Shown: one piece after another, positions 1 to 64,000 of the stretch
Layout of the letters: each line of letters opens with the position of its first letter
Numbering within the stretch: the stretch's first letter is position 1
Source of the DNA: Clavulina sp. PMI_390
Taxonomy: Eukaryota > Basidiomycota > Agaricomycetes > Cantharellales > Hydnaceae
NCBI GenBank assembly: GCA_015039315.1
Contig: WIDE01000028.1
Coordinates: forward strand, 140,676 to 204,675
Direction of reading: 5' to 3'
Length of the DNA: 64,000 nt
Notes under the pieces: generated by a model
What the model was told of the DNA's origin: nothing
Databases searched by the model: none
The model's input: the letters and a program-made list of their open reading frames with translations, nothing else
Position numbers and translations under genes: made by a program

Positions 1-1606
1 TTGGTTATCACCAAAAGCATCCCAAGATCGACTATCAAACCCACTTCCTACTCCCTATAGCACGTCGCAAGTTCGCTTTTCCTATATCCCTCAGCATCTA
101 CAAGCGTGGCCTGAATCAGCATTGTCGTTGTCCCTTGTCTCAGGACAACGAACCTAACACTGTATAACATGCGGGATTTCATGACATACTGTCCTCCGAT
201 CCGTTTCGTTGTGCTGAGCCTTGCGCTTCCACCATGACTTCCTTTTCAATTGATAATCACTGAATCAAACACCCAACTCGCTGAAGAGGGTATCGTCAGG
301 CCCTTGAATCTCGCCATAAAGTCAACTCGAAGCCCCATATCCTCTAGAATCGAAAATAGTAAGTGTGTCCAATTGCCCCCAATCGCTCAACACCCGAGGG
401 AATATCCACCCAACCTGGGCAGCTTAACACTGGTCTCGATGTAAAACGCCACCATCTATCACAGCAGTCACCTCTTTCGGGCTCAATAATTCTCAAACTC
501 ATATCCGTATTACCCTACAACAAATACCAGCCGATCGATCAAAAGTGAATGTTCGGCACGACAGCCGGTCGCGTGGGTCGCTGGGTTCGCTCTCCTCATA
601 AGGCAACCGGCCGCCTGGGTCTGGAAAGCTTCTTCTTTCTCTGAAAATCTCTGTTAAACTGTCCTCAGTAATTATTCAGCTTGTCAGCGGCAACGGCGGC
701 CGTCGGAGTTCCCGCATCGCCCCTGTCAAGACCACTTATGCGTTCTTTCTGATCGAGTTGCCATCCGGCTGGATGACTGCTATTACTGTCAGGATCCGAA
801 ATAGCCAACAATTGTTATGGGCCCCCAGCTGGCTGGCTTCTATCCGGAGTTCCATAGGACAGCGCATCTGACGTCAATAATTCCTATCAAGTCCACCTTT
901 TTGGAACATCACGGCAATGTTGCGCTCGCATTGTTGCCGCTCAAGGTCCACGGGTAGCTCACCGCAGCCAGCCGCCTCGGCTGACACTTGCCAGTCTAAG
1001 GCCCTGCGAATCCCGTATGGATCGCCCAAACTTCTCCAGACGATTTGGCCATGATACAAGAGAAGACACGCGAATCAAACTGTTGTTTGACAGCCACATT
1101 ATGATCTCCTCTAACCTCACGTTACTCGGCTTCTTCTGTATTGGACCTCCTTAGTTAGCTACGCCTACCCCGCTAATCTCGTTGTTGAGGCATTCAAGCT
1201 GACAATCCCAGGCAACCACCATGATTATATGTTCTGCTGCTCCTCACCATCCTCCTGGATTTCCTCAGAACCAATCTCATTTCCGCCTGGGTACACGCGT
1301 CTTTACATGAAGATCTTTTTATAAAATACCGTCGATGATCGGCATACCTACACAGCCTAGAGCAATGATCTAATTTCTGATCACATAAACAAGTAAATAA
1401 GTGACTGCATGAAACCAGCGGGGGCCCGTCCCGCGGCGTCGTCGCGCCCCGAATTTCCTGCCGGGTCCATTTGAATGTCGACATGGGCAAGAAAGGGTGA
1501 CCTTCTGCCCATGAATCTATGATGTAGTTGCCGAAGATGCCTGCCGCCGGAAGAGGCACCCGGGGTCAATGTCGCACACAATGGACTGCCTCCGAGCGCA
1601 TGTCCC
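1..1606. other. region without a supported gene
   Basis: I see no recognisable protein, RNA gene or mobile element here. Short open frames exist on both strands but none gives a known domain. A minus-strand stretch near 870-1060 reads as a plausible coding exon with mixed composition, and a GC-rich patch lies at about 1420-1600. Both could be parts of the unidentified minus-strand gene just upstream, or remnants of one. Confidence 0.4.
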
Positions 1607-1922
1607 CTAGCATCCAGACTCAACAGATGCACAAATTTGACAGCCAATCAAGTGAATGCTAGAACGAAGTGCAAAAACTCGATTGTCAGCAGGTGACCGC
1701 ACTCACTTGGTCATCCATCCGACATCTGTCACCTGGATTTCGATGGCTGAGAGGGGCGGCTGAGGCGGATCTCCGACGCAAATCTTAAGCTTACTGCATC
1801 TGTATCTGTATACATCATGCGTCGCTTCTTCCCGTGCCGCCATAACTGGGGAAACGGTCGCGGTCTCAGGTATGAGTCGCATCAGACTTACATGTGACAC
1901 TCTTCACAATATCATAGCACAT
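1607..1922 (-). CDS. unidentified intron-rich gene or gene remnant (partial)
   Basis: I do not recognise this protein. Reading the minus strand, four short exon-like blocks (1892-1922, 1795-1845, 1707-1746 and 1607-1658) are separated by three intervals of 46, 48 and 48 nt. Each begins GTAAG or GTGAG and ends CAG or TAG, which is the usual intron form in this window. Joining the blocks keeps one reading frame. It passes through the residues YRYRCTIEIQVTDVGWMT and stops at 1607. The 5' end is unresolved: coding-looking sequence continues up to about 2260, but I could not chain it with consistent phase. It could be a real small gene, the 3' end of a longer one, or a decaying copy. Confidence 0.35.
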
Positions 1923-2862
1923 CTGAGGTCGCTGCTTGACCCCTTAACCCTACCATTCATGGCACAGTTTGCATGGCCTACCGCCAAGAGTCCGAGTAAG
2001 CTTCGTGGTTCACAGGTAAAGTTAAGGCACAACAACCAATTGATCGGAAAGACACCCGGAACGGTCAATATCTTCAGTCCTACTGGCTCCTTAGGGTCCA
2101 AGGTTTTGGATAGTGATTACTAATTACTGTGTTCAAATACACTCGAGGCCGAGAGGGGCTGGGGAGATCAGTTCACGAATCACAGACTTCCTCTGAAGGG
2201 GAGCCTCAATATCCTGGCGATATTGAGTCACTTCTCGGTTCTCGATACTAACTGTGGGATCGGAGACCGGTCCACCGACAGCCTGACCCCTCATGCTCGA
2301 GCCTTCCAATTACATACTCATTAAGTCTATTCAATGTTACTCACTTGAGCCCTGTCACTTGACAAGTCCTTGCACTGCTAACAATTTACGAGCACCATAT
2401 GCTACCCTCATCTGATCAAGCAATACTTCCCACAGTCGAGTCATGCTCATCGTCGGGAGCTGTTGTCATGCTGCACAGAAGTCGAAGCCTGGGCGGGTTC
2501 TTCCATTGGAAGTCATGGTACACGCGGGAGGCTCTGCAGTACCGTGAGTGGGGGATCCTCAGTCACCATGACCACCTGATATCGATATCGGCCGATGTGT
2601 CGACTCGGGGAAGATATCCAGAAGCCTGAGTCTCGATATCGATCCGGCACCGTGTCCACAATACGTACAACGAATTTCTGGGGTTTGAATGTGGAAATAA
2701 CTCCCGTAGAGGGGATGACCTTGATTGGCAGATACAGTAGACGGGGAACGAAAGGCCGGACAAACTCTAGTTTACATTCTTTGCGGTCGGTAAGGCAGCC
2801 GTGGCGAGCGCCCAGGCCACCGATTGTGAAGCGGCGAGCTCTCGAAACATTCCAAGTCGCGT
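1923..2862. other. unassigned stretch upstream of the unidentified gene
   Basis: No known gene is visible. On the minus strand the interval around 2140-2260 reads openly through YRQDIEAPLQRKSVIREL, which looks coding but matches nothing I recognise. A perfect 9-bp inverted repeat with a 5-bp loop lies at 2205-2227. The stretch ends at the stop codon of the SDR gene. Confidence 0.3.
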
Positions 2863-5800
2863 TCACCGGCCCATCCAGCCACCATCTACAACCATATTCT
2901 CGCCTGTGACATATGAGCTTGCGGCACTCGCGAGAAATACAACAGGCCCCACGAAATCTTCTGGTTTGCCCCAGCGTCCTGCAGGAATGCGTTCCGAAAT
3001 CTGACGGAGACGGGTTGGATCGGCGATGATACGCTCATTCCTAAGGGAGAAGACCGCGCGCAGAGAGAACGAAAAAAGGCCCGACATGAGTGTTAAAGTT
3101 GAGGCGTCAACGGTTCATGAGAAAAAGAGAAAAAAAAACAATTATAATTCAGCGCGGAGAACGTGAAGCGCTCATCGTCGATGATGATCGTTTTGGCGAC
3201 GAGCCTTGAGCTCTAGACGTAAGATACTCAAGAGCAAGAAACCGGCACGGGGGCGGGGAACCCATCACCGAACAGACGGATGAGTCAGGGGAGGGGATGA
3301 AGATCCCGACGAGCGGCGGGTGGCGGCGCATATCGGAATCGAAAGACAACGACAACGGGGGACGCCCTCACTCCACAGCCCCGGGCGAAAGAGCCGCCCA
3401 CATGCATGGAAAGCGCGCGCACTGTAGCAAGCCGCGAGCTCGGACGATCAATTGCGAAATACCCGCAGCAGTCAGTCGCTCATTCGGCAGACCTCGGCTT
3501 GCTTGGGGGAGATCTTTGCAAGTGGACAGGGGAGCGCAGCAACCTCTGGTCGGTGGAGATGGAGGTTGCTGAAGAGGGAAGGAACGAGCCCAATCGATGG
3601 GTGATGATGTGCCGGAAATAGACAAAGGGGCGCGACAAACAGGACACAGAAAGACAAAATTGAAGAGGATCGACGGCAGCTTTGACAATTGCCGCAGCCT
3701 TTTTCCAGAACAGCGAAACAAGATTACCACAAACGAGAAGGCAGCAATAGCAGACTTACATGTCTGTCTCAATATATCCAGGGCAAACACAGTTCACCTG
3801 CACATTGCTCGAAGCCCATTCATTACTGAGCGCCTTGGTGAGTTGAGCCACTCCGCCTTTCGAAGCCGCGTACGCGGGGACGGTGATCCCACCCTGAAAC
3901 GTAAGGAGAGAGCCAAAGTTGATGATCTTTCCGCGTTTGAGGGGAACCATATGCCGGCCCGCGGCGCGGGCGAGCACCCAAGAAGCGGAGAGGTTTGTCG
4001 TGATTACCTGGACCAGTGCGGTGATGCATGATGAAATGAGCGATCGTTTCCAAGTTGGTGCGTGGAAAAGGATGCAAGTATAGAGCAGATAAAGATGTTA
4101 GTCATTTGAGCAATCCTGAGTTCAAAACGTAACGGAGGCGAAGGCAAATAGGCGATCGAAACGAGGGACAAAAAATAGTCGTAGCCAGGTGCGGAACCGT
4201 TCAGGAGACAACAGAAATAGAGCGATATGCCTGTTTATTTGCCGCTCCCTCCCACATGTGCAGCACAGGCGAATCATTCCGTCTTGAGAATAGAATGGGT
4301 GAATGGGAAGGACCCTCGATCAACTGTATAGAGTCAATGGCCAGGGTGTGGGAGGTGGGCAAAGTTGTAGATACGGGAAAGAAATGGAAGGAACTGATAT
4401 AGATGCCGAGGGAAGCAATGCCGACAGCTTGGAGATCTCGATCGCTCCGATTCCGAAGGTCAAAGGCGCGGGAATAGGAGCAGGTCGAAAGGGGGGGTAA
4501 CATGAAACAACGCTTTACTCAATGAGTGGGCAGTGAGCGTCCAGTGGGCAGGCGTGCCCAGCTTGTGCAGTCGTATCGGCCGCGCAGACACATGGGGAGG
4601 AAAAATAAGCCAAGCCAGCGACAAGCGGCCATGATAATCATGATCGACGTGCGGCCTATGGCCGCTCACGATAGTCAGGCGATCATAACGAGAGAGGGCG
4701 ATCCTTGGCATTACCGAGTGCAAGCCAGTCCAGCCCCTCCTTCTAGGAGGAGAAGCAGAAGACGTCACAGCGATAGTTCCCTAAGGGAGATGAGGTACTG
4801 AGGCTGAGACAGGAGACGGCACATCGGCCACTTGTTTGCATGATTTGAAAAAGAAAAAAAGAGAGGAAGAAAATCAATGGAAAGAACGATGAGAACACGA
4901 AATGCCTCCGTGACAAGGGAGCGCAAATATTGGGTGGGTGGGGATGGAGAAAGCGCTCCGAAGTCATATCCTCATCAGGATACCTTTTAGTGCCGTGGGC
5001 AATCAGAAAGCTGGAAAGCGGTCATGCGGAACACATTTACGAGACGAATTGGGAAACGAAAGATTGAGGGAGGATAACCAATACGAATTCGGACGTGGAA
5101 CAAATTGAAGGAGATAATAGGGATTGGCTTTCTGAGGAAGGATCAGCCACTAGACGCGCGCGTCATCGTCATCGCAATGGAAGCCGAACTCGAATCGTAA
5201 TGAACCGCCAAGAAGCACAAGCCTCAGTGTGGCAATGAAGAGGGGAGAGGGTACTGAATGCATGATTCATTGCGAACAGGGTCTGGTTCAGGGGGCCCGG
5301 ATATGGAGGAAATTCACGAGGCGGCGGCCTGCATGACCGACGGCGGGGCCAATTTTCGAAAAAGGAGCTGGAAAGATCGACGAAGAACAGAATTGGCTCA
5401 TGAAATGACAAGATAAAATGAGATGGATGAAGGCGCTCAGCATGGTCCTAACAACAGCCAGCCCAGGGCATGAAAGCGCCGTGTGAAGGAAAAGGAAAGA
5501 AGGAGCCGGAGAAGAGGGATGATGATGATTGAGGGCGAGGTGGGAAACGACTGACCGCATCCCAGTCTTCGTCTGTGAAATTGACGGCAGGAGCCCGTCG
5601 CTGAATTCCGGCACAGTTGACGAGAATATGAATGTCGTTGCTCATGAGAGCGAGGGCTCGATCAAAAAGGGAGCGGACGTCGTCGAGATTACTCATGTCG
5701 CATTCAATGGTGGCGTGCGCCACGTTGTGGGACGGTGCAGGGAGGGCTTTGAGAGCATCGATTGTGGCGTTGTTTGAGGAGCCAGGACGAATGGCAAGAC

Positions 5801-5990
5801 AGACTGCGGCGCCGGCTTCGGCAAGGCCGATCGCGACGGCTTGGCCAATTCCTGGGGGTCGGAAAGAACGTCGAGCATTAGGGCTGGGCTGTGTTTCAGC
5901 ACAGCGGCAAGGTAGGATGTATGACTGACCTCGAGAAGCACCGGTAATGAGCACATTCTTTCCAGAGAGGTCGAAGAGTTTACTAGCCAT
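2863..5990 (-). CDS. short-chain dehydrogenase/reductase, 2-deoxy-D-gluconate 3-dehydrogenase-like
   Basis: Four exons (5930-5990, 5556-5851, 3760-4007 and 2863-3040) join in frame to give 260 residues, the normal length of a classical SDR. Seen in sequence: the nucleotide-binding TGASRGIGQA near the N-terminus, LVNCAGIQ, the catalytic Ser in INFGSL, the YAASKGG motif (Tyr and Lys of the active site), and a C-terminal VVDGGW. The family oxidises sugar acids or polyols with NAD(P). The overall pattern resembles KduD-type 2-deoxy-D-gluconate 3-dehydrogenases, but the substrate is inference. Introns 2 and 3 are 1548 and 719 nt, far above the local norm, and pyrimidine-rich on the sense strand. 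It is divergent from the ADH gene 571 bp away. Confidence 0.88.
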
Positions 5991-6561
5991 CTTGCCACGG
6001 GAGAAATGGTCGTTCGACGACGAGGCAGACGATGAGGGGGGACGTAGGATCGATGGGTACGAGGAATTTCGTTTCAGACGACGGGGGGTCGATCCCAGAT
6101 CTTAATGTATGGTAAATCAGGTGATTGCCTTTCCGGGACTGGCGGGCCGGCTCGGACTGGTCTTTTGGCGCTTGGCCCCAGGGACTCTTGCATGAATACC
6201 GACTGCCAACGCGCTCTCTAGAACGACCCGCCCCCTCCCACGTCGTTTGCGGCGGTAACGCCACATGAGGGACACGATTTTTGGGCGCTGTGGCTCCAGA
6301 AATGGACTGTGTGCCACCCGGCACAACGTTCCGGGTTTACGCCTGTGACGGGCTTGCCAAAGGTCACTCTGCTTGTCACCACCCGATTTCTTTTCTTTCG
6401 TCCTCCTTCGCCTCCTGGTATACCCCACTTGCCTCCCCGCTCGCCTATAAAATCCCTCCCCTTTCTCCTCCTTCCTCACCCCACTCGCACCCACCCCCTC
6501 CCTCACCCCCCCTCTGTCCCCCAACCTTAGCCCACCCCCTCACCCACCCTTGCATATCCCC
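5991..6561. promoter_or_regulatory. shared upstream region of the SDR and ADH genes
   Basis: 571 bp separate the start codons of two divergent dehydrogenase genes. The right half (about 6470-6555) is a pyrimidine-rich tract on the plus strand just before the ADH start, as is common upstream of highly expressed fungal genes. A TATA-like CTATAAAA occurs at about 6443-6450. Co-regulation is inference. Confidence 0.45.
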
Positions 6562-9209
6562 ATGTCTGCAACCACCAACGACTCTCAAATCGCCGTTGTT
6601 TTGCACGGTCCTAAAGACCTCAAGATTGAACAACGTCCTCGTCTAGCTCCGGGCTCTGGCCAATGTCAGGTCGAGATTCAGGCCACTGGTCTCTGCGGAA
6701 GCGATCGTATGCTCATTCTCTTTCTCTGTATTCCCCTCACCTTATTGCCTCTCCATTAACGCGTGCTCTTCATTCCCCTTTTTTCCTCCCATTCGTTCTT
6801 CCGCATGCACAGTCCACTATTATAAGCACGGTCGCAACGGTGACTTTGCTCTCCGTGACCCCCTCGTCCTGGGCCACGAAGCCTCGGGCATTATCACTGC
6901 TATCGGCCCCGATGTCGACCCCTCCCTCAACCTCAAGGTCGGTGACCGCGTTGCCATCGAATGCGGCATTGCCTGTGGTCGCAACCATTCCACCCACGCC
7001 CCTCACCGCTCGTCGCTTCTTCCCGCCACTGCACCCGTCCCCAACTCTTCCTCGGCTAGCTCTGATATCGATGACGAAGCCACAGCCGTCTCCGTCGCCT
7101 CCGACGAGCATGAGCAAGACCATGAACCAGACAATGAACAAGATGGCAAATCCCTCCCTGCTCACTCCGATGAGGACGAGGACGAGGACGACGGCTGCGA
7201 GTACTGCGAGAGTGGGCGCTACAACCTCTGCGGTCAGATGCGTTTCTGTTCCAGCGCCAAGACTTGGCCCCATCTTGATGGCAGTCTTCAAACTACCATG
7301 AACCACCCAGCTCATCTCCTTCACCTGTACGTCCCGATTTTCTTGATCTCATTCATTTTTGCCTTTTCTATTGTCCCGTTTCGCCACTCCTCCAACCCCT
7401 CGACCCTCTTTCATACATAACACAATATGAGTTTTCCCTCTTTCCATCACTCTTTCGGGCGACGCGCCGCCACTGAGAGCGAGGGTGGCCTTCTCGCCGC
7501 TATCGATCGCCTTTTGGCGAGTCTGCTCTACTGTGACGCTTGCGCGCCTCCTCCTTCATCCCCGATTGGCAACCCAGCTCCGGGATTCTCAGTCGTCAAT
7601 CAATCTGCATACATTTATGCGGTTGTATTCTTTGGTCGCTCGGCCCCTCGTGCCTGCTGCTGTCAAGCTGTGCTGCTGGGCAGGAGCTTTTCTTCGTCGT
7701 TTCCCGTTCTCATTGGTTCCTAAGTACTCTATAGCAGAAGTAGCGCGCTAACCTTCGTTGATTTCTCTTTCCCCATGCACTTGCTTCGGTTTTGTCCATG
7801 GTCTCGATACTCCCGTGCCATCGTCATGTGCGTTCATTGACTTGTTCGTCAATGCACCCGTGGTGTGGCCCAACCATAATATCCCTCGCTACCACACCCA
7901 CGCTCTGCATTTACACACACTCTCCTCGACACGGTTGCTCTTCCCCGCTTCATTTCCTGCATCTTCGTCCCTCGGCTGCATCCCCTCACCTCGCCGGCAC
8001 ATCTCTACATCCAATATCGTTCACCAACGCCGCACCCATCTGCTTCCAATATTCCTGCCCATCGATCGTCCCCAATGTCCTAAATTGTCACGGTTGCTTT
8101 GCATTCTGGTTGCATCGCTATTGCATCGCTATTCTTGCGTTGCATCAATGACGCACGATGGGACTTGCTACTGTGTTGCATCATGTGTCGACCGATTGTG
8201 ATTTTCGACGATACCCTCGGCGTCGGAAACAGGCTGCCCGATACCTGCACATATGAACAGGCTGCTCTCGCTGAGCCCCTCTCCGTCGTTCTTCATGCCG
8301 CTCGTCGTGTCGGCCTCATCTCCGCTGTCCCCACAATCCCTGCACTTACCAAGGCTGCTTCCGCTTCTACTTCTCCTTCTGCTGTGTCTTCTTCTGGTAC
8401 CGCGCGCAAGCTGCGCGTTTTGGTCATCGGCGCCGGCGCTATCGGCTTCCTTGCCGCGGCGCTCGCCCGGACCCTCTCGGACCGGGGTGAGTCCATTGCG
8501 GACGTCGCAACGATCGCCGCCATGGATATCGATGCCACCAAGCTCGGCGCCCTCAAGAATGCGGGCTTCGCGGACGTGACGTTCACCGTCCCATTGGGCC
8601 CACGCCCGCAGACCAAAGAGGAGGGTCTCAAGAATAGCCACGATCTGGCAGACCTTGCGCTTGAGGAACTCGCCAAGGCTGCAGGTGATAAGAGCAAGAA
8701 TGGCGCGAGGAGAGGCTACGATCTTGTCTTTGAGTGCACGGGCGTGGAGAGCTGTATCCAGACCGCTATCTACGTGAGTTCCCGATAAATCCCTTCTTTC
8801 TTCTTTTCGTTCCTATCTTCTCTCGCTTCTGTTGCTTCCCATCTATGGTTCGTTTGACCTGTCATTCTGATCATTCTGGGGGGTTTTTTTTTGGTACCTT
8901 TTCCTCTTCCAGATGGCACGGACTGGCGGCAAGGTAGCCCTCGTCGGAATGGGTACTCCTAACCCCATGATCCCTCTCGGCGCCGCGGCTCTTCGCGAAA
9001 TCGACCTTATCGGCGTCTTCCGATACGAGCATACCTATCCTGAGGCCCTCCGCCTGCTTGCCAGCAAAACCATGGCGAACCTTGAGAGTGTAATGGTTAC
9101 TCAGCGCTTCCCCCTCGAGCAGACCTCTGATGCCTTCAAGGTCATCGAGTCAGGCAAGGGTGAGGGGGGAGCAATGGTGCTCAAGGTCATGGTAGGCCCC
9201 AAGTACTAG
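6562..9209 (+). CDS. zinc-dependent alcohol dehydrogenase, sorbitol/xylitol/arabinitol dehydrogenase type
   Basis: Exons 6562-6706, 6813-7326, 8233-8773 and 8913-9209 join in frame to give 498 residues. Seen: [17 protein letters not shown] (catalytic zinc Cys region), LGHEASG, the structural-zinc segment ending [12 protein letters not shown], the polyol dehydrogenase marker AEPLSV, and the Rossmann motif VIGAGAIG. The family oxidises sugar alcohols with NAD+ at a catalytic zinc. Usual length is 350-380 residues. The excess is mainly about 72 residues of Ser- and Asp/Glu-rich sequence between the first and second structural-zinc cysteines, plus a Ser/Thr-rich loop before the Rossmann domain. 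Intron 2 is 906 nt. The flanking protein sequence joins seamlessly across it, so it is a real intron and not missing exons. Confidence 0.9.
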
Positions 9210-12200
9210 CCGCTGTCAGGTTCCTCTCGCTTCATCCCCAAATCTCCCCTCCCCCTGTCCCTGTCCTTTCTCCCCTTCATATCTTGTATCCTCACGTGTT
9301 TCACGCCCAGTCTGTTTCATCTTGCCATATCTCGTCTCCCCCGCTCCCAGCGACAACAAGTGTGTTGCATTCGGACAGAATCAATGACTCTCGCCTGCTC
9401 GTACGGTATTACACTACGCGACTTGCCCTCCAATAATCGCTGCTTTTTCTTTCTATTCTGACCTCCTTCGTCTTCTTTCGGTATGCGTCAGTATGGCCAG
9501 TTTGCCATCGCAATGTGGCCTTACTCCTCTTTTCCGCCCCGTGGTCACTCGCATTCTATGACTATTTGTAGCTATAGTCGTCCACGCGGCTGTCAACTTG
9601 AATTCCTTGCCTCGTGACTTCCCCTCAATCTGTACTTTTTTTGTTCGATACATACAAACGGATGCTAATTACAGGCTGAAGCTATCTTTTTAATCTTGAT
9701 ATCTCCGACCTGATGATCTATGGGCATGGATTCTAGCTTTTTCGAGATCTCATCCGCACTGATTAACTTGAAGGCCCGAGCCGAGTGTCCGCTTCCACAA
9801 TGCCGGGAATGTCGTCTTCGTGGTACCTCAGATTGCACCAAGATTGTGCACGACAAGTGTCAGTGTATGCAGCCACGAATTAATATTGAAGTGTCCCAAG
9901 AGCGGGCTCGAGAGCGCTCATCCATGTCCCGGGGTTTGAGGTTTGGTAATATGCGAATTCAGTAGCTGGCACCACTCGAACAGCGGCTTGACAGCTTTCG
10001 TTTGCTGCAGCGGGTTTTTACGATGCCGTCGCGAACGTGCTCAATGGGTCGGCCGCCACGGCGGTATCTAGATTCGATGCGATTGAGTAACGGAACACAG
10101 AAAAGGCATATAGATTGACACGCCTTTATAGAATGTGGATCCTTGATAATGGAGGAGTTACGATAGGATTCTTGATCTATTTTATATTATGATCGGGCGC
10201 CATGGATGGGGATGGGGATGATCGCTCAAAAGTTTGATGCAGATCTGCAGGCTGGCAGGTATACACAATGAAATGGGACCTGACCGCGAAATTCAATATG
10301 CTATTACAAAAGCAACTCGTCAAGTTGGTCGCCTATCGAGCGATCGTCCATCATAGATATTCTGAAAGATTTCCGAGAATCGACAAGAGGCAAAGCATTC
10401 AACGTTGCCATGAGGGGATGTCAGAAGAAGCTATGGCAAGTGAGCGCTCAGTCAGTGGGTGGTCAGTTGACAGTGCTTGCTGCAGACTAGGGTAGTACTA
10501 GTGGAATGAACGTGGGGGTAATCTACTGCGAGCATTCTATTGCTAGGAGCAGCATTCTGAGGAAATTGACCTTTCCACGGAATTAGTGCTCGTGTGACCA
10601 GGAAATGCTCCTTTTATCCAACACTTAGCACTTGCAAAGGTGTGAAAAATAGTTGCGATATGTTATTATTCTTGACATCAGCCTACATCATCGGAGCTGA
10701 TAGTCTCGGCTGGAGCCTGCCATAGAATATATCGCCACATTGACCGTGCCAAACGTAAAACCCTAACAGAGTTCTCTATCGGGAGAATGACAGGCGTTGT
10801 ATCGCCTTCAGCCACCCAATCGTGTGGATTCGGGGACGGTCATGGGATGGGAACTTGATTCACAGTAAACGACCATATCGTTGGTAGGTTTCGGTGAGCT
10901 AGCCCCTAGTATCATAGTATTCGCCACGTCAACGGTGTCCCACGGGCAAGGTATTAGACGACCGGTTTCAATCATAATTCTCATCAGATGCAAGAATTGC
11001 GATCAAACTTGTTATTCCTAGACGATGTGGCTCGGAGATATCACAAGTATACTTCATACACCAAGAGCGCTGCGACATCAATGGAATGCACTACAGCAAA
11101 TTGACGGCCGAAATCATCAATCGGATCATTCTTCTTACTTTATCATGCGCGCTAATAGCTGTGGGTTGACCCAGAATTCTAAGTGCGGTGAGCGCCAAAA
11201 TGAAATGCCTCGCCAACGAGATTGACTTTGGGAAGTGTTGACTATCCGAGTGCTGAAGGGTACCGGCACGGCAGAACCATATTTAATCGGATATGGGAGT
11301 CAATCCACAGCAATATCACTTACGTCAAACGCTTGATCTGCGTTGAGAATCCCTCGTGGAGTTTACTCAGTCGGGAGGCTTCCCGTGTCGACAGAGAAAG
11401 CCACTTAAATTTACAATAAGACACGTGGTGAAGCTATTCACACCACACGCAGCAGTCAGAAAGAGTCGCAGAGTTTCCAATAGTTTACCAGATCCACAAG
11501 AATAGACTAGGCCGAATAAATTGGTGAGAAAATGTTATGATGGAACTCGAGAACCCTCCGCATACCATGTTACCAAGTGTGAGGGCTTTGTGATCTCCCG
11601 CGAAGAGTCGCCCAAGCTAATGAGTGTGCAGATATGCATCCAACATGCCTCAATTTGTTTCTCAGGAAACCGTAAAGTCTGTCTGCTTGACTGCTGAAAA
11701 CCCTTGGCGGCAATCATTGCCTTATTCGTCTGATTCCAGACAGAAGGGGAAGACAGTGGCCTTGTCGGTGCCACTAGCGGCGATGATTATTTGAACAGCG
11801 TATAAGGCGCGCCGGTGCCGGATCGCGCGCGTCAGGGGACAAGAGGGTTTGGAGAAGGTGTCTTGATTTGCTGGAAGAACCTTCGGAATTGCCAGCAAGC
11901 CGGGCGACGGCGGTGCCGCCTCTCCTGGCAACTCCTCGCTTGAGGATAATAGCGCAGGGAGTCTGGACCCGGGGATGTAAGACTGAGTGGAGTCTCATCT
12001 CATAGGCGCCATGCATTGCATTCTAGATGCCGGGAGATAAATGCAGCCTTTCATTGGAGCAATACCGGACTGGAAGTCTACGGATGAAGCCAATGGTCAG
12101 TGCCGAACGACCCTGAAATGTACTAACGACGTCGATTTCTGTACGATGAGATCTCGACCTCGAGCCCCTGAGCTTCTGGCTACGGTTTTGGGGTCGATGG

Positions 12201-12879
12201 GACCGAAAAAAGGCCGATTATCCCTGTTTGGAGCAGCTGCATAGCATATTTCTCGGAAAAACTTGGGTGGGACCAAACTTATCTTCACAAGCCAGGATGA
12301 CGAGATACAAAGCATGTATAAGCCGAAAACGTGCCAGTGAATGAAACGGGAGGAGGGGGCCGGTGAGCGGTGAATGTCTCCCGCTCGCAATTATGCATGA
12401 TTCGCGTTGGATAAACAAGATTCTGAGTGGTCGTCCATGTGGAACCAGCATGGTCAAATACCTTCGGGAAGAAGCTTTATGGGGAAAGCCCGTTTTCCAG
12501 TTCGGCCCCCGAAAAGTGAATTTGATGTTTGACATGTCATGGCATGCCGCGGGATACGCAAGATCATGAAGGGAATGGAAATCCCGACGTGAGCAAACCT
12601 AGATGCCATCGCTCTGATCCTCCTTTAGTTTGCATCTCAAGGGATGAATAGAAATAGCATGGTGGAGACAAGACGCAGCGCTCATCATGACCAATTACTG
12701 AGTGGGCGCAGTGTCGGAACAGCATTGGCCGACAACCTCAAGGCGTGGGGTTCTATTAGTACCATGAGATGAGACGCTGATGATTGCAAAGAAAGCGGTA
12801 AATGGTTTGCAATAGAATACACATGAATGAGGGCAAGAATGGTGTCATGATTTTCGCTAGAATGAACAAAACCAAGACA
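9210..12879. other. gene-poor stretch
   Basis: 3.7 kb without a gene I can support on either strand. Open frames are all short, with no recognisable domain, terminal repeats or transposon motif, and I see no chain of consistent introns. It may hold decayed mobile elements or a non-coding transcript. Composition is less GC-rich than the neighbouring genes. Confidence 0.5.
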
Positions 12880-14285
12880 TTAACGGCGAGATCCCTCTGC
12901 GAAGTTACTCGGGCGTACCTTGAGTTCATCCCCCACGGATTTAACCACAATCGCGATAACTTCCGGGTCATCTCCTCTCTCCTTCAGCTTACGTTTTTGT
13001 TCATCAGATACGGCATCCCTCATGCTACTTACGCCAACCGCCAACTTGGAGCCATCGCTGCTAAATGCGACCGCTGATACCGCAGTAGGCATGCGTTGAT
13101 AAAGCTTCACGCGCTTCTTCGCTCGGTGGTCCCAGACAGCAACGGTGCCATCCGAGCCTGCTGTAGCCATGGTCTTGTGGCTGCGGAAAAGCGGCCGATG
13201 AAAAAGACATTCAGGATTACAGCGAGCAACACGGGTGCTAACAACTTACACAGGATGGAAAGCGAGTGCGTTGATAGGGTACACAAGGTCTCCCTCTGGA
13301 ATTGTCTGTCTGTGGCACTTGAAGGCATATTTGTGTGCTTGGGCCTCTGGCGACTTGTCGAAGTATTCAATGGCCACACGCCCCTCCACAGTCCCTGCCG
13401 CAAAACCTGAAACGAAGTGAGCGGCGCGTCCATTTAGTAAAGTACCGCTCTGGCAACTCACCTTCGCTGCCTGGCATTACCTTCACAGATGATGTAGTGA
13501 ATTTTAGTGGCGATGGCCGAGCCTCGATGGGACTGTCCATTTTGCGGATATCATAGTGGATGAAGACGCGAGAAGAGGCGGCAACAACGAGGTTGTATTC
13601 GACAATGTCCATCGAATAAACTCTTTCAGGTTGTTCGTGCGAGCTGATGAGAGATTTCGGATTCCCTTTGCGTGGATCCCAGAGCTTCACAGTCCTATCC
13701 CAGGACCCTGTAATAACCTGGTCTGCGAGAAGATATGAGATAGGAGACGGCGTGAAAAGGAATGGAAGGAGTAATAGGCGTACTGGTGGAATGTGAATAT
13801 AAGACGCTAGAGGCGGCAGTCTCGTGAGCGCCCAGCACAACAACACGTTCGGTGTCAAGATCCATTCTGTGGATAAAAAGAATGATTAGTTGTGATAGAG
13901 GAATACTACGAGTTGATTCACCTTCGCACCCATGAATCCAGTCCGACACTGTATCCATATCGAGGATCAGGGTCGAAGGCGCACGATAATACCGCTGCAC
14001 GATGTCTTATAGTGGACTTGACATTGGCAGAATCGATCTCGTAGAGTCTTACTAGCTATTTTTGGCAAAAATTATTTTAGAAACGCGCTTCCACATTTGT
14101 TCTGCCGTGACTCACACTATCCCATGAGGACACCAACAGCTGGTTGGAAGATTGAGGGTTGAAGTGAAGAGAGGTGATCGCATCATCAGGAGGGGAGTCG
14201 AGAATAGTGTCTACGGGTTTCGTGTCAGTACATCACTTGTAGATTTGGGCTCTGCTTCACCTCCTGGGTCTCCAATCTTGGCCAT
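12880..14285 (-). CDS. BUB3: mitotic checkpoint WD40 protein Bub3
   Basis: Seven exons (14261-14285, 14116-14210, 13922-14055, 13784-13866, 13462-13722, 13250-13406 and 12880-13180) close in frame to 351 residues, a typical Bub3 length. WD40 blades are visible as LLVSSWDSLVRLYEI, VITGSWDRTVKLWDP, and near the C-terminus MATAGSDGTVAVWDHRAKK. The last is the end-of-propeller signature of Bub3/Rae1 proteins. The GTVEGRVAIEYFD segment is also characteristic of Bub3. The protein acts at kinetochores with Bub1 and Mad3/BubR1 in the spindle checkpoint. It is divergent from the VPS68-like gene, with 201 bp between start codons. Confidence 0.92.
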
Positions 14286-14486
14286 TTTGGACAGTGCAAT
14301 TCAATTGTAGTCTGGGGCAACAACAAGGACAAATACGACACCTCAAGTCACGCTCACGCTGTGCCCTGCATTCCTCTCACCCCCTGAAGCAGCGTCAAAG
14401 ACTTGATACCCACTTCTACTTACCATCTAAATCTAAGGGGAATTTGCTCGCGTGGTCACTGCGTTTCATAAACCCATTCGCATCCA
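14286..14486. promoter_or_regulatory. bidirectional promoter region, BUB3 / VPS68-like
   Basis: 201 bp lie between two divergent start codons, so both promoters and 5' leaders must fit here. I see no clear TATA or CCAAT element. Confidence 0.4.
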
Positions 14487-15186
14487 ATGTCTCTCCCACC
14501 TCGCTACGACGTCAGTCGTGTCTGCAACTTCCCATTTGACCTTGCGCGATTGGACTTCCTTGGGAAGCACAAGGCTGCAGCAGCTGTATACGCAGCAGGG
14601 GCTGTCGTGAGTTCTGAATCTCTCTCATGACCTCATAGTTCCTCAAGCTCCCTATTTGCTGCGCGCATGCAGTTCGCAGTCGCCAACTGGGTATTCTTCG
14701 ATGCCGCAATCGTGTCTGCCCACACAAAGCCCCCACCAGATGCGCCATACGATACCGTCCTCCAAGTGACGTTCGCAGATTGGGTGCCAGGGATCTGTTC
14801 CTTGATTGGGCTGCTTGTCGTCAATCTCGTGAACAAGGCACATCTACGCGGAGATGGTGATACTTCGGCCTACACGAGCAGCGAAAGCAGCGTGGTTTGG
14901 AAAGCAAGGTTGTTTCTATTCCTCGGATTTGCCTTCATGGCTGGCGGTCTAGCAGGGAGCGTGGTATGTGCCAACCGCTCGCTTTCGTCATGATAACCGC
15001 TGGATTAATCTGCTGCTTTCTTAGACTGTACTGGTACTCAAGTACATCGTTACTGAGTATCCTCAGTATCAATATTTCGGCATTGCCAACGTAGTTCAGA
15101 ATGCCGGCATCATGGTATCAGCAGTTATCCTGTGGGTGTCTGCGACGATGGGGGAAAACGAGTATGACTATCAACTGAGTTTGTAA
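14487..15186 (+). CDS. VPS68: VPS68 / TMEM50 family (UPF0220) membrane protein
   Basis: Three exons (14487-14606, 14673-14963 and 15025-15186) give 190 residues, close to yeast Vps68 (about 184). Four hydrophobic segments are visible: AAAAVYAAGAVFAVANWVFF, the stretch around VPGICSLIGLLVVNLVN, LFLFLGFAFMAGGLAGSVTV, and VQNAGIMVSAVILWVSATMG. The family motif around the DWVPGI turn and the C-terminal pattern VVQNAGIMVSA are recognisable. Yeast Vps68 works in vacuolar and endosomal sorting as a partner of ESCRT function. It is convergent with TFIIE-alpha, with 112 bp between stop codons. Confidence 0.85.
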
Positions 15187-15298
15187 TTGTTCGCTCCGTT
15201 GTTGAGGACTTGTAATTGGATTATGAATGCTATTTGTTAATGAACGCAAGTGGTGTGTATGTGTGTCAATAAATTATGTTCCTACAACACACATTGGG

Positions 15299-17530
15299 CT
15301 ATCCCAAGCTGCTCGCTACCTCAAAGAACGCCTCATACTCCTCAGGCGTCATTTGAGAATGATGCTCGTCTGTGACATCGCTGTAATCCATCGCCACACC
15401 GTTGACTGAAAAGAATACGGACCAGTCAGTTGAAATACCAGGTGGGCGGGCGGAAGAGTACAAACCATGCACGATCACCCCACTCTTCTGAGCGCCGTCT
15501 CCACCGTTCACTACAGTTACAGAGGGGGCATCATCGGCGTCTGCAAAGTCATCGTCTTCTCGAGATCGCTTCCTGGACGATCCTGGCCGGCCAAGGTCCG
15601 AATAAGAATTGTTGTCAGATTCCAGACCCGGGAGTGGTGATGACACAGAGCCAAGAGCTGGGGAGGAGGCGGCGGGAGAGTGGGGTTGAGATGATTCCAA
15701 CTTGAGACCAAGCCCAGATGGAGTGGATAGGGATGATGATCGGTCGATATTAGCATAATACTTGGAGAGATCTAAAGGTGGTGTGGAGCAATTATGAGAA
15801 TACTGGAGAAGCAAGAGGTGGAAAAGACGTACGCTCTGCCCGAGCTTCGGGCGTCATTTCTGCGCTTTGATGTTGTGCTTCTTGTATTAGTGCTGGTTTT
15901 ACATCCACGTCTGAGTCTGCGTCTCCAAAATCGTCGTCGTCGTCGTCCATCGTAACTAGCGCGTCTAAGCCAGATAGTGCGGATAGGGGAGGAGGGACGG
16001 GTGCAGGTTCTGATGAAGTTGAAGGAAGTGCAGTGGTCGAACGAGGGGGGGAAAGAGGCTTGGTAACTGCATTCTTGATTCCAAACGCGGTCGCCTCGCC
16101 CGAAATGGTGCTGTGGGTATACCATGCTGGTAGTGCATTTTGTTGCCTGAACACGGGATGTAAATCAGCAAGAAGGGAAAGAGTAAGCATGAAGCGAAGG
16201 CACCTCTTAAGCTCCCCCTCTCTTTCTTTCTCCAGTTTCCGCCTCAGTCTCTCAGTCTCGTTCATATCCACAATCTCAACGCTGACTTTGGAACTGGATG
16301 ATTCTCCAGTAGTACCAGCAATTTTCAGGTCATCATATCCTTTCGAAGAGGCTGCAGATTGGCCACCCGATGCGGCGGCTGCGTCAAGGGCGGCTTTGTG
16401 TTGCTTCTCAGCATACTGCTTCACCCAGTCCAGAATGTCCAGCCTGTACAACAGAATATTAGTCTCGAACCAGCGGTTTGCATAGCCGAGCGTACTTGGG
16501 AAGGATCATTTCATCCGCCTTCTTTAGTAGTGAAACAATAGGTTCTGTTTTCGCGTTGAACCTCTGCATACGTTCACCAGTCCCTAGAGTGATGCTTATT
16601 AGATTCAGTGGCACCACGATTGACGCCAAGGGGAGGCTTACCGGTTGCGTTAGCAGCTTTGGGTTCATCAGCATTGTCCACGACTTCGCCTCCGCATGAA
16701 GGACAAACGAAGCCGCCAGTCATAGGATCCACTAACCGATCTACTTCCAACATGGTGTACTGTGTGCTGCAGAGTTTGCAGATGTACCCTTTGTCGGCAA
16801 GCTCCTGTTGTAGTCGCATCATGAGTAAAAAGAAATGGGCAAGCATAGGGCAAGCATAGCACTGTACTCACATTGCGGACTTTATCGTCAATGACTCGAC
16901 GCATTTCCGCTATCCCCCACTTGACCAGATTGACAAAGATAGGGTAGTCTATGTAGTAGTACTTGCGAGTGGAAGAGCGTGTCGTATTGACATCACGCTG
17001 CTCGTTTTGAGAGTGACTGATTCTTACATGAGCGAAAACGGGCACAAGAATCCCAAATGGCAGATAACTGACACCTACCACATTACTAGTCCGCTATGGA
17101 CGAGCCGTCCGAGCCGTTTTGCGGTGTCTTTGGAATGAAGACCTATTCTTCCAGCAAGATCCTCGTCTTTGAGCCTGGTGGATGTAATTCACGAAGCGGC
17201 CAACGATAGACGAGGCGATGAGGTCGGCAGCCCGCAGAGAACCAAGTTACACAATTTGTTAAGCGAGATATTCGAGACGATTGTGTAGAGAAGTACAGTT
17301 AAGACCCATTAAATTTCAATTTAGTAAAGTTAGCACTTCCATCCATAGCAGATAGGACAGCCAGAAAACTGTGGCCGCCAGCCAACGCACACATCATGCT
17401 TAGCGAGCTGGTCTAGCGCCACCACCTGCTCGACATCAAAAAATGTCCGCGCGACGTTCTGAACGAGTTGTCGCAGATGCAAGCGCTCCTCGCTGGTGAG
17501 TGGTTTGACCTGAGATGCGTCCGCACTCAT
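15299..17530 (-). CDS. TFA1: transcription initiation factor TFIIE alpha subunit
   Basis: Nine exons (17391-17530, 17079-17174, 16872-17016, 16642-16804, 16496-16583, 16204-16443, 15833-16146, 15466-15771 and 15299-15405) close to 532 residues. The N-terminal winged helix reads LVQNVARTFFDVEQVVALDQ, then KYYYIDYPIFVNLVKW. A zinc ribbon follows with CKLC and CPSC pairs. The C-terminal half is acidic and ends in MTPEEYEAFFE, typical of the C-terminal acidic region that contacts TFIIH. TFIIE recruits TFIIH to the RNA polymerase II preinitiation complex. The intron at 17017-17078 is inferred because reading through meets a stop. Its GTAGGT donor and ATCAG acceptor restore the conserved frame. The start codon lies only 52 bp from the divergent neighbour. 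Confidence 0.93.
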
Positions 17531-17582
17531 GGTTGTGTGTGTGTGGTGATGTTGAAGTTCGTCTGTGCTTGATTGGCCACTG
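17531..17582. promoter_or_regulatory. 52-bp bidirectional start-codon interval
   Basis: Only 52 bp separate the ATG of TFIIE-alpha (minus) from the ATG of the next gene (plus). It contains a short TG repeat (about 17533-17546) and an inverted CCAAT box (ATTGG at 17572-17576). Transcription start sites must lie inside the opposite gene or be extremely close to the ATGs, unless one start codon lies further downstream. Confidence 0.55.
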
Positions 17583-19473
17583 ATGGAGAGCCTCTTCACT
17601 CCGTTAGAAAGACCCACTGCTGCGCCTGAAGATGTTGGGGGTGACGACCTTATCACGCCCGTCGGCAACGTCCCAACCCCTTTCCCGCAGCTAGCTGTCA
17701 ATTCGCGTGCCCAAAACAGGAGAAATGCGGAGCAGACGCAAATCTTCAATGTCTCCTCAACCCAGCAATTAGTACGCCACATCAGATCCGATTATCAAAC
17801 TTTGGACTCACCCGACTCACCGTTATCAGGATGTCGCCCCAGCGATCGCTCAGGCCTACGCGCTTCTTGAGGAAGTACAGGATGCAGCCCTTTTCGCATT
17901 GCTGCCGCTTCTTGAGCCAATCCTTCCAGGAATACGTACCAGAACACTTGCAGAATCTCCTAGTCCGCCCACATCCCCATTCTCCTCATCGCAGCTGTCT
18001 CAGAGGCTCCAAATTGTCGCAAATGCTCTGTCATCCACACTCTCTGACTCGCCTGCATCCCCTTCGACCCCTGCCGAATCTCTCACCGTTATCCAGCAAT
18101 CCATTTCTTCTGTCCCCGCACAATCACTCCTACAAAATGATATCCGTCTTGCCGAGAATATCCTCCTCGCGATGACTAGTGCCAGCCGTATCTTATCACA
18201 TTCGCCTACCACTACATCATCTAGTTCAGGTCACCCGCTCAACGATTCAGAAGACGAGTTGGAGGAATTTCGCCAGAAGTTAGCCCGCTTGTTCCAGTCA
18301 TCTGCACTAGATGATTTATCTCTGCCCCTCAACACAAACCCCGCGGTCAACATTCAGAATGCAGTCACATTGAATCAATTGGCAGATGTGGGAATTGCTC
18401 TTCTCAACGAACTCACAATCCGTCGAGAACAATCTCAAGACGAAATGTCTTTGCTGGACCATAGATCGCTTCATTCCGAGTTGCCCCCAGAGTATGAGCA
18501 CGAGCCCCCGGCGTATGGTCTCTCTTTGGACGGCGAAGCCAAGCCGAACAAACTCCGGCTTGTGCAGTCGGCTCCCGATCTTGCTCGGTTGAGCCAATCA
18601 TCTGCGACCAACGAGAAAATGCAGCTTGACCTGGATCACGTCACTCAGGCCATCGAGCGTATGCAGGCTGTTGCTCCGCAGATTCCAGGGCAGAGGGTAG
18701 AACTGGACGTGACCAAACGGCAAGAGCTCGAGCTTGCTCGGATCATGGGCTCTGTTGCACGTCTTGGAACGCGGTTGGACTCCCAGCGTGCGCAGGGCAG
18801 GACCCTTAGCCCTCCATCTCGAGAGGTGCTAGCTTCCCTGTCGTACGACCCCAAAGTTGACAAGGGGAAGGGCCGAGCAAACGATTCGGACGACTTGGAA
18901 GACTTTTTGGAGACCCTTTCCCGAGCGCAGGGGCATCGGCTCATGGATCAAAGGGCAGAAGTTTCCGCAAACGCCATGTCCCGCTTGCGATCGATTGAGT
19001 CTGCAAAGGCTCGTACGTCCGGCAATGTAGGCCTGGCTTGGTTTATGTCTCTCTTGACACTATTGACTTATTCTTCTATATAGGATGCCTCAATTGTAGA
19101 TAGAATCCAGCAGGGGGTACAGCGGGAGCGGTTCCATAGCCAGTCGGCAATCTTTTCCCCGAAACAAGGGGTTCAAGACAGCACCACGCTTCTTACACTC
19201 CCTGAGTTTATCAACGAAAGCCGGGAGCGTGCAGCAACCACCTCCACAGCCTCTGAGATAATTTCCAACGACCACACTGAGATGACGACTCCACCCCTAT
19301 CGCGTCAAGGCTCCACATCATCTGGCAAGGGATTGGCTCTCAAACATAAAAGGAGCTTATTTGGGATTCGTCCACGTAGCAACTCAGTGCCCGTCCGTGA
19401 AACACCCCCAAAAGCTGGTGAACAGAAAGCCGAAAAGCCGAAGCCATCAAGCAGTATGTCTTCAAGACAGTGA
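17583..19473 (+). CDS. uncharacterised Ser/Leu-rich protein (possibly N-terminal part of a longer protein)
   Basis: I do not recognise a domain. Exons 17583-17771, 17830-19026 and 19084 onward are joined by introns of 58 and 57 nt with good GT-AG sites. The frame then reaches a TGA at 19473, giving 591 residues. Visible: a leucine-rich helix (YALLEEVQDAALFALLPLLE), many Ser/Pro stretches, a charged helix around ELARIMGSVARLGTRLDSQR, and a basic Ser-rich tail. A canonical intron (19454-19510, GTATGT...CTAG) would skip this stop and join in frame to the UBE3D-like sequence that follows, giving a protein of about 984 residues. Only 42 bp separate this stop from the next candidate ATG, so readthrough by splicing is a real possibility. 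Confidence 0.65.
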
Positions 19474-19515
19474 CCCCATAATATGGCCAAGCTTATCGAT
19501 TTGTTACTAGGCTTG

Positions 19516-21198
19516 ATGACTCCCCAGTATGTGGCAGAGCACCAAGAAAACCTTGGTTTCGTCTCCGTTCAGATTACGCTTCCAGCTGCCACCGCTTCGA
19601 ACGAGTGGAAGGTAGCTTTTGACCGGAAGCCAACCAACTCCACTAGCTCGTCCCTTCTCCTGAAATCAACCCAGGGTACCCCTCCATTTATCGTCGCACT
19701 TCCCGTTGCAGTGCCGACCACTGCCCCCGATGCCATCACAAGCAAGCGAGAAAACGACCGACTGGAGGTGAAGCTATCCTGTCCCCCTCGGAACCGTGAA
19801 CAACTCGGTCACTCGCCTCTCCTCGATGCGGCTCAGCTTAACGCCCTATCGCCTGCGACTTTCATCTGCGCTTCGTGCTCCCTTCCACTGATCCAATGCC
19901 GATCGGAGACGTCCGGGATGCTCGCCTTTGCTGACCTTCCATCCGAATATTGGGCAGAGCTTGTTGAGGCGTGGATGTGCCACTCCGAGCAGAAGCTATC
20001 GGCTGATGTGGTCAAGCAAAGCAAAGGTGGAGCTCGAGGGACGCAGCCGACCGTCAAGCAAGCGCTTGTTGGTGGTAGTTATCTTCTGGTCAACGCCGAA
20101 TCAGTGAAGCAAGGAAACCTTCGGTTTTCTCCATTAGTCAAGGTATGCCTCTCGTAATTGACTTTTATCTTGCACCTCCTGTTTTTTGGGGGGTTCTTTT
20201 CTTTCGTACGGACACATAAGAAGGCCATCGCCGAATCTTTCACCGGTGGTTGTTACATCTTTCACTACCCTTCTCATGCGAAAGGACTGCCCAAAGCGTC
20301 CGTGTCCGTGAGGGGTCGTAGTGCGAAGGTGTGCAACAGGTTCAACCTTTGCGCCGATACAAACTGTCCAAAATCAAAGATTTCTGCCCATAACAAACTC
20401 CAAAGCAGGAAGGTTCATCTGTTTGGAGCTACATGCGGGCATACACTACTTCAGCTTTACATCACTTGTGCATCGATCTTTTCTGCTTTCTCTTCACATA
20501 CTGAACTGGCTCTTTTTCTAAGCAATCTGTGGAATGGCGGCCCATACGGTGCATCTGTGGCGCAGCACTTGGCGCTCGTGGCCTGGATGCTAAGCAAGAT
20601 ACCGCAACCTTCCGCTTTGCTAAATACGCTATTCGCCCCACTGGTGGGTCAGCTGGGTGAGTTTCCATCCCGTTGCAGTCGCGTGAGGTTTACTCATCTT
20701 CGCACCATACCTCGTTCAGATATCACAAGCCAATACCAATTTCAGCATACGTCGTAGCTGACATGATGGAGATCATTCAAGCGCACGCGTCCTATCGCTT
20801 CGTCATCCATGACGAGGAAGAGGAAAAAGTGCGAATGCTGATCTGGCTTTTCAATCCCTCGGTCCGGGTTTCTCACTCGGTATCACGAGCCTTTGCGCTC
20901 ACCAAGACTGGTAGCACCTCGGCTGCCAAGGTCTTCTTCAAGCTTGTAGGGCCCAAGGAAACACTTTCTGTGGAGCAGTGAGTTGATTTTCTATAATCTG
21001 GCGTTGGAACATTTCTCACTTAGGATCAATCCCAGGATCCACGCAAATTATCCTGACTTTGCAGCTGGAGAGCATCTGTTCTATCCTATCAGTGTCTGCC
21101 ACTCTCTTGCTACTCTGCTCCAGAATACCAATATCGCGTATCCTCCTTCGATGCGGCTGCTGGGTAATCTCAACTTGGGGTGGCTACCGAAGGCTTGA
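19516..21198 (+). CDS. HECT-like E2-binding E3 ubiquitin ligase (UBE3D / HECT_2 family)
   Basis: Coding blocks 19516-20142, 20523-20656, 20720-20977 and 21024-21198 close in frame to 397 residues, matching UBE3D (about 390). Family features seen: the cysteine pair FICASCSLPL, the conserved ELVEAWMCH, the second cysteine cluster RCICGA, YHKPIPISAYVVADMMEI, and a C-terminal block ending GWLPKA. UBE3D binds E2 enzymes such as UBCH10 and promotes ubiquitin transfer. The 380-nt intron at 20143-20522 is long for this region. It is preferred because it brings FSPLVK next to EWRPIRC as in relatives. The start is uncertain: ATG 19516 is taken from homologous length, but splicing could fuse it to the upstream gene. 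Confidence 0.85.
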
Positions 21199-21533
21199 TG
21201 CAGCTGATTGTGAAGAGATTCCCTTATTTTTCTATTCTTGGGTCCGGGATGGGTGTAGGTTTTGCAGTCGTTCGTGTATGTTGTATTATTTAGGGCCAAT
21301 ATTGTATTCTCCCTATGACGAAACATTCCCTCTTACTATGAGTCCTTGCACACCAGTAAAGCCAAGAATGAGGCGATCAGTAAAGCTTTTGTTAAAGGAG
21401 CTGGACTAGTGTACATGCGGTGTGATATAGAAATATGATGTTATGCAGAGAGCGAACCCGGAAGCTACAAATAACGAGGAAGGTCCAAACATATGAGGCA
21501 CATCGGCAGAGAATATTGTCAATGCTAGGGATG
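21199..21533. other. convergent spacer UBE3D-like / RUD3
   Basis: 335 bp between two facing stop codons. It presumably holds both 3' UTRs. I see no gene or repeat. Confidence 0.4.
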
Positions 21534-23367
21534 TCACTCTCCACCCAATGAGTCCGAAGAGACCACCGATGAGATTGAAGGGGTGGTAGACATCGAGGAC
21601 GAGCCAGGTTGTAGTTGGCCGTTTGTTGTGCTGACCGCACGCAGTGAGCGGGGTTGCTGGAACGATGGCCTTCGGTCTGCGCGTGGACTTGGGGGAGTGG
21701 ATGGCGAATTAGGGAGGAGAGCGTTGGTGTGTGTTGGAGAGAAGGCGGCGGAGGCGGAGGGCGACGTTGCAGATTCTTTGAGTAGGTACTCCACCCACAT
21801 TTTAGAGAACGACTGGGAAAAGCAGGAAAGGATGGTTAAAACCACGGTGAGACTTCTCTTGCGATGGTGACACTAACCTCGGTCTCATCAGTCTTGCTCA
21901 GATCAACGATTTTCGAGGTTGAAGATACTCGTCTACCGGGTATAGGTGCAGCACCGTAAGGGGCAGGGTTTGAGCGCTGAAGTCCCGCCTTCTCTCGCTC
22001 AGCGTCATCCCAAGACAAGATTGAGGCGAGCACGGAGAGCACTTCAAAGCGTTTTGAATCGCCACGTGCCGCCCCCAAGAATTGTAACATTACATTGGTG
22101 ACCAATCGCTTGTCGACGCTACTGTCTGAGGACGATTTGCGAAGTCGGCGAAGTGCTTCTGTTAGATGCTCATTGGCAATCACAGCTAGAGACAGAGTTC
22201 AGTGTATTTGTGTAGAAAGGAGTCAGATGATTGTGCAAACCTTCGTGCCTGAGTTTTCCTATCAGTATAGTCTTCTCTTTCACGTCCTTCTCCAGTGCAG
22301 CGACTTGGTCTGCGTTACTAGACGATGATGAAACTTGCTCCTATCATATCATGAGGGTCATAAGTAAGCGGCAAGAAATAAGTAGTAAGCTTTACATGCC
22401 TCAGCCATGTAGGCCCGATGTTTGAACTCGGCTAGGAGATTTGTGGCATGGCGGAGTTGGCTTTCCAGTTCCCCAACAGCCTGTTTCATCTCTCTCTCTT
22501 TACCTAAAGTGACACGGTGTAAGGATTCAAGTACAGAGAAGAGATAGCAGTGGTAACGTACCGGCCTGGAAATCCTCCAGAACTGATTGGAGATTTGCTG
22601 ATGTCTTCTTCTCCCGGATGACCTCTCGAGCTTGGGCCTCCCGTTCAGCCGCTTCAACCTCTAGTTCTCTTGATAAGGCCTCTACTTGTGCAGTCAATTG
22701 CTCGTTCCGCAGTGCCTCGTCTTGAGCGGCCCTTTCCCACTCGTCCCGTTCCTGTCGCATTCGCTCCAATTCCGCAGCATCTCGTTCGCGGACGGTCGAT
22801 TCGTATGCTGTGTCTTCCTGAGCCCGATTACGGAGAGCGTCTAACTCTCTCGATATTCGCTCTGCTTCGTCGTTGGAAGTGATGAGCTCGGTATTGAGGG
22901 TACTAATTGTGTTGGATAGGTCTTCGTTTTCAGCTGTCAAGTTCTGAATGATTTGCTCTCTTCGATCGAGTTCTTCCTAGTGAAGTAATGGTCTTTAATA
23001 AGTTTCATGAAACATATGAGGCTGTAAATGGTTGTGCACATACCGCATCCTGCTTCAGCTTGTTGCCCAAAGTTGTCCGCATCGCAGTGACTTTGTCCAA
23101 TAGAGTACGATAATGTTCATCAAGGGTGTCCTTCTCGGCTCGAGTCCGCTCAAGCTCAGCTCTAAGCACGGATATCTGGTCGGATGGTTGTGAAGAACCT
23201 CCTTTGGATGTCCCATTGGAGTGGACGGAAGTTATAGCGGGTGACGAAAGAGAGGACGAATCATCATGGTCATTAGATGATGACCCATTTGTGTGCTCGG
23301 AGGAGAGTCGAATGCTATCGAGCGCCTCGTTGGCGGCATCAACAGCGCTTGTCGTGCTGGATTCCAT
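21534..23367 (-). CDS. RUD3: Golgi tether with GRAB domain, RUD3 / GMAP-210 type
   Basis: Six exons (23044-23367, 22562-22976, 22400-22503, 22241-22340, 21878-22185 and 21534-21812) close to 509 residues, near yeast Rud3 (484). A Ser-rich N-terminus is followed by long coiled coil (ELERTRAEKDTLDEHYRTLL, then DEWERAAQDEALRNEQLTAQ). The GRAB domain then reads LVTNVMLQFL, RGDSKRFEVLSVLASILSWD, and DAEREKAGLQR. GRAB binds Arf1-GTP and places the tether on cis-Golgi membranes. After it come FSKMWVEYLLKES and a Ser/Pro tail. The third intron only keeps phase if its donor is GC (GAG|GCATGT), giving a GC-AG intron at 22341-22399. Confidence 0.9.
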
Positions 23368-23678
23368 TGCTGGGTGGCAGACGCGAAGAACCAAACACGC
23401 CACGCGGACACGTCCCTGTGCAGGGTCCGCCTGTTGATGTCAGGAACATCGATACTAGGCCGCTTTCACTATGCAGGCGAATTCAAAAATATAAAAACTT
23501 CCTCGCCACTTGGACCATGCAGACATATCAATGCAGAATGAGGGAACGCCGAATGGGATTTGACATTTCAAGATTCAGCAAGTAACTATGAACAATCGCT
23601 CAAGGCGCGAGCAATAAAGTAGCAAAGGGACACTGCAAATTAAAACAAAAGGTTTGTGGGCGAGGCGAAAGAGTACAC
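23368..23678. other. spacer upstream of RUD3
   Basis: 311 bp between the RUD3 start and the stop of the next minus-strand gene. It should hold the RUD3 promoter. Nothing specific is recognised. Confidence 0.35.
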
Positions 23679-25647
23679 TTATTGATAGGGATAGTGTAAA
23701 GTCGTAAGCATGATACCAGCGAGGGCGACAACTGAGAGCGATTTCGCAACAAAAGCTATCTTGGACAGCAGGTCGCGTTTGAAGAAGGGCTGTAGAGAGC
23801 CCCAGAAAGGAGAATAATGCTGTCGGGCGTCCGTAAGAGGAAGTAGCCAATCTTCCTGAATGACAGAACCAGGCACGAGCTCCATTGCCATTAGGGTCAA
23901 CCCTTGAGCAGCTCGTTCATGCATAAGAGTAGCCCATTGTAATGCAGCGATGCTACCGTTCAGGAAAATATCGGGTGGCGACCACCATGCTGCTATTGGA
24001 GCAGGCGCGAGTGACCCGGTCTTCGCCACATCCTTTGAATCGTTCTTAATGGAGGAACCTTTGAGGGTGCGACGCGGGATGAAAGGGTCCGCAATAGAAC
24101 CTCGCCCTACTCCGATCATCTCCGTGTGATTCTGAAGGACGCTATCGACCATCGTAGCAGCGGAGGTCTAGATATCGAAATACCAAAAGAATGAGGAATG
24201 CGTTACAATAGAAGCAGCAAGTATCACTTACGAAGCCTCCCGTGAGAATGATACGAGGAGCATCGGGAATAGTCTTGACAGCCTCAAGGGCTCGACGAGA
24301 GTAACTAGCGAAATACACCTGTCGAGAACTGACCCCATAAAAAGCTGAGAATGCGGATTAACAGACGGATCCATCATTGCATCGCATTCCTGACCATTGG
24401 CGACTTACCAGGCGTTTCATAATCACCTCCACTAATTTCGATGAAATCCACACAGGCTCGTCCGTCAGTGGTTCTGAGATTAGCAATAACGCGGAGATGT
24501 TCTAATGCTTCTTCCTCGGTCAGACCTCCCTGGACATAATCTGCAGCGTTGAGCTTGATGCCAACCAAATGCTCGGGAGGAACCACAGCTCGAATCCTCA
24601 AAATGATTGTCCGAATAAGAAATAGCGATGAAGCTGGTCCGTAAGGCGGCTGTCGGTTATTTGTCTAAAAGCGACTTCCTTAGTATTTATACCAAAGAAC
24701 CCCTAGATAGGCAAGTACCTTGGGGGAAATGAATTGGGCGAGGAGATCTGGGAGTTAGGATTAGCCATATACATTAAAAAGCAATCCACAAAAGGGACTC
24801 GTACATCCATGTGAACCATGCAGTTGAACTCCATCAAACTAGAAAGCGTTCATATTGCAAAAAAGATTTAGGTTGGTTGATGCTTATTAAGTAGAATGAA
24901 ACTCACCCCCGACTTGACCGCAAGTTCAGCTCCACGAATAAATGATTCGATGATATCTTCAACTTCTTCATCAGAAGCAGCCTTGGGAGGAGTAAACATA
25001 AGGGGGTAGAGAGCCTGGACAAACGAGTTCTTTGCACGAGACTTGATGGGGATGCTGGAAGCCCCAAGAGGCGCAACAAATGGTGCGCGTCCACCAGCAA
25101 AATTCATAGACTGGCGACCCGCGTGACTGAGTTGCATGATAGCTAACGATCGTCGATGTGGCGGCGCAGGGGGTTGTTTATCGCCGTCGCTCTCCAAAGC
25201 CGAGGGCCACGGAGTGTGAATCACGTTTGCCAGCCTCTGGAAGGGCTCGATGCTGTCCTTTGTCAGAATTTCTGGGACAACCATATCTCGACCAAAAGTC
25301 AGGTGGTGTTTCGATACTTGCACATTGCCTAGGAGTGAAGTAGAGATGAGCGAACGAATTCATGTATGAGGAGAAAGTCTACCCACCACTAATAATCATT
25401 CCCCACTCTCCAGCAGCCCAAAGTCGATAGAGGCCAAAGTGGTCATCAATAGGCGGACCACCTCGCCAAGTTGCGAGAGCTTCGTACAATGGAGCCTGCG
25501 GATTGAACAAGTTGGGAGAGTATGAGGAGACATACTGCTGGGACCGCCAGACGAGGCTGACAGCGCACTGACCTTAACAAACCGATTGAGCGAGACACGA
25601 CCAGAGGGAAAGGAAACGCTAGAACCAAGTACTTCTTTGTCAGACAT
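23679..25647 (-). CDS. NADH:flavin oxidoreductase, old yellow enzyme family (tandem copy A)
   Basis: Eight exons (25573-25647, 25387-25495, 24907-25328, 24805-24838, 24719-24747, 24409-24664, 24232-24344 and 23679-24167) close to 508 residues. Exons 4 and 5 are only 34 and 29 nt. The FMN-binding TIM barrel shows LSHAGRQ, FDGVQLHGSHGYLLAQF, FIEISGGDYE, and the phosphate-binding GVGRGSIADPF. The family reduces activated alkenes or related substrates with NAD(P)H. The true substrate is unknown. Compared with classical OYE (about 400 residues), the C-terminus is extended. It contains WWSPPD, then a terminal hydrophobic segment (FVAKSLSVVALAGIMLTTL), suggesting a membrane tail. Copy B lies 1.1 kb upstream in the same orientation. 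Confidence 0.9.
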
Positions 25648-26774
25648 GGCGGCAAGGAGTAAGTACTTCACTCAGTGGTCTAGGTATATATGCCAACTCC
25701 CCATTTCATCATGCGCTGATCTAGGTATATGTCATGACCTCATCCCTATCACGAGCAAAGGAACTTTACCGATTAGATCGCAGCGCCAGAGTCATGTCGT
25801 CGCCAGCAATTATCATGATCTGCACAGGACGCTCACAACTTGATCCACCGAATATCAACATATTATCTTTCGCACACTTGAGCCAGAAAGGAAAACCCTC
25901 TTCTTATCAAAATGAGCCGTAGTGTTAGCTTGTGCGATATCTCAGTTAGAGAGCTCTCAATATCTATCAAGCTCGTGGTGGGCAGCTCGTTACGCGAGCG
26001 GAAACGCTCAGTCAATTCGTGGCTCGTTCGACCTCCGAGCTTCCGTATCATGAGCGATGACAAGTAGGACAGGCGATCGGCCGATAGGCCGATAGGCTAG
26101 CATTGTTACCAGGAGCGACCTCTATATAAGAGCCGCACTTGGAAAGAGATGTCGTCGACAGACAGAGTTCTTGTGAGCTGTGGGGTCTGACCAGGCTTGT
26201 CCTATCAAGGGATACAGGATGCTCAAATAACGCTGGGAATCTTGCAGATGGGCTGCGATGTGCTTGGTGTCATTACCCGGGCCATCGCGTTGCGGTTGAC
26301 AGAGTACGTGATACCTGCACAATGTTCTCAGCACTAATGCGTCTCCTTGGCTTGCGCGAGCTGTCGATATCCCACACATCATCCACGCGCCGGGCGAATT
26401 ATCCCACACTGCACCTAAGAGTAGAGCAGATCACAGAGTATGACAGAAGAAACGGAAGCTCAAGGAGAGGTTAACTTGCAGCACAAGCAAACGCTAGTTT
26501 TCCCAGCACCGCTATAGCTCTGGAATCTTCCGAGGACCAAAAGTGTCACAGGCTCACCTTCTGGGCATCATTTCACCAGTGTAATCAGGAAAAATCGTTA
26601 GTAAATGGGGGTTCTTGGGGTATACCCAGCCATGCAACATGTTGTGACTGAAGAAACGGACAGAGTTTATGGCGTGGTCTATGCAATCGGTGTGGGGTTA
26701 ACATCCCCAAGGGGAACAAAAAATGACCGGGGAATATATCTAGTGAATAATTTGGAATCGAATCAAAGGTTCCT
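25648..26774. other. spacer between tandem oxidoreductase copies
   Basis: 1.1 kb with no supported gene. It should contain the promoter of copy A and the 3' end of copy B. A short direct repeat (GGCCGATA) occurs at about 26078-26096. No transposon feature was seen. Confidence 0.45.
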
Positions 26775-28742
26775 CTAATCTTCGAGGAAGATTAACCGAA
26801 GTGCGAAGGATGCAAAAACAGCGAGGGCGAAGACGGATAGGGACTCAGCTACGAATAAAATATTACGCAGCTGGTCGCGTTTGATGAAACCCTGCAGAAG
26901 GCTCCGGAAAGGCGGTGCATGCTGACTGGGCGCTGTCAGTGGGATATGCCAGTCTTCTATGACCAAGGGGATAGCGCCTGCGTCACTGTTCATCATATCT
27001 TGGCCCTGGGCAGCTCTTCGGTGCATGAGCGCGGTCCATTGCATGGTGACAATACCCATATTGATAAGGAAGTCTGGTGGGGACCACCACGCTGATCTTG
27101 GAACAGGCGCAAGCGTTTCTGCCTCTGGCTGAGTAGACGTGTCAACCTTTCCGGATGACGGGCTGAGGAAACGGCGGGGTATGAACGGGTCTGCAATGGA
27201 AGCACGCCCAATGGAAACCAGTTGTGTGTGATTTTGGCGAACGCTGTCGACCATCACATCAGTAGATGTCTAAAAGAATGAGTCAGGACAAGCGGCAACT
27301 GAAAGCGCGATAGCACATACGAAACCGCCTGTCAGAACAATTCGAGGAGCGTTGGGCATATCCTCGACAGTCTCCAGAGCCTGACGAGAAAAACTAGCGA
27401 AGTAGGCTTGCCGAGAGTTCTTTGCCAAGAATGCTGGGAGTGTATGTCAGAATAAACTAGTAAGCGCTCAAAGGCCCAAACCATATGGACTCACCAGGAG
27501 TTTCATAGTCCCCTCCACTGATCTCGACAAAATCAATACAAGTACGCCCATAAGGGGTTTTGAGACCAGCAATCACACGAAGCTGCTCCAGAGCGTCTTC
27601 TTCCGTGAGACCTCCCTTGACATAGTCCGAAGCATTAAGCTTGAGGCCAAATAAGTGCTCTGGTGGAATAACTGCTCGGGTCTTTGATATAATAGTCCGT
27701 AAAAGATGTAGCGATGAAGCAGGTCCGTAAGGAGGTGCTCGGTTATTTGTCTGAATCGATGGCAGTAAGTATGCAATCCTTAGGGTATTCAGGGGATGCA
27801 ATACCTTTGGAGACATAAATTGGGCCAGCAAGTCTGATGGGAAGGGTCACTCATTGTCATTCGAAGCTTGTCCACAAGGATAATACCTACACCCATGTGA
27901 GCAGTGCAGCTCCACACCATCGAACTATGATTCAGTTGCATCGTACATCAGTCAGAATTTTGGCGTTTTGTATGAAACGAGAACACATACGCCAGCCTTC
28001 ACAGACAATTCAGCTCCACGAACAAATGCTCCAATGACATCTTCAATTTCTGAATCCGATGCGGCTCTGGGTGGCGTGAAAATAAGAGGGAATATTGCCT
28101 GGGCGAGTATGTTCTTGGATTGAGATTTCATGGGGATATCAGAAGCGCCAAGAGGTGCTGCGAAGGGAGCACGCCCTCCAATGACGTTCCCAGACTGACG
28201 GCCAGCGTGGCTCAGTTGCATGATAGCCAGGGATCTTCGAGGTTGGGGATTCGCGATATGGTCGTGGTCTTCATCAATTGATGGAGAGGACCATGGGGTG
28301 TGTATAGCGTTTGCCAGTCTCTGAAACGGCGCAATGTTCTCCTCGGTCAAGACCTGGGGCACAACCATATCTCGGCCGAGACTGAGATGGCGTTTTGATA
28401 CTTGCACATTGCCTGACATGAGATATAGATTAGTGAGCCAACACAAAACCGAAGAAAAGTTCAACTCACCAGTCAATATCATACCCCATTCCCCCGCAGC
28501 CCACAGTCGATAAAGCCCATAGTGATCATCATTCGGCGGGCCACCATACCAGTTGGAGAGGGCTTCATATAAAGGAGCCTATGGAGGATTGAACAAGTGC
28601 TGAGCTCGAGGAACGCGGGGGAGACGATTGCTTCCGAGGCCCGGACGGGGATCGAGGATGCACCCACCTTGACGAACCGGTTGAGGGAGACGCGTCCTGA
28701 AGGGAAAGAGACACTAGCCCCCAGTATCTCCGCGTCGGACAT
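26775..28742 (-). CDS. NADH:flavin oxidoreductase, old yellow enzyme family (tandem copy B)
   Basis: A paralogue of copy A with the same order of blocks and apparently the same intron positions: MSDAEILGASVSFPSGRVSL, NVQVSKRHLSLGRDMVVP, LSHAGRQSGN, CIDFVEISGGDYETPG, then SIGRASIADPFIPRR. The start at 28742 matches copy A; a longer in-frame upstream start exists, but it is not shared. The C-terminal extension is again followed by a hydrophobic segment (FVAESLSVFALAVFASFAL). The FMN-site Gly-Arg-Gly of copy A is Gly-Arg-Ala here. Divergence is spread over the whole gene, including introns, so the duplication is not very recent. Function beyond a flavin-dependent reductase is not determined. Confidence 0.88.
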
Positions 28743-29064
28743 GATGGCAAGAGGCAAGAACCCTCTGCTGAAAGCCTCCACAGGTTGTGACGTGCCGTGG
28801 CATCACTCGTCACAGGACTGGCGTGGCTTGGCTGCGTTTTTTGAGATGCCCATGTGGCTCGCCGTAGGCTGCACAATCACATGAAATCTCGACTCTAGAT
28901 GCTCTCCGAAACCCATAGTTAGTCCATCAATAAATGATTGCAAGGTCTCACGCGAACCATCTCCATGCAAACAGTGAGCTTGAGCGGTAACAATGGAATA
29001 ATCAATAATCGTCCATCATGCTAGTATCGACAACAAAAATATCGGAAGCGACAAGTAATGTAGA
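28743..29064. other. spacer upstream of oxidoreductase copy B
   Basis: 322 bp between the copy B start and the clathrin light chain stop. No gene was seen. It presumably contains the copy B promoter. Confidence 0.35.
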
Positions 29065-30067
29065 CTAATAACCACCAGCGCCCGGTGCGTTCTCTCCCTC
29101 ACGCTTGAGACGAAGGAGGATCTCCTTGTAACGTGCAAGGTCAGTCGTGCCGGGGCCAGCCCTGGCAATCGTTTTAGATTGGGAGTTCTGCAGCTCAACC
29201 AAGTCCGAAATGCGGGACCAGGTTGTACCAGCAGAGAGAGCAGCCTCTTGAGCCGCAGCAAACTCGACCTCAGAATCCCTACATTTAAGAGAGTGATCAG
29301 CAAACACGCAAAAGGATGGAAGTCAAGAGGAGGCTACCCACTTGTTCTGCTTGACATTGCGCTCAATCTTCGAGTTGTAATCCTTGTAAAAGTCATCAAT
29401 GGATTGCTCAGCCTTGGCAATGGTCTCTCGCTTCTTCTTCAGCGAAGCTTCGTCACGCTGCCGAATCTCCTCCTCCTGCTTCGTTCGCCACTCCCTGTGA
29501 CGAGCTTCAGTCTGAGAGGCAATGCAGCAAGATGTCCGTCATTCGCAACTCACCTAATCACTTCTGGCTCCTCCTCTTCGGCCTCTGTTGGATATAGAGG
29601 GGTCTGGAAAGATGGCTGGCTGGGAGCTTGGGCAAGGAAGGCAGGTTGGAATGAAGGTTGGGTGGACTGGGACACTCCCTACAATGAGAGGCATTAGCAC
29701 AAGCTGGCCTTCGATCCGACGAGGGTAGCTGGTGACGATATTGGAAGTGAGCACGTACCACGTCAAGGTCAGGATATTGGCTCTCGAATTGGTCGAGATC
29801 AGCGTCACCAGTGACTTTCACGTCCGTTGCAGGTGCGGCGCTCGAAGGAGAAATAGCATCAAAATCGCCAAAGCCATCACCGAGGCCGCTTGGAATTGAA
29901 CGGGAAGGTGCAGAGGGAATGGGTGCGTTGCCGTCAAGTGCGTCAAGGTCGGGGAATGCGGAGGCAGAGAAGTCAACCTCGCCACCACCACCGGCACTGT
30001 CAAGGCCAGATGAAGAAAAGGCACCCCCAAGGAGCTCTTGTTCGCGTGCAAGGAAATCGTCGGACAT
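29065..30067 (-). CDS. CLC1: clathrin light chain
   Basis: At least four exons, the first 29759-30067 and the last ending at 29065. The protein starts MSDDFLAREQELLGG and has an acidic, Ser/Ala-rich N-terminal region ending FESQYPDLDV. It continues with TEAEEEEPEVIREWRTKQEE, then a heavy-chain-binding helix (EEIRQRDEASLKKKRETIAK), and a C-terminal helix (TTDLARYKEILLRLKREG) that is diagnostic of fungal clathrin light chains. It trimerises with clathrin heavy chain to form the endocytic and trans-Golgi coat and regulates assembly. Confidence 0.92.
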
Positions 30068-30522
30068 GGCAATGATTCTTAAGCGCTGTTGTAAACAGAG
30101 CCAAATAACACGTCCTCCCACCAAATTTTGGACTGCGCTAATCTGATCTTTATTACTAACTGCTTCGAGTGTGTATCATCTGCGGTTGATGTGTCGGTTA
30201 TATATAGAATGCAGTTGCGGGCCAATACTTAGTAGACGTCTTTAACGAAGTCGGTGGTACATCAGAACCCATCCACTCTTTGTGAGATGTGATAGGGTTG
30301 AGGATAAACATGTATCATGCTCGCATCTTGAGGATCACCATATGCTTCCTTTTGGATATATTGATGGAGTTAATGTGGTACAGGGGTGTGGAATACCTGC
30401 ACTTAGGGCGACGTGCCATCTCCAGCTATATTTTTGCAGCACTGGCAGCCGAAATCTCTAGCCAACGATCATACCATCTGTATCGAAAGACAAGATTCAG
30501 CGAGCGTTTACGAAACCGTCAG
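30068..30522. other. spacer upstream of clathrin light chain
   Basis: 455 bp between the CLC1 start and the stop of the next minus-strand gene. It contains a TATATATA-like run (about 30198-30205) and AT-rich sequence that fits a promoter. No gene was recognised. Confidence 0.35.
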
Positions 30523-31995
30523 CTAGGGAGGCCCCTGATTTAAAGCAACGAACCTCTCATGTAATTCTTGGATCACTTCTGCAGGCCGATGCGAGAAGGA
30601 CAGCACACTTTGTGGATCTCGGGCTCTCAGCTCATTCTTGAGCCAATCGGGAGCAACAGAGATGTATCTGTCCATCGCCTCCTGCATCGCTCTAGCACGA
30701 ACCTCCTCCGCGGAGAGTTTGTTCAACATTGGAGATGGCGGACGACCGGAAGGTGACGATGGGACGAATGCCGAATTCTCAATATGAGCAACAACGAGCC
30801 GATGAATAGCACGAGCAAATTTGGGTGATCCTAATATCTCCGCAGGACTACCACCGGCTAGAACATGGACACGAGAGTCGGAGTTTGGGTAATGGGAGGC
30901 GAAATCTCGCGCTGCTGCGATATCAAAGATGGGGCTCTGGTCACCCTGCAAGGAAAAGCAACGATTAACTATAAGGAGAAAACGCCTTCAACAAATCACG
31001 AAGGCAGCCACAGACCTGAATCACAAGCATGGGACTCTTTACTAGTGCGGCCTCGTCCACTGTCATACCTTGTGACTGGATTAGGAGCGGAATTAAGTAT
31101 CATCACGATGATGGGTACAAATGGATCGGGAACTGGCATACATAATAGACGATGGGAAGAAGCAGAGCTGAGGCATGCATTCTTTCCCCTGACCACGAGT
31201 TTATGAACTCGTCAAGGATGCCAGAAAGCCTATCTCCTTGATTTTCCTACAGGAGTGGGATGGTACAAGTCAGAACAACATACGCCTCGATGGGCTTTGC
31301 TTCACGCACTTGTAGCCACATGTACACCTCGTGATTAGCAACCTCCTCCAGTTCCGCCCTCGTTGTGGCGTGGGTCCACTCGTCGAGAATCTCGGCGACA
31401 ACTTCCTTGAGGGACGCAGACAGCCTGTATGAATGTTCCCAAATTAGCATCATGTTGAGAATCGCGCCGGTTTTTGGATGGTCAAGCTTACGGGGCATCT
31501 GCAACCACGATTCTGAAGGAGAGACTTTGAGGGATCGAGGGAAATAGTGCAGCGAAGCGTGTAATCATCTTAGCAGCCCATATAGTGGCACCAAAGAGGT
31601 GGACGTCCTTGAGGTTCATTGAAAGGCAGAAGTTTCCAATACAACTATAGATGACAGTCTGAATGAGCTCTATACGCACTGCACAAGCAGCATGGGAGAA
31701 CGACGTACGCAGCACCAACCCACTCGTCATATTTGTCTGCCTGTTGGGGGAGCAAAGGGGCGGTCGTGCCGACCCAGCCAGGAAGTTCGAGAGCGATGAC
31801 GTTGTAGTTTTGGAACGCTGCATCGTTCAGCTGCGGGTCCATGTAGCCTCCCTTGATGGAGAATCGGCTGGCGTTAATAATAAGCACAGTCCGTCGTCCA
31901 TTAGTGGCGATAGTCGTCAGATCATTTTCTGGGACGTTGGAGAGCCAAAAGGCCTCGAACTGGTCGCCGGGCGTGGATAAAGAGATCAGAGGCAT
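30523..31995 (-). CDS. alpha/beta-hydrolase-fold protein with altered nucleophile elbow
   Basis: At least four exons. The N-terminal part reads MPLISLSTPGDQFEAFWLSN, then TVLIINASRF, and ALELPGWVGTT (oxyanion-region strand and loop). The central exon holds the strand and elbow VHLFGATIWAAKM. The C-terminal exon holds a strand with FDIAAARDF, then RVHVLAGGSPAEIL. The fold is recognisable, but the elbow is G-A-T-I-W instead of G-x-S-x-G, so the usual serine nucleophile is absent, and I see no clear catalytic His after LAGG. It is either a non-hydrolytic member, a threonine variant, or a scaffold protein. The substrate is not known. Confidence 0.7.
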
Positions 31996-32454
31996 GCTAA
32001 AGCCCGAGTCTAAAAAGCAATAACAGTCTATGTGTCGCTATAGCCTGAGAGTAAGGCACACGGCCATAAAGCAACTTGAAATAATGTCAAGAATAACAGA
32101 AAAAAATAACCCCAGAACAACCGCCATCACGCTAATTGACTTATTTAGCGGGACAGCCAACGCCGCACACTACCGCAAATCACTCTTAATTAGGAGGACA
32201 CGGAAACCATACTTGGCGCAGAACGATAAGACCTATAATAATAGCTGTCGCAGACACTATGGACAATACGCGGAAATATAATGAATTGCAGGGTGGACAA
32301 CGCAGAACGACGAGCGCGCTATATGGCGCTAAAGAGAATAAACTACGGGAGCGCACGGCGCTCATGAACTTCACCAGGGTATAAATGCAGACTCGCGCCG
32401 TATCAAAAAACGACGGGATTGAACAAAAACAAAAAGAGGCGCAGAGGAGCCAGC
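31996..32454. other. spacer between hydrolase-fold and SH3 genes
   Basis: 459 bp, A-rich on the plus strand, with no supported gene. It holds the promoter of the hydrolase-fold gene and the 3' end of the SH3 gene. Confidence 0.35.
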
Positions 32455-34046
32455 TCAGAAATTCGACCACGAATACAATGGTTCCCTCATCCATGGCGCG
32501 GCGCCGTCTCCACGGCCACCGGGCCCAGGAGCAGGATCTGAGGCCGTCAGTTCCACTGTCACGGCCAAACTGGTGCTGCGCATCGAGCGCATGTGCTCGC
32601 CGGGAACCTTTGACTTGCGCTCAAACACCCATAGCGGGACACATCCCATCTTGATTTCGCCCGCGGTGGCCGAGCCTCCTTTCCCAGCGCTGCCAGGCCG
32701 AGTGTGGTCGTCCGCCGCCTCAACAGCAACGACACACCATCCATCGTCAAACTGCTGCATCAACGAAAGTGTGTCGCCCACCTGCACGGGGATTTCGTCG
32801 GGCAAGAGGGGCTCAAACGCTTGAAGAGCCTTCTTCCTCATCGCGCTCAGGGCGTTCTTTGCGAACACCATGGCACTCTGGGTACTGGCGATGGACGCCA
32901 TCGATCCACGACGAGAGCGATCACCACTCAGACCCAACCCGAGGAAGCGAGGGGAAGCGGCAAGCTTAAGTGACGAGGAGAGGCTTGATTTATGACGACG
33001 GTCAGGAATGGAAGGGTGGGTGGGAGAAGACGGGGGTGATCCTAGGGCGGATAAGAGCGCAGCGTGGCGACCGTTGCTGGTCTCGTATACTCCAGTCTGT
33101 TCACCCGGTATCGGGTTCCCACTGGGATCACGACGGGGAAACACGAATTTAGACAATCGGGGGTTGGAACCATTGTTACGAGGGGCAGGGGACGACGAAT
33201 TATCGGAAATTTGGGCGTGATTGAAGGTTCCGCTCAAGGGGGAGGGGACTGTGGAGGCAAAGGATGCACGGGAAAGGCGCGAACCCTCGGCTGGCGTAAA
33301 GGTGCGACCGGCCGACACAGTGAACGTATAGGTTGAGGACGAAGACGAGTTTGTACGGTGTCCAAGTGCAGGACGAACAGGCAATGAGAGAGAAAGAGAC
33401 TTGCTGCCTCCTTCAACGTTGAGGTGCCCAGCATGCTCTGGGGTTTGGTTTTGAGAGTCCCATTGGGGTGGGGGCTCATCATCCGGCTCAGAGAGGACAA
33501 ATGTCGCGAACGCCGCAGGGAGTTCATTATTCACGACGTGGTGCTCGACAATCGCCGCTTCATCCGACGTCATTGGCCTTTGATTCTGCATCGAGTAATC
33601 TCGGGGTGGAGCAGGGTGGGTTGGAGCGCGAGGTGTCGGAAGAATGATGTTGGAGTTCATGTTAGCACGACTGAACCCATAGCGTGGTGCCCCGTTCTCA
33701 ATCCTAGCATTCCCAAGATGGCGTAGATATTGATCAAACGGAGTGTAAGAAAATGAGCTCTGGTTAGAAGCCAAGCACGCGGGAGAGGGCGAGGGAAAAG
33801 AACATACTGGGACATGTCGGCACTGCCGTCATCCTCCTTCGCGGCACGCCGCTGTTTGCCCCAATGATAGAGTACTCCAACAATAAGCATAACAACGAGG
33901 AAGGCAATCACGATGATGCCCACTACGAGCATCGTAGGGAGGCCCTTGGATGTGCTCGAGGGAGTGTCATCGGTAACGAAAGAAGTGGGGGTTTCAGGAC
34001 TGAATGAGGATCGCCTCTCAACAAGAAGTTCTAAAGCAGGACTCAT
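32455..34046 (-). CDS. single-pass membrane protein with C-terminal SH3 domain (Fus1-like architecture)
   Basis: Two exons (33808-34046 and 32455-33757) close to 513 residues. A Ser/Thr-rich N-terminal stretch is followed by one strong transmembrane segment (MLVVGIIVIAFLVVMLIVGV), a basic stop-transfer (KQRRAAK), and a long Ser/Pro-rich cytoplasmic region. A C-terminal SH3 domain follows (AFEPLLPDEIPVQVGD, then DDGWCVVAVE and CVPLWVFER). This layout resembles Fus1-type polarity or fusion proteins, but relationship is inference. Upstream of the chosen ATG the frame stays open to about 34200 through a hydrophobic LLSLLALSFLFSLPE, which would make a good signal peptide. The true start may therefore lie in an unseen 5' exon. 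Confidence 0.75.
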
Positions 34047-34768
34047 GCTGGTGGTGTGAGTTGGATAGAAGGAATTCGAAGTGGGAATAGGTTCAGGCAA
34101 GGAGAAAAGGAATGACAACGCTAGCAGAGATAGCAGAGGAGGTTTGTTTCTCAGATAAGAGAGTGGATCATGAAATGAGTGACAGGTGCCGAGCAGGTTT
34201 TCAACAGATCAGCAGAGGGAGAGCCTGAACTGTAAGGAAGCCAGCGCAAGGCAAGCAGACAGATAGCCAAGCAAGCAGGCGGTAAAAGGAAGGGAAGGGA
34301 ACGAAGGCAATTAACGATGGGGCCTGTTTGGCACAGGCGAACTCGGAAATGGTTGCTACCACAGCGACCAATGGCGAGAATTGATATAATTTTAGGACAC
34401 GGGCCGTTGCCAGTAAACAGGCGGTGATCATTCCTTGTTCTCCCGTCTGGGGGCTGAGCTCTATAACTCCTGTCGTTAGCTTCGGGGAACTCACTTTGCT
34501 GCATGTCAAGGTCTGGCTAGGAGATCCATTCAATAGCACGCATGAGAGCAACTGGGTGGTCTGTGGTATGGAATATTAGAAACTGATGAGATTCCACGAG
34601 CCGCCTTAGAGCATAATGAAAGGATGGACGTTTGGGCAAAGGGGGATATGAGAAAACTGAGGATTTCTTGGAGGAAAGTGCTAAGAGGTAAGTGCGACTC
34701 AACCACTTTCCCAAAGCGGACGGCGCTTCGAACGACACCTTCAAAACACAACACAACTCAAGACGACG
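34047..34768. other. divergent spacer SH3 protein / NDUFB11
   Basis: 722 bp between divergent start codons. The part at about 34047-34200 is open on the minus strand in frame with the SH3 gene and encodes a signal-peptide-like stretch, so it may be coding. The rest shows no gene. Confidence 0.4.
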
Positions 34769-35249
34769 ATGAGCTCGTCCAGCATGCTGCGCTCAGCGGC
34801 CGCCAAATCCCTAAGAACCTCATCAACGACTGCATCCCGTTCTATCCTGCAGAGAAGATACGCGTCACACGGAGCTCCGCATTTTAATGAGCCGTCTGGG
34901 AACCTCTTTGGCGAGAAGGTCTGTCTATTTTGTGGGACGTTGGGCTATGTCGTATTCTGACTGGATATGACTCTGTTTTCATCACACAGCCCTTGGCTCC
35001 GGGGCAAAAACGCAAACGGGAAGACTGGGAGTTGATGTGGTACATTGGCATGTTCGGCTCGATGGGCCTCGCAGCCGTCGGTCTCTACTACAAGCCAGAC
35101 ACCAGGTATATATCATTATACTCCTGGAAGAATATTCGCTCAGTTTTTAATTGTGTCGCTTATCTCACAGCATCAACACTTGGGCCATGCAAGAGGCCAA
35201 GCAGCGGATGGAGGCCCGTGGAGAGTCCACCGAGTATCGCCCGTCATAG
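34769..35249 (+). CDS. NDUFB11: mitochondrial complex I subunit NDUFB11 (ESSS)
   Basis: Three exons (34769-34918, 34990-35105 and 35171-35249) give 114 residues. The Arg/Ser-rich N-terminus (MSSSSMLRSAAAKSLRTSST) is a mitochondrial presequence. The mature part has the family block HFNEPSGNLFGEK, then PLAPGQKRKREDWELMWYIG, one membrane segment (MFGSMGLAAVGLYY), and a C-terminal INTWAMQEAKQRMEARGE. The subunit is an accessory membrane-arm component of NADH:ubiquinone oxidoreductase. It is convergent with the glycine cleavage H gene, with 201 bp between stops. Confidence 0.88.
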
Positions 35250-35450
35250 ACACTATTCCTTAATTCATCTGCATGCACGCCCTGCCCAACTATCAATCTC
35301 ATTCATTTGCAGCGATGGCGAAGGAATAGTCATTTCATTGACTTGTAACATAATGATATTATCGACAGTTTGTTCTGTCCACGTTCCCTTTGCTCACCAC
35401 TTGACCTCTAAATGGCTCATGTCACGAGAGCGAAAAGTCGCATGAACACC

Positions 35451-36306
35451 CTATGCGCTCTCGCAGAAAGCCTTGTAAGACTCCTCGTTCATGAGAGGCT
35501 CCAGCTATAGCGAAAATTTTGAACGATGAGCACATTATACAGAACACATGACTTTTTTGAACTCACCTCTGCAGGGTTCGTAGCCTTAATCTTGCACAGC
35601 CAGCCTGAGAGAGTCAAATGGGCCATGCATTATTACAATGAGATGTTGACTCTTTATGGAAGGACGCTTTATGACGCACCCTTATCTTCTGGAGATTTGT
35701 TCAGAAGGCTTGGCTCTGTGCCCAACGTCGTATTAACTTCCTCAACGATCCCAGATATGGGGGCATACTAGATGTAACACAGTTGTCAGAAGAAATACCC
35801 CATGAATATACCCAGAGGACGTACGATATCAGCGGCAGCTTTAACAGACTCCACTGCACCAATTTGGTCTATTCCAAAAGAAACCACAGACCACATCGGT
35901 TTATGATCCTTCAATCGACAGAAAGCCCCACATACCACCAGCAGTGATCTCTTGGCCAACGGCAGGGAGCTCCACGAATACGACATCGCCGAGACTGGCA
36001 CTCGCGTGCTTCGTTATCGACATTGTGGCCAGGGACGTCTCACTGTCGTGTTCGACCCATTCGTGCTCCTCTGTATATCGCTTGGCTATTCGTGATACGG
36101 TTGGTTTGCAGGAGTGAGATAGGAAATTGAATTTTCATCTGGATGATGAGCAGTGTTTCGCGAACACTCAGTTTGGGAATCTGATACGCACTAACAATGA
36201 ATCGTCGCGCAGCGGGAGAGAAGCGAGTGTTGAGAGTAGTAGAAGGTGCAACAAATGCCCTCTTGGACAGAGCACGAGCACCTAGACGAGCAATGGGGGA
36301 AATCAT
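35451..36306 (-). CDS. GCV3: glycine cleavage system H protein, mitochondrial
   Basis: Six exons (36192-36306, 35936-36085, 35825-35868, 35680-35767, 35567-35604 and 35451-35504) close to 162 residues. A mitochondrial presequence (MISPIARLGARALSKRAF) leads into KRYTEEHEWVEHD, then SITKHASASLGDVVFVELP. The lipoylation site is IGAVESVKAAADI, with the modified Lys in ESVKA. YAPISGIVEEVN and PEDKGWLCKIK follow. The protein shuttles the aminomethyl group between the P, T and L proteins of glycine decarboxylase. The start at 36306 is preferred because it gives a clean presequence. A longer in-frame ATG exists upstream. Confidence 0.93.
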
Positions 36307-36518
36307 CGAGCAAACAGGAACAGACTTGTCAAGTGACTGGGCAACTCTGTCACACTTTGAAAAAGAAGTCATGGGAACTTGGGAAGGGATGCAAATGAAT
36401 GGGATTGAAAAACTGAGACTACCAAAGGGTTCGTTGCAAAAATACGTATCAAATAGAGAACTATTGGGGCTATGAAGCTCGAAGCGCAGATCTGCGCAAT
36501 CAGAATGTGAGGATGGGA

Positions 36519-39500
36519 TCACACTTTTGAGACCAGCCGCCGAGTTTCGGCGGGAGTGAATCTTAATATTACCGACATCACCCGAACCAAGTCCGCCTAA
36601 ACGATTGCCCATTAGTGAACGATCCTGGTTCCTAGAACAGTGGATAGACATACCCTCATTTCCTTGTGCTCCAAGAATTGGAGAATTAGGTTCCTCAAGT
36701 ACTCTAGATTCACCTCCTCGGCACTCGCAGTATTCCTGCTGCTCGTGGCAGCCCTATCGGATGTGACGGATTGGGCAGGAGATGCGGGGCGAGAAGGACT
36801 GCGACTATTTTCTGAGGTGGGCGAATCGGCGACGTTTGGTCGCGATTGGTTCTGCGCCCAGAAGCCAACACCAGGATTACGCTGGCGCTCAAGAAGTGCC
36901 GCAGAATTTTGAACTTTCTTCAGTTCGTCTCGGAGAGTCTACAACGCATATAATCGTAAGTACCTGGCCTCCTGAATGTAGGTGATAGACATACCTTGTT
37001 GGACGTGCGGAGCTGGCCTTCGCGAGATTGCAACTCGACGATTTGAGCCTCGAGGGCAGCGAACTTTTGTGTCACTTGATTTTGATCGCTTCTCGCCTCG
37101 TTCTGTGACAGAAATGCGGAGACCACCAGAAAAAGAAAGAATTGTCAAAAAGGGAACCAGTCACATATTGGATCAATCTGCTCACCTCAGCCTCCTTAGC
37201 AGACTCCAGAGACGCCTTCATAGCTGCCACATCCCTAGCCATAGCCAGCTTCTCATCAAGAACCCGCTTCAACTCGCTCTCCAATTTGCCCCTCTCTTCA
37301 TTCGCCTTTGCGTTTCTATCCAGCTCCACACTCTGCTGTCCGTCTCTTGCCGCCAGCTCTGCGCGCAAACGCTCCACCTCTCTTGATCGCAACGACAGGT
37401 TCTTGGACCACTCCTCTTCGGACTCGGTGCGCTCACGTTCAATAGTGGCCATGCGAGCGCGAAGGTCGGCGAGTTTGGCTTCGTAACGGCGTTCAACAGA
37501 GGCTGTGGAAGCTTGAACTTGGCTCGTAGAAATCGAGCCTGTTGGAGAGAGGAGGCTGGTCTCTGCGGAAGCTCGCTGCGCTTCGAGAAGCTCTTCAGCG
37601 AGCGAGGAGCCTCGATCGTTGGACTCGCGTAAGAGGTGGTTGAGCTCGTTGACCTGCACTTGCAACGACTCGAGGTGAGACTGAGAAGACTCCACCTCAG
37701 CTTGCCGCAGTTGGAGCTGATCGAAAAGGTTATCACGCTCGTCCTTGACGGATCTGTGAGAGGACTCGAGCTGGGCGAAACGTGATGTATGAGCCGATAT
37801 CTCCTCAGCATGCGAGCTCTAGAGTGTTTCAATAGAGCAGGATAGACAGAGAGTTAGCCAGAATGCAGGGGCTAAGAATGTAACAAGAAGACTAACCTTG
37901 AGATTAGCAGTTTCTGCTACATACAGGCTCTGCTTGCCCGCGAGCTCGCGTTCTAGCTTGATGCGCAAGGCATCCCTCTCTGCCTCACCTTGCGCGCGGA
38001 TTTTCGCTATCTGTGCCACGCTCTCTCTCCTCAGCTTCTCCATTTCATCCTCCTTGCTCTTGACGAGCTCTTTCTCCTTAGCTAGCTCCTCCCTTGCCAC
38101 ATCACGCTCCCTCAAGGCCTCCTCCAAGTCCTTCTCCGTCTTGACGCCTTTGGCGCGCACATTCTTCAGAAGACTGATAGCTTTCATACGTTTCTCCTCT
38201 TCTTCTTTAGCTGTCTTGAGCGCCTTCTCCAGGTCACCCTGTAAGCGCGTCACATCCAGCGCACTTGACGAAGAGAGCTCTTGCGCAGCTTTAAGAAGGG
38301 CTTCGGCCTCGGCGCGTTCTGCCTCAAGGCGGTCGGCTTGTTGAGTTCTAGAGACACCTTCCAAATGATGCGTGTCCCTGAGTTCCTGCATTCGCTCTTC
38401 TTGACCTGAACAATAAAATCAGGATCCCGTCACACAGATCATGATCAGCAACCTAATCACTCACGATGAATCTGGGCGTTAAGCTGCTTAATCTCATCTC
38501 CAGTTTTCTAGAAAGGGGTATGTTTCAGAAATAAAGCTCAGGAACACAGATAATTGCTGCGACTTACGGATGCTGCGGTCGTAACCTCAATCAAATACGC
38601 ACGCAATGCGTCCGCGTCCGCCAATGACCGCAGAGAAGTATGCTCCTGCAGCACATTGTCTGCTGCGGCACGTTCGGTCTGGAGCCGCTTAAATGCAGCC
38701 GACATGTCTGTACAAGTGGAATAATGAGCCCTGATAAGTGTCAACGAATAAACTTTAAGCACACACCAGAGAATCTTTGCTCAACAAGACTCAAACGATC
38801 GAGGAGTTTTTGACGATCAGCATCGTCAGCAGGGGGATCTGGTAGTGTAGGTGGCGATAATGTAGATGGGGGAAGGCCGAGGGGCGGCGAGGCAGTTTCT
38901 AAAGGAGCAGCGGGCGAATCTATCGGGGCCGGAGGCTGAGGATCAACAACAGGCTCTGCAGGAGCTGCCTCAGCCGCCTCAGGCTGGGCGGAAGGTGGCT
39001 CGGGAGTAGGATGTTGTTCTGAAATAAAGATGAGAAATTTAAATACCAGATAAGGAGGCAATTTATTTACCTTCCACCTTGGCGTCTACGGTGTCGTTTG
39101 TTATTGGTGCGGCTATTGGTGCTGGAGGAGCGGGAGTAGGGGTCGCCTCAAGATGGCCAGCCGCTACACTTGGCAGAAACGAGGGGAGGAGAGGGGATGA
39201 GGCTACGGGAGTTGGCTGGAGTCGGAGGGGAGGGGGGGATGCCGCAGAAGCTACGGAAGAGGAATTCTTCTTGTGGCTCTGGGGTTGGATTGGGCGCGGG
39301 CTGTGGGGAATGCTGGCAAGGAGGTTGGGAGTCAAGGGATCCGACATGGTAGTATCGGGTGTGGAAGATTTGGGGGTGGGTTCAGGTTCGCTTGGGAGTT
39401 CAGATAAGGTAACCTGAGGGGAAGGAGGTAGGGGGATATTGGCAGGTTCAAGAGGCAGTGAATTGGAAGGTGTGGCTCGTGGAACAGCTGGATTAGGCGC

Positions 39501-39965
39501 GGCCCGAGTTGGAGAGGGTTCAACAGGAGTCTGAGGGGCGGGCGAGCTACTCCTCGGCGGTACATTGGAAGAGGTCTTATTGAGAGATGCCCGCAGTCGC
39601 TCATCAAGTCGGCTGCCAGTTGATCCAGTTCTACGAGGGCCACTAGGCGAGGAATCCCGTCTAACAGGAGCACTATTTGGAGGTGATCTCGTACGCGCCA
39701 AAGGGTCTCCATTTGCAGGGCTACCAGCACGCTGCATCGCAAATGACTTGCGAAGGCTGCTTAATGCACCATCGGCCAGGTATGAGGTGCTCGAGTTATT
39801 GTCACCACTAGATGTATGGGCGTGTGTGGGTGTCCTAGGTCGCTCAGGGTGAACTGAGCCATTCTGTTGCGCTGTAGGACTCGCCGCATTGGCTGCTACA
39901 GCGGCGAGGTTGTTCTCCACAGCTTCAAGCCCATCTTGAAGTCGCTTTGTGAAACTGGAGAACAT
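36519..39965 (-). CDS. IMH1: GRIP-domain golgin (IMH1 / golgin-97 type)
   Basis: About ten exons. The first (39071-39965) starts MFSSFTKRLQDGLEAVENNL and is a long Ser/Pro-rich region. It is followed by several exons of almost continuous coiled coil (for example ELAKEKELVKSKEDEMEKLR and SSLAEELLEAQRASAETSLL). The C-terminus is a GRIP domain: EEVNLEYLRNLILQFLEHKE, then VRVMSVILRFTPAETRRLV, ending at 36519. The GRIP Tyr (NLEYLRN), needed for Arl1-GTP binding in this family, is present. It should act as a trans-Golgi vesicle tether. It is divergent from PEX14, with 199 bp between starts. Exact internal exon limits were not all resolved. Confidence 0.88.
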
Positions 39966-40164
39966 GAGAAATACAGGAGATGAGGTGGTTGGCGTTCCAG
40001 TGGCTCAACCACGTAGTCCCTGACGCTCTAAAGGTATTAGCTGGACACCGACTGCTCCTCGTCGCTGTCCTCCAAGTTTAGGCGCGTTGCCGTTTGGGGA
40101 AGTGTATCTCGGGAGATACAGGACCAAACAAACACTCTTCACAGGCCTCGTCGTCCGGCAAAGT
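39966..40164. promoter_or_regulatory. bidirectional promoter region, IMH1-like / PEX14
   Basis: 199 bp between divergent start codons. No clear core element was identified. Confidence 0.35.
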
Positions 40165-41479
40165 ATGGGGGACCGTGCAGAGCTCATTCGCAATGCGCTG
40201 GCGTTCCTGCAGGACCCTAGTGTGAGCTTTCATTGATGTTGAACTGAGCCGGACGCTCTCTGACCTTGATTTGGGCCAATTTCCAGACAAGAGACCATCC
40301 TCTCACGCAGCGAATAGCTTTCCTCGAGTCCAAGGGCCTCACTAATGCTGAAATTGAGAGCGTGCTATCCCAAGCGCAAGCAGCCCCACCCAGTGCTCCA
40401 TCTTCGCGGTCGGCATTCGCTCCCGTACAGCCATATGTATCTCCCTACGCGTCCATCCAGCAGCCTCCTGCGGTGCCACAGCGCGATTGGCGAGACTATT
40501 TTGTGCGTTCCCACTCTCTACTCAATCGCTAATCAATCATGGGATCGCATCTAATTCCCTCTAAAATCAAATTCTAACACCCTTCTCTAGATCATGGCGG
40601 TCGTTTCGGGCGGCTTCATGTTTGGGGTAGTCTCATTCGCAAGGGTAAGCTCTCTGGACTAACATCATTTCCACTTCTGTTCACTCACTTTCTACTTTAT
40701 CGAACTCTCCGATACCAGAAATATCTACTTCCTCACCTACAACCCCCAAGTGCAACTGCTTATGAGGCGGACCATGATGCACTCACTGCCCAGTTCGACG
40801 AAGTGGCGAAACTTATCTCGTCTATTGAGACTGAAACGGCTGCCCAGCGAACAGCGCTAGACGACCAAAAGGACAAAGTAGACAGCGCTATCGACAAGCT
40901 TCAGTTGGCAATCAACGAGACTCGCGAAGCTGAGAACAAGACCAAAGCTGAGCTGCGTGAGATCAGAGACGAAGTGAATAACGTGCGCGATATGCTGCCA
41001 AAGGTATGTAATCCACTCTCTTCACCCCCTTCCTCAATGCTGACACACTTGATCTTCTTTAGATGCTCGAAAAGAACAAGGATGCACAGTCCCAGGCGCT
41101 CTTGGACCTCCAGCAAGAGCTCAAATCTCTCAAAACGCTTCTCCTTACCCGAAGCGGCCCATCCATGCCATCAACGCTGCCTTATTCATCCTCTACCTCC
41201 CCCTCGTCCTTTGCCTCTTTGGCTGGTACAGCGCCTCCCCTCCCACGCCCCAGCATTCCTTCATGGCAGCTGCCCGTTACACCTGCTCCTGCCGCTGTCC
41301 CAGCGCCAGCTCCAGTAGTTGCTCCTGTAGCATCGGTGGAGCCACCCAAGGTCGACAAGGGCAAAGGCAAAGCAACAGAGCCAGAGGCTGTTGAGCCCCT
41401 CGCCGCGTCAGGTGTCCTCGTGCCAGAGGTTGGAAGCGAGAGCGAGGCAGAAGATGCCGCCAGCTCGATCATCGCATAA
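40165..41479 (+). CDS. PEX14: peroxisomal docking protein Pex14
   Basis: Five exons (40165-40221, 40287-40502, 40591-40644, 40719-41003 and 41063-41479) close to 342 residues. The conserved N-terminal domain that binds PTS-receptor WxxxF motifs reads RAELIRNALAFLQDPS, then PLTQRIAFLESKGLTNAEIE. A Pro-rich stretch leads to DWRDYF and the hydrophobic segment IMAVVSGGFMFGVVSFA, then a coiled coil (KDKVDSAIDKLQLAINETRE) and an acidic Pro/Ala-rich tail. The protein forms the import pore of peroxisomes with Pex13 and Pex5. The start at 40165 puts the conserved domain right at the N-terminus, as usual. Confidence 0.93.
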
Positions 41480-41688
41480 ATACCATCACTTAACACTACC
41501 TGCTGTCATGTTAAACCGTCTTTGTTGTTTATCTGAATCGATGTGCGACAAGAATTGATTGTATCTCGTAGCACTGAGGGTAGACAACAGATTGGGAAAG
41601 TGCCACAAATCGATGAGCCCAACAATCAGCAAGACGCCTTCTTCAGAACTGTAAAACAAGCAACAGGCCCCTCGAAGTTTTAGTTGTT

Positions 41689-42343
41689 CTACCGCTTGGT
41701 TTGAGTAGCAGCCTCTGCGACGAGAGATAGGTCAGAACTGGCCTCCCAAAGATAATACTTTATTGAAGGCATTCAACATACCACGACGCGTAGCATCCTC
41801 CAAAAGCTGTGTATCAACACCCCCGGCCGGTATTTGAACGTATCGCACAACCGATCCACGAATGAAACAATTCTTCACGGCCATCTGGATGATATGAACC
41901 CACATGTTGAGTGAGGAGACATGGGTATAGTTCGATCAAGCGAGGAGGGTTCAATTTGATATCCAGATCGTATGATACCCGGTCAGCTTGAGGGAAATCA
42001 GGTCGGTCGGAATTCAACGTACCATGTGAGGATGGCGCGCCTCATCGTGCACCGAGATGTTGTCTAGGCGAATATTCAAGAACCTAGAGACGATGCAGAA
42101 GCCACACCAATAGGCGGTGAGAATTCTGAAACAATCACCCCAAACATAGGGAAACTCAACTGGTCAACGGATTTCAAGGTCCCCGTGATCGAGAGCTCGT
42201 TCTTCAATTCCACAGTCACTCTCTGATCCGTGAGGGTCTTGAACACTGAGAAGATTAACTGCGTGAATGTACAGAGAGTTGCTTGTCAGCAGACTTTTCT
42301 GAATTGACTAGACAGCTGCAGGGAAGTAAAAGGACTGTACCAT
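41689..42343 (-). CDS. LSM2: U6 snRNA-associated Sm-like protein LSm2
   Basis: Multi-exon gene. The reading frame gives FKTLTDQRVTVELKNELSIT, then LKSVDQFLNIRLDNISVHDE (Sm1 motif), KNCFIRGSVVRYVQIP (Sm2 motif), and a C-terminal ATRREAATQTKR. The conserved first methionine is followed at once by an intron: the ATG at 42341-42343 stands alone as coding sequence of exon 1 (ATG|GTACAG), and coding resumes with LIFSVFKTL. LSm2 is part of the LSm1-7 (mRNA decay) and LSm2-8 (U6 snRNA) rings. The gene was found by reading through short exons, since no single frame covers it. It is divergent from the ABM gene. Confidence 0.9.
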
Positions 42344-42480
42344 CGAGCAGGAAGTGTTTGGAGCAGTTGTTGGTGTCGAGGACGAAAATCCGGTTCCGAC
42401 GATCTATTGCATTTCCCCCCTCAACCAACCATTTTTCAGCTCCCGCACCTCCCTATCGGATCGTCCTCTTGACCATATAC

Positions 42481-43188
42481 ATGATCACAATGAGCTTAAC
42501 TCCCGCCGCGTTTAAGGGCACGGTCGTTCTCACTGCAAGGGTACGCATCCCACTCTATCACGCGACACCCCTGGTTGCCCACCGCGCGACCGCTCCCCCT
42601 GGCATCCTTATCCATTCTGGATTCCAGAATCTTACATAGTGGCTTCCACTTCGTCTCAAAGTAAAGGTCGAGGTGAGGAATGACCCGATACTTATTTCAG
42701 AAGTTCGGAGAGTGTTCCTTGCCGTCAAAGCTTCGGCTCTCTCAGATGCCGAACCCGGCGCACTCGAATACAAACTGAGCCAATCGAACAACGTTTTCTC
42801 AATATGGGCCAAGTTGAGTGGTTTCCATTGATTTGTTGGCAGCGTCATGACACTAATTCCGCTGGACCCAATGAAACCATTTCTTTCTCGGCGGCGCGGT
42901 TATTCTCTGCAACTGCCTTGTGATTATTTGTCTAGATTCTCTGACGCGCAGGCGGTATTGATGTAAGAATAGCGCCTCCTTTCGCGGCCTTCTTATCACT
43001 TATCGAAGCTGATTCTTGTCTGACAGGCATACCCAGACTTCTGCGTACTGGGACATGCATAGTATGAACGACAGAGGAGATGCCGCTACAGTACGTGCTC
43101 CACGAATATGCTTCCAGACAATTGTTCGTGGCTAAGCACCCCTACTTGCGAACAGGACGCAAAAGTGGAATTCTTTGAGGAATTATGA
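42481..43188 (+). CDS. small antibiotic biosynthesis monooxygenase (ABM) domain protein
   Basis: Five exons (42481-42540, 42640-42812, 42936-42962, 43027-43090 and 43156-43188) close in frame to 118 residues. One exon is only 27 nt. The chain reads FKGTVVLTAR, then VRRVFLAVKASALSDAEPGA, LEYKLSQSNNVFSIWAKFSD, HTQTSAYWDM, and ends EFFEEL. The strand-helix-strand layout, with a Glu-Pro-Gly-x-Leu turn, fits the dimeric alpha/beta barrel (ABM/heme-degrading) superfamily. Those proteins are cofactor-free monooxygenases or of unknown role, and I cannot assign a substrate. A second ATG at 42490 is an alternative start. Confidence 0.68.
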
Positions 43189-43466
43189 TGAACATCGCTG
43201 GTCACTAGTGGGGTTTATCCTCTCGTAACCCCCGGTTTTCAAAACAGCCCTCAGCCTCATCCTGGCCTATGATTATGCAGCCAAATTGGCTCGACGTTGC
43301 GCATAACGCAGAACAGCACGTTGACTAGTTGGTTGTGCTGTTCTGTATTCCATCATCCACGCTTGATACCTGCATTCTTAGAGGATTACACAGCTGTGCA
43401 GGAGCTAATGGCATACATCTATTACAAATTCATCATCGGCCCCAATCGGATGTTGACAATCCATAA

Positions 43467-44597
43467 TCATGGTCCAGACTTTGCTGCCCGAAGGGCAATT
43501 GCCTTATTGACAGTCTCCTTGAGGTCAGCGATGACTGCTTCAGGGTTTTCCGCGCCAAAAATCGCAGTCCCTGCAACAATGACATTTGAGCCTGAACAGT
43601 GGCGCCATCCTTATCAGCAATTCATGGAAATTAGTTTCAGATCGTTAGCCGTACCAGCATCTGCACAGACACCGATTGTCTTGGGTCCAACACCTCCATC
43701 GACCTCAATATCTTTGTTGGGGAATCGAGCCCGTAGATCTGCTACTTTTGGCACACAATCCGCAATGAACTTTTGTCCGCCACGACCTGAGAGAGTTGTG
43801 TAGATGTTATATTAGGTATTATTTGATAAGATCAAATGGAGTGACAAACCTGGATATACAGTCATAACAAGAAGCATATCAGCCGCATTGGCTACCTCAT
43901 CAGTGATAGCAGTTGACGGTGTATCGGGTGATATGGCGACGCCTGCCTTCATCCCAGCCGCGTGGATCTGGTTGACGAGCGCAAGAGCATCCTCTGAAGG
44001 AAACAAATTCAGCCGAAACCGCTTGTTATGCCGATGGAAGGCTTGATTGATACGTGCTTGTAGCCTCTAGATGAAAACAATATAGAGCGCCGCCTGCGCT
44101 TGCGATGTCATCGACCCACTACGATTGGCTGATGAGACCTTAAACAAAGCTCGATAGATATGCGGCTCCATGCACCTTTTCCGGCTCGGCGACCATCATG
44201 TGGCAGTCCATGAAGATGTTCGGGATACTCTTCTTAACGCAAGTCAAGATCGGAGCACCTAGAGCAAGCGAATCCCATCAACCGCTAGTTCCCGATAAAA
44301 TGCGGAAGTATTTGGAGGACGGACCCATGGTGATGTTAGGAACAAAGTGCCTAAGTTTCAAATCCGTTATAGGCCCATCGATGACGGATTCAGCGAGAAT
44401 GGACCTACCCATCCATGACATCTTCATCCCAGGAGAGTATCCATTAGCAATGACGGGAAAGACAAGGTCAAGATTTTCTACAACGACAACGCACCCATGT
44501 GTAGCCACTCTGCTCCTCCCTTGATCATCCTAGTGCATTCAGCGGTCAATTGACCAAAATCCGATGCGAGAACTGAGGGTGAGATGATGGCCTGCAT
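43467..44597 (-). CDS. RPE1: ribulose-5-phosphate 3-epimerase
   Basis: Eight exons or so, beginning 44495-44597, 44409-44421 (13 nt), 44325-44350, 44176-44258, 44058-44118 and 43850-43993, with two more to the stop at 43467. The TIM-barrel enzyme reads IISPSVLASDFGQL, WLHMDVMDGHFVPNITMG (metal ligands His and Asp), DCHMMVAEPEKW, CFHLEAT, AGMKAGVAISPDT, LVMTVYPG, GGQKFI, EVDGGVG, and NVIVAGTAIFG. It interconverts ribulose-5-P and xylulose-5-P in the pentose phosphate pathway. The intron at 43994-44057 needs a GC donor (ACAA|GCACGT) to keep frame. No GT in the region restores it. The start is chosen from homology. Confidence 0.9.
44409..44421 (-). other. RPE1: 13-nt micro-exon in the epimerase gene
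   Basis: The block encodes the middle of the DVMDG metal-binding motif. It is bounded by an AAG acceptor and a GTAGGT donor. The exon before it ends in phase 1 and the exon after it restores the conserved GHFVPN, so both phase and homology require it. Confidence 0.8.
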
Positions 44598-44821
44598 CGT
44601 GATACGCCCAGAAGGTCTAACTCAAAGGACAAGGGAGCATTAAGTCGGAATATACAATGTCATATTATCAATTCCCATAACACTGGGTGTAGCCTGAATA
44701 AATCTATGGAAGCTCACTAGAGTGTGTACTGCAGGTCTCTGGTTGGGATGGTGGCTTTGTTTGGGCCGAAGCAAAGTTTCTCACGGTCAACTTTTTGCCG
44801 CGTCGCTCTCAAACTCCCAAA
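44598..44821. promoter_or_regulatory. bidirectional promoter region, RPE1 / mitochondrial EF-Tu
   Basis: 224 bp between divergent start codons of two metabolic or organellar housekeeping genes. It is AT-rich around 44640-44710, with no definite core element. Confidence 0.35.
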
Positions 44822-46827
44822 ATGCTGTCGGTGTGGTCATTAGCTCGCGTCGCGCGCGTTAGCAGCAGCAAGGCCGGCTCCAATGCTCAATGTAAGTCGT
44901 GCACCAATGGCCTGTAGAGGTGTCCCGAGTCTATGCTGAATTATTCGTTGGTGCGCGCCCACAGCTCTCCGTGTCGCACCCTCACTTTTTAGCAACAGGA
45001 ACCGCTTTGCTGCTGGTGCGCCCCATTTTTTCTCTCCTCAATTGAAAACAACTGATTGAACCTGTCGTCGAAAAATTGCCAACGCTGCTCCAGGTTCCTG
45101 GCGTGGATATGCCGAGGCCTTCTCGCGTGCCAAACCCCACATGAACATTGGTACCATTGGTCACGTCGACCACGGCAAGACCACTCTTACTGCTGCTATT
45201 ACCAAAGTTCTGGCCGAGAAGAGCGGTTCGAACAAGTTTATTGACTACGGGGCCATTGACAAGGCTCCCGAAGAACGTCAACGTGGTATCACTATCAACT
45301 CGTCACACGTCGAGTACGAGACAGACAAGCGTCACTATGGCCACATCGACTGCCCTGGTGAGTCCCTCATGGAAATGATTCTCTGCACATTGCTCACTTT
45401 TCTCAACTTTCCTAGGTCACGCTGATTGTGAGTCTGCCCTTTACATTTTCACTCAACCAAGGCCCCTCAGCACATTCTTTCCTCGTTATCAGACATCAAG
45501 AACATGATCACTGGTGCTGCCCAAATGGACGGTGCTATTATCGTCGTTTCGGCCACTGATGGTCAGATGCCCCAGACCCGTGAACATCTGCTCCTCGCTC
45601 GTCAAGTCGGCATGTCCAAGCTTGTTGTATTCATCAACAAGGTTGACATGATTGACGACCCCGAGATGCTCGAGCTCGTCGACATGGAGATGCGTGACCT
45701 GCTTTCGGAGTACAAGTTCGACGGTGACAACACCCCCATCATCCACGGTTCGGCATTGGCTGCTTTGGAAGGCAAGACTCCCGAGGTTGGCGCCTCCAAG
45801 ATTGAGGAACTGGTCAAGGCTTGTGATGAATGGCTGGATCTCCCTGCTCGTGAGTTCATCCTACGTTTCATGTCTGTTGGCATCCTCACCCCATGTCTTC
45901 CTTCACATAGGTAACCTTGAGCTTCCGTTCTTGATGCCCGTCGAAGGTACTATTATCTGCTTCCTTGTGCAGAACTTCCGTCTTAACCCTACTACTAGAT
46001 GTCTTCTCTATTTCTGGCCGTGGTACTGTCGCAACTGGTCGCGTTGAGCGTGGTGTGATCACCAAGGGCGCTGAAGTTGAGATTGTTGGTCTCGGTGACT
46101 GCTTCAAGACTACTCTCACTGGCATTGGTATGTGCAGCTATTGCTTTCTTTGAGTGGATCAACGCTTACATTGCGTTTCGCAGAAATGTTCCACAAGGAG
46201 CTTGATCGCGTTCGTACATCAATATTAGCATTCAAGGCATCTCGCTTATAGTACTCTCCAATAGGGCGAGGCTGGTGACAACATGGGCGCTCTCCTCCGT
46301 GGCACTAAGCGTGAGCAGGTCAAGCGTGGCCAGGTCATTGCTGCTCCTGGTACCATCAAGGCCGTCAAGAAGTTCCAGGCCCAGGTTTACGTGAGTGATT
46401 GCTGATGCTTTGTCCAATTCTCCTCGCGCTGACTGTCGCCCTCAACTCTAGGTTCTTACCAAGGATGAGGGTTCGTATTTGACTGCATAATACATTGATC
46501 TCCCTTCTTACCTTCATCCTTTAGGTGGCCGCTACACGCCTTTCCAGCAGAACTACCGTCCCCAGCTGTTCATCCGCACTGCTGATGTGACCGTCGCACT
46601 CAACTTCCCTCCTGGCACTCCCGATGCTGACGAGAAGCTTGTCATGCCTGGTGACAATGTGGAACTTGTTGGCGAGCTCGTCCATGATATTGCTTTGGAA
46701 GTCGGTTCGCGATTCACTCTGCGTGAGGGTGGCAAGACTAGTAAGACTGGTTTTATTCGTCTCAACCTCATCATTACTGACCTGCTCCGTAGTTGGTACT
46801 GGTATCGTCACCGAGATCCAGGGCTGA
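44822..46827 (+). CDS. TUF1: mitochondrial translation elongation factor Tu
   Basis: More than ten exons. A presequence ([20 protein letters not shown]) leads to the GTPase domain: [20 protein letters not shown] (P-loop), RGITI (switch I), [20 protein letters not shown] (G3), NKVD (G4), and GSALAAL (G5). Domain 2 has [14 protein letters not shown], and domain 3 has [20 protein letters not shown], then LREGGKTVGTG. It delivers aminoacyl-tRNA to mitochondrial ribosomes. Several exons are tiny: 45416-45427 (12 nt, encoding HAD of the G3 motif) and a 19-nt exon encoding LTKDE. The start at 44822 was chosen for the presequence and first intron. Confidence 0.94.
45416..45427 (+). other. TUF1: 12-nt micro-exon in the EF-Tu gene
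   Basis: It is bounded by CCTAG and GTGAGT and encodes the HAD of the DCPGHADY motif, with the flanking Gly and Tyr codons split across introns. Skipping it would keep frame but delete four residues of an invariant GTPase motif. Confidence 0.85.
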
Positions 46828-47101
46828 GATTAGGCGTATCATCGCCCCGTGCTCTGTTGGCCTACATTTTTCGTAGGACTGCAACCTATTTGTTCCATCT
46901 ATTTATCAATTTGTCCTGGCTTTACTCTCCTCAACTGGTCGCTTTGCGACTACCTAATCGTTTACCCTACCTAAAAGTAGAATTTCGCCCCCCGCATGTT
47001 CGTACCACCCCCTGCATTGCATTCGTACAAATATGAATACATCTCATCCATCTAACATACATTGTGTCCAACATGAGAATCAACACCCATTCAGACATGA
47101 A

Positions 47102-49015
<1,914 letters not shown>

Positions 49016-49082
49016 GGTGGGCCACTTGCGGAGGAGCAGGCAGTAAGTTTCGATCGAGCCTCGGAGTCAACAATCAGACATC
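49016..49082. promoter_or_regulatory. 67-bp bidirectional start-codon interval, RIO2 / NAA40
   Basis: Only 67 bp lie between the two divergent ATGs, both supported by homology at their first exons. No TATA or CCAAT was seen. Confidence 0.45.
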
Positions 49083-50136
49083 ATGCCAAACCTTTCCAAA
49101 GCAGTTCGCGCAGCACAGAAGGTACCTTTTCTGGCCTCTTTCCGACGCGAAACTTCGTCATAACCTAAGTGATTCTGTCCAGCTTTCCAATGACGCCTCC
49201 ACTTCCATAGTTACTCAGGCGGTCCATGTTCCGTCCAAATACCACCTTGAAGTTCATGATGCTTTGGGAGTTTCTGAACAAACGCGACAAGCAGTCTGGG
49301 AACTTTATGCTGACAATATGAGAACAACGTGTGCCTCTCCCCAACTAAGGATTGATTCCTACTCAACCACATCTCCACGAACAATGGGCTAGTTTGCTGG
49401 CATCTTCGTTTGGCTGGGACCCTGTAGACAAGAAGAAGGAAATCTTTCACAAGCATGGCCGACTCCTTCTCATCCATGCTCCGGAAACTAATCGGCTTCT
49501 TGGCTTTTCCTCCTATCGATTCGACGTCGACGAGAATCCCGATGAGGTGTTTGAAGACGTGCTTTACATGTGCGATTCCCTCGCTACTCCTTGCTTGCCG
49601 TCAATACTTCTCCGTGATCTGATGCGTATATATCTACCGCTTCTTCAGATATGAAGTACAAGTGGCGCCATTCGCACGACGTCACGGGCTCGGGGACTTG
49701 ATGATTAGAAGTATGGAGGCGTTGGCAAGCCACGCGAGAATGCTCAAAGTCATGTTGACAGTCCTCGTCGGTCAGTCCCACTTTGATGGGCTCGCGGTAT
49801 TATTCTGAGTGTCTCACGAAATGAACTTCCATCGTTCCAGGAAACGCTGCTGCTATTGGGTTGTACTCACGCGCAGGGTGCGTCAAGTCCATTTGCGCAC
49901 CTCTTTTTCCCGCGGGCTTATTTCTTCGTCGCTAATATAAACCCTCCAGGTTTACTGTAGACCCAACCTCGCCGCTGACCGCAACTGAGTTCGCCGACGT
50001 AGCGGCTGAGGGGAATAATGCCTCTCATGTGAGAAATTTAGACGACGGCGGCGACGATGGAGAAGTCTACGACTACTTTATTCTGTCCAAGCTGATTTCG
50101 GCGAGTCAAACGGTAGCTTCAGTAACCGCCTCCTAG
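49083..50136 (+). CDS. NAA40: N-alpha-acetyltransferase 40 (NatD)
   Basis: Multi-exon GNAT-family protein. The first exon is MPNLSKAVRAAQK. Later blocks are QAVWELYADNMR, FGWDPVDKKKEIFHKHGRLL, then FSSYRFDVDENPD. The central core is YEVQVAPFARRHGLGDLMIR, where the RRxGLG loop binds acetyl-CoA. MLKVMLTVLVGNAAAIGLYS, FTVDPTSP, and YDYFILSK follow. NatD acetylates the N-termini of histones H4 and H2A in related organisms. The order and spacing match NAA40 rather than other GNATs. The intron around 49330-49380 was not fully resolved. It ends in an acidic linker and a short tail at 50136. Confidence 0.85.
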
Positions 50137-50692
50137 GGGGTAGCTCATGCTCTGCTCATGTGTGCCTTGAGGCTGGTCTTCAGGGCGCTCCGGTGAATTG
50201 AAATTTGGCAGTTGCCAGCTTTTCCCATGCTGTATTTTTTCACGCGTCTTACTCCGTTAGTTCCTACTATCTCTCTAGGGAGGGATAATGAATCTAATCC
50301 CATCGAAATCTTGGCCGCAGGGTGGACGCTGAGAATTTGCCAACTCTGGGAATGTCCCGCGCCCCCAAAAGATAGAGGGGGTCATCTCCCAGTATTTCCT
50401 AATATCCACTCTTCTCCAAAAGCCTACGGAGATACCCTCCCTGTTCTCATTGTCCGGTTTCTGGGACTCCGGACGCATTTGTGACTCATGTGGCTGAGCG
50501 CCAGCTCTCACGAGCCCATGTCAAAGGTTTAATAAATGAGCACTTGAACTCTCCTCCCCATGCACCCTGAGAAACCACAATTCCGACGCACTGGCTGCTG
50601 ATTCAAGCAGATAAATTGTACAAATTGGATTGCAAGTAATTGTCCGATCGTTTATGAGCCGATAACAACTTTTTGGAGCATTGACAGGCCGA
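50137..50692. other. convergent spacer NAA40 / phosphoacetylglucosamine mutase
   Basis: 556 bp between facing stop codons. An open frame of 90 codons lies at 50212-50484, but it has no recognised domain or introns and is not supported as a gene. Confidence 0.4.
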
Positions 50693-52666
50693 TCACGGAA
50701 CGAAGATTTCGCCGAATCCAGCTTCATCATGGACGATCAGAGCAACCTTTAGTGCAAGATCTGCGCAGGATCACCAAGATAATAAATTGCCGTCAGCGTC
50801 ATGGGAATACGCGGGGGAAGCAACAGTGTGACCAAGAGAACGTACCATCAGCCATGGACTGCGTGAGCGCTTCTGCATACACCCGGACGACGTCCTCCGT
50901 GCCACTGGGTCGCACGAAGGCGCGTCCTTCGGGGAACTTGAGGACAGTGTCGTTGATGCGCTGCTGCAAACCCGCAGGGGTCACAAGCTTGCGCTCGGCA
51001 TCTTCAGTTGTGAAATCGGCGCGATTTCGAACGGCCACTTTCATCAGGCGGTTGGGCAGATCCTTATACATTGAATCCCATTCCCAGGCACCATACTTCC
51101 TATGTGCGAGCACAGCCTCGACGAGCAGCATGTCGCTGAGGGCGTCACCGACGGCCTGGTTGGCCAGTTCACCAAGGCTGAGCAGATACTCGATGTTGAG
51201 GCGCTCGGTGGGGTTCTTGGGTTCATAGTCCTTGATGTGATCGACGGAAGACTGGGGGAAGAGCACTGTACCATGTCCGTTTGCCTCGAAATATACACCG
51301 ATGAAGTAGCGTTCTGCCTCTTGGTGGAGATGCTTCACGCCAGTTGAGACACAAGTGTGCGGGATGCGACCCTCAAGATAGGCGGTCGAGTGCCCATTTG
51401 CGTACGCGGTCTGGACAACTCCGACATGGAATTCAGTCATGTCAATGCCACTCTTGGTGAGGAGGTCGTGAATGAATTGAGCGAGGAGCACAGAAATCTT
51501 GTCGCCATCCAGCATGCGGAATTTACGGTCGTCATCAATATAATAATAGATGAGACGATCGGCGTCACCGTCGAGACTGCACCCTCGTTGTCCAGGCTGA
51601 AGATGTTCATCAACACCGGAAGGAAGACGTTGTTGGGTTTTGACGAAATCGGCACCGCAGTCCTTGTTAAGTGCGCCTTTCTTGCCGACAGCGACATTGA
51701 CAGGTTGGAACTCCATAAACTCGCGGAGTTCCTCCTCAAGCCGCCCAAGCGCAAGTGAGCCAACACCATTGGCGCAATCGACAATAAGGCGAGGAGGAGC
51801 GGTTTTATTTTTCTTTTGTGAGCGTGAGATATTCGTCAGGACATATCAAGTGCAGGGAAAAGTAATTTCCTGCAAGAGCAGTATAGCATACCATGAGTTT
51901 CTTGAAAGCGGTGGCCATTTTCTTATAGTAGCCCTCCTCTGTATCAATACCATACTCTTCCATTGTGCCCTTGGTGTTGATGCACCGGACAAAGTAGTGG
52001 AGAATGGGTGTGGTGACGACCGCGACATTACGTCCTTCGGCTCCCATTGCGAGAAGACCCTCCTCAAGACAATTTGAGAGAGACTCGCTTGAAGGTCGCG
52101 TGTCGCGCCCATAGACGACTCGAGCAGGAGCAGACATGTCGATGTGAAGCGCATCAGTAATCTTCTTGATTTCCTTCATGAGGTCATCGGTGGTGCGGGC
52201 GTTGGTGATGGCGGTCGCGTAGGCCTCCCACTCGAACTGCAGCATCTCTCCTTTGGGATCGACGATTTTTACGCCATTGTCCTTGATTGAATTATTGATT
52301 TCCGAGTGTCAAAACGCGGCGATCACGAAGAATATATAGGGATATATGCGCACTTCCTCTGGATTATGAGATGCGGTGATCATGACGCCAATTGTCTTGC
52401 CCTCAAGCCGTTTGCTTCGGAGAGCAGCAACGATTCCACATCGGAACATGACTGTCTCCAAAATTGCGGCTCTAATTGTTAGGTCAGTATCAAAGACAAG
52501 CTATGACCGAGTGTATTAGAGCAATTGCCTACTTGTTGCGGAAGCCTGCCGTCCCATAGGAGAAATCGTGAGTGTGTCGGTATTTCCCGGCAAAGTTGTG
52601 GAACTCGGGAGAGAACCAGTCAAACTCGAGCTTGGGGGGCAGTGGGGGCGGGGTTAGTTCAGGCAT
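50693..52666 (-). CDS. PCM1: phosphoacetylglucosamine mutase
   Basis: Several exons. It starts [20 protein letters not shown], with [11 protein letters not shown] next. The catalytic serine is in TASHNPEEV. The metal-binding loop is [13 protein letters not shown], the sugar-binding loop is [13 protein letters not shown], and the phosphate-binding loop is [17 protein letters not shown]. The last exon adds [19 protein letters not shown]. The enzyme converts GlcNAc-6-P to GlcNAc-1-P on the way to UDP-GlcNAc, needed for chitin, N-glycans and GPI anchors. The product is in the size range of fungal AGM1. It is divergent from the CSL gene, with 164 bp between start codons. Confidence 0.94.
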
Positions 52667-52830
52667 GATCTCAGAGGATGGTGTTTGGCGGTATTTGGGT
52701 CGTCCCAAAAAGGATATTATCCCTTAAGCGCTGCTAACTTGTTTTGACATTTTGGTTTTGCCCTCTCGTTGACGGGCCGTTGCACAGCACCTCAGAGCCT
52801 CTCTGCATACAAAGAAGCAGGCCTAGCACA
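52667..52830. promoter_or_regulatory. bidirectional promoter region, PCM1 / CSL factor
   Basis: 164 bp between divergent start codons. No definite element was identified. Confidence 0.35.
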
Positions 52831-55581
52831 ATGATGGAGGGTGTAGAATACGGTATGTGCTTGAACCTGGGTGAGAACTAAGCAGGGTTCTCAGAATCTC
52901 ACGTTTTTCGCGTCTCGTGGGAACGCTCAGCTGGGGGAACTCAACACACTGAGGAATCATCTGCTCCTACCTTCTTCCTCGATCCTGCACTAGGCTCCAT
53001 GTCAGTCCCAGAGCTCGCGGATGGCAACCATGCCGGCTATAAAACCAATCTAGGCCTACTTGTTGATGCGATGGAAACAAAGGACCAGCCGGGGGGCGCC
53101 AGAGCCCAACAGCACGCCTCTGCAAGCTCGTCCAACTCCTCTTCTGTTCCCCCCTCTCGCACCCCTCAGTACCAGGGCTCCCAAAATCCCGCCTCCAACG
53201 ATCAGCGCATGCGTTCCCTTCTCGCTGCCTCCATGGCTGTCTCCCCCCCTTCAGGCTACAACATCAGCTCTGCTAGGACTGTCTCACAAGACCAGACCCC
53301 GGTCAATCAAGCACTTGACAAGGTACGACCTCAGCTATGCTCTTGCTAGATCTTGTGCTTGCCTAATCGCTTGCCTTAATCTCCTTGTGCCACAACTCGC
53401 AGGGAAAAAGAAAGCGCGATGAGGACGGCCTTGTGGACGAGAGCTCCCAAGACGCCATTCGCCGACGTACAGGCGAGGTCCCACGTCCTCGTCCCGGAGA
53501 CATCCCGCCCTCTGCAATGACCCATGTGACTTGTCTTCACGCTGCCGTCGCTCAAAAGTCGTATGGTCATGAGAAGCGTTTCCTCTGCCCCCCACCTCTG
53601 GTCCGCGTGCACACCCCAATGCACTCGATCAAGGATCAGAAGTTTACCATGTCTGTGGTGACTGAGGATGGCATCCGTCTCGCGGACCAGGTCTCCATGA
53701 TGGACAGCATCATGCAGTTCAAATACCTGCATGTTGGAGGCGCTTCGTCCAAGTCAAAGAGCTTTCATCTGACCCTGGATATTGCTGCCCCGGACCTTCC
53801 TAGTCCCCAGAACCCTACCCCTGCAAGCTCGACCCGTCGATGGGCCTCGTTCGAGTCTGGGGCAGTCACTATCATCTCCAAGCCCTCCAAAAAGACCGCA
53901 AAGACCCGTAACATCTCCACATGCATCATGAATGGCAGCTCTGTCTCGCTATTCAATCGTATCAACTCCCAGACTGTGCGAACCAAGTATATGACTGTCG
54001 ACCGTGCGGAATTAGCAGCGTCAAACATGTCCTGGTCTGCCTTCCGCATCCAGATTCTTGACGATGAGACTGGGAACCCCATCAGCCCTGTGGGAAACCA
54101 GCCCTCTGACACCCCGCGTGTGGGGGGCATGAACCTGGCCGGCGGAATCACTGCGACGCCAACCGTCATTCCTACCCACAACCGTCCAATTCAATACGGC
54201 GCTCGTGTCGTACTCACTGATGAGGCCACGGGTATTTCTTCCGAGCCTCTGATCATCCGCAAAGTCGACAAGGGCAAACTCCAAAAACCCGAACCGAATG
54301 GGGGAAGCGGGCTCGTTAGCCAAATGCAGAAAATTGCTCTCCAAAGAGCTTCGTCTAATTCTGATGTCCCTGATGTTCCTGCTGGGCTGTACCTTTCCGC
54401 TGGTCGGTTGCCCCTCCCTGTCCATTCCTCGGACCGGAGCGCCGTCGCGACTAGCCACAGCCAGTCGATTGGCGATGGGAAGACGGTCTCGACCGCCCAC
54501 CCCCTTACATACCAGGCGCCACGTGCCGCTGGCAACGTCACTAACGCGGACGAAGTTGATGATTTCCTATGTTGGACGATCGTCGGAATTGGTAAGTTGG
54601 TTTTGGGATATATCCTGGGAACTGGCGGATGTGTGACTCACGCTCCCACGTGTTATAGCTGAATATCAGTACACCTTTTTTGATGCTTCGACTGTGCACT
54701 CACCCTTGAGCGTTCCTCCCACGCCTGTCACGCCGTTCCCCATTGCGGTCCTTCCCCCTCAATACCAGATCAGCTCACACCGTTTGGACATGCAGGTCCT
54801 CCACTTTTTCCCCACGGATCCTCGGACGGGCACTCCGATGGGGATGGAAGTTTGGATCGGAAATCTCGGTCCTCTCCCTGTTCATACTGTGATTCCTCCG
54901 ACCGCGCCGCCCAACGGAATGTTCAACCTCGCAGGTCCAAATGGTTTCATGACCGCACCACCCCAGCTAAGTCCAACGGTCGAGGCTGGGTTTGTGAAAC
55001 TCTCACAGCCTGGAGCAGGGCCTTCTAATACCTTGGATCTGAATACCCCGACAACCGAGGAGGGGGAAAACCCCCCTCTCCCTGGTTCAGGCCGGCACAC
55101 CTCGCTCGACCCTCCTGGCACAAGGAGGACGACGGACCCCGTCATGATTATCAGTGTAGAGATGCCCCCCATGGCGCAGGTCCTCAAAGCCATTCATGAT
55201 CTTACCACCCCTCCCGCTGGCAGCCCGTCAGGGGCAAACTCTGGCACTGCCCCCCAATCTGGGCAGTCCACGAACGGGAATACCACGCCTGTTCCGGGTT
55301 CCTCGACGGTTGCTGCGCCAGGCGGCGCTGCCAACAATGGCCAAGCTGGTGGCTACTTTGCTCCGCCGCCACCCCCTGCGCCACAAGGGTTCCCAGGACA
55401 GGCAAACGGTGCAGGTGGGATGCCTGGGCGCGCGGCGCTCCCAATCATTTTTGTGCGACCGTTTGATTTGGTGGGGTATATGACTGGCTATTCGATCGCG
55501 TGCGAGAACGTGTTCAGCGGGAATGGCTTGGCTGACCCTGGCTTGGGTAGCACGTCTGGCTGGACTTTGCGCGTGGTCTAG
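52831..55581 (+). CDS. CSL-family DNA-binding transcription factor (CBF1/RBP-Jk/Suppressor of Hairless/Lag-1)
   Basis: Four exons, the first 52831-52852 and the second from 52931. The N-terminus is Ser/Gln-rich and disordered, with a basic KRKRDEDG. The Lag1-type N-terminal domain reads MTHVTCLHAAVAQKSYGHEK, then RFLCPPPLVRVHTP. The beta-trefoil domain has ISTCIMNGSSVSLFNRINSQ, then WSAFRIQIL. A C-terminal Ig-like domain follows (HRLDMQVLHFFPTDPRTGTP, MGMEVWIGNLGP). A Gly/Pro/Asn-rich insertion splits the last part before LPIIFVRPFDLVGY. Fungi lack the Notch pathway but keep CSL proteins such as Cbf11 and Cbf12 of fission yeast, which act in adhesion, cell-cycle and lipid gene control. The role here is inference. 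Confidence 0.9.
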
Positions 55582-56116
55582 TTCATTCTGCTTCATGCTT
55601 ACCTCCATTGGCGCGATCTTCGTATTATTTCATTTTGCGTGATTGTTATGGGTGGGGATGCGATCGCTCGGCGCCCCGTTTTTGGTTCGTCTCTTGATTT
55701 CTATGTCTCCCTCTCCCCTTTCCTTTCTTATCTGCTTCGGTGTTCTGCTGTTTCATCCCATGTGTCTCCTAAAATACAAACCCAATCCTTAGTATCAGAC
55801 GATCGCCTGCTCACTCGCTCACTTGATTGTGGAAGGTGAGCTGGCGTCAGGTATTCGTGGTATATGGGCTATAAGTTGCTGTACATATTTCATTGGTCTG
55901 TTTTAGTACTATCAATCTTCGCGATTTATATCCCCCAATGTGTGAGCTGTGTTATGTCCCAACCCATATCTTTTGACGTAGCCTGAGATTATTTTTTTGA
56001 GATAATAATTTTTGAGTGCCGTGCGAGCTGCTCACATCAGCTCCATCGGCCGTGCCCCAACAAACTAACCCAACCATCTTTCTTACCACCGATATCTCCT
56101 CAACTTTACACTCATC
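55582..56116. promoter_or_regulatory. spacer upstream of pyruvate kinase
   Basis: 535 bp between the CSL stop and the pyruvate kinase start, both on plus. Pyrimidine-rich stretches at about 55680-55740 and 56040-56105 fit a strong fungal promoter and leader. No gene was seen. Confidence 0.4.
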
Positions 56117-58620
56117 ATGCCTTCGACCATTAAATCGCGTCTGGAATGGCTCGCCAACCTCCAAACGGGCACCGAAATCAAGGTCACTGATGACCACAAG
56201 TTTATGCGCAAGGTTCGCCGCAGCTTTTTGTCGATTTTTTGGCCCGTACTTAGACTCGCTGGCACTGACAATGCTCGGAAATAGACGGGCATCATCGCCA
56301 CCATTGGTAAGAACGCTCCTGATTTCGGCGATCGGTCTCTGACGATGCTTACGGACTGCGATTGCTTGTTTAGGCCCCAAGGTCAACTCTGTCGAGGGCT
56401 TATCTGCCCTTCGCAATGCTGGCGTCAACATCAGTGCGTTCCACGTTGATCAAGCATTTAGCGATATGAGAACTCTTCGCTTATGGTTTAATTTGTCTAT
56501 CTCAGTGCGTATGAACTTCTCGCATGGCACGCACGAGTACCACCAGTCGGTCATCGACAATATCCGCAAGATGGTCGCAGGTCCGATCTTTCACGTTTTC
56601 CCGTCGCAGAACTGATCCTGACGCGTCCATTTCGTGCAAAATAGCTAAGCCTGGCCCTCGCCCCGTTGCGATTGCTCTCGACACCGTGCGTTCGACGTTT
56701 ATCGCGGTTGCTAATTCAGTCGCACGTTTGTTGAACTGACAATGTTCGTTCGACTCTCGCTTCATGCCCCCATTAGAAAGGACCAGAAATCCGCACGGGT
56801 GTGATGCGCCAAGGCTTCGATGTAAGTGTTCCAAAGTATGATATGTAATCTCATCGCTGACCTCTCCCCACTCCAGGATGTCAAAATCTCGGCCGGCCAC
56901 GAGTTTATTGTTACCAGCGATCCCCAATACGCCGAGAACTGCGACGACAAGATTTTGTACCTTGACTACGTAAGTGTGCATCTTAGTCTCATGCATGCAG
57001 CCCATTACTTACATCCGATCTTCAGGGCAATATTTCCAAAGTGACTGAGCCTGGCAAGTTTATCTACATCGATGATGGTGGGTTCTTCATCAGTATGGGC
57101 AAATCATATTCTAACGCCTCATGTTGTGCAATTCAATTAGGTATTCTCTCCCTCGAAGTCCTCGCTATCGATGGCAAGAACCTCAAGGTTCGCGCCGTCA
57201 ACAATGGCGCCCTCTCGTCGCGCAAGGGTGTCAACTTGCCCTCGACCCCCGTCGACCTGCCCGCTCTCTCCGAGAAGGACAAGGGCGATCTCAAGTTTGG
57301 TGTCAAGAACGGCGTTGACATGATCTTTGCCTCATTCATTCGTCGCGCTCAAGACGTGCATGACATTCGTGAGGTTCTTGGCCCCGATGGTGCCAACATC
57401 AAGATCATCGTGAAGATTGAGAATGAGCAGGGTGTCAAGAACTTTGACGAGATTCTTGCCGTCACTGATGGTGTCATGGTCGCCCGTGGCGATCTCGGTA
57501 TTGAGATTCCGCCCCAACAGGTCTTCATTGCCCAAAAGATGATGATCGCCAAGTGCAACCTCGCGGGAAAGCCCATCATCGTGGCCACTCACATGCTCGA
57601 GGTGTGTGGCTGAACGTCAAACTTCCTTTTATTCAGATAAGATGACTGACTTCTCATGGCGCGGGCTTCTCTATAGTCTATGACTGTACGTGATCGCTTG
57701 TCGCTTCATCTCTTGAGATTGTCTAAATTCTTTGCGTGTAGTACAACCCTCGCCCCACTCGGGCCGAGGTCAATGATGTCTCCAACGCCGTCCTTGATGG
57801 TGCTGACTGCGTCATGCTTTCCGGAGAGACTGCAAAGGGCAACTACCCTGTCCCATCTGGTATGTTCGATACCTGCCTCAGAACAATAGACTCGAGACTC
57901 AGATTTCCCGCTCAGTCCTTATGATGGCCGAGTGCTGCTTCCTCGCCGAGTCCGCGACCAGCTACCTCACCCTATTCGATGAACTCCGTGATGCTAACCC
58001 CCACCCAACAAGCACTGCCGAGACTGTCGCGATGGCGGCGGCGACTGCTGCTACTGAGCAGAGCGCTGATGCGATCCTCGTTCTCTCCACCAGCGGCAGC
58101 TCTGCACGCCTGATTTCCAAGTACAGGCCTTCGGTTCCCATCCTGGCCGGTATGTCTACTCCTCTGAATGTTTCCTAAACATAGAAAGCTCATGCTAACG
58201 CATCCATAGTCACCCGCAACGAGCAGACTGCGCGCCAAATGCATCTGCACCGCGGCTGCTATCCATTCTGGTACCCCGAGCCTCGCGGTATTGCCGACCA
58301 CCAATGGCAGCAAGATGTGAGCATTCTCCCTCCAATGGGCTAACGATGGATAATGACTCAGGGTTTATTTTGACAGGTTGACAATCGTATTCGCTTCGGG
58401 ATGAAGTCTGCTTTGGAGCTTGGCATCATTAAGCCCGGCGGTACCATCATTGCGGTCCAGGGCTGGAAGGGCGGTCTTGGCCATACCAACACACTCCGCA
58501 TCCTCACAGTTGTACGTAATTGTTGTTCTAGAAACAGGGCCGTCCGTGTCAAACTAACATTGAGTATTTTCTTAGCCCACCGATCCGGCCGACCTTGAGA
58601 TCATCGCCCTAGGTGCATGA
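56117..58620 (+). CDS. PYK1: pyruvate kinase
   Basis: More than ten exons. It starts [20 protein letters not shown]. Motifs in order are [46 protein letters not shown], the B-domain segment [34 protein letters not shown], the active-site [45 protein letters not shown], and [15 protein letters not shown]. The C-terminal effector domain ends [14 protein letters not shown]. It converts phosphoenolpyruvate and ADP to pyruvate and ATP. The exon at 57677-57685 is only 9 nt and codes for SMT. His replaces the usual Gln before MLE. Confidence 0.96.
57677..57685 (+). other. PYK1: 9-nt micro-exon in the pyruvate kinase gene
   Basis: Exactly three codons (Ser-Met-Thr) lie between a TATAG acceptor and a GTACGT donor. 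They complete the invariant [15 protein letters not shown]. Skipping it keeps frame but deletes residues of the conserved active-site helix. Confidence 0.88.
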
Positions 58621-59003
58621 TAGCCTCCGAGCAAATTCCAAAAAAAGCATCTTTTTTCGCCGAAGTGGACTGCACGCTGTGGCTCGACTTGTTCTCTTCT
58701 CTTCCTGTAATGCAAAATCTCTAGACACATTGTAGGGCTACCTTGTTCGATACGCTATCTTATTATCATTGATATCCATCATCGTTTCGTCGCATTGCCC
58801 CGTTTTGTTGTGATAGTGATGTATCGGAGACGATGAGCCCGCAGCACATCAAAAGACGGAGATGAGGTCACGTGCTCCGTTTTGCTGCTCCAGAGCATAG
58901 ACCCAAAAAAAGCCAGCACGACTTTCAAGCGTCCCCGACCGTCAACGTCGTCCAAGTCACCATATATTGACTCTGCAGAGCGTGGTCAAACCCTTCCTTT
59001 AAT
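58621..59003. other. spacer pyruvate kinase / glycosyltransferase
   Basis: 383 bp between two plus-strand genes, holding a 3' UTR and a promoter. No gene was seen. Confidence 0.35.
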
Positions 59004-61685
59004 ATGTTTGGGGCGACTCCGTCTTCGACGGCGTCAGGTAGCGCGTACGGTGGCCGTCCAAAGCTTTCCTCGAGCCCACTGCCGTCAACGTACTCTGACG
59101 CAGTGCACGAGAAACACCGTTTAACACACGGTGGCAGGGGGTGGAAGTCATGGTTCGCCCCCGTTGACGTGGCCATCCCTATTCCTGGCAACGCGCGCGC
59201 TGGGCCCCGCGTCCGACTTTGTCTGCCAGCACCAATTCTCCAATATCTTCGGAGGCGACCCGCTCGCCGGCGAGGTATCATCTCATACATCATCCTCGGC
59301 ATTGTTGCCATCCTCCTCGTTTTCTCCCTCGGGAAACGGTTTGCGACACGCAACAAGTCGTGGCCGGAAATCATCGCGGGACCACCGCCGACGCTCGTCT
59401 ACGGACGTTCGGACCTGCGTAGAATATGGCTATGGGAGATAGCCAGCGGGCATTATCCCAGCACACGACCCCGTAAGCTCTTTTTTGTTTGTTTCTTGCA
59501 AACTTGATTTGGTGGCTCATCCTTGACACGTATCAAGTACCGCAACAGCTCAACTTCCCTAATCTACCATACAACCCTGGCATTTCGAAGCCCCAGGAAG
59601 TGCTCAATGCTATTCCTCAAGGCTCCACGATCGGCACGGGTGTTTCGAGAACGTATTACCACGCTAATGTCACGAACCCACCATACCCACCACGACCCAT
59701 CCCAGGAAGTATAATTGACCTTGATAAAGTACAAGAATACTGCTCATTCACCACCAAACAAGTGCGTTTTAGTTTCTACTGAGGGTGTTGGCTTCTTCCA
59801 TTTACTGATTTTCAATCCACCGTTATTAGTACGTGCGGGACTGCCTCGAGATTCTTCGTCTGGGGGCAGGCCTCAACTATGGGAACAATCTCCGCCGCGC
59901 TCCTACCGACAAATGGCAACATGTCTTCACTGAGCAAGAAGATGTGGACCCCAACCGAAGACCTACATCCATATATGAGAAACCCCTCCACGCGGAACCA
60001 GACGCCAACGCTGGCCTCGAGTTCTCTAGGAAAGCAAACCGCGAACCCACCTTCATCTTCCGCGAACCCCTTTCCGTTACCCCACACAATCTTCTTTCCG
60101 AAGGACCCTGCGACCCTGAGCATCCCCATGTGTTCCACATTTTCTGGGCCGGTCCGTTCACCGACAAGCCCTATATTGCTCTCTTGTCCTTCCTTTTCAC
60201 CCAGAATGTTGGGCTACACGAAGCTCCAGGCACTCCCCCTCCTGCCAACCTCTGCCGGCCTCAAATGTGGATCTGGATCAACCCAGGTCCAGCGGCCAGT
60301 GTACCGAATCCTCGTGCTGTGCGCGACATGTACACTGCTCTCGCTGGGAATCCATGGAGCGCTCCGTTCCTCCATCCTCGATTCGAGGAGGTCATCAAGT
60401 TCAAGCTGTGGAACACTACCGAACAACTGGATGGCATCCCAGAGATCAAGGACGAATGGCGAAAGCTCCCGAGTCTGTTCAACGCTGGTGGTTATGTCTA
60501 CAATGCACCGCAGGAGAAAACGAGCTCTTCTGAGTCTTCGTCGGCCGCCGCCTCCTCAGAGGAACCGACTTCGACGTCAGAGACACTCCCTGCCTCTCTT
60601 GCGTCTGAGTTCTCCGTGTTGGCCGCAATGGAGACCGAGAGCGCTAATTCTTCCACATCGACCGGTATCCCGGAGGAGCCAAAGAAGAAAGGTGGCATTT
60701 ATGAACGCTTGGGATCCAATTCTGAGGGCGAATATGATCGCATGAGCGTCATTCTCTCTGATATGGCGCGATTTGTGCTCACTCATCGCTTTGGTGGTGT
60801 CTATCTTGATGCTGACACCATCTTCCTTCGAGACTGGGAGGAGCTCTGGGGCTGGAAAGGTGCCTTTGCCTACCGCTGGAGTCGCTTGGAGAAATACAAC
60901 ACCGCCGTTCTCAAGATGCACAAGAACTCGGCTTTGGGCAGCTGGCTGTTCCGCACAGCGCTCAAGAACGACTTCGACTTCCATCCTATGACTGTGTCGA
61001 ACTACGCAAAGGAGGCGTACATGGATGAACTCTTGCAAAGGTTACCAGATGCGCTATTCGATCCAGCATGGTTGAATGTGGAAAGCTATCAGATCGATCG
61101 CCCAGCGTTCCCGTATTTCACAGAGTAAGTCGTATTTGCGGGGTTGATTTGCTTCTGCATCGAGTCATTTGTCTGACGAGGCATTGCCCTCCTATTTTTA
61201 GGTTCAAGAATCTATTTGAACTTCCTCGAGAGACGTCAGCGCAGCCTGTTGCTCTGGGCTTCGAGAATTTCTTCCGTGGCGCATTCTCTTATCATTTCCA
61301 TAATTTCTGGTTAGCATACTTCCCGTCTCCCTTGCTGTTGTCCAAATCCTAATGCTATCTTTCCTGAAGGTGGGTGCCATTTGACCCAGCACGAAACTGG
61401 CCGGATCTGGGCAAGCGCTTCATCAAAGCCGAGCGGGCTGGGCGAGCTGCCGTTGAAGCTACCAAAACGCCGGTCGCTGCACCTACCCCTGACCCGCTCC
61501 AACCTGGGGGCTCGAATCCTGCGGCCCCAGTAAAACAGCTACCCAAGACGACGGATGATTGGGAGGACATACTCGAGGACGATGTGCGAGATCTCTCGTG
61601 GGGGACTGTGCTGAAGCGAACGTTCGAGGCGTATATCCGTGGAGAGAGGCCGAACATGTATGGCGAGTACATCGTCTGGTCGTGA
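59004..61685 (+). CDS. type II membrane glycosyltransferase with DXD motif (GT32-like sugar-binding domain)
   Basis: At least five exons. A short cytoplasmic N-terminus with many Ser and Arg residues precedes one membrane anchor (IISYIILGIVAILLVFSLG), then a lumenal domain. The catalytic core has HVFHIFWAGPFTDKPYIALL, MWIWINPGP, and the nucleotide-sugar DXD region RFGGVYLDADTIFLRDWEEL. The block FENFFRGAFSYHFHNFW follows, and the C-terminus is acidic. This is the pattern of Gly_transf_sug / Och1-like GT32 enzymes of the Golgi. The sugar and acceptor are unknown. A Ser/Glu-rich insertion (about 60515-60690) interrupts the core between the two halves and is likely a surface loop. Confidence 0.82.
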
Positions 61686-62019
61686 TCGTAATTAGCATTA
61701 TGCTGCGTCATTATATGAGGTATCTGCCTTGTTCCATCAGACACGTTTTGGACTAGTTCGTGCATGCCAGCTCTCCCAGGATCTCGCCCGGCTCCTTTGC
61801 ATCACTTCTCATAGATTTAATCATGCATTGTGTGTCAGCAGCTTTGTGATTATTGTAATCTATCTATTCCTCTCCTAGTAGCATTGGATCTTCATGTCAT
61901 CTTATTTCCCCTGCTTTCACATGTGTTAGCCCCTCTTGCTTTTGATGATTGGTTGTCTCCTGGCTCTACATCCTGCTAGCCAAGCTTGCGCATCTCACAC
62001 AAAAAGTATTACAACATTA

Positions 62020-62764
62020 GTGGAATTACGATGACGAGCCAGATCTAGAATCTACCCAGTACGTACAACAACCACCCCAGGATATAGGGTAAGAACTATG
62101 ACTAGTGACGGTCTTGAATTGGAATTATGATGGCGAAGCTAACCAGAACGACGCATGCATCAACCAGCGACCAAAAAGCGAACTTGTAAGAAGAAAGAAG
62201 CGAAAGTGGTGGAATTACGATGGTGACGGCTCCTTAAAGGACACTGGCACACATCAACCAAACACAAGCCGTAGGAAAGAAGAATGTGAGGATAACAAGT
62301 GTCCTTGATGGTGATCTATGAAGCCGTGGAATTACGATGGCGCGACCAATGAGAGCAGCGCATGCATCAACCAAAAACCCAAATGGAAATAAATTTAGGA
62401 TGTGAATGGATGGAGCATCGGACGTGGAATTATGATGGTGAAGGCTCTTGGTAGAGTTTGTCCACTCACCAACCAAGATCCAATGCAATGAGACCAAAGA
62501 AGAAAATGACGAGTGAAGAGTGAAGGAGAAGCAAATGAATGGGTGGAATTATGATGGCGCAAGCCGTTTTGAAGCATACGCGCACCAACCACAGGAAGCG
62601 GACACGAATCGAAGGGAAAGAATGAGAAGAACCTTTGGGATTACGACGACCAATCTGAGAGTAGTAGATACGCCAACCAAGGAGTAGATAGAGAATGAGG
62701 GGAAGGGAGCCTGTGGGATTATATGATGACGAATCCAGCTGAATGCTAGTACGCGCATCAACCA
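62020..62764. repeat. array of eight two-box repeats, about 78-119 bp period
   Basis: Eight copies of box A, consensus GTGGAATTAYGATGGYG, have their TGG at 62021, 62120, 62210, 62327, 62425, 62544, 62636 and 62714. Each is followed 38-48 bp later by box B, ending ACGCRYRYMAACCA (or close variants). After box B comes a purine-rich linker. The last two copies are the most diverged. The array fills the convergent spacer between the glycosyltransferase stop (61685) and the MFS stop (62807), so it would lie in 3' UTRs or a non-coding transcript. Box A can be translated WNYDG, but box B falls in different frames and stops interrupt the array. Confidence 0.85.
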
Positions 62765-62806
62765 ATCGACTAAATCAAGGATAGAATGGGAAAGAGAAAG
62801 GTGATG

Positions 62807-64000
62807 CTAGATGAGGTCAGCCGTCGAAACTGCTGCTGAAGGATTGGCGGCAGGCAAAGCGCCAGAGTTCAGTGCTTCAACGGCCGTGACACTTTTCTCC
62901 TCATCAGGGGACTGCCTTTCCTCCAGACCCCAATTTTCGTCCGTAACAACGGAGAGTGGGAGTCCTTTGGCCGGAAGGGCGACCAGCAAGCCAAGACCAG
63001 CCAGCCCAGCTGCAGCATACCAGATGTTACGGATGCCGATGCTGAACGCGTCACGAACTTGTGATCGCAGAGGCTCTGCGAGAGAAGGAATCCGGGGTAC
63101 AAGCGCATACGACAGTTCGGCCCCAGCAGGGAACTGGGATAGCAGCTCAGAAGGGAGACGGCGAGTAAGAGTATTCTGGAGGATTGTGATACCAACTGTG
63201 ATACCGAACGTCCTGCAAAGTCGTAAAACAACATTAGCACTGCAGTCTCGACTTTGGAAAGAAAAAATACTTGCTGGCCAAATTGCCTGAACCAGAACAT
63301 CAAGGCAAGTGCACTGGCGGTATCACGAACATCTAGAGGCGCTTGGACAGGGTATTGAGGAATGATGTACATTAGGCCCAGAGCAATGGCAGCGGGAACC
63401 TGGAGGCCTGCACCCATCGCGATGGAGGAACTTGAACGCAGGAGAGAAAGGATGCCATACGTAGCCACAATAAGGGGCCATGCAATGAGCATCTGTGGTC
63501 GATACTTGCCGGTAGAAGCAACAGACGCCCCCACCATGATAGCCACTGGAGCTGTAACGCGAAAAAAAAAATAGTGAGCTAGAGTACGCGCATCATTGGC
63601 TAAGCCTTCGCACCAACTACAAAGGCTGTCGGGAACATCAGCACTCCAGATATAATTGCAGACTTGAGTTTCGCCGCTTGGAAGTAGGTCGGCATGTAGT
63701 AGGGTACCAACGTTGATACCAACCCGTGGATAAACGTTTGCAGGTATCTGAGAGCCGGTCCATAAGCTTGATGACATAGAGAGAAAAAATCTAGCACACT
63801 CACCCGCTCAAACTGGTGCGATTATTGAGGAGCCTTAAAGGAATTGTAGGCTTTCTTCCCAGGGGACTGCGTTCCATAGCGGCCACATTGTCGTCGCCAA
63901 CGGTCTGCTTCTCAACGATTCCAGTCAAGGCCGTGTTAACAGGCTGGCGTTCGATATATCCTTCATATGCTAGAAAGACTGCCATCCCTGAAAACCCTAC
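62807..64000 (-). CDS. major facilitator superfamily transporter, C-terminal part (5' end beyond window)
   Basis: Partial gene running off the right edge. From the edge inward it reads GRKPTIPLRLLNNRTSLSG, then membrane helices (YLQTFIHGLVSTLVPYYMPT, LIAWPLIVATYGILSLLRSS, GAGLQVPAAIALGLMYIIPQ). TASALALMFWFRQFGQTFGI follows, then a last helix (IRNIWYAAAGLAGLGLLVAL) and a charged cytoplasmic tail ending at 62807. The order and the FRQFGQTFGI motif fit the 14-helix drug:H+ antiporter (DHA2-like) group of fungal MFS proteins. The substrate is unknown. Introns are about 50-70 nt. The repeat array lies immediately downstream. Confidence 0.85.

What the first reader, a model, noticed from the sequence alone, without database searches (positions are those of the whole stretch)
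62020..62764. Eight-unit two-box repeat array in a convergent 3' spacer
A 17-bp box (GTGGAATTAYGATGGYG) recurs eight times with 78-119 bp spacing. It is paired each time with a second box ending MAACCA 38-48 bp later, and joined by purine-rich linkers. The two boxes are far better conserved than the sequence between them. That argues against a plain minisatellite and for two recognised sites per unit: a protein-binding array, a processed RNA, or a recombination or silencing element. Read from the MFS gene, the array would be a 3' UTR with pyrimidine-rich linkers.
Basis: seen in the sequence. Interest (0 to 1): 0.75.

Follow-up and report, generated by a model that had tools for sequence, protein, structure and literature searches.

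The report
Eight paired-box hairpin repeats, fungal spacer
Just past the end of a transporter gene in a mushroom-class fungus, a roughly 50-letter motif with two matching arms is repeated eight times; it looks like a row of RNA hairpins that a protein could grip to control that gene's message, but whether it does so is untested.

Summary
The array is real. Eight units lie at 62020-62764 in the 3' spacer between a GT32-type glycosyltransferase gene (+) and an MFS transporter gene (-), start spacings 78-119 bp. Six box-1 copies match within 1 mismatch (0 of 100 shuffles reach 6); units 7 and 8 are more diverged. The two boxes are better read as two arms of one inverted repeat. On the minus strand (transporter sense) each unit fits UGG-U-UGRYG-n-RYG...CRY-CRYCR-UAAUY-CCA, approximately; CU-rich linkers do not align. 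Of 11 consensus pairs 4 have two-sided changes; RNAalifold finds none on plus. Stricter tests are mixed: whole-arm swap 0.035 (0.28 without unit 7), apical half-swap 0.0026. Against it, predicted stability is ordinary and the consensus pairs average only about 0.25 probability in local context. No second array was found in the 39.4-Mb genome, nor near 13 paralogous transporter exons. Relatives' DNA could not be searched. Best reading (0.4): a multivalent array of protein-binding stem-loops in the transporter's 3' UTR, laid out like the transferrin-receptor IRE array but not an IRE.

The parts
62714..62764 (-). unit 8, first after the MFS stop codon; 51 nt; 2-nt insertion in the 3' arm
   Evidence: (55.7 bits)
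62636..62679 (-). unit 7, 44 nt, most diverged in box 1; carries double changes at two pairs of the consensus (U-A to C-G, G-C to C-G)
   Evidence: (53.3 bits)
62544..62591 (-). unit 6, 48 nt; the only unit whose core pairs are likely in local context (0.95)
   Evidence: (55.6 bits)
62425..62475 (-). unit 5, 51 nt
   Evidence: (57.0 bits)
62327..62373 (-). unit 4, 47 nt; closest to unit 2 (identity 0.79)
   Evidence: (60.4 bits)
62210..62260 (-). unit 3, 51 nt; shares the start of its plus-strand sequence with unit 5 (92% over 24 nt)
   Evidence: (57.6 bits)
62120..62166 (-). unit 2, 47 nt
   Evidence: (55.9 bits)
62021..62074 (-). unit 1, 54 nt, last in the minus direction; one U-U mismatch in the core helix
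   Evidence: (50.9 bits)
62021..62764 (-). whole array; seven linkers of 34-68 nt, together 0.715 pyrimidine on minus, not alignable with each other
62807..63322 (-). open frame (stop to stop) with the C-terminal end of the MFS transporter, stop codon TAG 62809-62807; the exon is shorter than this frame and the gene runs on beyond the window
   Evidence: paralogues of this frame; MFS_1 in an upstream frame
59833..61685 (+). convergent GT32-type glycosyltransferase gene, 3' part: open frame 59833-61128 and last open frame 61374-61685
   Evidence: PF04488 23.7 bits, cut-off 23; names of matches

Best explanation
The array is a row of eight copies of one RNA stem-loop, read on the minus strand as the 3' UTR of the MFS transporter mRNA. 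SHOWN: eight units with conserved arms, variable centres and CU-rich linkers that do not align; arms complementary in a common register with an asymmetric internal loop (one U opposite UAAUY) between a UGG/CCA base and a UGRYG/CRYCR helix; some two-sided changes. INFERRED: that the spacer is transcribed with the transporter; that the conserved base of each stem-loop is the site of one RNA-binding protein, which may have to stabilise it; that the variable centre only closes the stem and the linkers keep sites apart and unpaired; that eight copies give graded control of stability, translation or localisation of that mRNA. It would work like the iron-responsive-element array of the transferrin receptor 3' UTR, with another motif and an unknown protein.
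For: RNAalifold: 11 pairs on minus, 4 with changes on both sides, none on plus. 96.6% of 88 cells pair against 22-72% in slid registers; 1-4 of 500 column shuffles reach four of five measures, 44 of 500 the fifth. Apical half-swap 0.0026 on minus, 0.019 on plus; whole halves 0.026 and 0.078 (ensemble). Apical parts against shuffles: combined z -4.0. Helix 2: 11 G-U against 2 A-C cells when read on minus. Arms conserved while linkers are not alignable. Position: from 42 nt after the stop codon to where the pyrimidine bias ends.
Against: Whole-arm swap only 0.035, and 0.28 without unit 7. Whole units fold about as shuffles do (mean z -0.60; only units 6 and 8 pass z -2); the 796-nt minus strand has z -0.54. 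In local context the consensus pairs average 0.24-0.26, and are 0.00 in the core of units 1, 4 and 7. The covariation columns were chosen on the same alignment; eight paralogues are not independent. Apical pairing is also above chance on plus (0.019), so part of the signal is strand-neutral. No transcript, 3' end or protein was seen; no relative's DNA could be compared.
Confidence: 0.4

Rival explanations
1. A DNA element: an array of inverted half-sites (TGG-AATTA-YGAYG and TGG-T-TGRYG facing each other) bound by a protein on the double strand, for example for transcription termination between convergent genes, an antisense promoter, or replication.
For: The complementarity is equally an inverted repeat in DNA; apical pairing is above chance on both strands; whole units are not unusually stable as RNA; pyrimidine-rich minus strand, which in the 5' flank of the MFS gene looks similar by eye.
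Against: The two half-sites have different inner spacers (1 and 5 nt) in all units, arm distances vary (units 44-54 nt), and G-U outnumbers A-C on one strand (11 to 2), though events are few.
Confidence: 0.2
2. Linear RNA motifs: the two boxes are unpaired binding sites in the 3' UTR and their complementarity is partly incidental.
For: Low pairing probability in context; whole-arm swap weak without unit 7.
Against: Slid registers pair far less and carry 0-1 two-sided pairs against 4; centres of the units also pair.
Confidence: 0.14
3. An idle, decayed tandem duplication without present function.
For: Found only here in the genome; units 2/4 and 3/5 look like a duplicated two-unit block.
Against: Arms stay alike while linkers and most of the centres are saturated, which plain decay would not give.
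Confidence: 0.14
4. A separate non-coding minus-strand RNA, for example a precursor of small RNAs, one per hairpin.
For: Repeated hairpin-like units on one strand.
Against: Units are 44-54 nt and not unusually stable; conserved bases with variable centres do not look like small-RNA guides (general knowledge). No small-RNA data.
Confidence: 0.09
5. A row of eight small introns or introner-like elements, with GGTTG as 5' splice site and RTAAT as branch point.
For: RTAAT resembles a branch point; units 8, 7, 2 and 4 have an AG 9, 9, 13 and 17 nt after it. Unit 5 holds GTGAGT a few bases further in (by eye).
Against: At the conserved place 0 of 8 hexamers fit GTRNGT; in units 3 and 1 the AG is 33 nt away and units 5 and 6 have none before the next unit; the array lies past the stop codon.
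Confidence: 0.03

Closest known systems
[quoted passage not shown]
   Same: Several copies of one short stem-loop with an asymmetry in the stem, in the 3' UTR of a transport-related gene (IRE facts from passages of PMC8466369; the layout with several copies partly recalled).
   Different: The IRE hexaloop motif CAGUG is in 1 of 8 units and not as a loop in its fold; no single bulged C but a 1-against-5 loop; no Rfam IRE match up to E 5; IRE stem-loops are about 30 nt, these 44-54.
Fungal structured RNA motifs of Li and Breaker 2017 (PMC5640933; abstract, outline, passages and sections 13-14 seen)
   Same: Structured elements in fungal UTRs or introns found by comparison; one (AU-rich hairpin) has 8 copies in Rhizoctonia solani.
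   Different: The word 'tandem' and the stem 'basidiomyc' occur 0 times in its main text; in the parts seen no row of units in one 3' UTR is described. The AU-rich hairpin has highly variable gene associations.
Polycistronic box C/D snoRNA clusters
   Same: A row of short units with two conserved boxes and variable middles.
   Different: RUGAUGA and CUGA are absent on minus in 8 of 8 units; on plus C box in 1 of 8, D box in 2 of 8.
Minisatellite
   Same: Head-to-tail copies in a non-coding spacer.
   Different: Not called by Tandem Repeats Finder at score 50; most of each period is not alike.

Membership tests
Iron-responsive element (IRE) | CAGUGN hexaloop | tested here: not met
   CAGTG in 1 of 8 units on minus, 0 of 8 on plus; not a loop in the fold of that unit. 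Feature from passages of PMC8466369.
[quoted passage not shown]
   Consensus has U opposite UAAUY.
Multi-copy stem-loop array in a 3' UTR (functional kind) | several copies of one stem-loop | tested here: inconclusive
   Eight copies of a complementary-arm unit, but weak thermodynamic support and mixed swap tests.
Multi-copy stem-loop array in a 3' UTR (functional kind) | lies in the transcribed 3' UTR | not testable with these tools
   42 nt past the MFS stop codon, but no RNA data.
Multi-copy stem-loop array in a 3' UTR (functional kind) | bound by a protein | not testable with these tools
   no binding data
[quoted passage not shown]
   minus 0 of 8 for both; plus C 1 of 8, D 2 of 8
Any Rfam family | gathering score | tested here: not met
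   3 matches up to E 5 in 61600-62900, one of them overlapping the array (14.3 bits, gathering 86), none at gathering score
Spliceosomal intron | GTRNGT at a common place and a nearby AG | tested here: not met
   0 of 8 hexamers; AG within 20 nt in 4 of 8
Minisatellite | copies alike over the whole period | tested here: not met
Dispersed mobile hairpin element | copies elsewhere in the genome | tested here: not met
   Whole-array DNA search finds only itself at E <= 10; pattern searches find no second cluster; the 5 single look-alikes score 15.0-18.8 bits against 50.9-60.4 in the array. Diverged copies could be missed.

The most novel reading that the evidence does not exclude
An undescribed class of multivalent RNA regulatory array in Agaricomycetes: one transporter mRNA carries eight copies of a stem-loop whose base, with a fixed U/UAAUY internal loop, is read by an unknown RNA-binding protein, and copy number tunes the response.
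Probability: 0.25. Interest if true: 0.65.

Novelty: new variant of a known kind. Interest (0 to 1): 0.45.

Why it matters
I found no fungal example of an eight-copy structured array in a 3' UTR in the paper searches named in Tried and rejected, which saw only an open-licence library and capped lists. If real, the array is a bait for an RNA-binding protein in mushroom-class fungi and a natural test of how copy number of a site tunes an mRNA. If it proves to be DNA-bound or idle, it remains a clean case of conserved paired boxes inside saturated linkers.

Tried and rejected
Coding sequence on plus: box 1 reads W-N-Y-D-G with variation at third positions, but box 2 falls in different frames, the frames carry stops and one unit has a 2-bp insertion (by eye). 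Coding on minus: two open frames of 87 and 99 aa have no Pfam match, and the boxes fall in different frames (by eye).

Rfam: three matches up to E 5, none near its gathering score, one of them overlapping the array. Box C/D snoRNA, IRE loop and intron readings: (motifs recalled, except the IRE features and the C/D boxes). Pol III transcription: two runs of five T on minus inside the array would tend to end it (rule recalled). Insertion of one mobile 50-bp element eight times: the centres differ and no copies were found elsewhere.

Bacterial and archaeal contigs: a hairpin-like pattern has 111 matching stretches. Only 80 were listed, and I scored those 80: 64 matches at E <= 1, best 32.4 bits, at most two in one locus, all below the array's 50.9-60.4. 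I take them as chance. Viral contigs: 22 stretches, one match each, not scored. Own-genome loci with box-like words: 11 loci (with L030, L031 in the same call) gave three weak matches outside the array, best 18.8 bits.

Papers: searches (7 papers, 7 listed; 3, 3; 0; 69, 25 listed; 21, 8; 1, 1; 197, 12; 469, 10). I saw parts of PMC5640933 (abstract, outline, passages, sections 13 and 14) and passages of PMC8466369; all others only as listing with the start of the abstract. Two listed works on conserved structures in Aspergillus and Candida (PMC2467506, PMC10926079) were not opened. So absence from print is not shown.

Species: among the 120 listed of 760 matches of the GT32 exon the best are unnamed (81%, 76%, 76%) and the best named is Ramaria rubella at 58%. 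I place the genome in or near Agaricomycetes, order unknown. The pyruvate kinase exon did not narrow it.

Full report
What is there. The window is C191:140676-204675 of a 39.4-Mb, 301-contig genome. Proteins place it in or near Agaricomycetes: among the 120 listed matches of the GT32 exon the best named is Ramaria rubella at 58%, with unnamed sequences at up to 81%. The finding lies between two convergent genes: a GT32-type glycosyltransferase on plus, last open frame ending at 61685, and an MFS transporter on minus, stop codon 62809-62807. An upstream frame of the latter has MFS_1 at E 1.3e-18, the C-terminal frame no Pfam match. The nearest NCBIfam models are of efflux and DHA2 kinds, and all 25 shown of 33 are below their cut-offs.

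Box 1 has 6 matches at <=3 mismatches in 64 kb, all in the array; shuffles average 0.40 and 0 of 100 reach 6. Two further, diverged units complete eight. Start spacings are 99, 90, 117, 98, 119, 92 and 78 bp. In the alignment of the eight trimmed units 17 of 61 columns are invariant. The units align pairwise with z 3.5-8.8 (28 pairs), the linkers with z -1.3 to 2.2 (21 pairs). Tandem Repeats Finder does not report the array.

What the boxes are. Box 2 is largely the reverse complement of part of box 1. Read on minus, the units fit, approximately, UGG, U, UGRYG, one base, RYG, a variable centre, CRY, CRYCR, UAAUY, CCA (unit 1 has UGUUG, unit 7 AUC with GGU, unit 8 two extra bases). RNAalifold on minus gives 11 pairs, 4 with changes on both sides; on plus it gives none. 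With these pairs 96.6% of 88 cells pair, against 22-72% for slid registers. Of 500 column shuffles 2 reach the paired percentage, 4 the number of two-sided pairs, 2 the number of two-sided cells, 1 the covariation score and 44 the number of pair types. The columns were picked on this alignment, so these numbers lean towards the structure. Three of the 11 pairs, the outer helix, never vary and say nothing either way.

Stricter tests are mixed. Exchanging whole 3' arms between units, all 40320 ways, gives 0.035, and 0.28 without unit 7 (53 of 56 cells, mean 52.0); the upper three pairs alone give 0.035. Exchanging whole halves gives 0.026 by ensemble energy and 0.037 by minimum energy on minus, 0.078 and 0.113 on plus; exchanging only the apical halves gives 0.0026 on minus and 0.019 on plus. 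Apical parts against their own shuffles give a combined z of -4.0, units 3, 5, 6 and 8 below 0.05, units 1, 2, 4 and 7 not; this apical part includes the three upper consensus pairs. Helix 2 holds 50 Watson-Crick, 11 G-U, 2 A-C and 1 U-U cells of 64, which favours minus-strand RNA, but related units share changes, so the independent events are few.

Against the hairpin. Whole units fold no better than shuffles on average (mean z -0.60 on minus, -0.21 on plus). With short flanks 2 of 8 units pass z -2 on minus, units 6 and 8, and 0 of 8 on plus. The 796-nt minus strand has z -0.54 with 5 of 20 shuffles as good, plus z 0.69 with 16 of 20. With 60 nt of context on each side the consensus pairs have mean probability 0.24 (outer), 0.26 (core) and 0.24 (upper) on minus, and 0.21, 0.19 and 0.11 on plus; in units 1, 4 and 7 the core is 0.00 on minus, and only unit 6 exceeds 0.5. 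If these stem-loops form they probably need a protein.

Setting. The linkers are 0.715 pyrimidine on minus (351 nt), the 43 nt from the last base of the stop codon to the first unit 0.744, the 220 nt beyond the last unit 0.368, the window mean 0.498. The array thus fills the stretch expected for the transporter's 3' UTR and stops where the composition changes; the real 3' end is unknown. Units 2 and 4 are the closest pair (0.79) and units 3 and 5 agree at 92% over 24 nt, which suggests duplication of a two-unit block followed by loss of likeness everywhere but in the arms.

Uniqueness. The whole array as DNA finds only itself at E <= 10. Box 1 with up to one mismatch has 35 places, 6 of them in the array, and no second cluster; the backward control has 12. 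CATCRTAATYCCA: 13 places, 6 in the array, control 2. Three gapped patterns of the unit have 6 of 8, 7 of 12 and 5 of 5 places in the array, controls 1, 0 and 1. The five single look-alikes score 15.0-18.8 bits, the array 50.9-60.4. Thirteen loci of about 3 kb around paralogous MFS C-terminal exons (42.5 kb) hold no match up to E 10.

How it most likely works. I commit to a multivalent stem-loop array in the MFS mRNA, at 0.4. The conserved base with its one-against-five internal loop would be the protein site, the variable centre a closing stem, the CU-rich linkers unpaired spacers, and eight copies a means of graded control. Transcription, protein and effect are inferred. A DNA-bound array (0.2), linear RNA motifs (0.14), an idle old duplication (0.14), a separate non-coding RNA (0.09) and introns (0.03) share the rest.

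Comparison. The layout is that of the transferrin receptor 3' UTR with its IREs (passages of PMC8466369; partly recalled), but the IRE's loop and bulged C are missing and no Rfam family reaches its gathering score: it may work like one, it is not one. The fungal structured-RNA paper that I saw in part (PMC5640933) describes no such array in the text seen. I therefore call it a new variant of a known kind, interest 0.45.

Noticed in passing
47516-47569: A short CT-rich tandem repeat of 15- or 18-bp units (three overlapping rows), the only tandem repeat called in the window.
   Followed up: no
61935-61955 and 62759-62779: An inverted repeat of 21 nt (81% complementary) whose arms flank nearly the whole array; one arm overlaps the base of unit 8. 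It may be a chance match or could close the array.
   Followed up: no
L186-L198 (G000, contigs C46, C198, C202, C211, C228, C230, C258, C291): The MFS C-terminal frame has 13 paralogous places in the genome at E <= 0.001, several in tandem on C202 and C228: an expanded transporter family, of which no other sampled member carries the array.
   Followed up: partly
57041-57613: An exon of pyruvate kinase lies upstream on plus (names and PF00224 of matches).
   Followed up: partly
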